64,000 nt of DNA from positions 214,695 through 278,694 of the forward strand of contig CANAAV010000001.1 of NCBI GenBank assembly GCA_947346365.1, given 5' to 3'. The DNA is from an uncultured Flavonifractor sp. (GTDB taxonomy: Bacteria; Bacillota; Clostridia; Oscillospirales; Oscillospiraceae). The stretch's first letter is position 1. Each line of letters opens with the position of its first letter. A program made the translations under genes and the position numbers. Positions 1 to 64,000 of this stretch are shown piece after piece. Under the pieces are notes generated by a model, which did not search any database, was not told the origin of the DNA, and worked only from the letters and a program-made list of their open reading frames with translations.

Positions 1-16
1 CCTGCTGGAGGGATAG
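1..16 (+). CDS. 3' end of an upstream CDS (partial)
   Basis: An open frame runs in from the left edge and stops at a TAG at 14-16, just before a terminator hairpin. Only four codons are visible, so the product cannot be named. Confidence 0.25.
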
Positions 17-33
17 AAAAATATAAATGGACC

Positions 34-80
34 AAACACTCCCCTTGCGCATAGGATAGCGCGAGAGGAGTGTTTTTTCT
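34..80 (+). terminator. Rho-independent terminator
   Basis: AAACACTCC (34-42) pairs with GGAGTGTTT (67-75). An inner TTGCGC/GCGCGA helix extends the stem, and a T-rich tract follows. It would end the transcript entering from the left edge. Confidence 0.75.
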
Positions 81-137
81 TGTCGTGCGGGACGGCCCAT
101 TTCTCTCGCCAATACCTGGAAAGGAATGGTCCATTCA

Positions 138-392
138 ATGGTCTATTATCTGATCATCTGCCGTTCCCTGACCTACGCCCAGCGGACGGCTGCCGCGCTG
201 GAGCGGGCAGGGATCACGGCGCACATTCTCCGCTCTCCTAAGGTGGTGGACCAGGAGGGGTGCAGCCATGCGGTGAAGGTCTCAGAACGGAACTTAGCCA
301 ATGCGCTAATGGTGCTGGGCCGGGTGGGGCTGACGCCTAAGCGGGTTTATATTATGGCAAGCGACGGCAGCTATAAAGAGGTGCTGCTATGA
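138..392 (+). CDS. DUF3343 family protein (putative Se/S carrier-like)
   Basis: Small protein of 84 residues matching the DUF3343 pattern: an N-terminal YYLIICRS strand, a central region with one cysteine (EGCSH), and a C-terminal segment around VGLTPKRVY. DUF3343 proteins are often found with selenium or sulfur handling genes and have been proposed as carriers; the biochemical role is not settled. Start chosen at ATG 138 because GGAAAGGA (118-125) lies 12 bases upstream, whereas the ATG at 126 would touch the ribosome site. The stop overlaps the next start by four bases, so it is probably translationally coupled to the desulfurase-like gene. Confidence 0.8.
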   Translation: MVYYLIICRSLTYAQRTAAALERAGITAHILRSPKVVDQEGCSHAVKVSERNLANALMVLGRVGLTPKRVYIMASDGSYKEVLL

Positions 393-1519
393 TTTACCTG
401 GACAGTGCCGCCACCACCCTGCAAAAGCCGCCCGCAGTGCCACGGGCGGCTTTTTACGCCATGACCCACATGGCCAGCCCCGGCCGGGGCGGCCATAGGC
501 CCGCTATGCTGGCCGCCGAAACCGTATTTGCCTGCCGGGAAGCGGCGGCAGAGCTGTTCCACGTGGAGGACCCAGAGCAAGTGGTGCTCACTTGCAGCGC
601 TACCCATGGATTGAACCTTGCCATTAAATCACTGGTGAAGCCAGGAGACACCGTGCTGATCTCCGGCTATGAGCACAACGCCGTCACCCGGCCGCTGTAT
701 GCGCTGGGCGCGCAGGTCAAGACAGCCTCAGGTCCGCTGTTTGACGCGCAGGCTATGCGCAGCGCTTTTAACGCTCAGCTTACAAAGGATGTGCGGTGCG
801 TAATCTGCACACATGTGTCCAATGTCTTTGGATATATTCTCCCGCTGGAGGAAATTGCGGCTCTGTGCCGGGAACGGGGCGTTCCTTTGATTGTAGACGC
901 CTCTCAATCCGCCGGCTGCCTGCCGGTGCATTTGAAAGAGCTGGGCGCGGCCTTTATCGCCATGCCGGGCCATAAAGGGCTTTACGGTCCGCAGGGAACT
1001 GGATTGCTGCTGTGCGCGCATGAAACCACCCCTCTGCTGGAGGGGGGGACTGGGAGCCGGTCCGCCGCCCAGGATATGCCGGATTTTCTGCCCGACCGGC
1101 TGGAAGCGGGCACCCATAACGTTCCGGGCGCGGCGGGACTGCTGGCCGGCCTGCGGTATGTTAAAGAGCAGGGGTGCGCTGGGATTATGAGAGGAGAGCG
1201 GGCTTTGACTGTGCAAGCGGCCCGGGGGTTGTCCCAAATCCCGGGCGTGACGGTTTATGCCGCCTCCGACCCCCAGCGGCAGGCCGGGGTGCTCTCTTTT
1301 CAGGTGGCGGGCATGGACTGCGAGGTGGTGGGCGAGGCCCTGGGGGCGCGGGACATCGCCGTCCGGGCCGGGCTGCACTGCGCCCCGCTGGCGCACCGGT
1401 CGGCGGGGACCTTTCAGGCAGGGACAGTCCGGGCCAGCTTTTCTGTGTTCAATACCCCGGAGGAGGCCGGCCGGCTGGTCCGGGAGGTGGCCCGGCTGGC
1501 CAAGCAGCAGCGGCCCTAA
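389..1519 (+). CDS. Cysteine desulfurase-like class V aminotransferase
   Basis: 376 residues of a fold-type I PLP enzyme of the NifS/selenocysteine lyase group. The N-terminus is the usual YLDSAATT. The Schiff-base lysine lies in MPGHKGLYGPQGTG, and a cysteine in the late loop GLHCAPLAH is in the place of the persulfide-forming cysteine. Length fits the subgroup of stand-alone desulfurase-like enzymes found beside DUF3343. Expected role is removing sulfur or selenium from (seleno)cysteine and passing it to a carrier; the overlapping DUF3343 gene is the natural partner. Substrate preference cannot be read from the sequence. Confidence 0.85.
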   Translation: MIYLDSAATTLQKPPAVPRAAFYAMTHMASPGRGGHRPAMLAAETVFACREAAAELFHVEDPEQVVLTCSATHGLNLAIKSLVKPGDTVLISGYEHNAVTRPLYALGAQVKTASGPLFDAQAMRSAFNAQLTKDVRCVICTHVSNVFGYILPLEEIAALCRERGVPLIVDASQSAGCLPVHLKELGAAFIAMPGHKGLYGPQGTGLLLCAHETTPLLEGGTGSRSAAQDMPDFLPDRLEAGTHNVPGAAGLLAGLRYVKEQGCAGIMRGERALTVQAARGLSQIPGVTVYAASDPQRQAGVLSFQVAGMDCEVVGEALGARDIAVRAGLHCAPLAHRSAGTFQAGTVRASFSVFNTPEEAGRLVREVARLAKQQRP

Positions 1520-1548
1520 TTTATGAATCCGGATATCCAGGCAGGGGA

Positions 1549-1583
1549 GAGGATGCGGAGCAAAACCGCATCCTCTTTTATTT
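1549..1583 (+). terminator. Rho-independent terminator
   Basis: A 10-bp perfect stem (GAGGATGCGG at 1549-1558, CCGCATCCTC at 1566-1575) is followed by TTTTATTT. It ends the DUF3343/desulfurase operon. Confidence 0.85.
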
Positions 1584-1607
1584 ACGGAAAATTTAAGATT
1601 CCCCCGC

Positions 1608-1636
1608 TTGCCAATATACGGTGAATACAGTATAAT
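1608..1636 (+). promoter_or_regulatory. SigA-type promoter of cdaA operon
   Basis: TTGCCA (1608-1613), a 17-bp spacer and a perfect TATAAT (1631-1636). It lies about 80 bases upstream of cdaA, after the previous operon's terminator. Confidence 0.75.
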
Positions 1637-1713
1637 AAATAAATTGGAATGAAGCGTACGAATTTGAAGGGGAATTGCGTGCAGATTTAGACCGGACCGG
1701 GGAGACGTGAAGT

Positions 1714-2604
1714 ATGGAAACTATCACAAGACTGGCGGGAGATATTTGGGGTGTGTTCTGGCCGTTTGGAATCAGCGACCTTATTGACATCCTAATCATG
1801 GCCTTAATTATCTACAGGGTTATGCTGCTTATCCGCACGACCAGTTCGGGCGCGGTAGCCAAGGGGATCTTGATCCTGCTGGTGGCTCTTTGGGGCTCCA
1901 GCTATCTCCGGTTCAACACGGTGAATTTCCTGCTGGGCAGACTGGTGGAGTGGGGCGTATTGGCCCTGGTGGTGCTGTTTCAGCCGGAGCTGCGCCGTTT
2001 TTTGGAACAGATGGGCCGCAGCAGCATTGGCAAGGTTTTCGTCCAGCAGGAGGAGCGGGATGAGCTGGACGGCGCCATTACCCAGACGGTGGAGGCGTAT
2101 ACCTCGCTGTCCAAGAGCAAAACCGGCGCGCTGATGGTTTTTGAGCGGAAAAATATGCTGGAGGACGCTATCAAGACCGGCACGGCTTTGGACAGCTCGG
2201 TCAACGCCGAGCTGCTGAAAAATATCTTTTGGAATAAAGCTCCCCTCCATGATGGGGCGGTGATTGTCCGTTCCGGGCGGATTGTGGGGGCGGGATGTAT
2301 GCTGCCCATGTCTGGCAATGTGAATCTGTCCCGCGATCTGGGCATGCGCCACCGGGCGGGAATCGGCGCTAGCGAGCAGACCGACGCGGTGGTGGCCATC
2401 GTGTCCGAAGAGACGGGGTCCATCTCTGTGGCGGTGGGCGGAATGCTGAAGCGCCACCTGGCTCCGGAAACCTTGGAGCGCCTGCTGCGCAATGAACTGC
2501 TGCCCCAGCCGGAGGAGGACGAGACGCCGAAGTTCAAGCTGTCCAACCTGTTCCGCGGCAGAAAGGGGGAGAAGGGCGATGTGGAAAAAAATAACGGACA
2601 GTAA
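1714..2604 (+). CDS. cdaA: Diadenylate cyclase CdaA
   Basis: Membrane-bound enzyme that joins two ATP molecules into the second messenger c-di-AMP, which controls potassium and osmolyte balance and wall integrity. The 296-residue protein has hydrophobic segments over about residues 20-90, then the DAC domain with its DGA motif (180-182) and RHR motif (212-214). Length and layout match CdaA/DacA. Translation would begin at ATG 1714 after GGGGAGACG. Its end overlaps cdaR, its known regulator. The usual third partner glmM does not follow here. Confidence 0.95.
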   Translation: METITRLAGDIWGVFWPFGISDLIDILIMALIIYRVMLLIRTTSSGAVAKGILILLVALWGSSYLRFNTVNFLLGRLVEWGVLALVVLFQPELRRFLEQMGRSSIGKVFVQQEERDELDGAITQTVEAYTSLSKSKTGALMVFERKNMLEDAIKTGTALDSSVNAELLKNIFWNKAPLHDGAVIVRSGRIVGAGCMLPMSGNVNLSRDLGMRHRAGIGASEQTDAVVAIVSEETGSISVAVGGMLKRHLAPETLERLLRNELLPQPEEDETPKFKLSNLFRGRKGEKGDVEKNNGQ

Positions 2605-3826
2605 GAGCTTTTACATGGTGCTCTCGCTGCTGCTGTCTTTTGTGCTGTGGCTGTATGTAGGCGGGGCAGTTAATCCGGAGAGCACCAATACCATCCGCAA
2701 TATCCGTGTAACCATCTCCGGCCTGGAGCGGCTGGAAGAACGGGGGCTGATGATCTCCCAGGGAACAGAGCAGACGGTCAGCCTGACCCTTCAGGCCAAA
2801 CGGGATGTATGGGCCAAGCTGGACAGCGATAATATTACGGTGACGGTGGACGTATCCAACATTACCGAGCCGGGAAATGTAAGTCTGGATTACCGCATTT
2901 CCTATCCGGTGTCCGCCCTTGGCGACGTCATTACAGAGCGGGACAAGCGGCCGGAAAAAGTGGAGCTGACCATTTCAAAGCTGACCAGAAAGGACATTGA
3001 GGTGCGCTTTGCCTTTGCGGGCAGCGTGGCCGAGGACTACCAGCTGGGCGAATTCTCACTGGCCCCCCAGAGCATCAGCGTCCAGGGAAGGCAGGAAGTG
3101 ATTGACCAGATCAGCCATGCGCTGGTTACCGTTTCTGCCGAGGGGATGAGCGAGACCTACAGTCAGGAGACGCCCTTCGTGCTCATAGGCTTTAACGGGG
3201 AGCCCCTGCCCGCCGGAGCAGCGGCGGAGGTGGAGACCGAGGAGACCACCATTTTGACGACGCTGCCTGTGGTGAAGCTGAAGGAAATTCCTTTAACTGT
3301 AGAGCTGATACCCGGCGGCGGCGCCACAAGGGAGAATGTAACGGTAAAGATTGAGCCGGAATCCATCATGGTTTCCGGCGCCGAGGACGATTTGGCGGCC
3401 CTGAAAGAGATTAAGCTGGATCCCATTGAGCTTTATAATATTTATGGAGCCAATACCCTGGTCCGGACCGTCAACCTGGCCCCAGAGCTGACGAATGTCA
3501 GCGGCGTGGCGGAGGCCACCGTTACTGTGACGATTCAGGGCTTGTACGACCGGGTGCTGGTGGCCGATAACATTGAGATTATCAACGTTCCCGAGGGCTT
3601 TACAGCGGATAAGGTGACGCTGACCCGTGAGATCAGCATACGGGGCGTAAGTCAGGAGGCGGTAGACGCAGTGCTGCCCTCTCAGCTGCGCATCGTGGCG
3701 GATTTGAAAGATATCAACGTGATTTTGGGCGCTCAGATTGTGCCGGTAAAGGTCTATTTAGACGGCAGCAGCGATGTGGGCGTAGTGGGAAATTACAATA
3801 TCTCGGTTTCGATTGCCCAGGAATAG
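2579..3826 (+). CDS. cdaR: CdaR, YbbR-domain regulator of CdaA
   Basis: 415-residue protein with an N-terminal membrane anchor (about residues 10-30) followed by an extracytoplasmic region of repeated YbbR-type beta domains. In other Firmicutes CdaR binds CdaA and modulates c-di-AMP synthesis. Start chosen at ATG 2579 (MWKKITDSK) because the longer frame at 2492 lies inside cdaA and GGGGGAGAAGG precedes 2579. The 26-base overlap with cdaA suggests coupled translation. Confidence 0.9.
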   Translation: MWKKITDSKSFYMVLSLLLSFVLWLYVGGAVNPESTNTIRNIRVTISGLERLEERGLMISQGTEQTVSLTLQAKRDVWAKLDSDNITVTVDVSNITEPGNVSLDYRISYPVSALGDVITERDKRPEKVELTISKLTRKDIEVRFAFAGSVAEDYQLGEFSLAPQSISVQGRQEVIDQISHALVTVSAEGMSETYSQETPFVLIGFNGEPLPAGAAAEVETEETTILTTLPVVKLKEIPLTVELIPGGGATRENVTVKIEPESIMVSGAEDDLAALKEIKLDPIELYNIYGANTLVRTVNLAPELTNVSGVAEATVTVTIQGLYDRVLVADNIEIINVPEGFTADKVTLTREISIRGVSQEAVDAVLPSQLRIVADLKDINVILGAQIVPVKVYLDGSSDVGVVGNYNISVSIAQE

Positions 3827-3857
3827 GGACAGATGAAAAAACAACGCGGAGGAAGCT

Positions 3858-4289
3858 ATGATCCAGACAGCGACAGTGACAAAAATATTGAAAGACGGCA
3901 GAGCGGAAGTGGCGGTGCGCCGTCAGTCGGCCTGTGGACACGACTGCGCGCAGTGCGGCGGCGGATGCGCCGAGATGATGGTCAGTCCCACGGTGGCGGT
4001 GATTGCAGAAAATCCCCTCCGGGCTATGCCCGGAGACAGCGTGCAGGTAGAATCCTCTACGGGAAGCGTTTTGGGGGCGGCAGTGCTGGTCTACCTGGTG
4101 CCCTTTCTCCTGTTTTTCCTGGGATATGCCTTGGGAGCCGGTATGAACGGTCCGTCTGAAGGCCTCGGGGCGGCCTTGGGCGGGCTGGGATTTGGGTTGG
4201 GCGTGCTGCTGGCGGTGCTGGCAGACCGCCGGGTGCGCCGCAGACGGAGCATTTCCTTCCGGATCACCGCCATTGAGCCTGGGAGCTGA
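3858..4289 (+). CDS. RseC/SoxR-reducing-system-like membrane protein
   Basis: 143 residues. The N-terminal soluble part carries a cysteine cluster (CGHDCAQCGGGC, about residues 26-37) typical of the RseC/MucC family. Two transmembrane helices follow (about residues 75-120), then a basic C-terminus. In proteobacteria RseC works with Rnf-type electron transfer to reduce SoxR; in Clostridia the role is unclear and no rnf genes are in view. Start ATG 3858 follows GGAGGAAGCT. The stop shares one base with the start of the next gene. Confidence 0.75.
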   Translation: MIQTATVTKILKDGRAEVAVRRQSACGHDCAQCGGGCAEMMVSPTVAVIAENPLRAMPGDSVQVESSTGSVLGAAVLVYLVPFLLFFLGYALGAGMNGPSEGLGAALGGLGFGLGVLLAVLADRRVRRRRSISFRITAIEPGS

Positions 4290-5152
4290 TGTTTGGCTAT
4301 GTCAGACCAAACCGGGATGAGCTGAAGGTCCGTCAGGCGCGGGATTACGACGCCCTTTATTGCGGGCTGTGCTACACTCTAGGCCGGCGCCATGGGTTGA
4401 TTGCCCGCCTGTTTTTAAATTATGACTTTACCTTTCTGGCGATGGTGTTGGACCAGGGGAAGGAGCCCCCGGACAGCGAGCGGCGGCGCTGTCCGGCTAG
4501 GCTGTGGTGCGGGAAAAAGCGGTGCGCCTGCTCCGGCGGTCTGGAGGATGCGGCAGACGCCGGGACCATTCTGACTTATTGGAAGCTGCGGGACTCTGTG
4601 GCGGACGGCGGATTTTGGGAGGCCCTGGCGGGACGGGCGCTCTCGGTACTGCTTCGTCCGGCTTACCGGCGGGCGGCGGCGGCCCGCCCGGACTATGACA
4701 GGGTAGTCCGGGGTTGTCTGGAGGAGCTTCATACCCTGGAGCGGGACAATTGTCCGTCCCTGGACCGGCCGGCGGACGCTTTTGCGCGGATTCTCCAGGC
4801 GGCTGCGCCCGCCAGCGGCGAGGCTGCGCGGGACCGGGCGATGGAACAGCTTTTGTATCATGTGGGGCGCTGGATCTATCTGGTGGACGCCTGGGACGAC
4901 CTGGATACGGATAGGACTGCGGGAGTTTACAACCCCATAGTCCAGCGGTTCCCCGATGGAGAAGAGGCCGGCCGGGACTATCTGCGCACTACGCTGAGGC
5001 ATTCCCTGAATTTGGCACGGTCCGCTTGGGCCCTGCTGCCGCCGGGAGCCTGGGGCGGGGTGGTGGAAAATATCCTTTTTTTGGGGCTGCCTCTGGTGGA
5101 GGAGTTGGTTTTTACCGGCCGTTGGAAGGCCGTGAAAAAGAGAAAGCAATAG
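4289..5152 (+). CDS. DUF5685 family protein
   Basis: 287 residues, cytosolic, with an N-terminus (MFGYVRPNRDELK, then YDALYCGLCYTLG) typical of DUF5685. There are several cysteines in the first third (YCGLCY, CPARLWCGKKRCAC) and a conserved-looking YLVDAWDDLDTD segment at about 195-206. The function of this family is unknown; the cysteine and acidic motifs would suit metal binding, which is inference. It is followed after 12 bases by a DnaJ-like gene, so the two may act together. Confidence 0.75.
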   Translation: MFGYVRPNRDELKVRQARDYDALYCGLCYTLGRRHGLIARLFLNYDFTFLAMVLDQGKEPPDSERRRCPARLWCGKKRCACSGGLEDAADAGTILTYWKLRDSVADGGFWEALAGRALSVLLRPAYRRAAAARPDYDRVVRGCLEELHTLERDNCPSLDRPADAFARILQAAAPASGEAARDRAMEQLLYHVGRWIYLVDAWDDLDTDRTAGVYNPIVQRFPDGEEAGRDYLRTTLRHSLNLARSAWALLPPGAWGGVVENILFLGLPLVEELVFTGRWKAVKKRKQ

Positions 5153-5164
5153 GAGAACGGACTG

Positions 5165-5758
5165 ATGAGCGATCCTTACAGCGTACTGGGGGTCAACCCC
5201 AATGCCAGCGATGACGAGATCAAGCGCGCCTACCGGGAGCTGGCCCGGAAATACCACCCGGATAACTATCAAAATAACCCTTTGGCGGACCTGGCCGAGG
5301 AGAAAATGAAGGAGATCAACCAGGCTTATGACGCTGTTACAAGGCTGCGTAGCGGAAGCGGCGGCAGCCAAAGCCAGGGGAGTTATCAAAGCCAGGGGAG
5401 TTACCAGCAGCAATATTCCGGCGCTACAGTATACCAGCAGGTGCGCCAGTGTATCAATATGGGAGATCTGAGCCGGGCGGAGCAGATGCTGCGCTCCAGT
5501 CCCGGCCAGGACGCAGAATGGCATTTTCTCACCGGATCCATCGCCTACCGCAAGGGGTGGTTGGACGAGGCCACCCAGCATTTTCAAATCGCGTGTAACA
5601 TGGCCCCCGCCAACGGAGAGTACCGGCAGGCCTTGACGATGATGCGTCAGGGCGGACAGGCGTACCGCCCCTACGGCTATGGCGGCGGCATGGATGCCTG
5701 CGACCTGTGCAGCCTGTGCATGTGCTTAAACTGCATGTGCGGCGGCTGCGGAAGCTGA
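5165..5758 (+). CDS. DnaJ-domain protein with cysteine-rich tail
   Basis: 197 residues. A full J domain occupies residues 1-65 with the HPD tripeptide at 31-33 that activates DnaK ATPase. Then comes a Gln/Ser/Tyr-rich linker with a short tandem repeat (SQGSYQ twice), a helical TPR-like region (about 95-165), and a C-terminus with seven cysteines in the last 20 residues. It lacks the G/F and zinc-finger regions of DnaJ itself, so it is a specialised J-protein. The cysteine tail may bind metal (inference). Ribosome site GGAGAACGG precedes ATG 5165. Confidence 0.85.
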
Positions 5759-5764
5759 CCCGGC

Positions 5765-6301
5765 ATGGCGCATACACGGCGCGGCGGCGCGGCGGGCCGG
5801 GCGGCTTTGGCAGGGGTGCTTGGCGGATTGTCCTTGGCGATGCTCTATCTTTCTGTCCTTGCTCCTGCGGGGCGGTTGGGCTTCATTGCCGCAGCGGGGC
5901 TCTTTCCCGCTGGAGCAGTGATTTCCAGTGGGCTGGGGACAGGGTTTTTCTGCTATGGGACGGCGGGGCTGCTGGGTCTTCTGCTGCTGCCGGATAAAGG
6001 AAACGCCCTGCTTTACTTGTTCTTTTTCGGACTGTGGCCAATGGTGAAGAGTTTGATTGAACGACTGGAACAGCTGGCGCTGGAGCTGCTGTGCAAGCTG
6101 GCCTTTTTCAATCTGACGCTCAGTCTGCTGCTGGCTGTGCTGCGGGAGACAGTACTGTCTTTTCTCCCACCAGCGCTGTCCCGGCTGTGGATGATTTATT
6201 TGGGGGGAAATATTGCTTTTTTGATTTACGATTTGGGGTTTTCTAAGCTCATCGCCTTTTACAGCGCCCGCATCGACAGGGTATTGCGGAGAGGGGTTTA
6301 G
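5765..6301 (+). CDS. Predicted multi-pass membrane protein
   Basis: 178 residues with about four to five hydrophobic helices spread along the chain and a basic N-terminus (MAHTRRGG). No family recognised with certainty; the overall pattern resembles small Firmicutes ECF-like or DUF2232-like membrane proteins, but no diagnostic motif was seen. It starts six bases after the DnaJ-like gene and ends on the -35 side of the next promoter, closing the operon. Confidence 0.6.
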   Translation: MAHTRRGGAAGRAALAGVLGGLSLAMLYLSVLAPAGRLGFIAAAGLFPAGAVISSGLGTGFFCYGTAGLLGLLLLPDKGNALLYLFFFGLWPMVKSLIERLEQLALELLCKLAFFNLTLSLLLAVLRETVLSFLPPALSRLWMIYLGGNIAFLIYDLGFSKLIAFYSARIDRVLRRGV

Positions 6302-6312
6302 TCTGCTATAAT
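6284..6312 (+). promoter_or_regulatory. SigA-type promoter of yicC-remA-gmk
   Basis: TTGCGG (6284-6289), a 17-bp spacer and TATAAT (6307-6312). The -35 lies inside the end of the previous membrane-protein gene. Confidence 0.65.
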
Positions 6313-6372
6313 AAACTGATAGCAAAAAACAGGCGAGCAAAAACGCTGGCAAAAGATAAGGGAGGGAGCCCC

Positions 6373-7251
6373 GTGATCAAAAGTATGACAGGTTACGGCA
6401 GAGGCGAGATGGTTTTGCGGGGACGCCCGATTACCGTGGAGCTGCGCTCGGTAAATAACCGCTACTTAGATTGTACCGTGAAAATGCCCCGTATTTACGT
6501 GTTTGCCGAGGACGCAGTAAAGCGGCTGGTGCAAAAACGCATCTCCAGAGGAAAGGTAGATGTGTTCGTCACCATCGGTCCCTCGGAACGGGGAGATGTG
6601 TCCATTTCTATAAACCGCCCTGTAGCAGACGGCTATTATGCGGCCCTGCGTGATTTGAAGGACAGCTACCAGCTCAAGGATGATATTTCCGTTTCACTGC
6701 TCTCCCGGTTTCCCGAGGTGTTCTTAGTCGAGAAAAACCAGGAGGATCTGGAGGCGATGTCCGCCGACATCTGCACGGTACTGTCCTTGGCTTTGGAAGA
6801 CTTTGACGCCATGCGGGCCCGGGAGGGAGAAAAGCTCCGGCAGGACGTGGAGAGTAAGGCCCGGACAATCGCCTGCCTCACAGGAAAGGTGGCCGAGCGC
6901 GCCCCCGGCATTGTGGCGGATTACCGGGCGCGCCTGTCCGCTAAAATGGCTGAAATACTTCAGAACACCCAGATCGACGAGGGACGAATTCTCACTGAAG
7001 CGGCCATATTTGCAGATAAAGTGGCAGTGGACGAGGAGGTGGTGCGCCTGCGTAGTCATCTGTCTCAGCTGGAGCACATGCTGGAGCAGGGTGGTACCAT
7101 AGGGCGCAAGCTGGATTTTTTAATCCAGGAATTTAACCGAGAAGCCAATACCATCGGCTCGAAATGCAGCGACATTGAGACTGCCGGATATGTGGTGGAG
7201 ATCAAGGCAGAGATTGAAAAAATTCGGGAGCAGATCCAAAACATCGAATAA
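6373..7251 (+). CDS. yicC: YicC/YloC family endoribonuclease
   Basis: 292 residues beginning IKSMTGYGRGE, the hallmark of the family, and ending with the conserved C-terminal YicC-like segment (IEKIREQIQNIE). Members are RNA endonucleases acting on small and messenger RNAs. Start is the GTG at 6373, 6 bases after AAGGGAGGG; the ATG at 6385 would remove the conserved IKS. It lies in the classic Firmicutes order yicC-remA-gmk-rpoZ-priA. Confidence 0.92.
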   Translation: MIKSMTGYGRGEMVLRGRPITVELRSVNNRYLDCTVKMPRIYVFAEDAVKRLVQKRISRGKVDVFVTIGPSERGDVSISINRPVADGYYAALRDLKDSYQLKDDISVSLLSRFPEVFLVEKNQEDLEAMSADICTVLSLALEDFDAMRAREGEKLRQDVESKARTIACLTGKVAERAPGIVADYRARLSAKMAEILQNTQIDEGRILTEAAIFADKVAVDEEVVRLRSHLSQLEHMLEQGGTIGRKLDFLIQEFNREANTIGSKCSDIETAGYVVEIKAEIEKIREQIQNIE

Positions 7252-7266
7252 GGCGGTGCATGGGGG

Positions 7267-7539
7267 ATGAAGCTCATAAATATCGGGTTTGGCAATATGG
7301 TCTCTGCCGGCCGGCTGATCGCCATTGTCAGTCCGGAATCGGCGCCGATTAAACGTATGATTCAAGAGGCCCGGGATCGGGGGATGCTGGTGGACGCCAC
7401 GTACGGCCGGCGGACCCGCGCGGTGCTGATGATGGACAGCGACCATGTGGTGCTCTCCGCCCTTCAGCCGGAGACGGTGGCGGGACGTCTGGGCGGCAAG
7501 GAGGCCGAGGCGGCGCCTGAGGAGGTAGAGGAGCTGTGA
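7267..7539 (+). CDS. remA: RemA-family DNA-binding regulator (DUF370)
   Basis: 90 residues; the first 75 match RemA ([10 protein letters not shown], then [11 protein letters not shown], then [13 protein letters not shown]). In Bacillus RemA forms rings that bind DNA and activate biofilm matrix and osmoprotection genes. The C-terminal 15 residues are an acidic tail rich in Glu and Ala. Position between yicC and gmk is the same as in Bacillus. Its stop overlaps the gmk GTG. Confidence 0.92.
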
Positions 7540-8147
7540 AGAATCCCAAAAAGACCAAGGGCCAGCTGATCGTGCTGTCCGGCCCGTCGGGAGTGGGAAA
7601 GAGCACGGTAATTTCCGAACTGCTGAGCGAAAGAAGCGATATCTATTTTTCTGTTTCGTTTACGACCCGGGGTCCCCGCGTGGGCGAAGCTGACGGGGTA
7701 AACTATTTCTTTGTCAGCAGAGAGCAGTTTGAAGGCATGATTGAGCGAAATGAACTGTTAGAGTACGCGGAATATGTCCATAATTACTACGGCACCTCTC
7801 TGCGTCTGATCCAGGAGAAATTGGAACAGGGGATTGACGTGCTATTGGACATTGAGGTTCAGGGGGCGGCAAAGGTCCGTTCCCGCTGCCCAGAGGCGGT
7901 ATTGATTTTTATTGTCCCGCCCTCGTTTGAGGAGCTCTCCCGCCGTCTTCACGGCAGGGCCACAGACCAGGAGGAGGTCATTCAAGGCCGCCTGGAAAAA
8001 GCGAGGGAGGAGTATAAAGAGATACCCCGCTACGACTACCTGGTAGTCAACGACAAGGTGTCCGATGCCGCGTCGGAGATCATCGCCATTTTGGCGGCGG
8101 AGGACTGCCGCACCCGCAACCGGATGCATCTGGTGGAAGGGATATAG
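7536..8147 (+). CDS. gmk: Guanylate kinase
   Basis: 203 residues. Converts GMP to GDP with ATP. P-loop GPSGVGKST lies at about residues 14-22, followed by the GMP-binding [18 protein letters not shown] region. Start is GTG 7536, overlapping the remA stop. Length is normal for the family. Confidence 0.96.
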
Positions 8148-8234
8148 CGCCCTGTCCCTCCGTTGTGAAAGCCCCTTTTGCCGGGGATCATTTAGGGGCC
8201 CTTTACAGGGCCTAAAAAAGGAGTATGACTGACT

Positions 8235-8426
8235 ATGATGCTTGAACCTCCCATGAACCAATTGCTTGACCAGGTGCCCAGCCGCTATATGCTGGTCAAT
8301 GTGGTGGCCCAGCGGGCCCGTCAGATTGCCAGCGCCGCGGAGGACGAGGGCATTACTTTGGACGAAAAGCCGGTTACTCTGGCTATCCACCAGATAGCGG
8401 ACGGCCAGGTAGAGTTGGAAGAGTAA
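8235..8426 (+). CDS. rpoZ: RNA polymerase omega subunit
   Basis: 63 residues, the usual short Firmicutes omega, with the conserved RYMLVNVVAQRARQI helix and the downstream KPVTLAIHQIADG segment. It helps assemble RNA polymerase and binds beta-prime. AAAAAAGGAG ends 11 bases before ATG 8235. Between gmk and rpoZ there is a 6-bp hairpin (8197-8212) without a U tract. Confidence 0.93.
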   Translation: MMLEPPMNQLLDQVPSRYMLVNVVAQRARQIASAAEDEGITLDEKPVTLAIHQIADGQVELEE

Positions 8427-8449
8427 GAACCTGGATTCAGCGCCGGGAA

Positions 8450-8578
8450 ATGCCGGTTTGGGTGAAATTGCGCCGTTCATTCAGGCTGATTTTACACGTG
8501 TACCGGCGTATGGCAAGAAAATGGAACGCCCAGCGGCGGCGCAAGATGATGAGTAAAGGTTCTAAGCACACCCATTGA
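8450..8578 (+). CDS. Small, very basic ORF between rpoZ and priA
   Basis: A 42-codon frame (start MPVWVKLRRS, end SKGSKHTH) with about 16 Lys/Arg. It ends three bases before a strong terminator, as a genuine last gene would. The ribosome site is weak (GCCGGGAA). No family recognised. The same stretch can fold (TTGCGCCG at 8468-8475 with CGGCGCAA at 8537-8544; AGAACCT at 8426-8432 with AGGTTCT at 8557-8563), so a structured RNA is an alternative reading. Confidence 0.35.
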   Translation: MPVWVKLRRSFRLILHVYRRMARKWNAQRRRKMMSKGSKHTH

Positions 8579-8580
8579 TG

Positions 8581-8616
8581 AGCCAAGCGCCCAAGGCTTT
8601 GGGCGCTTGGCTTTTC
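8581..8616 (+). terminator. Rho-independent terminator before priA
   Basis: A 12-bp perfect stem (AGCCAAGCGCCC / GGGCGCTTGGCT) with an 8-base loop, then TTTTC. It separates the yicC-rpoZ group from priA. Confidence 0.85.
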
Positions 8617-8636
8617 GGGGGAAAAGGGGGGAGTGG

Positions 8637-11111
8637 ATGGATACGGTCACGGCGGCCAGGATTGCCCTTAAAGCGGCGACCTACGCCATCGACAAGCCTT
8701 ATGACTATGATGTACCCGCACAGCTGCTGCCCCAGCTGCGTCCGGGAATGCGGGTAATTGTCCCCTTCGGAGCGGGCAACCGGCGCACGGAGGGAATTGT
8801 ATTGGCTCTTGCAGACAGGTGCCCGCCTGATCCGCGGCGCAAGAGTGTTCTTACAGTGCTGGATGACGCTCCAGTATTAGACCGCCAGGCCCTGCATCTG
8901 GCCCTGTGGATGCGGGAACGGTGGTTTTGCACGGTGTACGATGCCGCCAGGGCTATGCTGCCCGCGGGGCTGTTTTTCTCACTTCAGGACCGATATGTGC
9001 TGTGCGGCGGGGCAGACCGGGAGAGCGCCTATGAGGCGGCGGGCCGCAGCGAGTCCGCCCGGCGGATTTTAGAGCTGATCTTTGCTTCTGGCGGGGCAGA
9101 AGTCCAGCAAATTCGGGAGCTGTTTGGCACGCGGGATCCCAAGCCGGCGCTGAAGCTGCTGACGGACAAGGGAATTGTGCGTCTGGAGACCAGCGCTTCC
9201 CGTGGGGTAGGAGATAAGACCGAGCAGGTGGCCGTTCTGCGTGTCCCGCCGGAGGAGGCCATGGCCCAGGTAATCCACAAGCGGCAGTCCGCTCCTTTGC
9301 GGTATGCGGTGGTAGAGCTCTTGTGCGCGGTGGGCAGCGCCTCCAGTAAGGAAATTTGTTATTTTACCGGGGCTTCCAGCGCTACCCTGCGCGCGCTGGT
9401 AAAAAGCGGCCTGATTGCGTTGGAGCGCCGGGAGGTATTCCGGCGTCCTGTGCCGGAGGCTGTGGAGCGCACCCCTCCGCCGCAGCTCAACGCCGAGCAG
9501 CACAGCGCTTTTCAGGGGCTGAACGCCCTGGCTGCGGCCGGGAAGCCGGCCGCAGCGCTTCTCTATGGCGTTACGGGCAGCGGCAAAACACAGGTGTATA
9601 TCCGTTTAATCCATGAAACTCTTGCCAGGGGTCGCACCGCGATGGTATTGGTGCCTGAGATTGCCTTGACGCCCCAGCTTCTGCGCAGTTTTACCGCTCA
9701 ATTTGGAGATGAGATTGCCGTATTGCACTCCTCCTTGCGGACAGGGGAGCGCTATGATGAGTGGAAGCGGGTGCGCGCCGGGAAGGCCCGTGTGGTCATT
9801 GGTACCCGGTCCGCCGTCTTCGCCCCGCTGGAAAACCTGGGGCTGATCGTACTGGATGAAGAGCAGGAGTATTCCTATAAATCGGAGAATGTCCCCAGAT
9901 ACCACGCCAGAGATGTGGCAAAATACCGTTGTACCCAACACAACGCCCTGCTGCTGTTAGGTTCTGCCACACCATCGGTAGAGAGCATGTATTTGGCCCA
10001 GTCCGGTGTGTACCACCTGTTTACCCTTAGGAAGCGCTACAACGAGCGCACGCTGCCCCAGGTGGCTATTGTAGATATGAAGGAAGAATTGCGCGGCGGC
10101 AATGGCAGCAGTATCAGCGCACCTCTGCGGGAAATGCTGGAAGAAAACCTGCTGGCGGGGGAACAAAGCATTTTGTTCCTTAACCGCCGGGGAGCCAACC
10201 GCTTGGTCTCCTGCGGGGAGTGCGGCCAGGCGCCAGTTTGTCCGCGCTGTTCGGTCCATTTGACGTACCACTCGGCTAATGGACGGCTGATGTGCCACTA
10301 TTGCGGGCATTCGGAGCGCCTGCCAGACGTGTGTCCGGAGTGCGGCGGCGAGCTGAATTTCATTGGTATTGGTACGCAAAAAGTTCAGGAGGAATTGGCG
10401 CAACTGTTTCCGGGCAGAGAAATTCTGCGCATGGATACAGACACAATTTCCGCGACCCAAAGCCACGAAAAACTCCTCTCACGGTTTGAAAAGGAGCGGA
10501 CGCCCATTCTGGTGGGCACACAGATGGTAGCCAAGGGGCTGGACTTTGAAAACGTGACGCTGGTTGGAGTGGTGGCTGCTGATTTGTCCCTGTATGTGGA
10601 CGACTATCGGGCTGGGGAGCGTACCTTTTCCCTGCTGACTCAGGTGGTAGGCCGCGCGGGCCGGGGGAGCAAGCGGGGGCGGGCGGTCATACAGACCTAC
10701 ACTCCGGAAAACGATGTAATTCTCTGTGCCGCTAGGCAGGATTATGACAGCTTTTACGCACAGGAAATTACCCTGCGGCAGGTGCGGAGATGTCCGCCAT
10801 TTCGAGATTTATTTGTTATCACAGCGTCCGGCCTGTCAGAGCAGGGGGCCCTCAGCGCGTGTATGCGCCTGCGGCATTCCCTGGAGAGGTGGCTGTGCCA
10901 GCCGGTCTTTCAGAAAGTCGGGGCGCAGCTTTTGGGTCCGGCTCCCGCCGGCGTGGCTAAGGTCAACGACCGCTACCGCTACCGCCTGACCCTGGCCTGC
11001 CGCAACACCAGGCCGGTACGGGAAATGGTGTCTTATCTGCTCCGCTGTGCCCAAAAGGACAAGGCAAATCGGGGAATTTCGGTCACCGCGGACGTGAACC
11101 CTGTGGGCTGA
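8637..11111 (+). CDS. priA: Primosomal protein PriA (replication restart helicase)
   Basis: 824 residues. 3'-to-5' helicase that reloads DnaB at stalled forks. It shows the Walker A motif GVTGSGKT (311-318), a DEEQ Walker B box, and four CxxC pairs of the zinc region (CGEC, CPRC, CHYC, CPEC), then GTQMVAKGLDF and the RAGRG helicase motifs. Start at ATG 8637 (MDTVTAARIAL) was chosen because GGGGGGAG precedes it and an upstream start at 8607 would fall in the terminator hairpin. Confidence 0.96.
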   Translation: MDTVTAARIALKAATYAIDKPYDYDVPAQLLPQLRPGMRVIVPFGAGNRRTEGIVLALADRCPPDPRRKSVLTVLDDAPVLDRQALHLALWMRERWFCTVYDAARAMLPAGLFFSLQDRYVLCGGADRESAYEAAGRSESARRILELIFASGGAEVQQIRELFGTRDPKPALKLLTDKGIVRLETSASRGVGDKTEQVAVLRVPPEEAMAQVIHKRQSAPLRYAVVELLCAVGSASSKEICYFTGASSATLRALVKSGLIALERREVFRRPVPEAVERTPPPQLNAEQHSAFQGLNALAAAGKPAAALLYGVTGSGKTQVYIRLIHETLARGRTAMVLVPEIALTPQLLRSFTAQFGDEIAVLHSSLRTGERYDEWKRVRAGKARVVIGTRSAVFAPLENLGLIVLDEEQEYSYKSENVPRYHARDVAKYRCTQHNALLLLGSATPSVESMYLAQSGVYHLFTLRKRYNERTLPQVAIVDMKEELRGGNGSSISAPLREMLEENLLAGEQSILFLNRRGANRLVSCGECGQAPVCPRCSVHLTYHSANGRLMCHYCGHSERLPDVCPECGGELNFIGIGTQKVQEELAQLFPGREILRMDTDTISATQSHEKLLSRFEKERTPILVGTQMVAKGLDFENVTLVGVVAADLSLYVDDYRAGERTFSLLTQVVGRAGRGSKRGRAVIQTYTPENDVILCAARQDYDSFYAQEITLRQVRRCPPFRDLFVITASGLSEQGALSACMRLRHSLERWLCQPVFQKVGAQLLGPAPAGVAKVNDRYRYRLTLACRNTRPVREMVSYLLRCAQKDKANRGISVTADVNPVG

Positions 11112-11159
11112 AGAAGCCGCTCTATGATTTTCAGCCGATATATAAGGAGGAATTCAACC

Positions 11160-11702
11160 ATGGCCCTGCGTAAAATTTTAACCGACAGCGACCCCAGCCT
11201 GCATAAACGCTGCCGTCCGGTGGAACAGTTTGACCAACGGCTGCATAATTTAATTGACGATTTGAAGGAAACCTTGGCCAATGCCGGCGGCGCCGGATTG
11301 GCCGCCCCGCAAGTGGGTATACTGCGCCGTGTGGTGATTGTGGTAGACGCCCAGGATCAGATGCTGGAGCTGGTGAATCCGGAGATCATCCAACAGGATG
11401 GAGAACAGGATGGATTTGAGGGCTGTCTGTCTGTGCCGGACCGCTGGGGAAAAGTGAAGCGGCCTATGCATGTGGTTGTCCGGGCGCAGGACCGGAACGG
11501 GGCGTTTTTCCAGGTGGAGGGGGAAGAGATGGTTGCCCGCTGCTTCTGCCATGAGGCCGAACACCTGGACGGGCATCTTTTTACCGAGCACACCGACCGG
11601 CTTTTTACCAATGAGGAATTGGATGAACTTTTAGCGGCGGAGGAAGACGGCGAAGGGCAGGAGAAGCCCCGCCGCCGGAGGCGGAGGGACCGGCAGGAAT
11701 GA
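11160..11702 (+). CDS. def: Peptide deformylase
   Basis: 180 residues. Removes the formyl group from N-terminal methionine of new proteins using a metal bound by Cys and two His. All three motifs are present: GAGLAAPQVGI, EGCLSVP and HEAEH. The tail is Arg-rich (RRRRRRD), an odd but harmless extension. Start ATG 11160 lies 8 bases after AAGGAGGA. The stop overlaps fmt by four bases, matching the functional pairing of formylation and deformylation. Confidence 0.96.
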   Translation: MALRKILTDSDPSLHKRCRPVEQFDQRLHNLIDDLKETLANAGGAGLAAPQVGILRRVVIVVDAQDQMLELVNPEIIQQDGEQDGFEGCLSVPDRWGKVKRPMHVVVRAQDRNGAFFQVEGEEMVARCFCHEAEHLDGHLFTEHTDRLFTNEELDELLAAEEDGEGQEKPRRRRRRDRQE

Positions 11703-12619
11703 GAATTTTGTTTATGGGTACGCCGGAATTCGCAGTGCCGTCTCTGGAAGGCCTGATTCAGGCGGGCCATCCGCTCTGCGGCGTATTTACTCAGCCGGAT
11801 AAGCCCAAAAACCGGGGAATGAAGCTGCTGCCCACCCCGGTGAAAGTGTGCGCGCAGACCCACGAAATTCCGGTGTATCAGCCTGAGAAGCTGCGGGATG
11901 GGGCGGCGATGGAGATCATACGCACCCTGGCGCCGGAGCTTATTGTAGTGGCGGCATACGGGCGGATTTTGCCCGATGACATTTTAAACTATCCCGCGAA
12001 GGGTTGCGTCAATGTCCACTCTTCTCTGCTACCTCGATACCGGGGGGCGGCCCCCATCAACTGGGCGGTGCTCAACGGCGATACGGTGACAGGCGTGACG
12101 ATCATGCACATGGCCTCTGAGCTGGACGCGGGGGATATTATAGCGCAGCGTGCAGCCGACATTGGGCCCGATGAGAACGCCCAGCAGCTCTACGGCCGTC
12201 TGGCCGGACTGGGAGGGGAGTTGCTGGTGGAGACGGTTGCCGCCATAGAGGCGGGTACGGTCGGCCGGACGCCTCAAGACGGCAGAAAAGCCACTCTGGC
12301 TCCCATGCTGACCCGTGAACTGTCTCCTATGGATTGGAGGCGCACGGCGCAGGAGCTGCACAATCAGGTTCGGGGCCTAGTCCCCTGGCCTGCCGCCACA
12401 GCGGAGTTGGGCGGAAAGCGGTGCAAAATATTTTCTGCGGCTCCGGAGACGGCCGGGACGGATGCCGCGCCCGGCGCGGTGTTGGAGGCAGGGAAGCGGG
12501 GAGTTTTGATAGCCTGCGGCGGAGGAACTGCCCTGCGCATTTTAGAGCTCCAGCCGGACGGCGGCAAACGCATGAAGGCCGCCGATTATCTGCGGGGCCA
12601 CCCCTTGCCGCTGGGATAG
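11699..12619 (+). CDS. fmt: Methionyl-tRNA formyltransferase
   Basis: 306 residues. Transfers a formyl group from 10-formyl-THF to initiator Met-tRNA. N-terminus RILFMGTPEFAVPSLEGL and the catalytic SLLPRYRGAAPINWA segment (about 106-120) are diagnostic; the C-terminal tRNA-binding domain follows from about residue 205. Coupled to def by an ATGA overlap. Confidence 0.96.
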   Translation: MRILFMGTPEFAVPSLEGLIQAGHPLCGVFTQPDKPKNRGMKLLPTPVKVCAQTHEIPVYQPEKLRDGAAMEIIRTLAPELIVVAAYGRILPDDILNYPAKGCVNVHSSLLPRYRGAAPINWAVLNGDTVTGVTIMHMASELDAGDIIAQRAADIGPDENAQQLYGRLAGLGGELLVETVAAIEAGTVGRTPQDGRKATLAPMLTRELSPMDWRRTAQELHNQVRGLVPWPAATAELGGKRCKIFSAAPETAGTDAAPGAVLEAGKRGVLIACGGGTALRILELQPDGGKRMKAADYLRGHPLPLG

Positions 12620-12671
12620 CGGCATAGGGTCAGGAGGGACGCCGCCCGGCGGTTTTGAAAGGAAGACACGC

Positions 12672-13358
12672 ATGTATTACGACTCCTATTATTGGATCCT
12701 CTTGGTTCCCGCTATGCTCATTGCGCTGGTGGCGCAGCTTCGGGTATCCAGCACGTTTAAACGCTATTCTAAGGTTTCTGGGGGCCGGGGATTTACCGGG
12801 GCCCAGGCGGCGGAAGCGGTGCTGCGCTTCCACGGGATATACGATGTAAGAATTGAGCGGATTTCCGGGCATCTGAGCGATCATTATGACCCCAGGGACA
12901 ACGTGATCCGCCTGTCTGACTCAGTCTATGGAGCAAAATCTGTGGCAGCGGTGGGCGTGGCGGCCCATGAGGCTGGCCATGCGGTACAGTATGCGCAGGG
13001 TTATGGCCCCATCCGGGTGCGCGCGGCGATCATTCCGCTGAGCAATATCGGCTCTCAATTGTCTATTGTTTTCATTTTTATTGGCCTTTTCCTCTACTCA
13101 CAGACGCTTTTCGGAATTGGAGTCCTGCTCTTTTCCCTGGCTGTGGCGGGACAGTTGATTACCCTTCCGGTGGAATTTAACGCCTCCCGCCGGGCCATCG
13201 TGACCCTAGAGGAAGGGGACTTTTTGGATGCAGAGGAGCTGAAGGGGGCAAAAAAAGTCCTCTCCGCCGCTGCCATGACCTATGTTGCGGCTCTGCTGGT
13301 ATCCCTGGCTCAGCTGGCGCGGTTCCTGCTGGCCTTTGGCGGCCGAAGGAGGGATTAA
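12672..13358 (+). CDS. Neutral zinc metallopeptidase (YugP-like)
   Basis: 228 residues of the membrane zinc peptidase family PF04298. The zinc site HEAGH is at about residues 99-103, between an N-terminal hydrophobic helix and two or three C-terminal membrane helices. Substrate unknown; a protein-processing role in the membrane is inferred from the motif. AAAGGAAG precedes ATG 12672. Its position between fmt and rsmB is common in Clostridia. Confidence 0.88.
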   Translation: MYYDSYYWILLVPAMLIALVAQLRVSSTFKRYSKVSGGRGFTGAQAAEAVLRFHGIYDVRIERISGHLSDHYDPRDNVIRLSDSVYGAKSVAAVGVAAHEAGHAVQYAQGYGPIRVRAAIIPLSNIGSQLSIVFIFIGLFLYSQTLFGIGVLLFSLAVAGQLITLPVEFNASRRAIVTLEEGDFLDAEELKGAKKVLSAAAMTYVAALLVSLAQLARFLLAFGGRRRD

Positions 13359-13359
13359 G

Positions 13360-14685
13360 GTGGGAGCTTCGGCCCGTGAAGTGGCGCTGCGGGCCCTTAC
13401 CGCCTGCGCGCGGCAGGGAGCCTGGTCCGACGGTTTTTTGAAAAAAGCTCTGCGGGAGGCTAAATTAGACGGGCGGGATGCGGCACTGGCCACCCGGCTG
13501 TGCTTCGGGACCCTGCAAAACCGGTTATTGCTGGATTTTTATTTGGCCGGACTGTGCACGGTGAAGCTGGAGCGGCTGGAAGAACCAGTGTTGGAATGCC
13601 TGCGCTTGGGCGCTTATCAGATCCTCTATTTGGACAGGGTTCCCGACCGGGCGGCGGTTTGTGAAGCAGTCGCCCTGACTCGTAAGGTTTCCAAGCACCC
13701 GAAAGCACCGGGGCTGGTCAACGGAGTGCTGCGGAATCTCTCGCGGCAGAGGGAAGCTCTGCCGGAGCCTCCTGACGACGCCACCCGGTACAGCCACCCT
13801 ACCTGGCTGGCGGCGGCTTTTGCCGCCCGGTTGGGCAAAGAAGGGGCCGCCGCCCTTATGGAGGCGGACAACAGCCAGCCGGCGGCCTGCGCCCAGGTAA
13901 ATACCTACCGCTTCACGGCAGAACAAGTCCGGATGGAATTAGAGGCCTGCGGGGTGGAGGTGCAGCTTCACCCTTGGATGGCGGATTGCCTTTTACTGCG
14001 CAGCACAGGAGACTTAGAGCGGCTGGAGCCCTTTCAAAAGGGAGCCTTCTACATTCAAGACCCGGCGGCTAAGCTGGCCGTACTGGCGGCGGAGCCTAGA
14101 GCTGGTATGCGGGTATTGGATGCTTGCGCTGCGCCTGGTGGAAAATCCTTTGCCGCCGCGATTGCCATGAAAAATATGGGACACATCATTTCCTGTGACA
14201 TCCATCCGCACAAGCAGCAGCTGATCACAGCGGGAGCCTTGCGCCTAGGTTTGGACTGCATACAGGCCAATGTTTGGGACGCAAAAGTATGTAAAGTAAG
14301 TTTCCTTAACGAATTTGATCTCGTAATTGTGGATGTGCCCTGCTCAGGGCTGGGGATTATCCGAAAAAAACCGGATATCCGTTATAAGGAACCGACGCCG
14401 CTGAAAAACCTGCCGGACGTGCAGAAGGCAATTTTAGAAAACACGTGCCGCTATGTGAAACCGGGCGGACGGCTGCTCTATGCCACCTGCACCCTGTTGG
14501 AGCGAGAAAATGAAACGATTGTGACAGAATTTTTAGACAAGCATAAAAACTTTATAGCAGAGGAATTCCAACTGCCACCGCCAATAGGGACAGCAAAAGA
14601 CGGGATATTGACACTTTGGCCCCACATCCACGGCACCGATGGCTTTTTTATGGCCCGGCTGCGGAGGAAAGAGCATGATGACTGA
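13360..14685 (+). CDS. rsmB: 16S rRNA m5C967 methyltransferase RsmB
   Basis: 441 residues: an N-terminal NusB-like RNA-binding domain (about 1-140) and a C-terminal SAM methyltransferase domain with DACAAPGGKSFA and the catalytic VDVPCSGLGI and YATCTLLERENE cysteine motifs. Start is GTG 13360, one base after the peptidase stop, with GAAGGAGGG 7 bases upstream; a frame opening at 13282 lies inside the peptidase gene. It overlaps the start of rlmN by 11 bases. Confidence 0.94.
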   Translation: MGASAREVALRALTACARQGAWSDGFLKKALREAKLDGRDAALATRLCFGTLQNRLLLDFYLAGLCTVKLERLEEPVLECLRLGAYQILYLDRVPDRAAVCEAVALTRKVSKHPKAPGLVNGVLRNLSRQREALPEPPDDATRYSHPTWLAAAFAARLGKEGAAALMEADNSQPAACAQVNTYRFTAEQVRMELEACGVEVQLHPWMADCLLLRSTGDLERLEPFQKGAFYIQDPAAKLAVLAAEPRAGMRVLDACAAPGGKSFAAAIAMKNMGHIISCDIHPHKQQLITAGALRLGLDCIQANVWDAKVCKVSFLNEFDLVIVDVPCSGLGIIRKKPDIRYKEPTPLKNLPDVQKAILENTCRYVKPGGRLLYATCTLLERENETIVTEFLDKHKNFIAEEFQLPPPIGTAKDGILTLWPHIHGTDGFFMARLRRKEHDD

Positions 14686-15805
14686 TCTTAAATCGATGAA
14701 TTTGACGGAGATGAGCGCTTTTTTCCATGCCATGGGGGAACCTGCCTTTCGGGCTAAGCAGGTTTTTCAGTGGCTCCACCGGGGGGCGCGGTCTTTTCAG
14801 GAGATGACAAACCTGTCAAAGCCGCTGCGGGAAAAGCTGGAGCAAAGCTGCGTCATCACTGTCCCGGCAGTAGAGCGCAGACAGGTGGACACAAAGGACG
14901 GGACGGTAAAATACCTTTGGCGCCTGGGGGACGAAAGCTGTATTGAAACGGTTTTGATGCGCTACCATCATGGGAATACTGTATGCATCTCCTCACAGGT
15001 AGGCTGCCGGATGGGCTGCGCTTTCTGCGCTTCTACCCTGGGCGGGAAGGTCCGGGATCTGACGCCGGCGGAAATGCTGGATCAGGTGCTGTTCACGCAG
15101 CTGGACTCCGGTGCGGCGGTCAGCAACATTGTGCTCATGGGAATTGGCGAGCCGCTGGACAATTTTGACGCTGTGTTGCGCTTTTTGGGGTTAGTCAATG
15201 ATCCGCAGGGATTGAAGATCGGGATGCGGCACATTTCACTGTCCACCTGCGGCCTTGTCGAAAAAATTGACAAGCTGGCCCAACATCGGTTACAATTGAC
15301 CTTGTCGGTATCTCTTCATGCGCCCGACGATGAGACCCGCTCCCGGCTGATGCCGGTAAACCGGACGGTGGGAGTAGAGCGGCTGTTGGATGCCTGCCGC
15401 CGGTATTTTGAGGACACCGGGCGGCGCATCTCTTATGAATATGCCCTGATTGACGGGGTGAACGACGCCGACTGGCAGGCGGATATGCTGGCCCGTCACC
15501 TGAAAGGGACGGGCAGTCATGTGAACCTGATTCCGCTCAACCATGTGCAGGAAAGTCCGCTAAAGCCCAGCCGCCGGGTGGCAGAATTTCAAAAACGCCT
15601 GACAGGGCAGGGAATCACCGCTACCGTCAGGCGGAAGCTGGGGGGAGAGATCGACGCCTCCTGCGGACAGCTGCGGCGCAGGGCGATGGAGACGGCGGGG
15701 GGAGCCGCTGTCCGTGCAGAAACCGGTTTGATGGATATGTGCCGCCCTAAGCGGCGCGGGAAAGAAGGCGATTCATATGATACATGTGTGGGGAGTGACA
15801 GATAA
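14675..15805 (+). CDS. rlmN: Dual-specificity 23S rRNA/tRNA m2A methyltransferase RlmN
   Basis: 376 residues, radical SAM enzyme that methylates C2 of A2503 in 23S rRNA and A37 in some tRNAs. The cluster motif is CRMGCAFCAS. SQVGCRMGC, GIGEPLDN and the C-terminal GGEIDASCGQLRR with the second catalytic cysteine are all present. Start ATG 14675 follows GGAGGAAAG. The C-terminus extends about 25 residues past the usual end, overlapping the phosphatase gene by 29 bases. Confidence 0.95.
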   Translation: MMTDLKSMNLTEMSAFFHAMGEPAFRAKQVFQWLHRGARSFQEMTNLSKPLREKLEQSCVITVPAVERRQVDTKDGTVKYLWRLGDESCIETVLMRYHHGNTVCISSQVGCRMGCAFCASTLGGKVRDLTPAEMLDQVLFTQLDSGAAVSNIVLMGIGEPLDNFDAVLRFLGLVNDPQGLKIGMRHISLSTCGLVEKIDKLAQHRLQLTLSVSLHAPDDETRSRLMPVNRTVGVERLLDACRRYFEDTGRRISYEYALIDGVNDADWQADMLARHLKGTGSHVNLIPLNHVQESPLKPSRRVAEFQKRLTGQGITATVRRKLGGEIDASCGQLRRRAMETAGGAAVRAETGLMDMCRPKRRGKEGDSYDTCVGSDR

Positions 15806-16508
15806 AGGCGAGGTACGCCCCCAAAACCAGGATGGGTTTTACTTAGAGCTGTTTTCTGAGGATTCTGCTGTCGGTGTGGTGTGCGACGGCATGGGGGGCG
15901 CCCGGGCGGGCAATATTGCAAGCCTGATTGCGGTGGAGACTTTTGTGGATGTTGTCCAGAGTCTGCGGGAGGAGCTGGAGGAGGAGCCGCAAGCTGTTCT
16001 GAACCGTGCGGCGGCGCAGGCCAACAGCGCGGTGTACAGCAGGGCGGAGACGGACCCGGACTGCCGGGGCATGGGAACGACGATGGTTGCCGCACTGGTC
16101 TTGGGCCGCACAGCGCACCTGCTGAATATTGGAGACAGCCGGTGTTATCACATCAGCGGCGAGGGCATCCGGCGGGTTACCCGGGATCACTCGGTGGTGG
16201 AGGATATGGTAGCGCGGGGGGATATCACGCCGGAAGAAGCACGCAACCACCCCAGGAAGAACTTGATTACCCGCGCCTTGGGGGCGGAAGGGCAGGTAAA
16301 GGCGGATTTGTACAGGCAGGAGCTGACGGCGGGGGATTTCCTGCTGCTGTGCTCGGATGGGCTGAGCAATATCGTCACAGATCAGGAGCTGCTCTACGAA
16401 GTTCTCTACGGCGGCGTACCGGAAGAGTGCTGCAAGCGCCTGCTGAACATCGCCCTGTCCCGAGGGGCGCCGGACAATGTGACCGCCGTCCTGATGGAAA
16501 TCCTGTAA
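15777..16508 (+). CDS. prpC: PP2C-type Ser/Thr phosphatase (Stp/PrpC)
   Basis: 243 residues. Metal-dependent phosphatase that reverses PrkC-type kinase phosphorylation. It shows the metal-binding VCDGMGG, RGMGTTMV, GDSRCY and LLCSDGLSN motifs and the final DNVT, in family order. It lies immediately before its cognate kinase, with rsgA after it, as in Bacillus (prpC-prkC-rsgA). Confidence 0.94.
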   Translation: MIHVWGVTDKGEVRPQNQDGFYLELFSEDSAVGVVCDGMGGARAGNIASLIAVETFVDVVQSLREELEEEPQAVLNRAAAQANSAVYSRAETDPDCRGMGTTMVAALVLGRTAHLLNIGDSRCYHISGEGIRRVTRDHSVVEDMVARGDITPEEARNHPRKNLITRALGAEGQVKADLYRQELTAGDFLLLCSDGLSNIVTDQELLYEVLYGGVPEECCKRLLNIALSRGAPDNVTAVLMEIL

Positions 16509-16524
16509 AAGGGGGTAATGAACT

Positions 16525-18630
16525 ATGGATCAATACATAGGGAAATTACTCGACAACCGATATGAGATTTTAGAGCGCATCGGCATAGGCGGCATGGCGG
16601 TGGTGTATAAGGCCCGCTGTCACCGGCTCAACCGCCTGGTGGCAGTGAAGATCCTCAAAGAGGATTTAGCCCAGGATGCGGAGTTCCGCCGCCGGTTCCA
16701 CGACGAGTCCCAGGCTGTCGCTATGCTCTCCCACCCTAATATTGTGGCGGTGTATGACGTCTCCCGCTCCTCCGATTTGGACTATATTGTTATGGAGTTG
16801 ATTGACGGCATCAGCTTGAAGCAATATATGCAAAAAAAGGGTGGGAAACTCTCCTGGCGAGAGGCGCTGCACTTCATCACGCAGATTATGAAGGCGCTTT
16901 CCCACGCTCACAGCCGGGGCATCATCCACCGGGATATCAAGCCCCACAATATGATGGTACTGCGGGATGGCAGTCTTAAAGTAGCTGATTTCGGTATTGC
17001 CAGGGTAACCTCAGCCGCCCAGGCCACGCTAACCCAGGAGGCTCTGGGCTCCGTGCACTATATCTCTCCGGAGCAGGCGAGAGGGAGCAGAGTAGACGCC
17101 CGCAGCGATATTTATTCCGCCGGCGTGGTGCTCTACGAGATGATTACCGGGCGGCTGCCTTATGAAGGGGAGTCTCCCGTAGCAGTGGCGATTCAGCACA
17201 TCAACTCCGTACCGCTGTCCCCCCGGGAACTGGTGCCGGATATTCCGGAGGCCATGGAGGCCATCACGATGAAGGCTATGGCCTCCGACATCTCCCAGCG
17301 GTATGTCTCCGCAGATGCCATGTTGGCGGATCTGGAGGAGTTCCGGAAAAACCCTAGTATCAATTTCGACTATACTCCCGCCGATCTGCTGGCCGGAGAC
17401 GGCGACGAGCCTACGCAGGTGCTGGGGGCCAATACGCCCCACGCTGTGCGGCAGCAGCCCTCCCGCAGGCCGCAGGAGCGGGAGGAGGCGCCCCGCCCGG
17501 CCCGTAAGCCCCGCCCCGCTCCACGGGAAGAGGATTACTATGACGATGACGATTATGACCGGGGCGGCAGCCGAATCCCTATGATCTTGGCAGTTGTGGC
17601 AATTATTATCTTCTTAGCGGGCATGGGATATTTTTTGTGGGTATCCTTTTTCAGCGGATTGATGGGGACCACCACAAAGAATTATAACGTCCCCAATCTC
17701 CTTTACCAGACGGTAGAGGAGGCCAGAGCAAAGGCTGAAGTAATCGAGGCCCAGTTCCAGATCGTTGAGGGGGGCACCATGGACAGCACCGCCCCGGCGG
17801 GACAAATCGTTCTGCAAAATCCGGAATACGGACACAATGCCGCGGCCGGAAGCACCATTACTGTCACGCTGAGCAACGGCTCGGGGGCGGCGGGCAGTCA
17901 GGACACGATGCCCGGGCTGTTTAATATGGACTACCGCACGGCCCAGACGATTCTGCGTCGGCTGGGCTACAGTGAGGAGGAGGGCAATCTGGTGATTGAG
18001 GAGGAGAGCTCCGAAGAGATCACCAAGGATTTGATCATTCGCCAGACTCCCGCAGAAAAAGAATCTCTGGATGGAGTAGCTTCCGTTACCCTGGTGGTGA
18101 GCACCGGACCACAGGTGGAGATGGTCACCGTCATTGATTTTACCCGCATGTCTGAGGAGAAGGCGCGGGAGAGCGCGGAGGAACTGAAGCTTACGGTGGG
18201 ATCTATGACCGAGGAATACGATCCTGAAATTCCTGCGGGGAGTATTTGCTACCAGAGCATCGCGCCTACCACAAAGGTGGAGGCTGGGCGGACCATTAAT
18301 TTTAAGGTGAGCATTGGTCCCGATCCCAACGCTACGCCGGAGCCGACGCCTTCTCCCACGCCGGAAGCGCCTCCGGAGCCTACCCCGACGCCCACGCCGA
18401 ACACCGGCCCGGCGCCCACCACCTGGTCTGTGCCGGTGGAGCTGCCCAACGATGGCCGTGAGACCGTTCAGGTGCGAATTGTTGTGGGCAATGACGAAGC
18501 TTATAACCAGCCGGTCAACACAATTTTAGGTCAAGTTTCCATCTCTGTCTCCGGTACCGGAATGCAGACGGTCTATGTTTTTATTGACAATACCCTTCTG
18601 AAAACGGTAGAGCATAACTTCAACCCCTGA
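16525..18630 (+). CDS. prkC: PASTA-domain Ser/Thr kinase (PrkC/Stk1)
   Basis: 701 residues. The N-terminal kinase domain (1-270) has GIGGMAVVYKA, HRDIKPHN and ADFGIA. A charged linker with an acidic Tyr/Asp patch leads to one transmembrane helix (about 351-377). Outside the cell are three PASTA repeats (about 387-600) that bind muropeptides, a Pro/Thr-rich spacer (about 602-632) and a small C-terminal beta domain. The kinase senses wall fragments and controls growth and, in Bacillus, spore germination. Confidence 0.95.
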   Translation: MDQYIGKLLDNRYEILERIGIGGMAVVYKARCHRLNRLVAVKILKEDLAQDAEFRRRFHDESQAVAMLSHPNIVAVYDVSRSSDLDYIVMELIDGISLKQYMQKKGGKLSWREALHFITQIMKALSHAHSRGIIHRDIKPHNMMVLRDGSLKVADFGIARVTSAAQATLTQEALGSVHYISPEQARGSRVDARSDIYSAGVVLYEMITGRLPYEGESPVAVAIQHINSVPLSPRELVPDIPEAMEAITMKAMASDISQRYVSADAMLADLEEFRKNPSINFDYTPADLLAGDGDEPTQVLGANTPHAVRQQPSRRPQEREEAPRPARKPRPAPREEDYYDDDDYDRGGSRIPMILAVVAIIIFLAGMGYFLWVSFFSGLMGTTTKNYNVPNLLYQTVEEARAKAEVIEAQFQIVEGGTMDSTAPAGQIVLQNPEYGHNAAAGSTITVTLSNGSGAAGSQDTMPGLFNMDYRTAQTILRRLGYSEEEGNLVIEEESSEEITKDLIIRQTPAEKESLDGVASVTLVVSTGPQVEMVTVIDFTRMSEEKARESAEELKLTVGSMTEEYDPEIPAGSICYQSIAPTTKVEAGRTINFKVSIGPDPNATPEPTPSPTPEAPPEPTPTPTPNTGPAPTTWSVPVELPNDGRETVQVRIVVGNDEAYNQPVNTILGQVSISVSGTGMQTVYVFIDNTLLKTVEHNFNP

Positions 18631-19520
18631 TGATGGAAGGCTTGATTTTAAAGGCCCTCAGCGGCTTCTATTATGTGGACAGCGGAGACGCGCCCCTGGT
18701 CGCCTGCCGGGCCAGGGGACGTTTCCGCCACCAAAAAATCACCCCTCTGGTGGGAGACAGGGTAGCCTTTACCCGCCTAGAAGAAGGGACAGGGGTTTTA
18801 GACGAAATTCTTCCCAGGCGCAACCAGTTTTACCGTCCGGCGGTGGCCAACATTGACCAGATGGTAATTGTGGCCTCCGGCGCAGTGCCAGTGACAGACC
18901 CGTTTCTCATTGACCGGGTGGCGGCGATTGCGCAGAGCAGGAACTGCGGCTGTCTGCTTTGCCTCAACAAATGTGATTTAAACCGGGGAGAGGAGTTGTG
19001 CCGTATCTACCGTAAAGCGGGATTTGAAACCCTTCAGGTGAGCGCGGTGACAGGGGAGGGAATTGCTGATTTGGCCCAAGCCATTGCTGGAAAGGTATCA
19101 GCCTTTACAGGGAATTCCGGCGTAGGAAAGTCCAGCATTCTCAACGCGTTGGAGCCTGACTTTCAGCTTCAGGTGGGGGAGGTCTCCAGCAAGCTCAGCC
19201 GGGGACGGCATACCACCCGCCATGTGGAACTGTTCCGGCTGCAAAATGGAGCGGTTGTGGCGGATACGCCGGGCTTTTCCTCCTTTGAGGCGGATTTTAC
19301 GGAGGAAATGCGCCCTGAAGAGCTGGCCTATGCCTTTCAGGAGTTCCACCCTTATTTGGAGCAATGCCGCTTTATTGGCTGCGCACATATAAAGGAAAAA
19401 GGCTGCGCAGTGAGGAAGGCCGTCAAGGAAGGAAAAATTGCCCCGAGCCGCCACGCCAGCTATGTGAGGCTCTATGAGCAGGCCAGGTTAGTGTGTCCCT
19501 GGGAGCAGAAGGAGCACTGA
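18630..19520 (+). CDS. rsgA: Ribosome maturation GTPase RsgA
   Basis: 296 residues. Circularly permuted GTPase that checks late 30S assembly. An OB-fold N-terminus is followed by the G4 motif NKCDL before the P-loop GNSGVGKSS and DTPGF, the permuted order that defines the family, then a C-terminal zinc knuckle (CRFIGCAHIKEKGC). The start ATG 18630 shares its A with the prkC stop; ATG 18633 is equally possible. Confidence 0.95.
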   Translation: MMEGLILKALSGFYYVDSGDAPLVACRARGRFRHQKITPLVGDRVAFTRLEEGTGVLDEILPRRNQFYRPAVANIDQMVIVASGAVPVTDPFLIDRVAAIAQSRNCGCLLCLNKCDLNRGEELCRIYRKAGFETLQVSAVTGEGIADLAQAIAGKVSAFTGNSGVGKSSILNALEPDFQLQVGEVSSKLSRGRHTTRHVELFRLQNGAVVADTPGFSSFEADFTEEMRPEELAYAFQEFHPYLEQCRFIGCAHIKEKGCAVRKAVKEGKIAPSRHASYVRLYEQARLVCPWEQKEH

Positions 19521-19532
19521 TCCCGAAAAAGA

Positions 19533-19778
19533 ATGGAGACAAGTTTCCCGGCACCGCCGCCCGCGTATACTGGATTAGACCAGTTGCGAAGGGAGGCGGT
19601 GTTTTTGCCGCCGTATGTAAACGGAAGCACGCTGCGTACTGCGGCCCTGTGCATGGGAGGCCTTGCGGTTTTACTCCATCCGGTCAGTCTGGTAACGCTG
19701 GGGGTTGGAGTCTGGCTGGGATACCGGGGGCGGGAGTGGCTGCGTACAAATTTTAGTATAAGGGAGGCGGGAGAATGA
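19533..19778 (+). CDS. Small predicted membrane protein upstream of spoVM
   Basis: 81 residues with a central hydrophobic stretch (about 37-63) and a basic, RGREW-containing C-terminal side. No family recognised. It sits between rsgA and spoVM where Bacillus carries rpe and thiN, and its stop overlaps the spoVM start by four bases, so the two are probably translated together. Confidence 0.5.
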   Translation: METSFPAPPPAYTGLDQLRREAVFLPPYVNGSTLRTAALCMGGLAVLLHPVSLVTLGVGVWLGYRGREWLRTNFSIREAGE

Positions 19779-19846
19779 AGATTGTCGTCGTAAAATCACC
19801 GAAAGCCCTGCGGGGGCTGCTTCGGACGATATTCGGCCTGAAATAA
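19775..19846 (+). CDS. spoVM: Stage V sporulation protein SpoVM
   Basis: A 23-residue peptide, MKIVVVKSPKALRGLLRTIF plus GLK. It matches SpoVM, the amphipathic helix that recognises the curved forespore membrane and anchors SpoIVA. It keeps the lysine-proline pattern including Pro9, which is essential in Bacillus SpoVM. AGGGAGGCGG lies 4-14 bases upstream. Position downstream of prpC-prkC-rsgA is the same as in Bacillus, and its partners sipL and spoIVA follow within 4 kb. Confidence 0.85.
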   Translation: MKIVVVKSPKALRGLLRTIFGLK

Positions 19847-19934
19847 GGTATATGACTGGAGCCTTGTACATATATAGTTGTGTAGCATAATTGCAAACCG
19901 GGGCCTTGGGCGCCTGTACAAGGAGTGGAATATT

Positions 19935-21458
19935 ATGGAGCTGGAATTGGAACGCAAGCAGTTGAGCGGATATGAGCCTGTGTTAGAGACTACGCTCAGC
20001 CATGAAGAGACCATGGAGATGATCGTTCCCGACGCCTGTCCTGACATACTGCGTATCTGTGATACGGAGGGTACGGCCTGCCTGAAAAGCAAGGAGGCGC
20101 TGGAGGGCAGGGCTGAGGTTTTGGGGAATGTGAAGGCCACAGTACTCTATCTGCCCGACGGCGAGGAGGGGATGCGGCGGCTGGAGCTTACGCTGCCTTT
20201 CACCTGTGGGGCAGACTGTGCCGGCATAGATTCCCAGTGCGCAGTTGTCGCTGTACCCAGGACCGTGACGGCGGAGACCCGGAGCCTGAATCCCAGAAAA
20301 GTTTTGGTAAAGGTCAATCTGGCGGTTTCTATTCAGGTGTTCGCACCGGTTTACGGGATGGTATGCACCGGCGTGCCAAGTCCGGAGGAATATGGCATAC
20401 AGCAGCTGGTGGAGCGCTGTGATACCTGTGTAACAGCCTGTGTACAGGAAAAACCATTTACATTTACTGATGAGATATCTCTGCCTGGAAGTAGGCCGGA
20501 GGCTGAGGAGCTATTAAAGCATCGGATAGCCTTACGGTGCGGAGAGGCCAAGGTGATTGGCAGCAAGCTGATTTTTAAAGGGGAGGCCCAGCTCCAGGTG
20601 CTTTACCGGGCGGAAGGGGGCGTCCTGTGTCCTGCGGAGTTTGAACTGCCCTTTTCCCAGATTATGGAGGTTAATGGGGCGGGGGAGGAATCCACCTGCC
20701 AGGTGCAGGTGCTGCCTACGGGGACAGACTGTACGCTGGGCGGTGATGGACGGACGCTGAGCGTCTCCCTGGATCTGCTGGCTCAGGCGGTAGTGCGGGA
20801 AGAACGAAGCCTGGAGCTGCTCACAGACGTGTATTCCACCACATATGACCTGGCGGCGGATACGCAGAACCATATCCTGCATCACATGCTGGATTGGGGG
20901 CGGAAGGAACAGACGGTTCGTGAGATCCTAGAGGTAGGTGTACCCGCTCGGGAGGTCTGCGACGCTTATGTGACCATGGGCGGGACGGACCAGAGCAGGG
21001 AGGGAAACCGCCTGACACTGAGTACCCAGGCTAATGTGACGGTGATTTATCTGTCCGAAGAGGGAAGCCGCACCACTGTGACGAAGACTCTTCAGGCCAG
21101 CTGTGCTCTGGATGCCAGCGAGGAGGCGGAATGCGGCTGTATGTGCTCCTGCCCGGCGCCGGTATTCGCCACGCCTACCTCGGGGGGACTTGAGGTGCGT
21201 TTCCAAGTGGATTTCCAATACACCGTGCAGGAGAGCCGAAAGGTGCTGGGCGTTTCAGCCCTGCGCATGGACGAAACCACCCCCAGGGATACCTCGGACC
21301 AGCCATCCATAGTTTTGAGAATGGTAGGCAGCGAGGAGCGGCTTTGGGACATTGCCAAAGCCTACGCCACCACGCAGCGGGATATTATGCAGGCCAACGG
21401 ACTGGAGGAGGAGACCGTCCCCGGTGGACAGCTGTTGTTAATTCCCAAGAAAAGGTAG
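19935..21458 (+). CDS. sipL: SipL-like spore coat morphogenetic protein (SPOCS + LysM)
   Basis: 507 residues. N-terminal and central SPOCS/DUF3794 domains (VPDACPDILRICDTEG near residues 30-45 is typical) are followed by a C-terminal LysM domain (about 458-505, MVGSEERLWDIAKAY). The layout matches SipL of Clostridioides difficile, which binds SpoIVA through its LysM domain and is the functional counterpart of Bacillus SpoVID. Start ATG 19935 was chosen because AAGGAG (19919-19924) precedes it. Lying 90 bases after spoVM and 2 kb before spoIVA strengthens the assignment. Confidence 0.88.
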   Translation: MELELERKQLSGYEPVLETTLSHEETMEMIVPDACPDILRICDTEGTACLKSKEALEGRAEVLGNVKATVLYLPDGEEGMRRLELTLPFTCGADCAGIDSQCAVVAVPRTVTAETRSLNPRKVLVKVNLAVSIQVFAPVYGMVCTGVPSPEEYGIQQLVERCDTCVTACVQEKPFTFTDEISLPGSRPEAEELLKHRIALRCGEAKVIGSKLIFKGEAQLQVLYRAEGGVLCPAEFELPFSQIMEVNGAGEESTCQVQVLPTGTDCTLGGDGRTLSVSLDLLAQAVVREERSLELLTDVYSTTYDLAADTQNHILHHMLDWGRKEQTVREILEVGVPAREVCDAYVTMGGTDQSREGNRLTLSTQANVTVIYLSEEGSRTTVTKTLQASCALDASEEAECGCMCSCPAPVFATPTSGGLEVRFQVDFQYTVQESRKVLGVSALRMDETTPRDTSDQPSIVLRMVGSEERLWDIAKAYATTQRDIMQANGLEEETVPGGQLLLIPKKR

Positions 21459-21521
21459 GAGACACCCCAACTCAGCGCGCCTTACAAAAACGGCGCGCCG
21501 GGTTTCGCGTAGAAGTCAAGA

Positions 21522-21587
21522 CCACCCGTATAACGGGTGGCTTGCACGGCCCCTATAAGGGGCTTTTACTGGCAAAGCCTAAAGGCT
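21522..21587. repeat. Cluster of three short palindromes (REP/IS605-end-like)
   Basis: Three hairpins in a row: CCACCCGT-ATA-ACGGGTGG (21522-21540), GCCCCT-ATA-AGGGGC (21549-21563) and AGCCT-AA-AGGCT (21576-21587). Spacing and style resemble the terminal hairpins of IS200/IS605 elements or REP units. No transposase gene is adjacent, so this may be a remnant or a non-autonomous unit. Confidence 0.5.
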
Positions 21588-21604
21588 CCTGAATTTTATT
21601 TCTA

Positions 21605-21655
21605 CTGCATCTGTGCCCTGCTGCCGATTTAATCGGCGGCGGGGTGCAGTTTTTT
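21605..21655 (+). terminator. Rho-independent terminator after sipL
   Basis: A long stem around GCTGCCGAT/ATCGGCGGC, closed by CTGCA/TGCAG, is followed by TTTTTT (21650-21655). It ends the prpC-to-sipL transcription unit. Confidence 0.8.
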
Positions 21656-21802
21656 CGTCTCGTCGAGACTTTTTTCCATTCAAATCGCCTCTTTAGCTCT
21701 TAATCCCTATATTTATGCCTATACTCAACTATATTACTTTCTTTACATCCTTTTCCTATCCTTTTTCTCCGCATGGGCATAGCCCGTGGTCTTCTTCTTC
21801 AC

Positions 21803-21836
21803 AATAAAAATACCGGACGCCGCAAAAGCGGCGCCC
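21803..21836 (-). terminator. Rho-independent terminator of the fatty acid transporter gene
   Basis: On the minus strand GGCGCCGC-TTTT-GCGGCGTCC (21815-21835) is followed by GGTATTTTTATT. Between this and 21656 the plus strand holds only an AT-rich stretch with no supported gene. Confidence 0.7.
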
Positions 21837-21873
21837 AGTACCTGCGTGTCGAAAAAGAGAAGCGGGTTTGGGT

Positions 21874-23274
21874 TTACCCGGGGAAGAAGAGGCCCCAGCC
21901 CAAGAAGCCCAGGCAGGCCACTACGCCGGTGAAGATCAGCACAACCACCAGATAACCCATGATATCTTTGGCCTTCAGACCAGCCACGCCCAGAGCGGGC
22001 AGGGCCCAGAAGGGCTGAATCATGTTGGTCCACTGGTCGCCCCAGGCGATGGCCATAGCGGCGCGGCCGGGCTCTACGCCCAGCTCGGCGGCGGCGGGCA
22101 TCACGATGGGGCCTTGCACGGCCCACTGGCCGCCGCCGGAGGGCACGAAGAAGTTAACGATACCGGCGGACAGGAAGGTCCATACAGGGAAAGTGACCGT
22201 GTTGGAGATGGACACGAAGAATTTAGAGATGACACCCGCCAGGGAGACGCCGTTCTCGTTGGCAACCACCATCATGCCCATAATGCCGGCATAGAAGGGG
22301 AACTGGAGCAGGATGCCCGCAGCGCCGCCGGCGGCCTCGCCGATGGCGTCCACGTAGCGGCGCAGGTCGCCGTGGAGCAGCAGGCCCAGGAACAGGAAGA
22401 TGAAGTTGACGATGTTCAGGTTCAGGTTGTTGACAACACTGAAGAAGGGGTTGACGGGAGTTTCAGCCTTGAGACCGGCCACGATTACAGTGTAGAAGTA
22501 ATAAATGATGTAACCAAAACCGGCTACCAGGATGATGATCCAAAGGATGCGGCTGTGTTCCATCTTCTCGGCGGGAGTCTCAACAGTGTACTCCTTCTCC
22601 GGGGGATCCACCAGCAGGGCGGGGTCTACGCAGATGGTGTGATCTTTATCAGGGTGCATGGCGTACTCCACCAGGGGCATAGCTACCAGGATCACCAGGC
22701 ACATGACCAGGTTCATGGGATGGAAAATGGTCAGCATGGTGCCGGCCTGATAGGTGGTCTCGCCGATGGTGTAGCCCTGGCCCAGGGTCAGGGGAACGGA
22801 GCCGGACAGGCCGGCGTGCCACACCACGAAGCCGGAATAGGCGGCGGCAATCAGCAGGCGGTAGTCCACGGTGGGTACGCGGCGGGCCACGGCCTTGGCC
22901 AGCAGAGCGCCGGCAATGAGGCCGAAGCCCCAGTTGAGCCAGCAGCAGATGGTGGACACAAAAGCGGTGACAAAAATGGCGCTGAAATTATTTTTTGCCA
23001 GACCGGCCACAGAGTTCAGCGCCCGCTTGAATACAGGGGCAGAAGCCATGGCGGAGCCCAGCACCAGCACCAGGGCCATCTGCATGGAGAAGGCCAGCAG
23101 GTTCCAGAAGCCGGAGGTATTGCCCCAGGCGGCCAGAATCTCAATGGGACCCATTGCGGTGGCGAGCATAGCGGCAATATACACCACAATGCTCAGGATG
23201 ATGGCGAACAGGAACGGATCCGGCAGCCATCGGTTGACTACGTTAACGCAGCCGTTGGTGAACTTTTTGAACAA
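21874..23274 (-). CDS. atoE: Short-chain fatty acid transporter (AtoE family)
   Basis: 466 residues, about twelve hydrophobic helices, matching the AtoE/SCFA transporter family (RWLPDPFLFAIILS near the start, PSGGGQWAVQGPIVMPAA near residue 390). Likely carries butyrate, acetoacetate or similar acids across the membrane. Start taken as TTG 23274 (MFKKFTNG) because AAAGGAGGG lies 6 bases upstream; an ATG 31 codons earlier falls in the promoter. It sits alone, opposite in direction to the flanking spore genes. Confidence 0.88.
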   Translation of the reverse strand: MFKKFTNGCVNVVNRWLPDPFLFAIILSIVVYIAAMLATAMGPIEILAAWGNTSGFWNLLAFSMQMALVLVLGSAMASAPVFKRALNSVAGLAKNNFSAIFVTAFVSTICCWLNWGFGLIAGALLAKAVARRVPTVDYRLLIAAAYSGFVVWHAGLSGSVPLTLGQGYTIGETTYQAGTMLTIFHPMNLVMCLVILVAMPLVEYAMHPDKDHTICVDPALLVDPPEKEYTVETPAEKMEHSRILWIIILVAGFGYIIYYFYTVIVAGLKAETPVNPFFSVVNNLNLNIVNFIFLFLGLLLHGDLRRYVDAIGEAAGGAAGILLQFPFYAGIMGMMVVANENGVSLAGVISKFFVSISNTVTFPVWTFLSAGIVNFFVPSGGGQWAVQGPIVMPAAAELGVEPGRAAMAIAWGDQWTNMIQPFWALPALGVAGLKAKDIMGYLVVVLIFTGVVACLGFLGWGLFFPG

Positions 23275-23297
23275 AATGTTTCCCTCCTTTTGTTCTG

Positions 23298-23319
23298 TTG
23301 TCCGGCGCCCGCCGGACAA
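23298..23319 (-). promoter_or_regulatory. 5'-leader hairpin of the transporter gene
   Basis: TTGTCCGGC-GGGC-GCCGGACAA, a perfect 9-bp stem, ends just before the ribosome site on the minus strand. It could stabilise the mRNA or bind a regulator. Confidence 0.45.
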
Positions 23320-23338
23320 GAAAACGACACACAACGTA

Positions 23339-23367
23339 ATAATAAAAGCGTGCAGTTCATTTGTCAA
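23339..23367 (-). promoter_or_regulatory. SigA-type promoter of the transporter gene
   Basis: On the minus strand TTGACA (23367-23362), a 17-bp spacer and TATTAT (23344-23339). The stretch beyond it, 23368-23575, is AT-rich and contains no gene that can be supported. Confidence 0.7.
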
Positions 23368-23575
23368 TATTTTTCACAGCGATGCGTTAAAATTTTACAG
23401 CGGTTTAGCAAAAAAAAGAGCAGAAAAAACCATAAGATTTTTTAACAAATAGGTTTTTGAAATAGAAAATTTGATCGATTTTAGACATAAAATAGATCAA
23501 TATGTCAAAAATACGCAATTTTAGCCCCGGAAGGATTCGGCTCCATTGCGGCAGAGGCGTCCGGAGGGCTTTCAG

Positions 23576-23604
23576 GCATAATCCACGGCTTATCCCCATA
23601 GGTA
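23576..23604 (+). promoter_or_regulatory. Probable SigE promoter of spoIVA
   Basis: GCATAAT (23576-23582) and CATAGGTA (23597-23604), spaced by 14 bases, resemble the mother-cell SigE pattern (roughly KMATATT and CATACANT). SigE transcription of spoIVA is known in Bacillus. Confidence 0.5.
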
Positions 23605-23649
23605 TGTAGAGAAATTGAGCGGCTCGTGGGGCCGGAGGAGGAGTTATCA

Positions 23650-25128
23650 TTGGAAGAACGCAAAATTTACGAGGACATCGCCCTGCGTACCGAGGGGGAT
23701 ATTTACATTGGAGTGGTAGGACCGGTACGGACGGGGAAATCTACCTTCATTAAACGTTTTATGGAGACCATGGTGATCCCCAATATTGATAATGTCTACC
23801 GCCGGGAGCGGGCCCGCGATGAGCTGCCCCAGAGCGGTTCGGGACGCACCATCATGACCGCCGAGCCTAAATTCGTCCCTGAGGAGGCCGTAGAGGTCAC
23901 CATGGAGAACGGAGCGGCGTTCTCCGTCCGGCTGATCGACTGTGTGGGCTACTTAGTGCCCAGCGCGGCGGGGGCCATGGAGGACGACAGCCCCCGTATG
24001 GTTACAACGCCGTGGTTTGACTATGAAATTCCCATGACGGAAGCGGCTGAAATCGGCACCCGAAAGGTGATTGCCGAGCACTCCACCATTGGAATCGTGG
24101 TCACAACGGACGGAACGATTACCGACATCCCCAGAGAGGACTATCTGGAGGCGGAGGAACGGGTGATCTCCGAGCTCAAGGAGCTGGGAAAGCCTTTTTT
24201 GGTCGTGCTCAATTCCGCTTACCCGTCCTCCGACCGGGCCCAGGCCATCCGGGCGGACATTGCCGCCCGCTACGACGTGACTGCGGTATGCGCCGACTGC
24301 CTGGAGCTGGACGAGCGCTCGGTATCCGAGATTATCCGGGGGGTGCTCTATGAGTTCCCGGTGAAGGAGCTGGACCTGTTCCTGCCGCCCTGGGTGGACG
24401 CCCTGCCCTATGACCATCCGATTAAAAGCGGCCTGTACGCCGCAATCCGCGAGGGCTGCGGCGGGCTGCGCCGCATTCGGGACGTAGAGGCGGCAGTAGC
24501 GGCGGTAGGCGCCTGCGACACGGTGAGCAGCGCCCGCATCAGCTCCATCAGCCTGGGAACCGGGCTGGCTGCCGCCCAGCTGGATCTGCCCCGGAGCCTG
24601 TTTTACGAGACATTGTCCCAGCAGTCCGGATTTACCATCCATGACGACGGAGATCTGATGGGGCTTCTGTCGGAGCTGTCTCTGGTAAAGTGCGAGTATG
24701 ACAAGGTGGCTGGAGCCCTGGAGGAGGTCAAAGAGAGCGGCTACGGCATTGTGGTGCCCAGTACCGACGAGCTGGTGCTGGAGGAGCCGGAGATTGTCAA
24801 ACAGGGAGGGCGCTACGGCGTGCGGCTGAAAGCCAGCGCTCCCAGCATCCATATGATCCGCGCGGATATTGAGACGGAGGTCTCTCCCATCGTGGGCAAT
24901 GAAAAGCAGTCGGAGGAGATGGTGAACTACCTGCTCCAGGAGTTCGAGGGGGATACGAAAGCTATCTGGCAGTCCAATATCTTTGGAAAGTCCTTCCACG
25001 ACCTGGTCAGCGAGGATTTGAACACTAAGCTCAAGCGAATGCCCGACGACGCCCGGGCAAAGCTCCAGGAGACCCTTCAGCGCATTATTAACGAGGGCTC
25101 CGGCGGGCTGATCTGCATTATTTTGTAA
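23650..25128 (+). CDS. spoIVA: Stage IV sporulation protein A (coat ATPase)
   Basis: 492 residues, exactly the length of Bacillus SpoIVA. It hydrolyses ATP to polymerise into the basement layer of the spore coat, anchored by SpoVM and bound by SipL. The Walker A motif GPVRTGKST has its lysine at residue 30, as in Bacillus, if translation starts at TTG 23650. That start is supported by GGAGGAGGAG (23634-23643), 6 bases upstream. The frame's earlier start at 23626 has no ribosome site. Confidence 0.96.
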   Translation: MEERKIYEDIALRTEGDIYIGVVGPVRTGKSTFIKRFMETMVIPNIDNVYRRERARDELPQSGSGRTIMTAEPKFVPEEAVEVTMENGAAFSVRLIDCVGYLVPSAAGAMEDDSPRMVTTPWFDYEIPMTEAAEIGTRKVIAEHSTIGIVVTTDGTITDIPREDYLEAEERVISELKELGKPFLVVLNSAYPSSDRAQAIRADIAARYDVTAVCADCLELDERSVSEIIRGVLYEFPVKELDLFLPPWVDALPYDHPIKSGLYAAIREGCGGLRRIRDVEAAVAAVGACDTVSSARISSISLGTGLAAAQLDLPRSLFYETLSQQSGFTIHDDGDLMGLLSELSLVKCEYDKVAGALEEVKESGYGIVVPSTDELVLEEPEIVKQGGRYGVRLKASAPSIHMIRADIETEVSPIVGNEKQSEEMVNYLLQEFEGDTKAIWQSNIFGKSFHDLVSEDLNTKLKRMPDDARAKLQETLQRIINEGSGGLICIIL

Positions 25129-25131
25129 GGT

Positions 25132-25182
25132 AAAAAGGGACTGGGACCTTCCGCGGGCGGCGGCGGGCCCCAGTCCCTTTTA
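25132..25182. terminator. Bidirectional terminator between spoIVA and crp-like gene
   Basis: AAAGGGACTGGG (25134-25145) pairs perfectly with CCCAGTCCCTTT (25169-25180), with T or A runs on both outer sides. It serves both convergent genes. Confidence 0.85.
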
Positions 25183-25199
25183 GGTCGGGAAAAGACGGT

Positions 25200-25844
25200 C
25201 TATGCCTCTGGTTTTGCCAAGAGCTGCTCCAGAGCCCTGCGGTTTTGCACTGTCAGGCTCCGGTAGCCGGTTTTAATCCAGCCCTTGCGGTCAAACTCTC
25301 CCAGCACCCGGCTGACGGTCACCCGGCTTACCCCTACGGTAGAACCGATTTCCTCATGGGTGCAGCGCAGCGCACCGGAAGGGGTGGGGGAGAGGGAGAG
25401 CAGATGCCGGGCAATGCGCTTGTCCGCCTGAAGAAAGGCCCCGTCCACATGGACAGACAGCAGCCGCACCGTCCGGGCCAGATATTCCAGCATGGACACC
25501 GCCAAGCCGGGATGCCGGGCGAATACATCTTCCAGCCGGGGCCGGTCTACTGTCACCAGGGCGCAGGGCGTCACCGCAACTGCCGAGGAGACGCGCGGCT
25601 GCCGGTCAAAAAAAGCGGCTTCACCGATCAGGTCCCCGTCGTGATGGAGGGTGAGCGTGCGCTCATCCCCTCCGGGGGAGCTGATGAAGCATTTGACCGT
25701 GCCGGAGAGGATATAATAAAATTCCTCCGCCCTGGTTTCCTGAAGGTAGATTAGCTGACCGGAAGCATACTGCCGCGGCGCACGGCCTTCCGCCAGGGGA
25801 GCCCAGCGGTCGGGCGGCGGAATGGGGGGGTGTGGTCTGACCAT
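25200..25844 (-). CDS. Crp/Fnr family transcriptional regulator
   Basis: 214 residues. An N-terminal cyclic-nucleotide-binding-like beta barrel (about 20-130; GDLIGEAAFFD is typical) is joined by a long helix to a C-terminal winged HTH (VGVSRVTVSRVLGEF). No cysteine set for an Fnr-type iron-sulfur cluster is seen, so the effector is unknown. Start ATG 25844 was chosen because GGGAGGA lies 7 bases upstream. It is divergent from leuCDB; TTCTCGAGAA at 25865-25874 lies in the shared upstream region and may be an operator. Confidence 0.85.
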   Translation of the reverse strand: MVRPHPPIPPPDRWAPLAEGRAPRQYASGQLIYLQETRAEEFYYILSGTVKCFISSPGGDERTLTLHHDGDLIGEAAFFDRQPRVSSAVAVTPCALVTVDRPRLEDVFARHPGLAVSMLEYLARTVRLLSVHVDGAFLQADKRIARHLLSLSPTPSGALRCTHEEIGSTVGVSRVTVSRVLGEFDRKGWIKTGYRSLTVQNRRALEQLLAKPEA

Positions 25845-25888
25845 AGCGTGTTCCTCCCAGTTCATTCTCGAGAAAAATTGTAACACAC

Positions 25889-25917
25889 TTAACATTCTCT
25901 CCGCAAGGGGGTATGGT
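25889..25917 (+). promoter_or_regulatory. Promoter of leuCDB
   Basis: TTAACA (25889-25894), a 17-bp spacer and TATGGT (25912-25917). It lies in the intergenic space shared with the divergent Crp/Fnr-type regulator. Confidence 0.55.
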
Positions 25918-25954
25918 ATGCTCAGAGCAATCTATTTGAAGGAGGGGTCTCCAA

Positions 25955-27214
25955 ATGGGAATGACCATGACCCAAAAGATCCTGGCCAGACATGCCGGAC
26001 TGGACTGGGTGGTCCCCGGACAGCTGGTAGAGGGGAAGCTGGACCTGGTGCTGGGCAACGATATCACCACCCCGGTGGCCATTGCGGAGTTCAACAAGGC
26101 GGGCCTGACCCAAGTGTTTGACCGGGAAAAAATTGCCCTGGTGCTGGATCACTATACTCCCTGCAAGGACATTAAGGCCGCGCAGCTGTGCGCCGCGGTG
26201 CGGGAGTTTGCCAAGAAATTTTCCATCACCCATTTTTACGACGTGGGATGCATGGGGGTGGAGCACGCCCTCCTGCCGGAGCAGGGGCTGACCGCCCCCG
26301 GCGAGTGCATGATCGGCGCGGATTCCCACACCTGTACCTACGGTGCGGTCAATATGTTCTCCACCGGCGTAGGCTCTACCGATATGGCGGCGGGTATGGC
26401 GACGGGGCTGGCCTGGTTCCGCATCCCGGCGGCGATCAAGGTGACATTGAAAGGGAAACTCCAGCCCTATGTATCCGGCAAGGACGTCATTTTGCACCTG
26501 ATCGGAACCATCGGCGTGGACGGGGCGCTGTACAAGTCCCTGGAATTTGCCGGACAGGGCGTATCCGCCCTATCGATGGACGACCGTTTTACTATTGCCA
26601 ACATGGCAATCGAGGCGGGGGCCAAAAACGGCATTTTCCCCGTAGATGATAAGACCCGCTCCTACCTGGAGGGGCGCGTTTCCCGCGCGTGGGAGGCGGT
26701 GGAGCCGGACCCGGACGCGGAATACGAACGGGAGGTGGTCATTGACCTGGACCGGCTTGAGCCCACCGTGGCCCTGCCCCACCTGCCCTCCAATACCCGC
26801 GCAGTGGGGCAGGCGGCAGGCGTGCATATCGACCAAGTGGTAATCGGCTCCTGCACCAACGGACGCTTGGACGACCTGCGGCAGGCTGCGGCGGTGCTCA
26901 AGGACAGAAAGGTAGCCTCCGGCGTGCGCTGTATCGTGATTCCCGCCACCCAGCAGATTACCCTGAAGGCTATGGAGGAAGGACTGATCCAGACCTTCAT
27001 TGAGGCGGGCTGCGCCGTGTCCACGCCCACCTGCGGTCCCTGCCTGGGCGGGCATATGGGCGTACTCTCCGATGGGGAGCGGGCTATTTCCACCACCAAC
27101 CGCAATTTTGTGGGCCGTATGGGCCCCGTCAGCTCTGAGATTATCCTCGCCAATCCAGCGGTAGCCGCCGCGTCCGCCGTGGCAGGCTGTGTGGCCGATC
27201 CCCGCAAGCTGTAA
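25955..27214 (+). CDS. leuC: 3-isopropylmalate dehydratase large subunit
   Basis: 419 residues, aconitase superfamily. With LeuD it isomerises 2- to 3-isopropylmalate in leucine synthesis. The 4Fe-4S ligands are in [12 protein letters not shown] and [22 protein letters not shown] is the substrate-binding block. The length is that of the short, LeuD-separate bacterial/archaeal type. GGAGGGG precedes the ATG. No leuA is present in the window. Confidence 0.96.
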
Positions 27215-27229
27215 TGGAGGTATGAGAAG

Positions 27230-27715
27230 ATGAAGGTCTATAAATACGGCAGCAATGTGGACACTGATGTGATTATTCCCGCCCGGTATTTAAACGCCCC
27301 CGATGAGAAGTCGCTGGCTTCCCACTGCATGGAGGACATTGATGCAGATTTTGCCGGCACAGTGGAGCCCGGCGACATCGTAGTCGCCGGGGCCAATTTC
27401 GGCTGCGGCTCCTCTAGGGAGCACGCCCCGCTGGCCCTGAAGGCCTGCGGAGTCAAATGCGTCATTGCCCCGTCTTTTGCCCGGATTTTTTACCGCAACG
27501 CTATCAATATTGGCTTTCCCATTATGGAATGCGCCCAGGCGGCGGAAGAAATTCAGGCGGGGGACAAGGTCAGCGTAGATTTTGCCACCGGCGTGATTGC
27601 CGACGAGACCAGCGGAAAAACCTATCAGGCGGCGCCCTTTCCGGCGTTTGTCAGTGGAATTATTGACAGCGGCGGCCTGCTCAAATCACTGAAGGCCAGA
27701 GGCGCGGCGAAATAG
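27230..27715 (+). CDS. leuD: 3-isopropylmalate dehydratase small subunit
   Basis: 161 residues of the short LeuD type, with [16 protein letters not shown] as the conserved substrate-recognition loop and an N-terminal [13 protein letters not shown]. It forms the heteromeric isomerase with LeuC encoded 15 bases upstream. Confidence 0.96.
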
Positions 27716-27733
27716 AAGAGGAGAAGATGGACG

Positions 27734-28810
27734 ATGAATTATAAAATTGCGCTGATTCGGGGAGACGGCATCGGCCCGGAAATAGTGGGAGAGGCGGTCA
27801 AGGTACTTGAGCGCGTGGGGGAAAAATTCGGGCACAGCTACGAATTTGTAGAGATACTTATGGGCGGTTGCGCCTCCGACGCGGTAGGTATGGCCTACCC
27901 GGAGGGCACGGCGGAACAATGCAAAGCCTGTGACGCGGTGCTGCTGGGCGCGGTGGGAACCCCCAAGTGGGGGCCGGACAAACCCACCCACCAGAGGCCG
28001 GAAACCGCCCTGCTGGCAATCCGGAAGGATCTTGGGCTGTACGCCAATCTGCGTCCCGCCGTTCTGCGCGCTCCGCTTGCAGACGCCTGCCCTTTGAAAA
28101 AGGAGACCGCCCAAAAAGGGATTGACCTGATGATGGTCCGCGAGCTCACCGGCGGCGTCTATTTCGGCAAACGGGACCGCTATCAAACCGAGGACCGGGG
28201 CGTGGAGTGCACCGATCTGATGGCCTATTCCGAGCGGGAGATCGAGCGCATTGGGCGCAGGGCCTTTGAACTGGCCCGCCTGCGCCGGGGCAAGGTGTCT
28301 AGCGTGGACAAGGCCAACGTTCTGGAGACCAGCCGTCTGTGGCGTTCGGTGATGCACCGGCTGGCGGAGGAATATACCGACGTAGCCTATGAGGACGTGC
28401 TGGTAGACAACTGCGCCATGCAGCTGGTGCGGGACCCAGCCCAGTTCGACGTGCTGGTTACCGAAAACATGTTTGGAGACATTCTCTCGGATGAGGCTAG
28501 CATGATTACCGGCTCAATCGGATTGCTGCCTTCTGCGTCCATCGGGGATACCGCCCCCGGGCTTTACGAGCCCATTCACGGCTCCGCTCCAGATATCGCG
28601 GGCCAGGACAAGGCCAATCCGATTGCTACGATTCTTTCCGCCGCGATGATGTTTCGCTATTCTTTCCAGCGTCCTCAGGAGGCGGACGCTATCGAAAAAG
28701 CGGTGGACGCCGTACTGGCGGAGGGCTGGCGCACCGCGGACATTGCCGAACCCGGCGTAACCCCCATCGGAACCCGAAAGATGGGCGAGTTGATCTGCGG
28801 AAGCATTTGA
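27734..28810 (+). CDS. leuB: 3-isopropylmalate dehydrogenase
   Basis: 358 residues. Oxidatively decarboxylates 3-isopropylmalate with NAD. N-terminus [14 protein letters not shown], substrate arginines within the RPAVLRA region, and [20 protein letters not shown] near residue 240 are family signatures. Last gene of the leuCDB operon, followed by a terminator. Confidence 0.96.
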
Positions 28811-28840
28811 ACAAACGACCAGGAGGCAACTGAGAAAGTG

Positions 28841-28880
28841 CCCCGGCGTGCTGGTTTTTCCGGCATGCCGGGGTGTTTTG
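28841..28880 (+). terminator. Terminator of leuCDB
   Basis: CCCCGGCGTGC (28841-28851) pairs with GCATGCCGGGG (28863-28873), with one G-U pair, followed by TGTTTTG. Confidence 0.75.
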
Positions 28881-28915
28881 TGCTGCCGCCCGGTTTTAAA
28901 ATTGTCAATTCCCGA

Positions 28916-28944
28916 TTGCACCCAAAGGCAGGGTGTGGTAAACT
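28916..28944 (+). promoter_or_regulatory. Probable promoter of ruvCAB
   Basis: TTGCAC (28916-28921), a 17-bp spacer and TAAACT (28939-28944). It is moderately close to consensus, directly after the leuB terminator. Confidence 0.45.
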
Positions 28945-28978
28945 AATTATGTATGGAAATAAGGGGGAACTGCCTTCC

Positions 28979-29512
28979 ATGTTGATTTTAGGCATTGATC
29001 CAGGATTTGCTATCGTGGGCTTTGGCGTGGTGGAGGCCGGGCGGAACCAGCAGCGTCTGATTCGCTGCGGAACCATCACTACGCAGGCGGGAATTGCCCT
29101 GCCTGCCCGTCTGCGGCAGATTTCTGATGATATGGAGCAGCTGATCCTTCAATTCCGGCCGGAGGCCATGGCGGTGGAGGAGCTCTTTTTCAGCACGAAT
29201 GTCACTACCGGAATTGGCGTGGCCCAGGCCAGAGGGGTAATTCTGGTGGCGGCAGAGCGGAACGGTGTGCCGATTTATGAGTACACCCCCGGGCAGATTA
29301 AACAGGCGGTGGTCGGCTATGGAAAGGCAGAAAAGCGCCAGGTCATGGATATGACCCGGCGCCTGCTGAGACTCCAATCGGTTCCAAGGCCGGATGACGC
29401 TGCCGACGCGGTGGCCGTGGCCCTGTGCCATGCCCGTTCTTTTACCTCCCGCCTGCAAAACCCCGACGACGCCCGCCCCGGCTCCGGACGGTATGCGGTG
29501 CGGAAACGATAG
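28979..29512 (+). CDS. ruvC: Holliday junction resolvase RuvC
   Basis: 177 residues. Cuts Holliday junctions held by RuvAB. Acidic residues appear in order in LGIDPGFAIVGFG, AVEELFF and DDAADAVAVALCHA. Start ATG 28979 (MLILGIDPG) follows AAGGGGGAA; a longer frame from 28838 runs through the leuB terminator and is rejected. Order ruvC-ruvA-ruvB is conserved. Confidence 0.95.
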   Translation: MLILGIDPGFAIVGFGVVEAGRNQQRLIRCGTITTQAGIALPARLRQISDDMEQLILQFRPEAMAVEELFFSTNVTTGIGVAQARGVILVAAERNGVPIYEYTPGQIKQAVVGYGKAEKRQVMDMTRRLLRLQSVPRPDDAADAVAVALCHARSFTSRLQNPDDARPGSGRYAVRKR

Positions 29513-29524
29513 GAGCATAAGACG

Positions 29525-30130
29525 ATGTTTTATTATGTAAAGGGCCCCGTAGCGCATACGGCCCCCTTTTTGGCGGTAATCGACTGCGCAGGGGTGGGCT
29601 ATGCCTGCCGGACGACGCATCATACTTTAGCTCAGCTTCAGAAGGGAAAAGAGGCAAAGCTGTACACCTATTTGAACGTCCGGGAGGACGCCATGGAGCT
29701 GTACGGGTTTTCCACGGAAAATGAGCTCAACTGTTTTCGGATGCTGATCGGCGTGTCCGGCGTGGGGCCTAAGGCGGCGCTGTCCATCCTGTCCTCCACG
29801 ACGCCGGAGGGGCTTGCTATGAGCATTATCACCGGGGATGAAAAGACTCTGACCGTAGCCCAGGGAATTGGGAAAAAAATTGCCCAGCGGATTATTCTGG
29901 AGCTGAAGGATAAGCTGGCCAAGGGCCAGATTCCTGCGACGGGGGAGAGCTACGGCGGCACCGGCCTGACGGTAATCCCAGAGAACAAAGCCAGCGAGGC
30001 CGCCGCCGCTTTAGCCGTGCTGGGGTACAGCCAAAATGAGATTGCCGCGGCATTGAAGGGTATCGACCTGGATTCCCTCAGACTGGAGGAGATTGTTAAA
30101 CAGGCACTGAAAAAGATGGTGAAAGGGTAA
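29525..30130 (+). CDS. ruvA: Holliday junction DNA helicase subunit RuvA
   Basis: 201 residues: an N-terminal OB fold, HhH motifs around GVSGVGPKAALSIL and VAQGIGKKIAQRIILELKDKL, and the C-terminal domain that contacts RuvB (AAAALAVLGYSQNEI). It binds the four-way junction. AGGAGCATAAGACG precedes the ATG. Confidence 0.95.
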   Translation: MFYYVKGPVAHTAPFLAVIDCAGVGYACRTTHHTLAQLQKGKEAKLYTYLNVREDAMELYGFSTENELNCFRMLIGVSGVGPKAALSILSSTTPEGLAMSIITGDEKTLTVAQGIGKKIAQRIILELKDKLAKGQIPATGESYGGTGLTVIPENKASEAAAALAVLGYSQNEIAAALKGIDLDSLRLEEIVKQALKKMVKG

Positions 30131-30139
30131 GGCGCGCTT

Positions 30140-30295
30140 ATGGCAAAGTACGAAAAATGCTTTCAGGGAGAATTTGACCAGGTGCTGGACGGTCTGGACC
30201 GGGGGATCCGGAGCGGCAGCGGAACGGCCCGCTTCGAGGACGGGAGCGATCTGTGCTGCGGTGGGGCGCGTCTTTCTTTGACAAGCTCCTGGTAA
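30140..30295 (+). pseudogene. Truncated DUF6054-like fragment between ruvA and ruvB
   Basis: A 51-codon frame beginning MAKYEKCFQGEFDQVLDGLD, which resembles the N-terminus of DUF6054 proteins (about 110 residues, recognised from memory). It stops early after a Cys/Gly-rich segment, and 20 bases later ruvB starts. A frameshift or deletion remnant is the best reading; a real short protein cannot be excluded. The ribosome site is poor. Confidence 0.4.
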
Positions 30296-30314
30296 GCTGT
30301 GAAGGAGTGAAACT

Positions 30315-31379
30315 TTGAGCATTGATTTTTCCGACAGCGGCGGGTTTGAGACCCAGGAGCCGCTGGTTACCACATCCCTGACCCGTGATGATGAGAACGA
30401 GGGCTCCCTGCGTCCTAAAAGCCTTTCGGAGTACATTGGGCAGGCCAAGGCCAAGGAAAACCTGTCCATTTTTATTCAGGCGGCCAAGCTGAGGGGGGAG
30501 TCCCTGGACCATGTGCTTCTGCACGGCCCCCCGGGCCTGGGCAAGACCACCCTCAGCGGCATTATCGCCAACGAGATGGGGGTCAACATCCGCATTACCT
30601 CCGGCCCCGCCATTGAAAAGCCCGGAGATCTGGCCGCTCTGCTGACCAATCTGGCGGAAAACGATATCCTTTTTGTAGACGAAATTCACCGCCTCAACCG
30701 GTCGGTGGAGGAAATACTATATCCCGCTATGGAGGATTTTGCCATTGATATCATCATTGGCAAGGGGCCCTCTGCCAACTCCATCCGCCTGGACCTGCCC
30801 CGGTTTACATTGATTGGGGCCACTACCCGGGCCGGACAGCTGTCGGCCCCTTTGCGGGACCGGTTTGGAGTGACGTTGCGCCTGGAGCTGTACACGCCGG
30901 AGGAGCTGGCCCTCATCGTTACCCGCAGCGCGGGTATTTTGAATGTGCCCATTGAGGAAGACGGAGCGATGGAAATCGCCCGCCGCAGCCGCGGCACGCC
31001 GCGAATCGCCAACCGGATGCTGCGCAGAGTGCGGGACTTTGCCCAGGTTATGGCGGGAGGAGTCATCACACGCAGCGTAGCGGACCGGGCTCTGTCCGCC
31101 CTGGAGGTGGACCGTCTGGGACTGGACGCCATCGACCGGCGGATGCTTGAGAGCATCATTGCACACTATGGCGGCGGGCCTGTAGGGCTGGAGACTTTGG
31201 CCGCCACGATCAACGAAGAGGCGGTGACTTTAGAGGATGTGTATGAGCCTTATCTGATGCAGATGGGCTTTCTCACCCGTACGCCTAGGGGACGCTGTGT
31301 TACCCGGCAGGCCTATGAGCATCTGGGGCTGAGCTTGCCGGGAAATCTGGGCGCCGGATTGGACCAGATTTCCCTGTAG
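30315..31379 (+). CDS. ruvB: Holliday junction DNA helicase motor RuvB
   Basis: 354 residues, AAA+ ATPase that drives branch migration. [10 protein letters not shown] (Walker A), DEIHRLNR (Walker B) and the C-terminal winged helix ([13 protein letters not shown]) are clear. It starts at TTG 30315, 7 bases after GAAGGAG; no closer ATG is in frame, so a rare TTG start is supported. Confidence 0.96.
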
Positions 31380-31530
31380 GTAGGGGTATTTCAAATGCAG
31401 GAATTGCAAATAAATTCCCAATTTCACCCATAATCGAAGCGAAATTCGATAAAATGCGGGGAATTGTGCAGAGGGTTTGGCAAATGTTATAAAAATTTAC
31501 TAAACCAGTATAAAATTTTTGCATAAATGC

Positions 31531-31560
31531 TTGACAAACTACTTCGTATCCGCGTATAAT
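31531..31560 (+). promoter_or_regulatory. Strong promoter of sigH
   Basis: Perfect TTGACA (31531-31536) and TATAAT (31555-31560) with an 18-bp spacer. Transcription would start near 31567, inside the ribosome site AAGGAG (31565-31570), giving an unusually short leader. Confidence 0.75.
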
Positions 31561-31577
31561 GTGCAAGGAGATTAGGC

Positions 31578-32216
31578 ATGAGACTTGACGAATCCCGTCG
31601 GACGGAGCCGCTGGACGAGCAATTGTGCGCCCAGGCTACGGCAGGGGACCGTGTTGCAGAGGAAGCCTTAGTTGTGCGGTATAACCGCTTGGTGCGCATA
31701 TGTGCACGCCCCTATTTTCTAGCGGGGGGCGACAGCGAAGACCTCATCCAAGAGGGGATGATGGGCCTTTTAACGGCAGTGCGGGAATATGACCCAGAGC
31801 GGGGCGCCAGCTTTCGCACATTTGCAGAAATCTGTATCAAGCACCGTCTTGTTTCAGCGATCAAAGCGGCGGCGAGAGACAAGCATACGCCGCTGAACAA
31901 TTACGTCCCTTTCGAAACCCCTCTTTTTAACGGGAACGGCGGCCAGTTCGGCTACGGCCTCCAAGGCTATCGGAGCTTAAACGATCCGGAAGAGATTTTT
32001 CTCAATCGGGAATCTTTTCAGGAGCGGGTAAGGGCGTTGGAAGGCCAGTTGTCCAGTTTCGAAGCACGTATCCTGCGGCTGTATTTAAGCGGCTTGTCTT
32101 ATTCCGAAATTGCAGCTGAGGTAACCAAGTCCCCGAAATCGGTGGACAACGCTGTCCAGCGCATCCGGCGCAAATTGGCACAGCACTCTTCTTTTGGCGG
32201 TATCAGCACATGCTGA
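31578..32216 (+). CDS. sigH: Sporulation sigma factor SigH (Spo0H)
   Basis: 212 residues. Region 2 is present with EDLIQEGMMGLLTAVREYD and region 4 with LSGLSYSEIAAEVTKSPKSVDNAVQRIRRKL. The size and the KSVDNAVQRIRRKL end are typical of SigH, which directs early sporulation and stationary-phase transcription. Downstream are a zinc-ribbon gene and a DUF1858 gene, so it is not in the Bacillus rpmG-secE context. Confidence 0.88.
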   Translation: MRLDESRRTEPLDEQLCAQATAGDRVAEEALVVRYNRLVRICARPYFLAGGDSEDLIQEGMMGLLTAVREYDPERGASFRTFAEICIKHRLVSAIKAAARDKHTPLNNYVPFETPLFNGNGGQFGYGLQGYRSLNDPEEIFLNRESFQERVRALEGQLSSFEARILRLYLSGLSYSEIAAEVTKSPKSVDNAVQRIRRKLAQHSSFGGISTC

Positions 32217-32287
32217 ACGCAATATTACAGTCCCAGCATAATCGGTATAGCCGGACCTGGGCAACAAAGCAAAGAGAGGGTAAAAAC

Positions 32288-32566
32288 ATGTACGAAGACA
32301 AGACTCTGGTATGCAAGGAATGTGGTCAGGAGTTCGTGTTCACCGCCGGTGAGCAGGAGTTTTACGCCGAGCGTGGCTTCCAGAACGAGCCTCAGCGCTG
32401 CAAGGCCTGCCGTGATGCCCGCAAAGCCGCTTCCCGCGGTCCCCGCGAGTATTTCACCGCTACCTGCGCTTCCTGCGGCGGCGAGGCCAAGGTTCCCTTT
32501 GAGCCCAAGTCCGACCGCCCCGTATATTGCAGCGACTGCTTCGCACGTATGCGTGAGCAGGGCTAA
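32288..32566 (+). CDS. Small zinc-ribbon protein (zf-trcl/PF13451-like)
   Basis: 92 residues with two metal-binding pairs near the N-terminus (CKECG, CKACR) and a second set at the end (CASCGG, CSDC). The QEFVFTAGEQEFYAERGF block between the first two pairs is characteristic. Function unknown; these proteins are often abundant. Start ATG 32288 follows AAAGAGAGGG; upstream codons overlap the sigH end and are not supported. Confidence 0.82.
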   Translation: MYEDKTLVCKECGQEFVFTAGEQEFYAERGFQNEPQRCKACRDARKAASRGPREYFTATCASCGGEAKVPFEPKSDRPVYCSDCFARMREQG

Positions 32567-32578
32567 ACAGCCAACCAG

Positions 32579-32612
32579 AAAGTGGAGACGTCTTCGGCCG
32601 TCTCCACTTTTG
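32579..32612 (+). terminator. Rho-independent terminator
   Basis: AAAGTGGAGACG pairs with CGTCTCCACTTT around a UUCG-type loop, then T's. It ends the zinc-ribbon transcript. Confidence 0.85.
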
Positions 32613-32696
32613 TATGGATGATTGCCGCCGCAGCTTGTCCAGTTGTTCAGCTCCAGAAGTTGGCGGGGAAAAAAACAGGAGAAACAGAAGTATCAC

Positions 32697-32725
32697 TTGA
32701 AAAAAAGCGAAAGATAGGATATACT
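32697..32725 (+). promoter_or_regulatory. Promoter of the DUF1858 gene
   Basis: TTGAAA (32697-32702), a 17-bp spacer and TATACT (32720-32725), 32 bases before the start codon. Confidence 0.6.
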
Positions 32726-32757
32726 ACTCTCATCCTAGATATTTGGAGGTCCGTCCA

Positions 32758-32955
32758 ATGGCTCAAATTACAAAAGACACCATCATCGGCGATATTTTGG
32801 ATATTGCCCCTGAGACTGCTCCCATCTTTCTGTCGATTGGGATGCATTGCCTGGGCTGCCCTTCCTCTCGCGGGGAGACTGTGGAACAGGCCTGTATGGT
32901 CCACGGCGTAGACGTGGAGGAGCTGGTGGGCAAGCTCAACGCCGCCGCCCAGTAA
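32758..32955 (+). CDS. DUF1858 redox-disulfide domain protein
   Basis: 65 residues with the DUF1858 pattern: TKDTIIGDIL at the start and GMHCLGCPSSRGETVEQAC in the centre, where two cysteines sit as CxxC. Members are linked to hybrid-cluster proteins and redox chemistry; the exact role is unknown. It is a monocistronic gene with its own promoter and a strong terminator. GGAGGT precedes ATG 32758. Confidence 0.85.
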   Translation: MAQITKDTIIGDILDIAPETAPIFLSIGMHCLGCPSSRGETVEQACMVHGVDVEELVGKLNAAAQ

Positions 32956-32959
32956 CATC

Positions 32960-32997
32960 AAAAAATGGAGCGGTCAGAATGACCGCTCCATTTTTTG
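32960..32997. terminator. Strong symmetrical terminator
   Basis: A 17-bp perfect stem with a 3-base loop, A-run on the 5' side and T-run on the 3' side. It works in either direction by sequence. Confidence 0.9.
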
Positions 32998-33063
32998 TGC
33001 CAAGGAGAGGAGACACTGGAAACAGGGCCTAGTGTGGCCTGTAACCGGGAGGGGAGGAGTAGT

Positions 33064-33777
33064 TTGAGCGTGATCCAATTGCCGCCGCGGATGCAAACGG
33101 TGGCGGACCTGGTGCCCCCAGGGGCTAAAGTGGTGGATGTAGGCACAGACCATGCCTATCTGCCCGCTAACTTGCTCCAGCGCGGGATAATTCGTCGGGC
33201 GGTGGTGTCGGACCTGCGGGCCGGACCGCTGTCTCGCGCTCGAGCCACGGCGGAGCGGTACGGTTTGACGGAACTTATGGATTTCCGGCTATGCGACGGT
33301 TTGGCTGGTATCTTGCCGGAGGAGGCGGACACCATCATCATCGCGGGTATGGGGGGCGAGACAATTGCCGCCATTCTAGCTGCCGCCCCTTGGACTGCGC
33401 AGGGAGAACGCCGCTTATTACTTCAGCCTATGACAGCTCAATACCAGCTGCGCCGGTGGCTTCAAGCGCACCGGTATACAATTCAAAGGGAAGCGCTCAG
33501 CCGGGAGAAGGATTCCTTTTATACAATTTTAGCGGCAGCCCCCGGCGATATGGGTCCCATGAGCCCCGCCCAATACTGGGCAGGGAAGCAGAGCAGGGAG
33601 GCCTGTTCCCCCTGGCGGGGAGAGTATCTGCGGCGGCAGGCTGCTCAATTGGACCGAATACTGGCGGGGCTGAACCGGTCTAAACGGGCGGAGCATGCGC
33701 TGCGTGGGGGGGAGCTGGAACAGATCCGCCAGGGAATTGAGGAGATGCGAGAGGAATGGAATACATGGCAAGTGTAA
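33064..33777 (+). CDS. trmK: tRNA m1A22 methyltransferase TrmK
   Basis: 237 residues, SAM-dependent. KVVDVGTDHAYLPANLLQ is the SAM-binding segment typical of TrmK (former DUF633), and the C-terminus is a helical coiled region. The start is uncertain between TTG 33064 (4 bases after GGAGGAG) and GTG 33070 (10 bases after); there is no nearby ATG. It overlaps the Nif3-like gene by 13 bases, a neighbourhood common in Firmicutes. Confidence 0.9.
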   Translation: MSVIQLPPRMQTVADLVPPGAKVVDVGTDHAYLPANLLQRGIIRRAVVSDLRAGPLSRARATAERYGLTELMDFRLCDGLAGILPEEADTIIIAGMGGETIAAILAAAPWTAQGERRLLLQPMTAQYQLRRWLQAHRYTIQREALSREKDSFYTILAAAPGDMGPMSPAQYWAGKQSREACSPWRGEYLRRQAAQLDRILAGLNRSKRAEHALRGGELEQIRQGIEEMREEWNTWQV

Positions 33778-34562
33778 GAGAAGTTGTTCAATATCTGGAC
33801 CATTTGGCGCCATTTTCCCTTCAGATGGAATTTGATAACGCCGGCTTTTTGGTGGGGCGCGGGGACCGGAGCGTCTCCCGCATTCTGGTCTCTTTGGATA
33901 TCACGGAGGAGGTGGCGGCAGAAGCGGGAGAGCTGGGAGCGCAGCTGATTGTATCCCACCACCCGGTTATCTTCCATCCGGTCAAAGCGCTTACAGACGC
34001 CACTCCGGAGGGGCGGATTCTGCTTGGATTGGCAGAGCGGAACATTGCTGCAATCTGTGCCCATACAAATCTGGACGCAGTAAAGGGAGGCGTCAATGAC
34101 GCCCTGGCCTGGAAGCTAGGGCTGACGCAGGTTGAGCAGCTGCGCCAGGAGGGGCTGGACCCTTCCGGGCGGCCCTATGGCATTGGCAGGGTGGGCACTG
34201 CCGCCGGTACTCCCTGCACAGCCGCCGCCTTTGCCGCCTTTGTCAAAGCCGCCCTCGGCGCCAACGGGGTGCGCTATGTGGATGCCTGCCGCCCGGTACG
34301 CCGTGTAGCGGTAGGGGGCGGGGCCTGTGCCGACATGATGGCCGACGCCTTGGCGCAGGGATGCGACACCTTTGTGACCGCGGATGTGAAATATAACGGC
34401 TTTTTGGACGCCAAAGCCTTGGGGCTCAATTTGATTGACGCAGGGCACTATCCTACTGAGCAGGTGGTGTGTCCGGTCCTGGTGGAGTGGCTTTCAAAGG
34501 GATTCCCGGACGTGGAGATATTTCCCACCCAACGGCACAAAGAGGTATTTTCTTACCTGTAA
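33765..34562 (+). CDS. Nif3-like dinuclear metal-centre protein (YqfO-like)
   Basis: 265 residues of the NIF3 family. Metal-binding VSHHPVIFH and [14 protein letters not shown] are present, as is the final GHYPTEQ and the last His-containing segment. This is the short form without the inserted PII-like domain of YqfO. The molecular function is unsettled. Start ATG 33765 is preferred over 33756 because AGAGGA would be too close to the latter. Confidence 0.9.
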
Positions 34563-34635
34563 GGGGTTGCCAAGCCGCCCAAGACGTGCTAAACTTATTT
34601 TGCATATTTTCGATACAGGAAGGGAACGAGATAGT

Positions 34636-35364
34636 ATGTCAGGACATTCCAAATGGCACAATATCCAAAAAACGAAGGGCGCTGCCGACGCTAAGCGCTC
34701 TCAGATATTCACAAAAATTGCCCGGGAGATGATTGTGGCGGTGAAAACCGGCGGCAGCGGAGACCCTGCGAACAATTCCCGCCTTGCCACGGTAATCGCT
34801 AAGGCAAAAGCCGCCAATATGCCCAATGACAATATTAAGCGCACCATTGATAAGGCTTTGGGCTCCGGCAATGCCGACGCCTATGAAAACGTCACGTATG
34901 AGGGCTACGGGCCCTCCGGTGTGGCGGTGATTGTAGACGCGCTCACCGACAACCGCAACCGCACGGCTCCCGAGGTCCGTCATCTGCTGGACAAATACGG
35001 TAAAGGGCTGGGGGCTACCGGCTGTGTGTCCTGGTCCTTTGACCGTAAGGGTGTGATTGTCATTGAGAAAGAGGATTTGGATGAGGATACTGTCATGATG
35101 GACGCCCTGGACGCCGGAGCGGACGACATGCAGGCGGAGGACGAGGTTTTTGAGGTTTACACCGATCCGGATTCTTTTGGCGGTGTGCTGGAGGCGCTGG
35201 AGGAGAAGGGCTATACCTTTGTTCAGGCCGCTGTGGAGATGGTCCCTCAGAATTACGTAAAGCTGGAGAATGAAGAGGACATCAAAAATATGGAAAAACT
35301 CATTGACCTGCTTGAAGATAACGACGACGTACAGAACGTCTGGCACAACTGGGACCAGGACTGA
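34636..35364 (+). CDS. yebC: YebC/PmpR family transcriptional or translational regulator
   Basis: 242 residues beginning [20 protein letters not shown], the family hallmark, with [11 protein letters not shown] and [13 protein letters not shown] further in. Members act as transcription regulators or help ribosomes at proline stretches. Start ATG 34636; the in-frame extension from 34435 lies inside the previous gene. Confidence 0.94.
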
Positions 35365-35402
35365 GGGATCGATTACCATATATGTAAAAGGAGCCGGAGA
35401 CC

Positions 35403-36149
35403 ATGATTTTAAAGGACAAGGTCGCCATTGTCACGGGCGGCACCCGGGGTATCGGATTTGCAGTCGTCAAGGGGTTCCTGGATAATGGAGCCAAGGTTGC
35501 CTTGCTGGGTTCCCGGCAGGAGACTGTGGACAGCGCGCTGTCTAAGCTCGGTGAGGCAAACCCCAATTACTCTGTGCTGGGCTTTTGCCCCGACCTGCTG
35601 TGCACTGCCGCTGTGGAGGAAATGGTGAGGTCCGTCGTCAACCAGTGGGGCAGGGTAGATATTCTGGTGAACAACGCGGGCATCAGCGACGCCAAGCCGT
35701 TTTACGACTACGACGAAGCTCATTTTGACCATGTGATGGATGTGAATGTCAAGGCGGTGTATAACTGCACCCACGCAGTAGCGGGTCTGATGAAGGAACA
35801 GGGCGGCGGCGTGATTCTAAACACCAGCTCTATGGTCAGCCTATACGCACAGGCCAGCGGCAGCGCCTATCCTGTGTCCAAGTTTGCCATCAACGGTTTG
35901 ACTAAGGCCCTGGCCCGGGAACTGGGTAAGGATGGCATTCGGGTCAATGCGGTGGCGCCTGGAATCACTGCTACGGATATGGTGGCGGCCCTGGACCAGA
36001 GTATTATTCAGCGTATGTCCGCCGGCATCCCCCTGCGCCGTTTGGGCACGGCGGAGGATGTGGCCAATGCGTTTTTATATTTAGCCTCAGACATGGCCAG
36101 CTATGTGACAGGAGAGGTTTTGTCTGTGGACGGCGGTTTTGTAGGATAA
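35403..36149 (+). CDS. SDR family oxidoreductase (FabG/BaiA-like)
   Basis: 248 residues, classical short-chain dehydrogenase. The NAD(P)-binding TGGTRGIG is at 11-18, NNAG near 90, and the catalytic Ser/Tyr/Lys are in NTSSMVS and YPVSK. By eye it resembles clostridial hydroxysteroid dehydrogenases such as BaiA (TGGTRGIGFA, LGF-PDL region) as much as FabG. It is a single gene, not in a fab operon, so a role in hydroxysteroid or other alcohol oxidation is possible but unproven. GGAGCCGGAG precedes the ATG. Confidence 0.82.
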   Translation: MILKDKVAIVTGGTRGIGFAVVKGFLDNGAKVALLGSRQETVDSALSKLGEANPNYSVLGFCPDLLCTAAVEEMVRSVVNQWGRVDILVNNAGISDAKPFYDYDEAHFDHVMDVNVKAVYNCTHAVAGLMKEQGGGVILNTSSMVSLYAQASGSAYPVSKFAINGLTKALARELGKDGIRVNAVAPGITATDMVAALDQSIIQRMSAGIPLRRLGTAEDVANAFLYLASDMASYVTGEVLSVDGGFVG

Positions 36150-36183
36150 GAATAGGAATTCTCAGAAAAACGGCACAGTTTGG

Positions 36184-36212
36184 TTGACAATTGGTTTAAA
36201 ATCAGTTACAAT
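36184..36212 (+). promoter_or_regulatory. Promoter of RNase P RNA
   Basis: TTGACA (36184-36189), a 17-bp spacer and TACAAT (36207-36212), placing the start at about 36219, the first base of the RNA. Confidence 0.85.
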
Positions 36213-36218
36213 ACCCTA

Positions 36219-36583
36219 CGCAAGTAAGCTGGACAGCCGCGCGGGTGGGGCGAAAGGCCCGCACGTGAGGAAAGTCCGGGCTCCATAGGGCAGGGATAAC
36301 GGGTAACACCCGCCGGGGGCGACCCTAGGAAAAGTGCAACAGAGATAAACCGCCTGCACAAGGCAGCTGCTTGGTGTAGGTAAGGGTGGAAAGGCGGAGG
36401 TAAGAGCCCGCCCGACGGCGTGGAAGCGTCCGTTGCTGTAAACTCTATCCCGGAGCAACGCCGTGGAGGGACATATAGGCCGGCCCGGCCGTCCCGAGGA
36501 GGCGGCTTGAGCGCAGCGGCAACGCTGAGCCTAGATAGATGGCTGTCTTAAAGGACAGAACCCGGCTTACAGGCTTACTTGCG
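36219..36583 (+). ncRNA. rnpB: RNase P RNA (class A-like)
   Basis: About 365 nt. The closing helix pairs GCAAGTAAGC at the 5' end with GCTTACTTGC at the 3' end. The universally conserved GAGGAAAGTCCGGGCTCC lies near 36268, and the AACAGAGATAAACCGCC block and the late GCGGCTTGAG/ACAGAACCCGGCTTAC segments are in place. It is the catalytic RNA that trims tRNA 5' ends. Exact ends are estimated from the closing helix. Confidence 0.93.
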
Positions 36584-36619
36584 CATCAGATTGACAGACC
36601 GCTCTTTGGGGGGCGGCTT

Positions 36620-36662
36620 GAGACGCTCGAAAAAGTGGTCTTGCCACTTTTCCGAGCGTCTC
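36620..36662 (+). other. Long hairpin downstream of rnpB
   Basis: GAGACGCTCG... at 36620-36638 pairs 18 of 19 with 36644-36662 around a 5-base loop. There is no T-run, so it is an atypical terminator or a processing signal. Confidence 0.55.
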
Positions 36663-36712
36663 ACAGTCCGGCATTGAGGCGTTTTGCCAATAAGTCTGCG
36701 TGAAAAAATCCA

Positions 36713-36741
36713 TTGACAAACCGGAATATCAGGCGTATAAT
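36713..36741 (+). promoter_or_regulatory. Promoter of T-box leader/tyrS operon
   Basis: Perfect TTGACA (36713-36718) and TATAAT (36736-36741) with a 17-bp spacer. Transcription would begin near 36748. Confidence 0.85.
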
Positions 36742-36747
36742 GTCCCA

Positions 36748-37012
36748 AATATGTGAGGAAGAGGAAGAGTAGCAGTCTGTTTTCCTGCCCAGAGAACCCC
36801 CGGTCCGGTGCGAGGGGGAGAGGAACGGCTGTGAATACCCCTTGGAGCAGCCGCCCGAACAAGGAGTAGGGTGGGCCGGGCGCGCCCGTTACAGCGCGGA
36901 GGGTGTGGCTGCACCCGATAAGGCCGTATTCCGTGAGGTGGCGGCGAACCAGAGGTGGTACCGCGTAGTAATTGACGCCCTCTGTCCTGAATGGGACGGG
37001 GGGTGTTTTTTG
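36748..37012 (+). promoter_or_regulatory. T-box riboswitch, tyrosine specifier (UAC)
   Basis: Leader with T-box architecture. Stem I shows AGAGAACC and GGTGCGAG landmarks, and GTGAA-TAC at 36831-36838 is in the specifier position, giving the tyrosine codon UAC (36836-36838). The T-box sequence AGAGGTGGTACCGCG spans 36951-36965. A terminator hairpin (36974-37006) with TTTTTT follows. Uncharged tRNA-Tyr should stabilise the antiterminator and allow transcription into the zinc-ribbon gene and tyrS. Confidence 0.88.
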
Positions 37013-37032
37013 TATAGGGAGGAGCGAAACAC

Positions 37033-37332
37033 ATGGAACGGGAAATCTGCACCCGCTGCGGCGGGCGGATGCGCCATATGGGACAGGAGCAGCTACAGCT
37101 TGGAAGATATGGTCTGCTGGCGGGGCACTTGGATCATCTTTTTTCTGGAGCCTTAACGGTGGATATCTACAGCTGCTGTAAGTGTAAAAAGATAGAATTT
37201 TATGCGTTAGAGCCGCCGGAAGCTGCGGAAGAGGGCGGCAGCATGGCCAAGGCGCCCTGCCCCGGCTGTGGACAGCTCCACGAGCTGGACGACCCCAGAT
37301 GCCCCCACTGTGGAAAACGGCTGCTGGAGTAG
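37033..37332 (+). CDS. Zinc-ribbon protein in the tyrS operon
   Basis: 99 residues with three CxxC pairs: CTRC at the start, CCKC in the middle (followed by KKIEFYALE) and CPGC/CPHC at the end. This double zinc-ribbon layout is seen in short Clostridia proteins of unknown function. It is the first gene behind the tyrosine T-box, so its level follows tRNA-Tyr charging. Its TAG stop forms part of the left end of the adjacent inverted-repeat element. Confidence 0.7.
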   Translation: MEREICTRCGGRMRHMGQEQLQLGRYGLLAGHLDHLFSGALTVDIYSCCKCKKIEFYALEPPEAAEEGGSMAKAPCPGCGQLHELDDPRCPHCGKRLLE

Positions 37333-37492
37333 GCCTTGTTTGAAAATGGGAATATGACCAAGGGCGAGGGATTTTTCGGCTGGCAAGGGGTTTTGACGCA
37401 GGAATCCTGACGGATTTCAAGGAAAAACCCCGCCGTCCAAGCGGAAAAAGACCCGCCATTTGGACGTGTTAACAATTTTCAAACAAGGCCTA
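37330..37492. mobile_element. MITE-like element with 18-bp terminal inverted repeats
   Basis: TAGGCCTTGTTTGAAAAT (37330-37347) and its exact reverse complement (37475-37492) bound a 163-bp non-coding segment. The outermost TA on both sides suits a TA target duplication, as made by IS630/Tc1-type transposases. The interior folds into further hairpins and has no ORF. It lies inside the T-box operon between the zinc-ribbon gene and tyrS. Confidence 0.6.
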
Positions 37493-37528
37493 ATAAAACG
37501 GCGATAAAATAATAAGGAGAGAACAAAC

Positions 37529-38755
37529 ATGACGCTTTACGATGAATTGACCGCTCGAGGACTGATCGCCCAGGTGACCAGCGAGGAGGAGGTCAAAAAT
37601 CTCATTAATAACGGCAAGGCCACGTTCTATATCGGCTTTGACTGCACCGCGGACAGCCTGACAGCGGGGCATTTCGTGGCCTTGACCTTGATGAAGCGGC
37701 TTCAGGCGGCGGGCAACAAGCCGATCGCCCTGATCGGAGGGGGCACCACCATGATCGGAGACCCTTCCGGCCGCACTGACATGCGTAAAATGCTTACCAA
37801 AGCGGACATCGACCACAATGCCGAGTGCTTTAAGCGCCAGATGGAAAAATTCATTGACTTTTCCGACGGCAGGGCCATGATGCTCAACAATGCCGACTGG
37901 CTGCTGGAGCTCAACTATGTGGAGCTGCTGCGGGAGGTAGGGGCCTGCTTCTCGGTAAACAACATGCTGCGGGCGGACTGCTATAAGCAGCGGATGGAGA
38001 AGGGGCTCAGCTTCTTAGAGTTCAACTATATGATTATGCAGTCCTATGATTTCTACCATATGTTCCAGACGGTGGGCTGTAATATGCAGTGCGGCGGCAA
38101 CGACCAGTGGTCCAATATGCTGGGAGGGACCGAGCTGATCCGCCGCAAGCTGGGCAAGGATTCCCATTGCATGACCATCACCTTGCTTACCGACTCCCAG
38201 GGAAACAAGATGGGCAAGACTGCCGGGAATGCCGTATGGCTGGATCCCAATAAAACCTCCCCCTACGATTTCTATCAATACTGGCGCAATGTGGGGGATG
38301 ACGATGTAATGAAGTGCATCCGCCTTCTGACGTTCCTGCCTCTGGAGCAGATTGACGAGATGGACCGGTGGGAGGGCGCCCAGCTGAACACCGCCAAGGA
38401 GATTCTGGCCCTGGAGTTAACCCGCATGGTCCATGGGGACGAGGAGGCGCAGAAAGCCCAGGGCGCCGCCCGCGCTCTCTTCTCCCAGGGAGGCGACCGG
38501 AGCAACATGCCTGCCACCGCCCTGACGGAGGCGGATTTGGACGCAGGGGCTATTGCTCTGCTGGATTTGATGGTCAAATGCGGCCTGACCCCCTCCCGCT
38601 CCGAGGCCCGCCGCCTGGTGCAGCAGGGGGGCGTAGAGGTGAACGGCGCAAAGGCCGGCGACGTCGCCGCGAAGATTACCGCTGAGGCCCTGGCCGGAGA
38701 CGGTGTCACCATTAAGAAGGGTAAGAAGGTATTCCACCGGGCCTATTTGGAATAA
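37529..38755 (+). CDS. tyrS: Tyrosyl-tRNA synthetase
   Basis: 408 residues, class I synthetase. The HIGH-type motif appears as AGHFVAL and the KMSKS-type as KMGKT; the tyrosine-binding YDFYHMFQ and GGNDQWSN blocks are normal. The C-terminal S4 RNA-binding domain covers about 340-408. AAGGAGAG precedes the ATG. It is controlled by the upstream T-box; the inserted inverted-repeat element could change read-through. Confidence 0.96.
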   Translation: MTLYDELTARGLIAQVTSEEEVKNLINNGKATFYIGFDCTADSLTAGHFVALTLMKRLQAAGNKPIALIGGGTTMIGDPSGRTDMRKMLTKADIDHNAECFKRQMEKFIDFSDGRAMMLNNADWLLELNYVELLREVGACFSVNNMLRADCYKQRMEKGLSFLEFNYMIMQSYDFYHMFQTVGCNMQCGGNDQWSNMLGGTELIRRKLGKDSHCMTITLLTDSQGNKMGKTAGNAVWLDPNKTSPYDFYQYWRNVGDDDVMKCIRLLTFLPLEQIDEMDRWEGAQLNTAKEILALELTRMVHGDEEAQKAQGAARALFSQGGDRSNMPATALTEADLDAGAIALLDLMVKCGLTPSRSEARRLVQQGGVEVNGAKAGDVAAKITAEALAGDGVTIKKGKKVFHRAYLE

Positions 38756-38764
38756 ACACATACT

Positions 38765-38810
38765 GCAAGGAGCCGCCACGCCAAGCGACGGCTCCTTGTA
38801 GCTAATTTTT
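38765..38810 (+). terminator. Terminator of tyrS
   Basis: GCAAGGAGCCG pairs with CGGCTCCTTG(T) around a 13-base loop; AATTTTT follows a few bases later. Confidence 0.6.
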
Positions 38811-38878
38811 AGAAAATAGCAAAGAAATCTTTCCCATATCTTTAAAGATCTCTGATAAACTGAAAAAGCATGTTGGGA

Positions 38879-38907
38879 TTGTCTGCGTAGGTCCGATATG
38901 GTACAAT
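38879..38907 (+). promoter_or_regulatory. Promoter of GNAT/permease unit
   Basis: TTGTCT (38879-38884), a 17-bp spacer and TACAAT (38902-38907). It leaves a leader of about 138 nt before the GNAT start; no known riboswitch recognised in it. Confidence 0.6.
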
Positions 38908-39051
38908 AGCCGCAGAGCGGAGATTGTACCCGAGAATTGGCACAATTCACTCCCCAGCTGCGCCGGGAAGCGCGAAAAACGCCAATCTGCCGCGAGATAC
39001 TCGGCATTTGTGGTGCAATCCGATCAAAAGCGTGCAGGAAGGAGACATGTG

Positions 39052-39591
39052 ATGCTGGTTTTAGTCAAGCTGGAGGAGCGGTACATGCCCCAGCTGGTAG
39101 ATATGATGGACGAGTGGACGGCTTCTGGAGAAGAAATTGTGCCCTATGCCATACAGAAAACCGATTACCACCAGTTTTCCACCTATTTCCCCAGCCTGGA
39201 GGTGGGGGAGGGGCATCCGGAGCTGGCGCCTGATTCCACTTGGTTCTGCCTGGATACCGGCCGGAACCGGTTTGTAGGCGCGGTCAACATCCGCCACCGG
39301 CTGAATGAAAGGCTCCTGCTTCACGGGGGGCATATCGGGGATGGGGTTCGGCCATCAGAGCGGGGAAAGGGAATTGCCACGCAGATGATTGCCCTGGCCC
39401 TGGAGAAATGTGGAGCGTTGGGTATCCGGCGGGTTCTGATGGTGTGCGATAAAGACAACCCCGCTTCCGCCAGGACCATCGTTAAAAATGACGGCGTACT
39501 GGAAAATGAGGTGACAGACGCCGAGGGGCGAGTAGAGCAGCGGTATTGGATCAATTTGGATGGCCAGGCGGCAGCGCCAAAGCACATGTGA
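39052..39591 (+). CDS. GNAT family N-acetyltransferase
   Basis: 179 residues. The acetyl-CoA pyrophosphate loop is in RPSERGKGIATQMI (about 100-113), followed by a long helix and VCDKDNPASARTI typical of the GNAT C-terminal half. Substrate unknown. Start ATG 39052 follows GGAAGGAGA by 6 bases. Confidence 0.85.
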   Translation: MLVLVKLEERYMPQLVDMMDEWTASGEEIVPYAIQKTDYHQFSTYFPSLEVGEGHPELAPDSTWFCLDTGRNRFVGAVNIRHRLNERLLLHGGHIGDGVRPSERGKGIATQMIALALEKCGALGIRRVLMVCDKDNPASARTIVKNDGVLENEVTDAEGRVEQRYWINLDGQAAAPKHM

Positions 39592-39633
39592 ATGGGCATA
39601 AACGACAAAAACACGGAAGGGGGACGAGTCCCG

Positions 39634-40809
39634 ATGCCGGACCACGACGACAACAACGAGAAAAAATGGTACATATTGGACGGACATTCTCTGTCCACAC
39701 TGCTGGTAGTGCTGTTGGCGATTCTGTTTTATGTGGGACTGACGAATTTTGGGGTCATCAGCAGCCGGGTAAATATGTTCCTGGGGGTTATTTCCCCTTT
39801 TATTGCGGGCTTCTGCATTGCCTACCTGCTGAATACGCCGGTATGCTTTTTTGAACGGAGGGTGTATCAGAACTTACGCTTTAAGTGGGTTTTATCCATT
39901 GTAACGGTCTATCTGATTGCCCTGGCAGTCATTGTGATCCTGATAAACATGGTGCTACCCCAGGTGGTGCAGGGGATTATGGATTTGGCGGGGAATATGG
40001 ACTCCTACGCCAAGGAGCTCAACCAGCTTGTCTGGCAGCTGGAAGAACAGTTTCACCTGGAGGGCGAGGGGTTTGAGGAGATCGTAGGGTATTTACAGGA
40101 TGTGACCCGGAAGCTCATGGAGCTTGTAACCCAGTCTCTGCCCCGGCTGCTGGCGGCTGGTATGGCCATTGGCAGCGGAGTTGTCACCGGAGTCACGGCT
40201 TTGATCGCCTCTATCTATATGCTGGCGGGAAAAGCGCGTCTGGTGCCTCAGCTAAAGAAGATGCTCTACGCAGTTCTCCCAAAACGGCGGGCGGACCGGT
40301 TTTTAGAGGTACTCAGCCACGCCAATCAGGTTTTTGTGGGCTTTATCAATGGCAAGATCATTGACTCGGCGATCATCGGTGTGCTCTGCTTTGTTCTGTG
40401 CCTGATTTTCCGCATTCCGTATCCAATGCTTATGAGCGTGGTGGTAGGGGTGACAAACGTGATCCCCTTCTTCGGTCCTATCATCGGCGCGGTGCCCTGC
40501 CTGATGATTTTGGTGCTGGTGGATCCGCTGGCGGCTCTGCGGTTTTTGGTTTTGGTGATTGCGCTTCAACAGTTCGATGGAAATATTCTGGGCCCCAAGA
40601 TTTTGGGAAATAGCACGGGGCTTTCTGCCATCTGGGTGCTGGTGTCCATTATTGTGGGCGGGGGACTGTTCGGTTTCCCCGGCATGATTTTGGGCGTTCC
40701 TACCTTCGCAGTGCTCTATGATTTAGTGCGCCAGTGGGTCAATAAGCGGCTGGCGGCCAAGCAAATTGACGGTAACGGCCATCCGGTTGGCCCTAAGGGG
40801 GAGGAGTAG
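39634..40809 (+). CDS. AI-2E/PerM family membrane transporter
   Basis: 391 residues, about seven or eight hydrophobic helices of PF01594. It has the conserved C-terminal region with IPYPMLMSVVVGVTNVIPFF, FGPIIGAVPC and LGPKILG. The family includes exporters of autoinducer-2 and sodium/proton antiporters; the cargo here is not predictable. Start ATG 39634 has GGAAGGGGG upstream, while the earlier ATG 39592 has none. Confidence 0.9.
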   Translation: MPDHDDNNEKKWYILDGHSLSTLLVVLLAILFYVGLTNFGVISSRVNMFLGVISPFIAGFCIAYLLNTPVCFFERRVYQNLRFKWVLSIVTVYLIALAVIVILINMVLPQVVQGIMDLAGNMDSYAKELNQLVWQLEEQFHLEGEGFEEIVGYLQDVTRKLMELVTQSLPRLLAAGMAIGSGVVTGVTALIASIYMLAGKARLVPQLKKMLYAVLPKRRADRFLEVLSHANQVFVGFINGKIIDSAIIGVLCFVLCLIFRIPYPMLMSVVVGVTNVIPFFGPIIGAVPCLMILVLVDPLAALRFLVLVIALQQFDGNILGPKILGNSTGLSAIWVLVSIIVGGGLFGFPGMILGVPTFAVLYDLVRQWVNKRLAAKQIDGNGHPVGPKGEE

Positions 40810-40813
40810 CGGC

Positions 40814-41323
40814 GTGGAGTTTCGGAGAGCCTGTATAGGCGACCTGCCGCAGGTTCAGGCGCTGTATCAGGCTGTTGTCTCTGAAATGCAGCGCAGTGGG
40901 CTGGCAATCTGGGATCAGATCTACCCTGCCGCCGTTCTGCCAGAAGACATCCGGATGGGCAGGCTCTGTCTGCTTGAGGGAGAGGACGGCGTCCAGGCGG
41001 CGTTTGCGCTGTGTCCATGGCTTGCTGAGGAGGACGGTATGGGGTGGACAGAGCCCCAAGCGGAAGCCTGCTGTTTGGAGCGTTTGGCGGTTGTCCCCAA
41101 GCGCTGGGGCGGCGGGTTGGGGACAACCGCCCTGCGTGCTGCAGAACGGGGCGCTAAAGAGGCGGGAGCCCGGTATTTGCGCCTGTTCGTCGTGGATACT
41201 AACGTGCCCGCTGTAAAGCTCTATCAGAGATGCGGATTTTATCAGGTGGATGGACTTCATAGGCAGGTTGTGGACGAGAGCCTGACCCTGTGGGAATACG
41301 GGTTTGAAAAAGCGGTCAAATAA
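40814..41323 (+). CDS. GNAT family N-acetyltransferase
   Basis: 169 residues, with the acetyl-CoA loop at PKRWGGGLGTTAL and the VVDTNVPAVKLYQRCGF segment characteristic of GNATs. Starts at GTG 40814 behind GGGGAGGAG, five bases after the permease stop. Substrate unknown. Confidence 0.85.
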   Translation: MEFRRACIGDLPQVQALYQAVVSEMQRSGLAIWDQIYPAAVLPEDIRMGRLCLLEGEDGVQAAFALCPWLAEEDGMGWTEPQAEACCLERLAVVPKRWGGGLGTTALRAAERGAKEAGARYLRLFVVDTNVPAVKLYQRCGFYQVDGLHRQVVDESLTLWEYGFEKAVK

Positions 41324-41343
41324 CAGGGGACGGGCAAGAAATG

Positions 41344-41373
41344 GGGGGAGGGATACGCCGGTATCCCTCCCCC
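41344..41373. terminator. Hairpin between convergent genes
   Basis: GGGGGAGGGATAC-GCCG-GTATCCCTCCCCC, a perfect 13-bp stem between the GNAT gene and the DUF3021 gene. It lacks a T-run, so it is only a likely terminator. Confidence 0.55.
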
Positions 41374-41381
41374 GTGTATCC

Positions 41382-41825
41382 CTATTCCCGTTCTTCCTGC
41401 CGCTTCTTGTACTGGCCGAGAATTCCGTCATATTTCCGTCCGGTGAGACGAAAATACACCTCGAAGCCCGCCGACATGGCGAGGAAAATGGCCAGGAAAA
41501 TTAGGATGAAGATCAGCCAGGAGCCGACTTGTTCCATCGGAAACCATTGGAACAGGAAAGCGCAGGCGGTCAGCATAGGAAAGAACAGCCCCACAAACAG
41601 CAGCATACGCAGGGAATAGCGCAGATGTGGAATGACTCGGTCTGTAAAAGCTAGGTATTGGATAAAGCTCCCTAGGGCGGATGCTAAAAGCAGTGAGAAA
41701 AGAAATCCAAGCTCCGGCTGGGCCTGTAAAAAGTATAGGACGGCCATATATAAGATGGTGGAGCCGGTGTACATAAGGCAAGCGCCGGTTTTCCATTCCA
41801 CAACTCCGGTGAGAAATCTTTTCAT
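41382..41825 (-). CDS. DUF3021 family membrane protein
   Basis: 147 residues with four hydrophobic helices and a charged C-terminus (KKRQEERE). The pattern matches DUF3021, which is encoded next to LytTR regulators and thought to be part of a small regulatory pair. Starts 13 bases after the LytTR gene, with TAGGAGGCG upstream of its ATG. Confidence 0.82.
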   Translation of the reverse strand: MKRFLTGVVEWKTGACLMYTGSTILYMAVLYFLQAQPELGFLFSLLLASALGSFIQYLAFTDRVIPHLRYSLRMLLFVGLFFPMLTACAFLFQWFPMEQVGSWLIFILIFLAIFLAMSAGFEVYFRLTGRKYDGILGQYKKRQEERE

Positions 41826-41838
41826 GAAAACACGCCTC

Positions 41839-42285
41839 CTAAATTCCTAATTTTTTCTTGATGCCCGCGGCATATTGCCGGGAGGCAAAAACTTTTTCCC
41901 CGTTGTTCATTGTGAGAATCAGCCGTCCGCCAAAATCGGGGCGCAGGGAGCGCACTTGATTGAGGTTGATGACGATGGCCTTTGACGCCCGGACAAAGCC
42001 CTCTCCGGATAGGTGTTCTTCCAGCTCATAGAGCCGCAGGGAGGATTGACATACCATCTCCCGGCAGTAGAGGAAGGTTCGGTGGTCCACCGATTCGGCA
42101 TAGAGCACCTGAGCAGGAGATAGGGGAAAAGTCTGGCCGTCCAGGGTACCTGCCAACCTGCGTTCCGGAGGAGTCAGTGCGGAGAGAATGCGCTGCACCG
42201 TTGGATCTGCAGCGCAGCGGCAGCGGATGAGCAGCTCTGGCTGAGTGCATTCGGGTTCTTCCTGGATGGTGATGTTCACAGCCAT
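41839..42285 (-). CDS. LytTR-domain transcriptional regulator
   Basis: 148 residues. The C-terminal LytTR DNA-binding domain (about 50-147) shows FVRASKAIVINLNQVRSLRP and the final ASRQYAAGIKKKLGI. No receiver domain is present, as is normal for LytTR-DUF3021 pairs, where the membrane partner probably restrains the regulator. Such pairs often regulate themselves and nearby transporters. Confidence 0.88.
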   Translation of the reverse strand: MAVNITIQEEPECTQPELLIRCRCAADPTVQRILSALTPPERRLAGTLDGQTFPLSPAQVLYAESVDHRTFLYCREMVCQSSLRLYELEEHLSGEGFVRASKAIVINLNQVRSLRPDFGGRLILTMNNGEKVFASRQYAAGIKKKLGI

Positions 42286-42504
42286 GGAATATCGCCTCCT
42301 TCAAGAAAAGTGTACCCGATTGAGCGAATGAACACAAGGGAATTTGCCCAAGCTGAATCAATGCGCTCCTGAAAGGAATACGAAAGGCAGCAAAAATGCA
42401 GGCCCCATGTAAGGAGCCTGCGTTAGGCCGCCGAAAAAAACGCGTCTTTTCCGATAGCGGGCCGGTCTGTGTTTCTCCCGATACATGTGCCGCCGGAGAA
42501 AACA

Positions 42505-42595
42505 GATTTAAAAATTTTCCACCTGCGGGCGGGAGCTCTGCGAGGTTTTTTTCAGCCGTCACACGCAGGGCTTCTCCGCCCGCAGGCGGTGGAAA
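42505..42595 (-). terminator. Large hairpin downstream of dapB
   Basis: On the minus strand TTTCCACC...(42595 down) pairs with ...GGTGGAAA (42523 down to 42516) with a small bulge, followed by TTTTTAAA. It probably ends the asd-dapA-dapB transcript. The rest of 42286-42652 is GC-rich with smaller palindromes and no supported gene. Confidence 0.5.
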
Positions 42596-42652
42596 GTCGA
42601 AATCCATCATTTTGAGGCCATACAACCCTAAAAAGATAGTTCTCACCGGCGG

Positions 42653-43423
42653 CTATATGCTGCCCAGGTGATCGATCAGTTGGGCCATGGAATAGAGACC
42701 GGGGGTTTCTACCTGCGCCAGAAAGCGGGCGGCCTTTACTGCGCCGGAGGCAAAGACCTCCCGCCGTATGGCGCAGTGGCGCAGTTCAATCAGTTCATCC
42801 TGTCCGGCAAACAGAACCTCATGGTCCCCCACAATGCCGCCGCCCCGGATACAGGAGATACCGATTTCCCGGCGTTCCCGGCTCTGGCGGACAGCATGGC
42901 GGTCGTAGACATAAGAGGGGGCGCCGGAAAAGGACTCCGCGGCCGCTTCCGCCAGCATCAGGGCCGTACCGCTGGGGGCGTCCAGCTTCTTGGCGTGATG
43001 GCGCTCTGTGATTTCAATGTCAAAGCTCTCCCTGAGTACCGCCGCTGCCCGGCGCACCAGGTCCAGCAGCAGATTGACGCCCAGGGACATATTGACGCAG
43101 CGGAAGATAGGGAGCTGTCCTGCGGCGGTTTCTATAGCCGCTTGCTGCTGGGAGGTGTATCCGGTGGTGCAGAGCACCAGCGGAACGCGCCGTGTCAGTC
43201 CAAAATCCAGCAGGCCGGACAGGGCGGATGGGCTGGAGAAATCCACCAGCACATCAGCCTGCACCCTACACTCGCTGGGAGAGGAAAATACGGGAAATTC
43301 CCGCTCTCCCGGCCCCAGCAGGTCGATACCCGCAGCCAGCTCCAAATCCGGCTGTCCTGCGCAGGCGCACTCCACCGCCCGGCCCATCCGCCCGTTGCAG
43401 CCTGAAACAATCAGCTTTATCAT
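42653..43423 (-). CDS. dapB: 4-hydroxy-tetrahydrodipicolinate reductase
   Basis: 256 residues, second step of the DAP/lysine branch. The N-terminal GCNGRMGRAVE nucleotide-binding motif and the substrate motif HHAKKLDAPSGTAL are present. It is the third gene of asd-dapA-dapB and starts 7 bases after the dapA stop. Dipicolinate for spores also derives from this branch. Confidence 0.96.
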   Translation of the reverse strand: MIKLIVSGCNGRMGRAVECACAGQPDLELAAGIDLLGPGEREFPVFSSPSECRVQADVLVDFSSPSALSGLLDFGLTRRVPLVLCTTGYTSQQQAAIETAAGQLPIFRCVNMSLGVNLLLDLVRRAAAVLRESFDIEITERHHAKKLDAPSGTALMLAEAAAESFSGAPSYVYDRHAVRQSRERREIGISCIRGGGIVGDHEVLFAGQDELIELRHCAIRREVFASGAVKAARFLAQVETPGLYSMAQLIDHLGSI

Positions 43424-43430
43424 ATGGCGT

Positions 43431-44330
43431 TCAGGCCGTTTTTTGCAAAAGCCCCGCCCTTATCATGGCCAGCCGCAGCCGCTCCAGGCCGCCGCTGGAC
43501 ATATCGCACAAGGGCAGGCGCAGGGAGCCTACGGCATAGCCTGCCAGATTCATTGCGGCTTTTATGGGGATAGGGTTCACCTCCAAAAACAGAGCGTCGA
43601 TCAGCTCCGTGTACGCCAGCTGTAGCGCACCGGCCTGCTGAAACCTGCCTTCCAGGCATAGGTGAGTCATCTGCACCATAACCTCTGGGATAAGGTTTGC
43701 GGCCACAGATATGACCCCCTTTGCCCCCAAGCTCATCATTGGGACCACTTGGTCGTCATTGCCCGACCAGACATAGAAATCCTCGGGACACAGGGTGCGG
43801 GTGTGAGCCAGCAGGGAAAAATTTCCGCTGGCCTCTTTGACGCCGCAGATGTTCGGATGCTGGGCGAGAACGGCGTAGCTCTCCGCCGTAAGGGAGACGC
43901 CAGTGCGGGAGGGGACATTATAAAGGATTACAGGGAGCTGTACATTTTCAGCGATGGCTTCGTAGTGCTTGATAAGACCTGTTTGGGACGCCTTGTTATA
44001 GTAGGGAGTGACATGGAGCAGGGCATCCGCCCCGGAATCCTGGGCGTGCTGGGAGAGGTAGACGGCGGCAGAAGTGTCGTTGCTCCCGGCGCCGGCGATG
44101 ACTTTTATCCGGCGGTTTACCCGTTTGACGCAATAATCCACCGCGGCAATGTGCTCCCGCGTGCTGAGGGTGGCGCTTTCGCCGGTGGTGCCGCAGACGC
44201 AGACGGCGTCTATGCCCCGGTCTATCAGTTCGTCGATGAGCGCCCCGAACCGGCTGTAGTGGATGGCTCCATGCTCGTCAAACGGGGTGACGATGGCACA
44301 GCAGGTTCCGGTAAAAACAGGTTCTCTCAA
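43431..44330 (-). CDS. dapA: 4-hydroxy-tetrahydrodipicolinate synthase
   Basis: 299 residues, TIM-barrel class I aldolase fold condensing pyruvate with aspartate semialdehyde. CGTTGESATL, LYNVPSRTGV and the Schiff-base lysine in GVKEASGN are in family positions. It is flanked by the genes for the preceding (asd) and following (dapB) steps. Confidence 0.96.
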   Translation of the reverse strand: MREPVFTGTCCAIVTPFDEHGAIHYSRFGALIDELIDRGIDAVCVCGTTGESATLSTREHIAAVDYCVKRVNRRIKVIAGAGSNDTSAAVYLSQHAQDSGADALLHVTPYYNKASQTGLIKHYEAIAENVQLPVILYNVPSRTGVSLTAESYAVLAQHPNICGVKEASGNFSLLAHTRTLCPEDFYVWSGNDDQVVPMMSLGAKGVISVAANLIPEVMVQMTHLCLEGRFQQAGALQLAYTELIDALFLEVNPIPIKAAMNLAGYAVGSLRLPLCDMSSGGLERLRLAMIRAGLLQKTA

Positions 44331-44358
44331 AGGACTACCTCCTTATAGAGCGGCGGCG

Positions 44359-45456
44359 TCAGCGCCGCTGGATGTACCCTTCCGCGCACAAGAGTTCCGC
44401 CAGCAGGACGTTGCCTCCGGCTGCGCCGCGCAGGGTATTGTGGGACAGGCCGACAAATTTATAATCGTACTGGGTGTCAGGGCGCAGCCGCCCGGCGCAG
44501 ATGGCCATACCGCCCTCCAGCTCCCGGTCCAGCTTGGCCTGGGGGCGGTCTGGTTCTTCAAAGTAGTGGATGAACTGCTTGGGGGCGGAGGGAAGCTCCA
44601 GCTCCTGGGCGCGTCCCTTGAAGCTGGCCCAGATTTCTTTGATCTGCTCCTGCGTGGGTTTTTTCCCCTGGGCAAACCGGACAAAGACCGCGGCGGTGTG
44701 TCCGTCTGAGACGGGAACCCGCAGGCACTGGGCGGTGATAGCGGGGGCGGCGGCCTTGACGATTTTTCCGCCCTCAATGTGCCCCCACACCTTCAGAGGC
44801 TCCTGCTCGCTCTTCTCCTCCTCGCCGCCGATATAGGGAATCAGGTTATCTACCATCTCCGGCCAGCGCTGGAAGGTCTTTCCTGCTCCGGATATGGCCT
44901 GATAGGTGCAGGCCAGCACCTGTTCAATCTCATAGCCCGCCTTCATCAAAGGGGTGAGCAGGGGAGCGTAGCTTTGGATCGAGCAGTTGGATTTGACGGC
45001 GATGAATCCCCTCCGGGTACCTAGGCGCTTGCGCTGAGCGGGAATGATCTGGGCGTGTTCCGGGTTCAGCTCCGGCACGATCATGGGCACATCGCCGGTC
45101 CAGCGGTGGGCGGAATTGTTGGAGAGCACCGGACACTCGGCCTTGGCGTAAGCCTCCTCCAGAGCGCGTATTTCATCTTTTTTCATGTCTACGGCGCAGA
45201 ACACAAAGTCCACCATTCCGGCGATCTGCTCCACATCCTCCTGGGCGTTCAGGACAGTCAGCGCCTTGGCCTGCTCCGGCATGGGGGCGGCCATGGCCCA
45301 GCGGGGGCCTGCGGCCTGCTCATAGGTCTTTCCGGCGGAGCGGGGGCTGGCCGCCACGGCGGTGAGCTGGAACCAGGGATGGCGCTCCAGCAGGGTGACG
45401 AAGCGCTGGCCTACCATGCCGGTTGCGCCGATTACGCCGACTTTATACTTTTCCAT
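44359..45456 (-). CDS. asd: Aspartate-semialdehyde dehydrogenase
   Basis: 365 residues. Reduces aspartyl phosphate to the semialdehyde. GVIGATGMVGQRFV binds NADP, and the catalytic cysteine is in VKSNCSIQSY. The length and this cysteine context match the longer archaeal/fungal-type ASADH found in many anaerobes. Start ATG 45456 (MEKYKVG) follows TTGGAGGTC; a 50-codon upstream extension overlaps the divergent promoter and is rejected. No lysine riboswitch was seen upstream. Confidence 0.93.
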   Translation of the reverse strand: MEKYKVGVIGATGMVGQRFVTLLERHPWFQLTAVAASPRSAGKTYEQAAGPRWAMAAPMPEQAKALTVLNAQEDVEQIAGMVDFVFCAVDMKKDEIRALEEAYAKAECPVLSNNSAHRWTGDVPMIVPELNPEHAQIIPAQRKRLGTRRGFIAVKSNCSIQSYAPLLTPLMKAGYEIEQVLACTYQAISGAGKTFQRWPEMVDNLIPYIGGEEEKSEQEPLKVWGHIEGGKIVKAAAPAITAQCLRVPVSDGHTAAVFVRFAQGKKPTQEQIKEIWASFKGRAQELELPSAPKQFIHYFEEPDRPQAKLDRELEGGMAICAGRLRPDTQYDYKFVGLSHNTLRGAAGGNVLLAELLCAEGYIQRR

Positions 45457-45549
45457 GTTTGATGACCTCCAACTTTCTTGATAATATCCTATTCTAACAC
45501 CGGCTTGTTCGATAACCGGCGAATGGGGCAGCTGTGGAAAAAAGAAAAT

Positions 45550-45585
45550 CAGCAGTTTACAGAACTGCTGTTTTTGTATTATAAT
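45550..45585 (+). promoter_or_regulatory. Promoter with overlapping palindrome upstream of SpoIID-like gene
   Basis: TTTACA (45556-45561), an 18-bp spacer and TATAAT (45580-45585). CAGCAGTT-TACAG-AACTGCTG (45550-45570), a perfect 8-bp inverted repeat, covers the -35 box and could be a repressor site. Confidence 0.55.
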
Positions 45586-45672
45586 GTCAGAGACCTTCCT
45601 TGCCATGATTTTTTCGATTGTATCACAGCTAAAACGGCTGTGTCAACCGAAGCGGGATATGAGAGGATGCAA

Positions 45673-47361
45673 ATGAGAAGAAAAGGACAGCGTAAGATTG
45701 TAAAATTTGCCGCTCTGTTTCTGGCGGCGGCCCTGCTGGGGGCGGCGCCGGCACAGGCTTCCGGCGTACAGGTCAACCCCACCATCCGCGTGGGTATCTT
45801 TTTCGGCGGCAACGCCCTGCCGGGGGCCAATCTGCTCAACCACGTGGGTTCCGGCTACCGCTTCGGCTATTTTGACAGCGGGCTGAATTTTATCCAGCTG
45901 GGCTTTACCGGAGAGACGGCTATCTCTATGGTTAAAACCCAGAACGTCTGGTATCACGAGGGGCAGTATACGGACGCTGCGGGTTCAGGCCCTGCGGTGG
46001 GGTGTTATCACTTGCTGCTTCCGGGGAGCTATCCGGATTTTCAAAGCGCTCAGGCTGCGGCAGCGCTGTATTCCGGCGGCTTTCCCGCGTGGATTGACGG
46101 GGTCTATCAGGTTCGGGTAGGCGCCTATTTGGACGGTGGGTCTGCCAAAGCGGCCCAGGCGGCTTTGGGGCTGGGGAGCGCCCAGGTGGTGGGTACCTCT
46201 GGAAGCGGCGTGTCGGTGGTGCAGACCAGCACCGGGAAAATGCTTTTCCAGTTCGACAGCACCGGAGGGCTGTTTTTTGCGGTGAAACCCGGTCTGGATG
46301 AGCTGACGAAAACACAGACCATCTTTCGCAACAATACCTATTACGGCGGATTCCAGTACCAGCGCAGCGGAGGAAATATGACGGTGGTCAATGTGCTGCC
46401 CATGGAGGACTACATACAGGGAGTCGTCTTGTCGGAAATGATGGCCAGCTGGCCTGTGGAGGCGCTAAAGGCTCAGGCTGTATGCGCCCGGACTTATGGC
46501 TACCGCAAGCTGCTGGAGGGGAAACACCGCGCTTCCGGCTTTGATATCTGCAACGGTGTAGATTGCCAGGCCTACCGGGGAATTGCTGGAATGACGGACG
46601 GTAGCCGTCAGGCGGTAGAGGAGACCTATGGAGAATATATCTGGTACGGCGCAAGCTTGGCAGAGCCGGTGTATTTTAACAGTGACGGCGGGGCTACCGA
46701 GAGTGCGGTAAACGTCTGGTCGGAAAACGTGCCCTATCTGCAAGGAAAACCCGATCCCTACGAGGCTGCCGCGGCCAGTCAAATTGAGCGATACAATTGG
46801 ACGGTGACCTTTACCCGTCAGGAGTTGACCGACCTGCTCAACGCAAAAGGACATGCCAATTCCGGCATTGTGGATGTTCGGGTGTCTCAGACCTCGCCTA
46901 CAGGGAATGTAACGGCAATTACCTTTACAGATTCTTCCGGAAAGACAATCACCCGGACGAAGGAGTCTTGCCGCACGCTGTTGGGCCTGCGGTCCCAGAG
47001 ATATACGATTTCCGGCGGCAGCGGCACAGGAGAGGGGGGGACGTTCTATGTGGACGCAGGAGAAACCCTCCCCACCCTCAGCAGCGCCTATGCGATTGAC
47101 GGCAGTAGCGGAATAGGACAGGCGGCTCCGGGCGGACAGGCCTATGCCATTACCGGCGGGGGTGAAGTGTCTCTGGTGAACGGGTCGGCTGGAAATGCTG
47201 CCAATACAAGTACAAGCAATGTATTCACCTTTACAGGATCCGGCTGGGGGCACAGCGTAGGTATGAGCCAGTGGGGGGCCTATGCCATGGCGGAAGCGGG
47301 GTACGCTTACCGGGATATCCTGCAATTTTATTATACTGGGATCGAGGTGCGTCAGCCATAA
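45673..47361 (+). CDS. Secreted SpoIID/LytB-domain protein
   Basis: 562 residues. A signal peptide (about 1-30, ending APAQASG) is followed by an N-terminal domain with SPOR-like features. The SpoIID domain (about 230-560) carries [30 protein letters not shown] and the C-terminal [13 protein letters not shown]. SpoIID is a lytic transglycosylase used in engulfment; this longer paralogue is likelier a cell-wall enzyme or LytB-like amidase modifier. Start ATG 45673 follows GAGAGG by 6 bases. Its stop overlaps queA. Confidence 0.85.
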
Positions 47362-48404
47362 AAACCGCAGATTTTGATTTTGCATTACCTCAAGAACTGA
47401 TTGCCCAAACGCCGCTGGAACGCCGGGACGCTTCCCGGCTGTTGGTGCTGGATAAGAACACCGGGCGGCGGCGCCATCTGCATTTTTACAATCTGCCCAG
47501 TCTGCTCCGACCTGGGGACTGCCTGGTGCTTAACAACTCGCGGGTGCTTCCTGCCCGGCTGGTTGGACGGCGGGAACCGGGGGGCGGGGCCGCAGAGGTG
47601 CTGCTGCTTTTAGATCGGGGGGAAAAGGTTTGGGAATGTCTGGTGCGCCCCGGACGGCGTTTGAAGGCGGGGGCACAGTTGTCTTTCGGAGACGGTGCGC
47701 TTACTGCCCAAATTGTGCAGGTGTGTGAAAATGGCAACCGCCTGGTGCGGTTTGCATATGAAGGGATTTTCTTGGAAACCTTGGAGCGGCTGGGAAAAAT
47801 GCCGTTGCCGCCCTATATCAAGGAGGAGTTGAGCGACCCGGAACGCTATCAGACCGTATACTCCCGGGAGGTGGGCTCCGCCGCTGCCCCTACCGCCGGG
47901 CTTCATTTTACTAAGGAACTGTTAGCGCAGGTCCAGGAAATGGGTGTAAAAGTATGTTGTGTTACGCTTCATGTGGGCTTGGGAACCTTTCGTCCGGTGA
48001 AGGAAGCGGAAATTACAGACCATGAGATGCATGCAGAATACTGCACCATTTCCGGTGAGACTGCTGAGATTATCAACCGTACCCACAGGGAGGGCGGACG
48101 GGTAATCTGTGTGGGCACCACCTCCTGCCGGACCATTGAAAGCTGGGCGGAGGAAAATGGAACTTTAAAGGAAAGCGCCGGGTGGACAAATATTTTCATC
48201 TATCCCGGTTACCGGTTCAAGGTGATGGACGGTTTGATTACGAATTTTCACCTGCCGCAGTCCACGCTGATTATGCTGGTCAGCGCCCTGGCGGGACGCG
48301 AGCAGGTGCTGGATGCCTACCGGGAGGCCGTGGAGCAGCGCTATCGTTTCTTTTCCTTTGGGGATGCCATGTTCATAACAGATACGATTGACCCGGCAAA
48401 GTAA
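47358..48404 (+). CDS. queA: tRNA ribosyltransferase-isomerase QueA (non-canonical AUA start)
   Basis: 348 residues; transfers the ribosyl part of SAM to 7-aminomethyl-deazaguanine in tRNA during queuosine synthesis. It shows [33 protein letters not shown] and [16 protein letters not shown]. Alignment to family starts (MK-ADFDF) puts the first codon at ATA 47358, whose last bases overlap the previous TAA stop. There is no in-frame ATG, GTG or TTG nearby except an ATG 29 codons upstream within the SpoIID-like gene. GAGGTG lies about 8 bases before the ATA. Confidence 0.9.
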
Positions 48405-48408
48405 AGAA

Positions 48409-48447
48409 CCCCGGAAGCCCTTGAAATCATGGGTTTCCGGGGATTTT
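48409..48447 (+). terminator. Terminator of queA at the prophage edge
   Basis: CCCCGGAAGCCC (48409-48420) pairs with GGGTTTCCGGGG (48431-48442, one G-U), then ATTTT. Its tail overlaps the recombinase stop codon, so it may sit at or near the attachment site. Confidence 0.75.
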
Positions 48448-50213
48448 CACTGTTCGGCGTCTGAGTATAAAAATCGGTGCTCTATGCCGTTTTTGAAGAG
48501 GATGGAGACCACTCGACCGTTTTTTATACAAAAGTTTTGTACGACCGAGTTGATGAAATCCTTGAGGATTCTGGAGTCGATTTTCTTGATGAATTTCTCG
48601 TAGTCGATGTACCGTTTCTCGTTGAGCTTCTGCGCCACGAGGAAGTAGGACGCCTTCGCCATGAACTCCTCGTCGGAGAGCGTCAGGTGCTCCGTGATGG
48701 AGTTTTCCACGACATCCAACCTCTCCGTCACGCTGTCCAGCGATGCCATCAGGTCATTCCGTGAGATTACATAGTCGGTCTCGGACATCCCCTCATCAGA
48801 ATATAGGTATAGGCTTTTCAGGCGGGCCAGCGCCCTCTCAAGGCGCCTCTTTTCCGACAGCAGGACATCCCGTTCGTCTGTGATACTGGACGCCTCCGCA
48901 GCGGTCAGGGCGGCAGACTTGTATTCGAGCCCCCCTGCCCCGCTCTGGAGATGGTTGTAGAGTTCCTCCAGACCGGGGCGCTCGATGCCAACCACGTCCT
49001 TGAACGTGTCGCCCCGGAGCAGCTTCTTCTGGAGCGTCTCGATGCTGGTGCTCTTGCCGAAGCTGTTACCGGCCCTGATGATGTTGGCGATGTAGTTCAT
49101 GGCGAACGGGCCGATGGTGATGTCGGAGACGAATTTGTTGTTGCAGTCATTGAAGCGCCGGCGGCGGGTGCATCCGTACTTGGACGGGGCCCAGCCCCCG
49201 TCACGCTCCCGATCCGTGGAGGCCGTCATGCCGCTCCCGCATACCCCGCAACGGAGCAGGCCAGCGAAGATGTGAACGTCCTTCCTGTTGTAGCTGGTGG
49301 TGCCGTTGGACTGCGACCGCTGGTTGGCCTGAAGGATGACCTCGACCCGCTTCTGCCTCGCCTTGTCCACAATGGCCGGGTGGTGGTCTTCGATGACGAC
49401 CCACTCGTCCTCGTCCCGGACATAGGAGGGAGTGTGGCTGCCGCCGTCCGCCTCGCATCGGTAGTTGTAGCGGTAGACACCGGCGTAGAACGGGCTGACC
49501 AGCATCTTCCTGGTGGTGGTCGGGTTCCATGGCTTCCCAGACCTCGCCCGGTATCCGTGGTCGTTCAGATACTTCGCCACGACGGTCAGTGACTTCTCGC
49601 TCTCGTAGAGGTCATAGATCAGGTTGATGACCTTGGCCTCGTCCTCGTTGATGGAGAACTCGCCGGTGTCCTTGTCATAGTCATAGCCGTATGGGATTTT
49701 ACCGCCGTTCCAGTCGCCCTTGCTGGCCCTGGACACCATGACGGCGCTGACACGCTCGCTGGTCATTTTCCGCTCCAGCTCGGCGAAGACCAGGATGATC
49801 CGCAGCATCGCCTCGCCGATTGCGGTGCTGGTGTCGAACTGCTCGTTCTTGGAGATGAAGGTGACGCCCAGGTTTTTGAGCTCCTGGTACATGGCCGTGA
49901 AGTCCAGCAGGTTCCGACTGATCCGGTCGATTTTCCAGACCAGGACGTGTGTGAACTCGCCATTGCGGACACGGGCTATCATCTGCTGGTACGCTGGCCG
50001 GTCTGTGTTCTTTGCCGAGAAGCCGGCGTCCTCGAAAATCTCGTATGAGTTGATGTTGAGGGCGTACTTGGCATAGTTGATGAGCTCCTCACGCTGCACC
50101 GGGAGGCTGGCCCGATCTGTCTGGTATTGGGTTGACACTCGGATATAGATTGCCGCCCTTGGCTCGGTGGTCGTTTTAGATACCCGCTTTTTTGGGGATT
50201 TACGCTTCGGCAT
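48447..50213 (-). CDS. Large serine recombinase (phage integrase)
   Basis: 588 residues. The N-terminal resolvase domain has its catalytic serine in YIRVST (residues 23-28) and the following SLPVQREELINYA, ERKMTSERV and GKIPYGY motifs. A recombinase domain comes next, then a zinc ribbon (CGVCGSGM, then CTRRRRFNDCNN) and a coiled-coil region near 420-480. It integrates and, with a directionality factor, excises the element. Located next to the left end and pointing outwards, as usual. Confidence 0.95.
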   Translation of the reverse strand: MPKRKSPKKRVSKTTTEPRAAIYIRVSTQYQTDRASLPVQREELINYAKYALNINSYEIFEDAGFSAKNTDRPAYQQMIARVRNGEFTHVLVWKIDRISRNLLDFTAMYQELKNLGVTFISKNEQFDTSTAIGEAMLRIILVFAELERKMTSERVSAVMVSRASKGDWNGGKIPYGYDYDKDTGEFSINEDEAKVINLIYDLYESEKSLTVVAKYLNDHGYRARSGKPWNPTTTRKMLVSPFYAGVYRYNYRCEADGGSHTPSYVRDEDEWVVIEDHHPAIVDKARQKRVEVILQANQRSQSNGTTSYNRKDVHIFAGLLRCGVCGSGMTASTDRERDGGWAPSKYGCTRRRRFNDCNNKFVSDITIGPFAMNYIANIIRAGNSFGKSTSIETLQKKLLRGDTFKDVVGIERPGLEELYNHLQSGAGGLEYKSAALTAAEASSITDERDVLLSEKRRLERALARLKSLYLYSDEGMSETDYVISRNDLMASLDSVTERLDVVENSITEHLTLSDEEFMAKASYFLVAQKLNEKRYIDYEKFIKKIDSRILKDFINSVVQNFCIKNGRVVSILFKNGIEHRFLYSDAEQ

Positions 50214-50293
50214 GGTGCCACCTCCGTATCGCAGTCATGGTTTGTCCTTCGGCCAGTGACCGACCGGAATCTGAATGATCTTGCAAGCTGAAG

Positions 50294-50680
50294 CTACCCG
50301 ACCTGCCCTTTCTTCTCCCGTAGGGCGGTGATTGCCGCCTTCTCCGCCGGTTTCATGTACCTGGAGAGGAGCGACCACAGAACGTCCCTGTCCTGCTCCG
50401 ACGCCCTGGAGTAGCAGGCCGTCAGCGTGGCAATGTCCACCGGGGGCGGGGGCGGGGCAATGGGTTCCGGCACGTCAACGCCGAGCAGCTCGTCTACGGA
50501 GACATGGAGAATCTCGGCAATTCGCACGAGGGTCTTGATGTCCGGCTCCCTGGCGCCTGTGGCATACCTGGATGTCGTGGCGCTCGAAATGTTGAGGGCC
50601 GCCGCCAGTTCCTTTTGGGACATTCCACGCATCGCCATTATCCGGTTATATTGGTAAGAAAATGAGCTCTTATCGTACAT
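50294..50680 (-). CDS. CI-like XRE-family repressor
   Basis: 128 residues. N-terminal HTH (about 19-60, MSQKELAAALNISSATTSRYATG) is followed by a proline-rich linker (EPIAPPPPPVD) and a short helical C-terminal part in place of a peptidase domain, so inactivation is not by LexA-like self-cleavage. It probably holds the lytic promoter off by binding the palindromes at 50749-50761 and 50782-50794. Confidence 0.85.
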   Translation of the reverse strand: MYDKSSFSYQYNRIMAMRGMSQKELAAALNISSATTSRYATGAREPDIKTLVRIAEILHVSVDELLGVDVPEPIAPPPPPVDIATLTACYSRASEQDRDVLWSLLSRYMKPAEKAAITALREKKGQVG

Positions 50681-50710
50681 AATAATACCTCCTTGATATG
50701 GATAGATAGT

Positions 50711-50739
50711 ATTCTACAACGAAAAGTGAAGGTTTGCAA
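50711..50739 (-). promoter_or_regulatory. Repressor promoter (leftward)
   Basis: On the minus strand TTGCAA (50739-50734), a 17-bp spacer and TAGAAT (50716-50711). An operator-like palindrome lies just upstream at 50749-50761. Confidence 0.6.
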
Positions 50740-50748
50740 CAGTAATTC

Positions 50749-50761
50749 TTCCATAATGGTA
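50749..50761. promoter_or_regulatory. Operator-like palindrome O1
   Basis: TTCCATAATGGTA, between the two divergent phage promoters. It shares TTCCA-3-TGGTA with O2 at 50782. Confidence 0.5.
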
Positions 50762-50769
50762 AAACCCGA

Positions 50770-50798
50770 TTGACAATGAGATTCCAAAGTGGTAGGAT
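50770..50798 (+). promoter_or_regulatory. Lytic-strand early promoter
   Basis: TTGACA (50770-50775), a 17-bp spacer and TAGGAT (50793-50798). O2 occupies the spacer, so repressor binding would block polymerase. Confidence 0.65.
50782..50794. promoter_or_regulatory. Operator-like palindrome O2
   Basis: TTCCAAAGTGGTA lies between the -35 and -10 boxes of the rightward early promoter. Its last 11 bases recur exactly at 56397-56407. Confidence 0.55.
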
Positions 50799-50827
50799 AG
50801 AGATATAATAGGAAAGGAGGCGGAGAC

Positions 50828-51046
50828 ATGAACACTCTTGAGCTTGAGATTGCCCGGAGACGGAAGGGAAAGACCAGACGGGACATGGCTGGCGCAATCG
50901 GCAAATGCCTGAACGCCTACGCCAAGAAAGAAACCGGCAAGACCCCGTTCACCGACGAGGAGAAGCTGGCGCTGGCGGCGGAGCTGGATTTGACGATGGA
51001 GCAGTTCAGCGTCATTTTTTTTGACGACAAACTACCAAAACGGTAA
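50828..51046 (+). CDS. Small XRE-like phage regulator (Cro position)
   Basis: 72 residues with a helix-turn-helix-like region (ARRRKGKTRRDMAGAIGKC, about 9-27) and an acidic second half. First gene on the lytic strand, opposite the CI-like repressor, which is the classic place for a Cro-type protein. AAAGGAGGCGG precedes the ATG. Between 51047 and 51279 there is no clear gene; a weaker operator-like site (TGCCACTGTGGTA) lies at 51140-51152. Confidence 0.65.
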   Translation: MNTLELEIARRRKGKTRRDMAGAIGKCLNAYAKKETGKTPFTDEEKLALAAELDLTMEQFSVIFFDDKLPKR

Positions 51047-51279
51047 TCAATGGGCGCAAGTTGCCGCTTCGGAAATCCCGTTGAGAACCGAGGAATGTCG
51101 GAATGAATGACGCCGAAAGGCTCCGGGGCTGGTTTCGTTTGCCACTGTGGTAATTATACGATGCCGGTCTGAAGAAGAAAAGAGCCTGTCGATGCACATT
51201 AAGCCCTGTAATAGTGCTTCTGGGTACACGAAAACGGGGTGAAAAGTGGACTCATGGCAAAAAAGGAAGGAGGGGGCAC

Positions 51280-51444
51280 ATGAACCGTGTAGAAGAGCTC
51301 AGGAAGATTTTGGCCGAGGAGTATGGAATCCACTCCGACGCTGAGCTGGAGGTAGCTCTGAAGAAGGCCCCCAAAATCGACATATTTGCCATGGCCGGAA
51401 GCAGAGAGGTCTCGACCGCCAAGGGGCGAGCGAAAGCCTCGTGA
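51280..51444 (+). CDS. Small phage protein, unknown function
   Basis: 54 residues (start MNRVEELRKILAEEYGI), mostly helical and charged. GGAAGGAGGGGG ends 4 bases before ATG 51280, a strong ribosome site. No family recognised. It precedes the replication-initiator paralogues. Confidence 0.55.
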   Translation: MNRVEELRKILAEEYGIHSDAELEVALKKAPKIDIFAMAGSREVSTAKGRAKAS

Positions 51445-51476
51445 ACTACGACATCAAGAAAGGAAGGGATAAGCAG

Positions 51477-51824
51477 ATGTCGCCTGGAATGGAAGTCGAT
51501 AAGTGGATTGCGGTGCATGAGTGGGTCATTGGCCCGAAGCTCCGAAAATTCGCAAAGCTGGCCGGGTGCAACGAAGCAGAGGCGCTCGGCATCCTGTCTT
51601 ACCTCTGGCTGTGGGGGATTGGCGGGAACGCCGATCAGGACGGCCTTCTTCTGGAGGCTGACCTGGAGGACATCAAGTGTACGTTCAAGAGTACCATATC
51701 AAAGTGCCTTGACCCTCAGAGAGTGGCCGAGGCACTTGTAGAATCCGGCTGGGTCGATAAGCGGAGCGATGGGTACTACCTCAGCGATTGGGCCGAGTTC
51801 CAAGCGTTTTGCGAGGAAAGGTAG
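51477..51824 (+). CDS. Replication-initiator N-domain paralogue (short copy)
   Basis: 115 residues matching the first 110 residues of the next gene product: DKWIAVHEWVIGPKLRKF versus DRWIALHEGVVGPKLRDF, and AKLAGCNEAEALGIL identical in both. The fold is like the N-terminal domain of phage replisome organisers. It lacks the charged linker and C-terminal domain. AGGAAGGG lies 8 bases before ATG 51477. Possible roles are dominant regulator of the full copy or a decaying duplicate. Confidence 0.65.
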   Translation: MSPGMEVDKWIAVHEWVIGPKLRKFAKLAGCNEAEALGILSYLWLWGIGGNADQDGLLLEADLEDIKCTFKSTISKCLDPQRVAEALVESGWVDKRSDGYYLSDWAEFQAFCEER

Positions 51825-51834
51825 GGCGGTATGT

Positions 51835-52680
51835 ATGGACAGATGGATTGCCTTACACGAAGGAGTCGTCGGCCCGAAGCTCCGAGACTTCGCAAAGCTG
51901 GCCGGGTGCAACGAAGCAGAGGCGCTCGGCATTTTGGACTATGTATGGCTGTGGGCCGTGAAGGACAACGCTGACAGCAGCGGCCTCCTGAAGAAAGCTA
52001 ACCTGAATGACATCGCCGATGTCTTTGCCCTGAAAATTGACAAGAGCCGTGACCCTTTGAAGGTGGCGCAAGCTCTCGTCGATGCAGGGTGGATTGACGA
52101 GATGGATGGACTGTACTACATTCACGATTGGCCCGAGCATCAGGAGCCGTGGGTGCGTTATATGTCTGCAAAGGAAGCTGCGAATGAGCGAAAGAGACGG
52201 GAACGTGCCAGGAAGGCCGCCGCCAAGGCGGCTCAGACCGGGAAGCATGATGACGGCCCCGATAAGCTCCCTCCTGCGCCACCTGGAGACCCGCCTGACG
52301 AGCCGCCAAAAGGCAATCTGCCTGACGAAACGAAAAAGGCGGAGAAACCGGATGGCTCTCAGTACACATCGGCGTTTGAACAGTTTTGGGCAGCATACCC
52401 CAGAAAAGAGGAAAAGGCCAACGCCTACAAGAAGTATAAGGCCCGCCTGAACGACGGGTTCTCCGAGGAGGAGCTACTCAGAGCCGCCACGGCCTATGCG
52501 GCACAGTGTAAGAAGCTCCAGACGGAGAAGCACTACATCAAGCTCGGCAAGACGTTCCTGAGTGAAAGCACCCCGTTCGTTGACTTCCTACCGAAAGGAG
52601 GTTCCCCAGGCTACCAGCCCCCCGGAGGATCTGCTGGAGAGTACCACTACGACCCTGGGGACACGAGTGGCAGCCTATGA
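51835..52680 (+). CDS. Phage replication initiator/replisome organiser
   Basis: 281 residues: N-terminal DNA-binding-like domain (1-105), a Lys/Arg and Pro-rich linker (about 118-180), and a C-terminal helical domain (FEQFWAAYPRKEEKANAYKK, about 185-255) seen in phage initiators that recruit the helicase loader. The DnaC-like gene that would be its partner follows, separated only by the UDP-galactopyranose mutase gene. Its stop overlaps that gene by four bases. Confidence 0.75.
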   Translation: MDRWIALHEGVVGPKLRDFAKLAGCNEAEALGILDYVWLWAVKDNADSSGLLKKANLNDIADVFALKIDKSRDPLKVAQALVDAGWIDEMDGLYYIHDWPEHQEPWVRYMSAKEAANERKRRERARKAAAKAAQTGKHDDGPDKLPPAPPGDPPDEPPKGNLPDETKKAEKPDGSQYTSAFEQFWAAYPRKEEKANAYKKYKARLNDGFSEEELLRAATAYAAQCKKLQTEKHYIKLGKTFLSESTPFVDFLPKGGSPGYQPPGGSAGEYHYDPGDTSGSL

Positions 52681-53801
52681 GATACGATTATTTGATTGTC
52701 GGGGCTGGCCTATACGGGGCCACGTTCGCCCAGCAGATGACCGAGGCTGGCCGGAGATGTCTGGTGGTAGAACGCCGGGGGCATATCGGCGGCAACGCCT
52801 ACACGGAGCTGGTGAACGGCGTCACGGTACACAGGTACGGGCCGCACATCTTCCACACGAACGATAGGCAGATTTGGAGCTACGTCAGGCGGTTCGATGA
52901 TTTCAACCGCTTCACGAACTCGCCGATGGCGTACTACCGGGGGCGGATGTACTCTCTGCCGTTCAATATGCTGACGTTCTACCAGATGTGGGGCGTGGTG
53001 TCCCCCGGAGAGGCGCACACCATCCTCCAGTCCCAGCGGTTGGAGGCTCCCGTAGAGCCAAGGAACCTGGAGGAGCAGGCGATCTCGCTGGTTGGTCGGG
53101 ACATCTATGAAAAGCTGGTGAAGGGATATACCGAGAAGCAATGGGGGCGCCCCTGCCGGGAGCTCCCATGCTCCATCATCAAACGGTTGCCCGTCCGGCT
53201 GACCTATGACAGCAACTACTTTGATGCTCTGTACCAGGGAATCCCGTTCGGCGGATATACGAATCTGGTGGAGAAAATGCTCCTGGGCGTCGATGTCCGC
53301 CTCGGGGTTGACTACTTGGAGCGGAAAGCCGAGCTCGACGCCATAGCCGAGAGGATTGTCTACACTGGCCCCATCGACGCCTACTTCGGCTATGCGCTCG
53401 GGCCGCTCCAGTATCGCTCCATCCGGTTTGAAACGGAGACCCTGGATAACCCGAACTACCAGGGGAACGCCGTCGTCAACTACACCGGGGGAGACATCCC
53501 GTGGACTCGCATCATTGAGCACAAGTGGTTCCTGTTCGGCAGGGACGAGCTTGGCCGGGAGCTGCCAAACACCGTTATCAGCCGGGAGTATAGCCATGAG
53601 TGGAGCCCTGGCGAAGAACCGTACTACCCCATCGGCGATGATGCCAACAAGGAGCTGTACCGCAGGTATGCGGAACTGGCCGCAGGAGAGAAGAACGTGG
53701 TATTCGGTGGCCGGCTCGGGAGCTACCGTTACTACGACATGGATCAGGTGATCCGGGCCGCATTGGACACCGCCGCAAAGGAATTGGAGGGAGACCGATG
53801 A
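52677..53801 (+). CDS. glf: UDP-galactopyranose mutase
   Basis: 374 residues, full length. Flavoenzyme converting UDP-galactopyranose to UDP-galactofuranose. FAD-binding GAGLYGATFAQQM and RGHIGGNAYT are at the N-terminus; YGPHIFHT, GYTEKQWG, RIIEHKWF and the C-terminal GRLGSYRYYDMDQVI are family signatures, so the enzyme should be active. It overlaps the genes on both sides by ATGA within a phage replication operon, an unusual location. It may supply Galf for a phage-directed glycosylation or alter host surface sugars. Confidence 0.93.
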   Translation: MRYDYLIVGAGLYGATFAQQMTEAGRRCLVVERRGHIGGNAYTELVNGVTVHRYGPHIFHTNDRQIWSYVRRFDDFNRFTNSPMAYYRGRMYSLPFNMLTFYQMWGVVSPGEAHTILQSQRLEAPVEPRNLEEQAISLVGRDIYEKLVKGYTEKQWGRPCRELPCSIIKRLPVRLTYDSNYFDALYQGIPFGGYTNLVEKMLLGVDVRLGVDYLERKAELDAIAERIVYTGPIDAYFGYALGPLQYRSIRFETETLDNPNYQGNAVVNYTGGDIPWTRIIEHKWFLFGRDELGRELPNTVISREYSHEWSPGEEPYYPIGDDANKELYRRYAELAAGEKNVVFGGRLGSYRYYDMDQVIRAALDTAAKELEGDR

Positions 53802-54622
53802 ACTTCGGAATGGAAGTATTCAACAGCATCGCCCAGGCGGCTGCCATTGCCTCGCCCGAACTGCCCGGAGACTACCGGGGAGAGGATGGATTGCTGTACT
53901 GCGGCAAGTGCCACACGCAGAAACAGTGTCGTGTCACCCTTATGGGCCAGGAGGACATCGTGAGCTGCCAGTGTAAATGTGCAGTCGAGAAGTACGAGGC
54001 TGAACAGCGGCGCCTGAAGAAGCAGGAGGAGTTGTCTCGCATCAGCACCCTCCGGGTGCAGGGAATCCAAGACAAGGCTGTCCGGGAGTACACCTTCGCA
54101 AAGGCCGACCAGACCGACGAGATTATCAGATGCAGAAAGTACGTCGAACACTGGCCCGAGGTGCTGGAGAACAACAGCGGTCTCCTGTTTTGGGGTGGTG
54201 TCGGAAATGGAAAGACCTTTGCCGCCGCCTGCATCGCCAATGCCCTCATTGACCGTGGTGTCCCCGCCCTGGTCACATCGTTCCCACGCATCCTCAACGG
54301 CGGGTGGGACAAGTCCGAGATTATCAGCCAGATGAAGCGGTTCCCGCTCATGGTGATTGATGACCTTGGAGCAGAAAGGCAGAGCGAGTATGCTCAGGAG
54401 ATTGTATACGCCGTCGTGGACGAGCGGTACAAGACCCGGAAGCCCCTGATAGTGACTACGAACCTCACCCTGGATGAGATGAACGATCCGAAGAGCATGG
54501 ACTACAAGCGCATATACTCCCGCATCCAGGAGATGTGCGTCCCCGTCTACTTCAAGGGTGGGTCTCGGCGGGTGAAGATTGCCGAGGGGAAAAAGGACGT
54601 TGTGCGGGAGATTTTCAGTTGA
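53798..54622 (+). CDS. DnaC-like helicase loader ATPase
   Basis: 274 residues. An N-terminal cysteine cluster (CGKCHTQKQC, then CQCKC) suits zinc binding. The AAA+ domain has Walker A GGVGNGKT and Walker B VIDDLGAE, then TTNLTLDEM as sensor 1. It loads the replicative helicase for the phage initiator. It lies just downstream of the inserted mutase gene. Confidence 0.9.
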   Translation: MNFGMEVFNSIAQAAAIASPELPGDYRGEDGLLYCGKCHTQKQCRVTLMGQEDIVSCQCKCAVEKYEAEQRRLKKQEELSRISTLRVQGIQDKAVREYTFAKADQTDEIIRCRKYVEHWPEVLENNSGLLFWGGVGNGKTFAAACIANALIDRGVPALVTSFPRILNGGWDKSEIISQMKRFPLMVIDDLGAERQSEYAQEIVYAVVDERYKTRKPLIVTTNLTLDEMNDPKSMDYKRIYSRIQEMCVPVYFKGGSRRVKIAEGKKDVVREIFS

Positions 54623-54686
54623 TAAAGTATATCCGCCCATGCTGGAGCGCATCTGGCATGGGCGGCAGAATGAGAGGAGGCATTGG

Positions 54687-55067
54687 TTGTTGGAGATTTA
54701 CCTTGAAGCGAACAAACGGTACGGAGTTGGCTATCAGATCAGGGTTGATAGAAAAGAAGTAGGTAGTGACCAAAAAGATACCGGAAGTGGTAAGAATGTG
54801 GTCGGAAGTATCCTTGACGAGTCGCCCTACACGCTATATGAGGCTGTCCGCATTGCCGGGAAAGCCCTGGACAGAATCAATGAGCAGACCAGCTCTGAGC
54901 ACCAGCTCTATGAGGTGCTATGGCTCACTCAGGATGGCGTCGAGGCTAACGCCCGCAGGGACATCGCCAGCGCAAAGCTGGCAAGGGAGCTCCGCAGCGG
55001 CTCCCGGAAGTACATTGAAGTGGCCGACAGGCTGGAAGGAGAAGATGAAGATGGGAAGGAAAGATAG
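54687..55067 (+). CDS. Phage protein of unknown function
   Basis: 126 residues if it starts at TTG 54687, which has GAGAGGAGG 6 bases upstream; an ATG at 54639 lacks a ribosome site. The last two thirds are helical and charged (LDESPYTLYEAVRIAGKALD and IASAKLARELRSG). No family recognised. Overlaps the next gene by 23 bases. Confidence 0.5.
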   Translation: MLEIYLEANKRYGVGYQIRVDRKEVGSDQKDTGSGKNVVGSILDESPYTLYEAVRIAGKALDRINEQTSSEHQLYEVLWLTQDGVEANARRDIASAKLARELRSGSRKYIEVADRLEGEDEDGKER

Positions 55068-55707
55068 GCTGTACCTCAAGAAAGCCAAAGCCTACAACGC
55101 CCTGGCGATAGGCTACCTGATTGGCGGAGAGGACGAGCTGGCAAAGAAAGCCGTTGGGACGATGATTGTCTTCAGCAGGCTCCGAGCGAGAATGGCCGTA
55201 AACCGGTGTATAGCTGCCGAGGAAGCGTTTGACGCCGCTATGCGCTCAAGCAGGCTGAGGGATCAGGAGGATGACGCTGCTTTCGAGGAAGATCGGAGCC
55301 GGATGGAGCAGCTCCGCCTTGAGTATCAGCAGGCCAAGAACGAACTTGCGAACGTCGGCCATGAGTTGTGCCGTGAACTGCGCTCCTGGGAGATGTGCGG
55401 CGCTACTCTCCAGGAGTTGTGTAATCTCTGCAACCGGGACTATGAACAGGTTGTCAAGAAGATGAATCGCAGGGATATTGGAATACCGTTTGATTTGTTT
55501 GTTGCCAGTTTGCTACTTGACTACAAGGCCCCGCTTGGAGATGCCGCCTTGAGCATGGATGTGGATGCACCCTTGACCCACGCTATTCTGGAATTTCAGG
55601 TTCACGCCCTTCTTGAAATGCCTGGGCTCAATGAAAGGGTCGGCGATGAGATGGTGGAGAAACTGGCTGGATTTGCTGGTAGAGATACCGAGGCAGAAAA
55701 AGAATAG
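55045..55707 (+). CDS. Phage protein of unknown function, helical
   Basis: 220 residues starting at ATG 55045 or 55051 behind GGAAGGA. A region rich in Glu, Arg and Gln (about 65-115) looks coiled-coil. ATLQELCNLCNRDYEQVVKKM near 125-145 resembles a helix-turn-helix. The C-terminus is acidic. No family recognised; the possible HTH hints at nucleic acid binding. Confidence 0.55.
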   Translation: MKMGRKDRLYLKKAKAYNALAIGYLIGGEDELAKKAVGTMIVFSRLRARMAVNRCIAAEEAFDAAMRSSRLRDQEDDAAFEEDRSRMEQLRLEYQQAKNELANVGHELCRELRSWEMCGATLQELCNLCNRDYEQVVKKMNRRDIGIPFDLFVASLLLDYKAPLGDAALSMDVDAPLTHAILEFQVHALLEMPGLNERVGDEMVEKLAGFAGRDTEAEKE

Positions 55708-55796
55708 CAGCCCCACCTCCCGAAAGAGTCGAAGCCGCTACCTAATCGCACCATCATTGTAGCATATTCGCTCGAAAAGTCAAGGAGGTAAAGGGC

Positions 55797-56363
55797 ATGA
55801 GCAAAAAGGGCAAGTCGCCAGCCACCAGCATCACCGCCGAGCAACGCCGGGAAATCATCGGTATCACGTCCCAAGTTGCCATAGAGAAGTACCAGAAAGC
55901 TATGGAGAACCACCGGAAGGAGGCCAGAGACCGGAGGCTCCACAACACGAAGCTCCTGCTGGAGCGGTATCGGTCATTCGTTGTCCACAGTGAGAGTGCC
56001 GTCTACGATGCCACCCAAGTTGAGGACGATATGGACTTGGAGTCTCTGCTTGACCTCATGGATTGCAAGCATGAACAGGTATCTGTCGAGAGCGTTCGTG
56101 ACAGCGTGGCCCGTACCCGCCTCCTTCTGAACCACGTTGACCTGATGCTTGGCTACTTCAAATACCATTGCGAACACTCCCCCAGGGTTGAGGATGCCCG
56201 CCGATACCGTGTTATTCACCTCTCCTACCTTGTGCCCGAAGAGGAGCAGAAAACCTTCCAGGAAATTGCCGACGAGGAGGGCGTGGACATCAGCACGATA
56301 TACAAGGATCAGAAAGCAGCAATCCGGCAGTTGAGCGCCCTCCTATTTGGTGTCGTTGAGTGA
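55797..56363 (+). CDS. Phage transcription regulator with sigma-4-like HTH
   Basis: 188 residues. The middle is helical; the end (FQEIADEEGVDISTIYKDQKAAIRQL) is a region-4-type helix-turn-helix as in ArpU/RinA-like late activators. Its position at the end of the early operon and before the packaging genes fits a switch to late transcription. CAAGGAGGT precedes ATG 55797. The TTGACG promoter pair at 61277 and 62591 is a candidate target set (inference). Confidence 0.65.
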   Translation: MSKKGKSPATSITAEQRREIIGITSQVAIEKYQKAMENHRKEARDRRLHNTKLLLERYRSFVVHSESAVYDATQVEDDMDLESLLDLMDCKHEQVSVESVRDSVARTRLLLNHVDLMLGYFKYHCEHSPRVEDARRYRVIHLSYLVPEEEQKTFQEIADEEGVDISTIYKDQKAAIRQLSALLFGVVE

Positions 56364-56381
56364 CACGCCAAAAATCCGCCA

Positions 56382-56411
56382 TTGACACGGCAATTACCAA
56401 AGTGGTATGCT
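56382..56411 (+). promoter_or_regulatory. Internal promoter carrying operator O3
   Basis: TTGACA (56382-56387), an 18-bp spacer and TATGCT (56406-56411). The spacer contains the perfect palindrome TACCA-AAG-TGGTA (56395-56407), as at the early promoter. It reads directly into the hairpin at 56420. Confidence 0.5.
56395..56407. promoter_or_regulatory. Operator-like palindrome O3
   Basis: TACCAAAGTGGTA, perfect 5-bp arms. It shares 11 consecutive bases with O2 and the same position between promoter boxes. Confidence 0.5.
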
Positions 56412-56419
56412 GTAAGGCG

Positions 56420-56458
56420 AAAAAGAACGCACGGCAGAAACGCCAGTGCGTTCTTTTT
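56420..56458. terminator. Bidirectional terminator between early genes and nuclease gene
   Basis: AAAAAGAACGCAC (56420-56432) pairs perfectly with GTGCGTTCTTTTT (56446-56458), with an inner GGC/GCC helix. It can end both the rightward early operon and the leftward nuclease transcript. Confidence 0.85.
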
Positions 56459-56489
56459 GTCCCCTGAATTGTGTGTTTCGTCAATAGTG

Positions 56490-57647
56490 CTAAATTCGGG
56501 GGGGGGGGGTAACTTCTTGTTGTATATTATGACAATTCGATTCTTTGAGGGCTTTGCATAGGTCTTTGACGATTTTCTTGAAGGATTCCATATTGGTAGT
56601 GTCGAGGAAAGCGTGAATGTCAATGTACTGTGTTCTGGGCGAACTCCAAGCATAGTCCTTGCCGTCGGCGCCCTTCCGATTTGGTAAGTCCGTCAGGAAG
56701 GCCCGTAGTTTGTCCTCGTCCCACTCGCTCCCAAGCGGAGGAAGGACGTAGGGGATGAAGAAGTCAACCTCGCAGAGAAAGCCGACAGACTTCTTCCACC
56801 ACGAGCTTACCGTAAAGAGCCGTTGGTCGCCCATCCGAACGCCGTAGGACGGGCAGCTCCCACCTCTGCCCGAGTAGCAGGTTAGGCCGAGGCCCTTTGA
56901 GAAGCTCCGAATTTCGTCTACGACCGGGGCCACCTCACCGAGACCGTGTTCCCGCAGATAGTCCGTGAAATCTGCATCGCTCCATGTCCGGTAACTTCGC
57001 TGGGCCGGCTGGCCCGTCTTTTTGCTGTCGAGGAGGCTGTTGCCTATGACGCTCGACGAGAGAAGAAGGGCGTCGGAGGTTTTGTATTGTCTAACCTCCA
57101 CTCCATAGACCTCGATCCCGTCCATGTTGCGGTCAAGGAACTCTATGAGTACCCGCAGCGTGTCCGGGATTTTGTCTGCCACGAAGACCAGACGCAGATG
57201 TTCCGCCTTCAGGTTGGTTGCCACCTGCCCCCAGAACTCGTCGTTGTCGAACTCGTCGGCGACCTCGCTGGAGTTGTTCTCCATGAATAGCTCCCGCAGC
57301 TTGTCTACCTTCCAGGTGCAGGCTCGACAGGCGTAGTCGCACATTTGCCCGATTACCTCCCGCCTGATCCTGGTGTCGGTGCTCCGCTTGACCTCGACGA
57401 GAACCGGCACACCATCCTCGCCCACCAGAAGGTGATCCAGGGAATAGGAGTTGGAGCCGTCTTCCGATTCCAGAATCTCCAGTTCCCGCTTAATCAGGAA
57501 CAGCCTGCAATCGTTGTCGCCCCACGCCCTTGCCAGCAGATGCGGATTGTCCTCGACGATTTTCTGGAGGTAGCTCTCCGCCTCGTAGGACTGTTCGCTC
57601 ATTTCCAGAGCAGCCCCATTCGACACGAAGAACAGTTTGTTTTCCAT
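56490..57647 (-). CDS. PD-(D/E)xK nuclease-like protein on the opposing strand
   Basis: 385 residues. The first 110 match a NucS/RecB-type nuclease core: YLQKIVEDNPHLL helix, Asp71, Glu85-Val-Lys87 (LVEVKRS) and Gln101-MCDY. The remainder is unassigned. Start ATG 57647 (MENKLFFVSNG); longer starts fall in the promoter. It has its own strong promoter and shared terminator and runs against the lytic genes, the layout of a gene expressed during lysogeny. Anti-phage or superinfection activity is an inference. The C-terminus is set by a 12-base C tract. Confidence 0.7.
   Translation of the reverse strand: MENKLFFVSNGAALEMSEQSYEAESYLQKIVEDNPHLLARAWGDNDCRLFLIKRELEILESEDGSNSYSLDHLLVGEDGVPVLVEVKRSTDTRIRREVIGQMCDYACRACTWKVDKLRELFMENNSSEVADEFDNDEFWGQVATNLKAEHLRLVFVADKIPDTLRVLIEFLDRNMDGIEVYGVEVRQYKTSDALLLSSSVIGNSLLDSKKTGQPAQRSYRTWSDADFTDYLREHGLGEVAPVVDEIRSFSKGLGLTCYSGRGGSCPSYGVRMGDQRLFTVSSWWKKSVGFLCEVDFFIPYVLPPLGSEWDEDKLRAFLTDLPNRKGADGKDYAWSSPRTQYIDIHAFLDTTNMESFKKIVKDLCKALKESNCHNIQQEVTPPPRI
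56498..56509. repeat. Homopolymer tract, 12 G (12 C in the nuclease gene)
   Basis: The run sits in the last codons of the nuclease-like gene (ending TPPPRI). Gain or loss of one base opens either of two other frames, each adding more than 40 residues. Confidence 0.85.
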
Positions 57648-57677
57648 AGTATCACCGTCCTTATCAGAATGGAACAG

Positions 57678-57706
57678 ATTATACCAGAAGATACGCCGTA
57701 AGGCAA
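57678..57706 (-). promoter_or_regulatory. Promoter of the nuclease-like gene
   Basis: On the minus strand TTGCCT (57706-57701), a 17-bp spacer and perfect TATAAT (57683-57678), about 30 bases from the start codon. No operator palindrome overlaps it, so it should be active in the lysogen. Confidence 0.7.
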
Positions 57707-57746
57707 TCAAAGATAGCCTAACAGACTATGAAAAGAGGTGCGGCCA

Positions 57747-58361
57747 ATGGAGAAGCGTACAGAGGTATGCAAAATGAGGGCCGGAGACCTGAAGACCGGC
57801 TTTGGGAATCCGAGGAAGATCAGCAAGAAGAAGCTGGATGAACTCGCAGATAGCCTTGAGATGCTTGGTGACTTCGGTATCTATCTGATTGATGAGCACG
57901 ACAACATCATCGGCGGGAACCAGCGGCTCAAGGCCGTGCTACGGAGGTTTGGCCCCGACACCATGCTCGACTGCAAGAGGCTTATCGGCTACACCGAGGC
58001 TGAGCTCCGGGCCATCAACATTAAGGACAACACCCACGCTGGCGAGTGGGATTTAGACCTGCTTGCCGACTGGACGGCAGACCTGAACATGAGCTTCGGC
58101 ATCGACCCCGCTGCCGAGAGCCCGCAGGAGAGGAACATCAAGATGATGGAGCTCATGAGGTACGAGAAATACGACTATGTGATGATCGTCTGCCGGAACG
58201 AAATCGACTACTTGCAGTTGACCAGGGCGCTGGGCATCGACGACGCCAAGGTGCTGGTCGCCAAGAAGAGGAAAATCCGGGCACGGGCCGTCTGGTACGA
58301 CGACATGAAGGCCCAGATTGTGAAGAAGCCGGAGGACGGCAAGAAGAACTACGACCTGTGA
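57747..58361 (+). CDS. ParB/Srx-fold protein
   Basis: 204 residues. The ParB N-terminal fold is marked by GNPRKISKKKLDELADSL and the IIGGNQRLKAVLRRFG motif. The C-terminal part (YEKYDYVMIVCRNEIDYLQL) is a separate small domain seen in phage ParB-like proteins. There is no ParA gene, so plasmid-style partition is unlikely; such proteins often accompany DNA modification genes. AGAGGTG precedes ATG 57747. First gene of the enzyme cassette. Confidence 0.75.
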   Translation: MEKRTEVCKMRAGDLKTGFGNPRKISKKKLDELADSLEMLGDFGIYLIDEHDNIIGGNQRLKAVLRRFGPDTMLDCKRLIGYTEAELRAINIKDNTHAGEWDLDLLADWTADLNMSFGIDPAAESPQERNIKMMELMRYEKYDYVMIVCRNEIDYLQLTRALGIDDAKVLVAKKRKIRARAVWYDDMKAQIVKKPEDGKKNYDL

Positions 58362-58377
58362 TGGAGGGGGTCAGAAC

Positions 58378-59400
58378 ATGATGACAGTATTGATTACCGG
58401 GTGCAACAACCATTTCCAGGGCATCGAACGGTGTCTGCACGACAACTATGAGCATGAGGAGATACGGACGATTGGGACAGACTGCAACGCTAACCACCTG
58501 CTGGGGACTGGATGCGGAGAGACCTTCGTTGTCCCGAGGAGCGACGACCCAGACTACATCCCGGAGATGCTGGCGATCTGCGATGAGATGAATGTGGATG
58601 TGATTCTCCCGTTCGTCACGACCGAGCTCCCCATCATGGCCGCCAACGCACACCGCTTCGCCGAAATCGGTACGGCTGTGTCTGTGTCGTCCCCGGAGTC
58701 TCTGGCTGTGGCGAACAACAAGATTGCCATGTATGAGCGGTTCGCCAAGTATATGCCCCTCCAGAGAGTGATCCGGGGCGCCGCCGGCGTGGACGAGTTC
58801 GCTCGGGAGATTGGATACCCCGGCACCCGTTTCTGCTGCAAGCTCCCTGAGAGCTGCGGAGGGAACGGGTTCTCTGTTGTGGATGAGAGGCTGGGCCGGG
58901 ACATCAGGCTCAGGAACAAGTGCGGCGTGGCCGGCTTCGTCACCTTGGATATGCTGAAGGAGCTGGCAGACAGCTACGTCGGAGAAATCATCCTGTCCGA
59001 GTACATCGCCGGTCACGATTACAGCGTATGTACCCTCTCGGGCTCCGGCGAGGTTCTTCACAGGTGCGGCTTCATCGGTCTGGAGATGGACTACGGGAGC
59101 GTGATGCTCGGGGAAATCCAGAAGAACGCCACCGCCTATGAGATTGCCGAGACTGTCTGCGCTGAGCTGGGCATTGACGGCAACGCCTGCTTCGACTTCA
59201 TGCTTGGGAAGGATGGGCGTGTGAAGCTGCTGGAGGTCAACCCCCGGCTGAGCGCCTCGCTCCCGTTCGTGGCGGCGGCTGGCCTGAACCTCCCGTATCT
59301 GCGGTGCAAGCAGCTCCTCGGCTATGACATTACCGGCTATGACATCAATGTGCGGTATGGTCTGAAGATGAGGAAGTATTATGAGTGCGAGTACGTTTAA
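58378..59400 (+). CDS. ATP-grasp domain ligase
   Basis: 340 residues: an N-terminal Rossmann-like part (VLITGCNNHFQGIERCL), an ATP-grasp core with KLPESCGGNGFSVV and SEYIAGHDYSV, and the metal-binding LLEVNPRLSAS near 290. The family joins a carboxylate to an amine, thiol or similar via an acyl phosphate; the substrate is unknown. In this cassette an amino-acid-like substrate processed by the PLP decarboxylase gene product is a reasonable guess. Overlaps the next gene by 20 bases. Confidence 0.82.
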   Translation: MMTVLITGCNNHFQGIERCLHDNYEHEEIRTIGTDCNANHLLGTGCGETFVVPRSDDPDYIPEMLAICDEMNVDVILPFVTTELPIMAANAHRFAEIGTAVSVSSPESLAVANNKIAMYERFAKYMPLQRVIRGAAGVDEFAREIGYPGTRFCCKLPESCGGNGFSVVDERLGRDIRLRNKCGVAGFVTLDMLKELADSYVGEIILSEYIAGHDYSVCTLSGSGEVLHRCGFIGLEMDYGSVMLGEIQKNATAYEIAETVCAELGIDGNACFDFMLGKDGRVKLLEVNPRLSASLPFVAAAGLNLPYLRCKQLLGYDITGYDINVRYGLKMRKYYECEYV

Positions 59401-60103
59401 CATCTACTGTATGTCGTACAAACGCTCCAATGCAATCATGACCAAGCACCTGTTTGAGTATTGCACCTACGTCGTCCGGGAGGAGGAGGCTGACCTCTAC
59501 CGGTCGGCCGGCGTTGACGACATACTGGCGATCCCGAAGGGCGAGGCATGGAATTTCATGTCCACCCTGTACTGGATAATCAACAACACCCCGGAGGATG
59601 TCATTTTCATTGCCGACGACGACATTGAGAAGTTCGTCTACCGGATGGATGACACCACCTACCTGGAGCTTCCCGATGGGAGCCCGGACGTGGAGAAGAT
59701 TACGAGTGAGGTAGAGCGGATTGCCCAGCTTCTATTTGACCTCGACCTCGGGCTGGCCTTCGACCAGCCGACCCTGGCCCCGTATGCGTATGACCGGGAG
59801 TTCCAGTTCAAAGGGATGCCTGGGCATATCCGCTGGGTGAACAAGAAGAAGCTGAGGGCGACCTACACACGGGGGGAGCTCACGCCCTCCGATGTAGATA
59901 TGGCCCTGCAAGAGCTAATGTATAACCGCATCATCCTCCAGCCGAAGTACCTGTGCGTCAAGGCGTTCATGGACAAGAACGATGGAGCCAAAAACGACCG
60001 GCGGGCATTTCTGGAGTTCACGGAGGCCATGCGAAATAAATGGGGGAAGTATTATGTGTATAACAAGAAACGAAACATCGGCGCCATACGGGTCAAGCGG
60101 TGA
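59381..60103 (+). CDS. Glycosyltransferase-like phage protein (DDD motif)
   Basis: 240 residues. A GT-A-like pattern: an N-terminal strand (NIYCMSYKRSNAIMTK), a middle VIFIADDDIEKFVYR with a DxD-type acidic triad at about 76-78, and a C-terminal domain with KAFMDKNDGAKNDRRAF. This is reminiscent of TAGT-type glycosyltransferases that decorate phage DNA bases; the assignment is by pattern only. It could use UDP-sugars such as the Galf made by the phage's own mutase. Confidence 0.6.
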   Translation: MSASTFNIYCMSYKRSNAIMTKHLFEYCTYVVREEEADLYRSAGVDDILAIPKGEAWNFMSTLYWIINNTPEDVIFIADDDIEKFVYRMDDTTYLELPDGSPDVEKITSEVERIAQLLFDLDLGLAFDQPTLAPYAYDREFQFKGMPGHIRWVNKKKLRATYTRGELTPSDVDMALQELMYNRIILQPKYLCVKAFMDKNDGAKNDRRAFLEFTEAMRNKWGKYYVYNKKRNIGAIRVKR

Positions 60104-61268
60104 TCCGCACTACCTGTTCGACCGGGAGGGGTTCGGCCAGAATATCGACGAGCTGCTGGAGGCGTTCCTGTCGAGGTACGGGAACTTCTCCCTGGCGTAC
60201 AGCTTCAAGACGAACTACCTGAAGGATGCCTGTGATGCCGTCAACGAGCGGGGTGGCCTCGCCGAAGTGGTGTCCCCCCAGGAGTATTCGTATGCCAGCG
60301 TCCTTGGCTTCCCTGAAAGCAGGATCGTCTATAACGGCGTCATTCCTGACGACGGCAAGCTGGCCGTCCTCGCCGGCGGCGGGATGGTGAACATCGACAG
60401 CCTGGCCGAGTATGAGCGTTTGGCCTGGTTGGCGCAGGAGCTCTCCACGCCCATCAGCATTGGAGTCCGTGTGAACCTCGACGTCCCATGGGCAACGTCT
60501 CGCTTCGGCATCCCGCCGGAGGGGGATGATTTTGCTGCCATCATGGAGCGCATATCCCAGAACGGCTTCGTGTCGCTCGGCGGCTTCCATAGCCACGTCC
60601 ACGGTGGCAGGGATGTCCGGTGCTGGGTGGAGAGGGCGGAGGCCCTGATAGATCTGGCGAAGCGGTACGGGGCTCGGTACATCGACCTCGGCGGCGGTAT
60701 GTGGGGGAAGATGCCGGAGGAGCTCAAGGCTCAGTTCAAAAGCCGACCGAACACCTACCAGGAGTACGGAGAGGCGGTCGGCGGTCTTTTTGCCAATGCG
60801 TTCCCGGACGAAAGCGTCAAGCTCGTCGTGGAGCCCGGCATCGGCCTCGTAGGCAGCGCCATGGAGTGTGCCAGCCACGTCGTAGGCATCAAAGAGATCA
60901 GGGGCAAGCAGTATGTCCAACTCGACATCAACGGCGCCGCAACGGCCTTCGACTACAACTGCGACGCCAACAGGATACGTAAGCCGTTCCACATCATACG
61001 GACAGGAACCGGCCAGCCTGTCGGCCTGCTCAATGCCGATCTGGTCGGAACCACCTGCACAGAGATTGATGTGCTGGTGCGGGACTACTGCGGAGTGCTG
61101 GCCGTTGGAGACACCATCGTGTTTGAGAACATCGGCGCCTACTCCCTCGTGACCTCCCGGCAGTTCATCACCCCGAGGCTCGGCGTGTATGACTCCAGGA
61201 CGAAGGAGTGTCTGCGGGAGCCGGAGTGTTTCGGAGATATGTTCGCAAAATATTTGCGAGAAACGTAA
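60054..61268 (+). CDS. PLP-dependent decarboxylase (DAP/ornithine decarboxylase fold)
   Basis: 404 residues, alanine-racemase-fold decarboxylase. The PLP lysine is K52 in AYSFKTNYL; GGFHSHVHGG, DLGGGMWG and VEPGIGLVGSA are the phosphate and substrate loops. It would decarboxylate an amino acid such as DAP, lysine or ornithine, or a modified form. Start ATG 60054 lies 4 bases after GGGGGAAG and overlaps the previous gene by 50 bases, showing tight coupling. A host lysA is not in view, and a phage copy suggests a dedicated use. Confidence 0.85.
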   Translation: MCITRNETSAPYGSSGDPHYLFDREGFGQNIDELLEAFLSRYGNFSLAYSFKTNYLKDACDAVNERGGLAEVVSPQEYSYASVLGFPESRIVYNGVIPDDGKLAVLAGGGMVNIDSLAEYERLAWLAQELSTPISIGVRVNLDVPWATSRFGIPPEGDDFAAIMERISQNGFVSLGGFHSHVHGGRDVRCWVERAEALIDLAKRYGARYIDLGGGMWGKMPEELKAQFKSRPNTYQEYGEAVGGLFANAFPDESVKLVVEPGIGLVGSAMECASHVVGIKEIRGKQYVQLDINGAATAFDYNCDANRIRKPFHIIRTGTGQPVGLLNADLVGTTCTEIDVLVRDYCGVLAVGDTIVFENIGAYSLVTSRQFITPRLGVYDSRTKECLREPECFGDMFAKYLRET

Positions 61269-61276
61269 CGGCGTAA

Positions 61277-61306
61277 TTGACGTACAAGTACCCAAAAAGT
61301 TATAAT
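61277..61306 (+). promoter_or_regulatory. Phage promoter of the TTGACG type (copy 1)
   Basis: TTGACG (61277-61282), an 18-bp spacer and TATAAT (61301-61306), followed at once by AAAGTTA. The same -35, spacer length and trailing AAAGTTA recur at 62591. Confidence 0.6.
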
Positions 61307-61351
61307 AAAGTTAGGAAATCCATGCAATGCCATCAGAAAAGGAGGATAAAA

Positions 61352-62065
61352 ATGGCTGGAAATCCGAGAACGAAAAATGGGTACAGTATGTTCGAGATGT
61401 CGTCAATGATCCAGAAAGCGATACGGCGGTGCGACATCCCTCATGCGGCGTATGCGGCGGCCGAGCTGTATCCAGGATACCGAACGCTGCTATGGAATAG
61501 GCTCCTGACCGTTTCGGCTGAGGACTGCTACGGCATCATGACCAGGGAGATCATGGCGCTGGCCCAGGCAGATGAACGGCTGAACGGGAAGAAGCCGGCA
61601 GACAAGGCCAACATGGTGTTCCTGGCGAAAGCTGTGATTCTGCTGTGTATGGCCCGGAAGAACAGGGACGCCGATTACGTCGCCTGCAACTACCTGTGGG
61701 GAAACCGGAGGCTGACCGAGGGCGAGGTCATTGACCTGATCGACAGTTCCGAAGTGGAGCGGCTCATGCGTGAGGAACCGAATTTCCGTGTCCCGGCCTA
61801 TGTTTTCGATGTCCACACCTACCGGGGGAAGCAGCAGGGGAAAACGAGACTGGACTTCTTCATCGAGGAGAACGAAGCCTTGGAGCCCCGGCAGATGAGC
61901 CTGTTCGACGAGGGCAGCTTCGGCGAGTATTACCAGCGGAGCCATGACGCCGGGTTCAGGCTCACCCCCGCATACGACCAACGGTGGAAAGATTACATGG
62001 CCGGGCGGGAGACAGACCCCACGCACAACGGGAAGAACTTCCCTGACCCGGAAGATGGGAGTTGA
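61352..62065 (+). CDS. RarA C-terminal-domain-like phage protein
   Basis: 237 residues from ATG 61352, 6 bases after AAAGGAGGA. MIQKAIRRCDIPHAAYAAAEL and NRLLTVSAEDCYGI resemble the oligomerisation domain of RarA/MgsA, a fork-repair ATPase, and the RGKQQGKTRLDFFIEEN segment matches its end. There is no Walker motif, so the ATPase domain is absent. It could interact with host RarA or clamp-loader factors. Confidence 0.6.
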   Translation: MAGNPRTKNGYSMFEMSSMIQKAIRRCDIPHAAYAAAELYPGYRTLLWNRLLTVSAEDCYGIMTREIMALAQADERLNGKKPADKANMVFLAKAVILLCMARKNRDADYVACNYLWGNRRLTEGEVIDLIDSSEVERLMREEPNFRVPAYVFDVHTYRGKQQGKTRLDFFIEENEALEPRQMSLFDEGSFGEYYQRSHDAGFRLTPAYDQRWKDYMAGRETDPTHNGKNFPDPEDGS

Positions 62066-62070
62066 GATTG

Positions 62071-62574
62071 ATGGTAGAATCGGTAGCTGCTGAGCTGCTG
62101 CCCCTGACCTCGCTGGACAAGGCGGAGGTGGAGGGGTACTGGCGGGAGTTCACGGAGAACGGAGAGACTGAGAACGTCCTGTGGGAACTCGCCACCCTCA
62201 GCATCGACGAATACTACGAACGCCAGGGAGCCGACCGGCGGAATCGCCGGTTCGGCTTCCTGGTGGGCGGGGCCCTGGTGGGGATGGTGAGGATCAGTTC
62301 CCGCATCAACCATGAGGCGAACGGGAAGGTCGGATACAGCATCCGGCCTTCCTGCCGTAAGAGGCTGTACGCCCCGACGCTCCTGCGGCTGGCCGAGGAG
62401 TATTGCTGCCTGAACGGCATAACGCCGGTGACTGCCTGCGTTGATGTGAGAAACGAGGCATCGCTCAAAGCGTTCCGGCTGGCTGGCTTTGTCCCGACCG
62501 GCCGGGAGTTCGACTGGACGTACCAGAGGAGGGCGGTAGAGCTCTCTCTGCCTGAGCATCTTAATAATCTGTGA
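62071..62574 (+). CDS. Phage GNAT N-acetyltransferase
   Basis: 167 residues with GFLVGGALVGMVRISS, the GYSIRPSCRKRLYAPTLL acetyl-CoA loop and VDVRNEASLKAFRLAGF. Start ATG 62071 has GGGAG 10 bases upstream; a TTG at 62062 is the alternative. It lies six bases after the RarA-C-like gene and closes the enzyme cassette. Target unknown; small-molecule amine, protein or nucleobase amine are all possible. Confidence 0.8.
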   Translation: MVESVAAELLPLTSLDKAEVEGYWREFTENGETENVLWELATLSIDEYYERQGADRRNRRFGFLVGGALVGMVRISSRINHEANGKVGYSIRPSCRKRLYAPTLLRLAEEYCCLNGITPVTACVDVRNEASLKAFRLAGFVPTGREFDWTYQRRAVELSLPEHLNNL

Positions 62575-62590
62575 ACGCAGTATCTTCCGA

Positions 62591-62620
62591 TTGACGTAAA
62601 GTAGCCCTGTGTGCGACAAT
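62591..62620 (+). promoter_or_regulatory. Phage promoter of the TTGACG type (copy 2)
   Basis: TTGACG (62591-62596), an 18-bp spacer and GACAAT (62615-62620), then AAAGTTA, as in copy 1. Confidence 0.55.
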
Positions 62621-62665
62621 AAAGTTACCAAAAACAACACATTTCGCTGAAAGGGTGCTAAAGCC

Positions 62666-62926
62666 ATGAGGAAAAGTTGCGTGAAGCAGGACGGCTATCC
62701 CATCAAAAAGACCGACCTCGTTCGTGAGGCAGTCGCCGCCGGGAACATGAAGAAGGCGCTGTCCATCGCCAAGGACTTCCGGCTCGGCATCAGCAAGGAG
62801 CAGCGGAGCCTGATGGCGAGGGCCTACGAATGTATGGTGCACCCCGCCTTCTATACCTCCATTGGAATCGACCTTTCCCAGGCGATTCAGGAGGGCATAT
62901 CCGTTGTCACCGCATTGTACCAATAA
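62666..62926 (+). CDS. Small phage protein before the terminase genes
   Basis: 86 residues, helical, with a cysteine near each end of the fold (KSCVKQDG, YECMVHP). Start ATG 62666 follows GAAAGGGTG. Family not recognised; similar small proteins occur just upstream of terminase in gut phages (inference). It has its own TTGACG promoter and a downstream terminator. Confidence 0.6.
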   Translation: MRKSCVKQDGYPIKKTDLVREAVAAGNMKKALSIAKDFRLGISKEQRSLMARAYECMVHPAFYTSIGIDLSQAIQEGISVVTALYQ

Positions 62927-62958
62927 CCATACTCCCAGAAGAACATCGTCGTTTCTAC

Positions 62959-62990
62959 GGCCTCTCATGTGCAACCATGAGGGGCCTTTT
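62959..62990 (+). terminator. Terminator before the packaging genes
   Basis: GGCCTCTCATG pairs with CATGAGGGGCC (one G-U) around a 6-base loop, then TTTT. It separates the cassette region from the terminase genes, so late transcription may need antitermination or a separate promoter. Confidence 0.65.
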
Positions 62991-63016
62991 CATGTCCGCA
63001 GAAGAGAGGTGGTGAT

Positions 63017-63532
63017 GTGGCAAACCCGAATGGGAATCCCCAGAACCTCAAACCAGTCCGAACCAAGAAAGAAGCAAAAAAACGTGGGGCCGCTGGCGGC
63101 AAGAAAAGCGGGGAGACCCGCAGGAAGAAAAGAGACGCCAAACAGGCCATCCAACTCGTCCTGAACATGGCTGCCACCGGGAACCTCGACAAGAAGCTGG
63201 AGGGGCTTGGGTTTGATGAAGAAGACCGCACGAACATGACCGGCATCACCGTCGCCATGATGATGCAGGCTGTCAACGGGAACGTCAAAGCCTACAAGGT
63301 GCTGATGGACTACGGCGGCTTCCACCCAGATCAGAAGCAGAGGGACAAGGAAAGCGAGGCCCGTATCCGAAGGATGGACGAGGGTGCCTACCTGCCCGCA
63401 GGCGGCGCAGACGATGACGGCGGGGACGATGTTGTCGTAGTCCTCCCCGACAATGGACGTGGAGACGGCCCGGAACCCGTCATGGAACCTCCAGAAAGCA
63501 CCGGGAAGGAGGACGAGGACGGCGATGGGTAA
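63017..63532 (+). CDS. Probable small terminase subunit or packaging accessory
   Basis: 171 residues, start GTG 63017 behind AGAGGTGG. N-terminus very basic (KKEAKKRGAAGGKKSGETRR, about 18-37), a helical middle (MTGITVAMMMQAVNGNVKAY) and a strongly acidic C-terminus. It occupies the small-terminase position and overlaps the large terminase by 8 bases. The family match itself is weak. Confidence 0.55.
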   Translation: MANPNGNPQNLKPVRTKKEAKKRGAAGGKKSGETRRKKRDAKQAIQLVLNMAATGNLDKKLEGLGFDEEDRTNMTGITVAMMMQAVNGNVKAYKVLMDYGGFHPDQKQRDKESEARIRRMDEGAYLPAGGADDDGGDDVVVVLPDNGRGDGPEPVMEPPESTGKEDEDGDG

Positions 63533-64000
63533 GATTATACTCCAGCCCCAGCCTGGGCCCCAGACGGCGTTTATGGCGTCCTCCGCAGATGTGGTGGTAT
63601 ACGGCGGCGCCGCCGGAGGCGGGAAGACCTACGGCCTGCTGCTGTCCGCCCTCCGGTACAAGAACGTCGATGGGTACAACTGCACCGTGTTCCGCCGGAC
63701 GTACAAGCAGGTGTTTTCCCCTGGTGGCCTGTGGGATGAGGCCACCAAGATGTACGCCGGGATACGAGGCGCCCAGGCAAGGGTGTCGAACGGAGAGTGG
63801 AGGTTCAGAGATAAGCGAGGCCGCCCAGCCGGCAAGGTGCTGTTCAAGCACATCGGAAGCGATGCAGAGCTGCCCAATTATCAGGGCAGCCAGATTTGTG
63901 GCTTGTGCTTCGACGAGCTGACACACTTCAACGAACACCAGTTCTTCTATATGCTGTCCCGTAACCGTTCGACCTGCGGCGTCAGGCCCTATGTCAAGGC
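63525..64000 (+). CDS. terL: Large terminase subunit (partial, runs off the edge)
   Basis: 158 codons visible, open to the window end. The frame starts at ATG 63525 (MGKIILQPQPG). Walker A-like YGGAAGGGKTYGLLLSAL lies at about 24-41, followed by FRRTYKQVF (adenine/Q region) and the Walker B-type ICGLCFDELTHF near 125-136. This is the ATPase half of a phage packaging motor; the nuclease half lies outside the window. Confidence 0.9.
   Translation, partial: MGKIILQPQPGPQTAFMASSADVVVYGGAAGGGKTYGLLLSALRYKNVDGYNCTVFRRTYKQVFSPGGLWDEATKMYAGIRGAQARVSNGEWRFRDKRGRPAGKVLFKHIGSDAELPNYQGSQICGLCFDELTHFNEHQFFYMLSRNRSTCGVRPYVK

Follow-up and report, generated by a model that had tools for sequence, protein, structure and literature searches.

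A prophage enzyme cassette is one version of a recurrent phage module built around a TAGT-family glycosyltransferase and probably directed at DNA

Phage TET/JBP–C5-methyltransferase (C5-MTase) clusters for cytosine hypermodification combine a TAGT-family glycosyltransferase (GT) with further tailoring enzymes in one cluster. In T-even phages and Mosigvirus, DNA is reported to be sugared on a previously installed handle (PMC13216743, PMC13390438), and the TAGT of T6, the characterized family member from the T-even phages, is described as sugaring DNA (PMC13216743). SP-15 DNA reportedly bears glucose and phosphoglucuronate on dihydroxypentyluracil, a decoration of phage DNA with a sugar and a uronic acid that is ascribed to an envelope-polysaccharide-like cluster (PMC5977210). 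A phage cluster for 5-carboxymethylcytosine, CmoA-CmoX-CmoY, is described as including an ATP-dependent amide ligase by which an amino acid is coupled to DNA, and ParBc genes are often reported beside its CmoX DNA-modification genes (PMC12783734).

We analyzed a prophage locus within a 64,000-nucleotide stretch of DNA (the window). It shares with the T2-T6 beta-glucosyl-HMC-alpha-glucosyltransferases (PF20691) a phage-encoded GT of the same family with a DDD motif, but here the GT is accompanied by ParB-like and RarA-C-like partners and by tailoring genes (Table 1). As the initial annotation had described, six tightly packed genes precede a terminase: we recovered six intact, co-directional open reading frames at 57747-62574 (+), and the terminase large subunit beyond them (phrog_979, 2.2e-45; PF03237, 32.6 bits, over the cut-off) is truncated where the contig ends. 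The overlaps of 20 and 50 bases were confirmed as well, and relatives keep them within a few bases (20/50 in L003, 23/50 in L004, and 23/44 in L005). Comparing the window GT with that of L034 gave a dN of 0.004 and a dS of 0.323, values that apply to L034 only, as dS against L003 is saturated; the GT gene is under purifying selection. Because of these values, and because diverged phages carry the gene set too, the cassette is not a chance arrangement; it is real, intact, and one version of a wider module. A PADLOC search at 0.01 returned no match for the six cassette proteins, which sets aside a known or candidate defense system, and only a marginal desaturase match (0.0022) for the upstream UDP-galactopyranose mutase (UGM).

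Table 1. Cassette genes and neighboring features, with positions in the window
Feature	Position	Strand	Remark
UDP-galactopyranose mutase (UGM/Glf), 374 aa	52677..53801	+	probable sugar-donor gene, ~4 kb upstream
ParB-like protein, 204 aa	57747..58361	+	core gene 1; ParB N-terminal domain and conserved C-terminal domain
ATP-grasp ligase, 340 aa, carbamoyl-phosphate-synthase-like, PylC-like N domain	58378..59400	+	class I tailoring gene
Glycosyltransferase (GT), predicted TAGT (PF20691) superfamily, 240 aa, DDD at residues 79-81	59381..60103	+	core gene 2
Predicted fold-type III PLP decarboxylase, 404 aa	60054..61268	+	class I tailoring gene
Stand-alone RarA/MgsA C-terminal-like protein, 237 aa, no ATPase domain seen	61352..62065	+	core gene 3
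GNAT N-acetyltransferase, 170 aa	62062..62574	+	start codon uncertain: TTG 62062 or ATG 62071
Terminase large subunit, N-terminal portion up to the contig end	63525..63998	+	landmark, outside pathway

The ParB-like, GT, and RarA-C-like genes (the triad) occur together in phages of Bacillota, Bacteroidota, and Actinomycetota. Among loci flanked on each side by at least 3 kb, all 31 from the GT search carried ParB and RarA-like genes and all 43 from the RarA search carried GT and ParB genes, counts that refer to loci drawn entirely from triad-gene searches and to models built from the same loci. For those 43 loci, a first ParB model matched 26, and a second, divergent model seeded on L091 matched all; 118 of the 198 RarA-like relatives were left out of the locus examination. 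When we searched with ParB, loci with flanks held the GT in 43 of 45 cases and the RarA-like gene in 39 of 45. The arrangement is similarly constant: of 102 distinct triads, 101 lie on a single strand and 96 follow the order ParB-GT-RarA. The Arthrobacter phage Kitkat carries the RarA-like gene without an annotated ParB or an adjacent GT. The adjoining terminases fall into different PHROGs, phrog_979 for the window and phrog_15 for L126, and a version of the module is carried by cultured lytic Microbacterium phages. This recurrence in diverged phages bears out the conserved co-occurrence that profile and phage searches had been proposed to reveal, and with it the view that these conserved enzymes probably form and attach a modification. 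Searches of the open-licence PMC literature listed no paper with the ParB-TAGT-RarA set in its title or abstract.

Around the triad, the tailoring genes vary. The window version pairs the ATP-grasp ligase with the PLP decarboxylase, with or without UGM and GNAT; other sets comprise PIG-L and WbqC, with or without an aminotransferase/dehydratase, or a UDP-glucose dehydrogenase, and some loci have none (28 of 77 distinct loci show the triad without any modeled tailoring family within 8 kb). ATP-grasp, PLP, and GNAT-type genes were present in 27, 20, and 16 of the 77 loci. These enzymes are therefore optional. The pathway order initially suggested (make an amine, ligate it, add a sugar, acetylate) found no support. 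PLP genes accompanied ATP-grasp in 20 of 27 loci, UGM in 16 of 27 (within 8 kb), and GNAT16 in 10 of 27, as against 0 of 50 for the rest; WbqC showed the reverse, with 0 of 27 ATP-grasp loci against 18 of 50 others. The classes are not entirely clean, as PIG-L appears in two of the 27 ATP-grasp loci. The GT tree tracks the tailoring class, with 7 changes compared with 38.2 on average after shuffling, although the tree has long branches and near-copies also cluster the labels. By these gene contents, the module consists of a near-invariant three-gene core and swappable tailoring genes; the ParB-like and RarA-C-like proteins, to which the initial annotation gave no role, belong to this core together with the GT.

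Taken alone, the window GT is a weak TAGT candidate: it scored 19.8 bits against the Pfam model, below the cut-off of 27.5, matched phrog_842 (beta-glucosyl-HMC-alpha-glucosyltransferase) at 9.6e-4, and had no tblastn match in the phage collection, where searches with the RarA-like gene and with the GT of L126 led to cultured relatives. Through its relatives, its predicted membership is securely supported. The TAGT model matched 19 of 20 related records, in all of them at the triad GT and in 12 over the cut-off, and the L126 GT matched TAGT over its full length at 50.4 bits and phrog_842 at 8.4e-19. Aligned by hhalign, the window GT profile (A7) and profile A11, which holds L126 and the intermediate L145, matched at 100% (1.5e-46, 229 columns), a full-length homology to TAGT members. 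The DDD motif (D79-D81) is invariant in 39 of 39 sequences. The Microbacterium triad GT had no Pfam model match.

The ParB-like protein has a ParB N-terminal domain (phrog_620, 1.1e-18) and also aligns with the N-terminal region of a family of phage DNA methyltransferases (phrog_498, 1.7e-17, positions 31-148 of 633). Pfam gave no match for the window protein at E<=1; among four divergent triad homologues, two passed the PF02195 cut-off of 26.3 bits (26.4 and 34.9 bits) and two matched below it. In a canonical ParB partition protein, a DNA-binding HTH domain follows the N domain. We rejected this identity, as a Pfam HTH was absent from the window protein (E<=1), from L027, and from the four homologues. 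In place of the HTH, the C-terminal part forms another conserved domain, in which E140, Y144, K176, and R180 are invariant across seven diverse homologues.

The RarA-C-like protein belongs to a phage family of unknown function (phrog_16866, 8.2e-42). MgsA_C (PF12002) did not match the window protein; three of four relatives matched at 14.3-21.2 bits, below the cut-off of 27, and the fourth did not match. PDB profile matches were weak (E 0.02-0.8; among them 3bge, 2r9g, 2qw6, 3ctd, and 8g28), five of six being chains named ATPase, and the L126 homologue matched an ATPase family (phrog_33349, 4e-13). Pfam found no AAA+ ATPase domain in the window protein or in the relatives scanned. The RarA match in SP-15 covers 46% of the query.

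The enzyme family calls of the initial annotation all stood, that of the GT via its relatives. The ATP-grasp ligase matched PF15632 (ATPgrasp_Ter, 54.5 bits) and PF21360 (PylC-like_N, 50.4 bits) over their cut-offs, and PRK12767 models below theirs. GNAT matched PF13302 (Acetyltransf_3, 37.0 bits) and PF00583 (33.3 bits), both over cut-off. The PLP protein carries both domains predicted for a fold-type III decarboxylase, PF02784 (Orn_Arg_deC_N, 54.4 bits) and PF00278 (Orn_DAP_Arg_deC, 27.0 bits), each over its cut-off, and the PLP lysine in its YSxKTN motif is invariant in six of six sequences. The best PDB match of its profile (A3) was the N-citrylornithine decarboxylase FslC of the rhizoferrin pathway (7kh2, 8.3e-55), followed by diaminopimelate decarboxylase (7.4e-39); the single window protein scored slightly higher with lysA than with FslC, both below cut-off. 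The FslC pathway shares the logic of ligating an amino acid and then decarboxylating, but its ligase family and product differ from those of the cassette. UGM is a strong equivalog match (TIGR00031, 396.3 bits against a cut-off of 303.75; PF03275, 256 bits). In relatives it lies directly before ParB or ParB's neighbor. This probable sugar-donor gene lies outside the bounds first drawn for the cassette. The host genome holds a second UGM; the prophage copy is therefore not the only source of UDP-galactofuranose, and it is co-occurrence that suggests its use by the cassette.

We searched related records, many of them fragments and one a complete phage genome, for base-preparing enzymes; the remainder of the window's own prophage lies outside the contig. 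The thymidylate-synthase-family hydroxymethylase (PF00303) was found in 0 of 37 records (0/17 and 0/20), with positive controls matched in 9 of 14 genomes, whereas the T-even system has a dCMP hydroxymethylase and a first GT. On these partly fragmentary records we set aside a T-even route with a phage thymidylate-synthase-type hydroxymethylase. C5-MTase (PF00145) was present in only 2 of these partly fragmentary 37 records (2/17 and 0/20; controls matched in 10 of 14), unlike in TET/JBP–C5-MTase clusters, and Tet_JBP (PF12851) in 0 of 17 records, the first 17 only, and 0 of 291 genomes, with no control matched. Among 14 Pfam-scanned proteins of the 91 annotated features of Microbacterium phage Paschalis, none was named a hydroxylase. 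Within the scope of these searches, the initial remark that no base hydroxylase is visible holds for relatives too. CmoX is described as a C5-MTase homologue, and because that family is present in only 2 of the 37 records, the 5-carboxymethylcytosine route was set aside as well; CmoY is asparagine-synthetase-like rather than ATP-grasp, and the Cmo system as described has no GT core (PMC12783734). SP-15 differs in its proposed hydroxymethyluridylate synthase and 10-gene cluster (PMC5977210).

We consider the best explanation, at a probability of about 0.7, to be a phage module for DNA hypermodification that, in the window version, equips the sugar with an amine derived from an amino acid. DNA is the favored target because the GT is predicted to be of the TAGT family and the ParB-like protein resembles the N-terminal region of phage DNA methyltransferases. 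The GT would place a sugar onto bases of phage DNA; judging by their families, the ParB-like and RarA-C-like proteins may hold or guide it there, while the variable genes would make or trim the sugar. UGM, identified by its family score, could supply UDP-galactofuranose. The ATP-grasp ligase would join an amino acid to the sugar or to a base side chain, the PLP decarboxylase would decarboxylate it in situ, yielding an amine, like FslC on N-citrylornithine, and GNAT would acetylate that amine. We infer the DNA target, the order of these steps, and the sugar donor. Such a modification would shield packaged DNA from restriction by the host and from other defenses that target DNA.

With DNA as the target, the acceptor could also be an ordinary hydroxymethyl- or hydroxy-pyrimidine, as in TET/JBP or T-even systems, its hydroxylase being encoded elsewhere or of an unrecognized family. 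To our knowledge, the known sugar-on-DNA pathways all start from a hydroxyl handle; many of our records are incomplete, and the Tet_JBP search lacked a positive control. Against this stand the 0 of 37 records with the thymidylate-synthase family despite working controls, the few C5-MTases, and the loci with a triad alone, and we regard this acceptor, whose odds overlap those of the best explanation, as somewhat unlikely. A still more tentative proposal is that the triad is a self-sufficient DNA glycosylation machine, placing sugar on an unmodified base, or on an acceptor of its own making, without a separate hydroxylase, that phages swap the sugar module, and that the product of this prophage is galactofuranose-bearing DNA with an amino-acid-derived amine.

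WbqC, PIG-L, PglD, UGM, and PseB also commonly belong to pathways for surface polysaccharides and flagellin, which counts against a DNA target. So does the search result above, in which the partly fragmentary records yielded no enzyme producing the hydroxyl acceptor of known TAGTs. The module might instead glycosylate a virion protein (capsid or tail) or another phage protein, the tailoring genes varying the glycan to escape recognition. The PIG-L, WbqC, PglD-like, PseB, and DegT genes found resemble protein- or surface-glycan genes, the module adjoins packaging genes, and virion glycosylation by phage GTs is known from mycobacteriophages; yet the characterized member of the GT family acts on DNA, and its constant partners include a ParB with matches to phage DNA methyltransferases, alongside a RarA-C-like protein, which makes a protein target distinctly improbable. 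A role in altering host surface glycans or another host molecule, as in superinfection exclusion, seems most improbable of all: capsule and O-antigen loci do contain UGM, ATP-grasp, and GT genes, and the host has its second UGM, but the hosts span three phyla with different envelopes, and the ParB and RarA-like partners would be left unexplained.

A 2026 study reported solitary TAGT homologues, without a known alpha- or beta-glucosyltransferase, in 288 of 753 phage genomes, and termed them potential novel transferases (PMC13216743). The triad offers enzymes of this type a genomic setting, two constant partners, and swappable sugar pathways, and may overlap with the 288. The cultured lytic Microbacterium phages make the module testable. 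If it acts on DNA, it would represent a large class of sugars on DNA, spread over temperate and other phages, providing new DNA-labeling enzymes and new targets for restriction-type defense. If no hydroxylase is needed, it would overturn the expectation that a base must be prepared before DNA can carry a sugar.

The initial annotation placed six cassette genes between early genes and terminase, and we recovered them there, all plus-stranded (table below). A large serine recombinase indicates the prophage's integration end, and since the contig stops within the terminase large subunit, the other part of the prophage lies outside the data. The ATP-grasp, PLP and GNAT assignments were borne out by matches over the Pfam cut-offs, and the ParB assignment was recovered by PHROGs, with no Pfam match. 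The 20- and 50-base overlaps between genes were preserved to within a few bases in three related loci (L003, L004 and L005). Against a near-identical copy (L034), the glycosyltransferase (GT) of the window showed a dN of 0.004 and a dS of 0.323.

The fifth gene, guessed earlier to be RarA-C-like, probably does encode a stand-alone protein resembling the RarA C-terminus, judging from several weak matches. It matched a PHROG of unknown function and another named ATPase (0.0052), and three of four relatives matched MgsA_C below the cut-off. When its profile was compared with solved structures, the matches were weak, and five of six were chains of AAA-type ATPases (E 0.02-0.8). In several relatives, namely class II loci (defined below) and Bacteroidales, this protein is seemingly doubled into two units of about 330-450 aa (L012, L019, L021, L022 and L045); elsewhere it is single.

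Two further features of the window lie outside the cassette. A similar N-terminal module of ~60 aa occurs in two consecutive early genes, as if by tandem duplication, and the longer of these genes had no Pfam match. The minus-strand gene preceding the cassette has homologues in 7 of the 49 first mapped sets (window counted), near the cassette in the maps.

Features of the window and of related loci
Locus	Coordinates	Strand	Feature	Match
Window	48447-50213		Large serine recombinase	PF00239 and PF07508, both over cut-off
Window	51441-52680		Two consecutive early genes	
Window	56490-57647	-	385-aa gene directly before cassette	PADLOC candidate defence family PDC-S11, 2e-14
Window	57747-62574	+	Six-gene cassette	
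L088	2825-3577		UDP-glucose dehydrogenase-like protein	
L188 (Microbacterium phage Paschalis)	9516-10841		Second annotated glycosyltransferase, 441 aa	None in Pfam at 0.1
L188 (Microbacterium phage Paschalis)	12549-13331		UDP-glucose dehydrogenase-like protein	
L190 (Arthrobacter phage Kitkat)	5935-6654		Distant RarA-C-like gene	

A conserved neighbourhood in related phages was found, consisting of a triad of ParB-like, GT and RarA-C-like genes. Searching with the GT yielded 31 viral loci (including five from an earlier search) and 17 loci in named genomes, with hosts among Oscillospiraceae, Lachnospiraceae, Ruminococcus, Peptostreptococcaceae, Bacteroides, Prevotella, Parabacteroides and other Bacteroidales. 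Across all 48, ParB was present within 6 kb in 42 and the RarA-like gene in 46; among loci flanked by 3 kb or more in both directions, each was present in 31/31. Searching with the RarA-C-like gene (best 80 of 198 relatives), every locus with such flanks carried the GT (43/43), and ParB was detected in 26/43 by our first model and in 43/43 once a second model, started from the divergent L091 ParB, was added. The 62 loci of the ParB search included a GT in 58 and a RarA-like gene in 52 (43/45 and 39/45 with at least 3 kb flanks); two weak ParB matches, L183 and L187, had neither. Among distinct triads, 101 of 102 were encoded on a single strand and 96 kept the order ParB-GT-RarA. Terminase lay within 4 kb of 59 of the 102, by models that cover some terminase families only, and in L126 a phrog_15 terminase sits between GT and RarA.

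We then pooled loci distinct by GT sequence, 77 of 115 of which had flanks of this length. Within 8 kb, ParB was present in all 77 and the RarA-like gene in 76 (the exception being L155). This pool is partly circular, because every locus was found via a triad gene and the models were built from the same loci; the fairer counts are 31/31 and 43/43.

The genes around this core varied. The locus maps revealed a second class in which a PIG-L deacetylase (PF02585, 62.6 bits) and WbqC (PF08889, 202.6 bits), sometimes accompanied by a PglD-like hexapeptide transferase, replace the ATP-grasp and PLP genes of class I, with the triad retained. A further set adds a DegT aminotransferase (PF01041, 312.9 bits) and a PseB/FnlA-like dehydratase (PF02719, 319.9 bits) to PIG-L and WbqC, and another carries a UDP-glucose dehydrogenase-like protein (PF00984, 55.3 bits). 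The latter proteins in L088 and L188 are short (250-260 aa), and their similarity to the family is limited to its central domain or extends at most into the N-terminal one. Within 8 kb, the 77 pooled loci encoded ATP-grasp in 27, PLP in 20, UDP-galactopyranose mutase (UGM) in 16, GNAT-type proteins in 16 (two models, 6 and 10), PIG-L in 19, WbqC in 18, DegT in 9, PseB in 8, and PglD-like and UDP-glucose dehydrogenase in 4 each; 28 had none of the modelled tailoring families. PLP occurred in 20/27 ATP-grasp loci versus 0/50 others (Fisher 6e-13), UGM in 16/27 versus 0/50 (1e-9), and WbqC in 0/27 versus 18/50 (1e-4), although mixed loci occur (2 of the 27 carry PIG-L). A tree of the 77 GTs required 7 changes of tailoring class against a shuffled mean of 38.2, with long branches and near-copies as a caveat, and the GT therefore goes with its donor pathway.

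In the window, UGM would supply UDP-galactofuranose as the donor. The enzyme scored above the equivalog cut-off and, in relatives, immediately precedes ParB or ParB's neighbour; a second UGM is present in the host genome. The PLP profile matched N-citrylornithine decarboxylase (8.3e-55) ahead of diaminopimelate decarboxylase (7.4e-39), and for the single window protein lysA scored slightly above FslC, both under the cut-off. N-citrylornithine decarboxylase removes the carboxyl of an amino acid after ligation. Because the PLP profile is closest to this post-ligation enzyme, the most economical route would be for ATP-grasp to ligate an amino acid that is decarboxylated in place and then acetylated by GNAT, a route and an order of steps that we propose tentatively.

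The family of the GT would fit phage DNA as the target. The window protein scored 19.8 bits against TAGT (TET-Associated Glycosyltransferase, PF20691), under the Pfam cut-off of 27.5, but 19 of 20 triad records matched this family, 12 over the cut-off and all within the triad GT; the sole miss was Paschalis. The L126 GT covered the whole model (50.4 bits) and matched phrog_842, the T-even beta-glucosyl-HMC-alpha-glucosyltransferase, across most of its length (8.4e-19). A profile of 39 window-type GTs matched the profile holding L126 with 100% probability (1.5e-46), the latter also including L145, which is closer to the window type. These GTs have in common DDD at 79-81 and DxD at 171-173, as well as G and W residues further along. 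According to PMC13216743, the T6 TAGT acts on glucosylated hydroxymethylcytosine in DNA and is, by that paper's model, a GT-A enzyme.

Cultured phages carry triad genes as well: the GT and the RarA-C-like gene each matched 56 Microbacterium phage records, RefSeq and GenBank copies counted separately. In Paschalis, a lytic phage of Microbacterium foliorum and the one in which gene order was read, the order is sigma factor, ParB-like (gene 83), GT (84), UDP-glucose dehydrogenase (85) and 'AAA-ATPase' (86), and a second annotated glycosyltransferase lies near this triad. In Kitkat, a GT is found ~4.5 kb downstream of the distant RarA-C-like gene, with no annotated ParB within the 12 kb inspected.

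The known DNA sugars are attached to pyrimidines already prepared with a hydroxymethyl, hydroxy or similar group. Examples appear in PMC13390438, PMC13216743 and PMC5977210. In the 17 and 20 records searched, many of which may be fragments, PF00303 was not found, with working controls, and PF00145 was present in 2 and 0, respectively. PF12851 matched 0/17 records and 0/291 genomes, but no positive control matched either, so a TET enzyme could have escaped this search. No hydroxylase was found among the 14 Pfam-scanned of 91 features in the complete Paschalis genome. Either the acceptor is made by an unrecognised or unseen enzyme or by the triad, or the sugar is placed on an unmodified base, and a hydroxylase-free triad may glycosylate directly.

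The gene set is real and widespread, and we infer that it represents a phage DNA hypermodification module, with DNA as the target because of its GT family, its ParB type, its RarA-C-like partner and its place beside the packaging genes. The ParB-like protein aligns with the N-terminal region of phage DNA methyltransferases in phrog_498, and a ParB-type gene is reported next to CmoX modification genes in PMC12783734. The exchange of sugar genes around an unchanging core is reminiscent of the arms race familiar from sugar-modified DNA.
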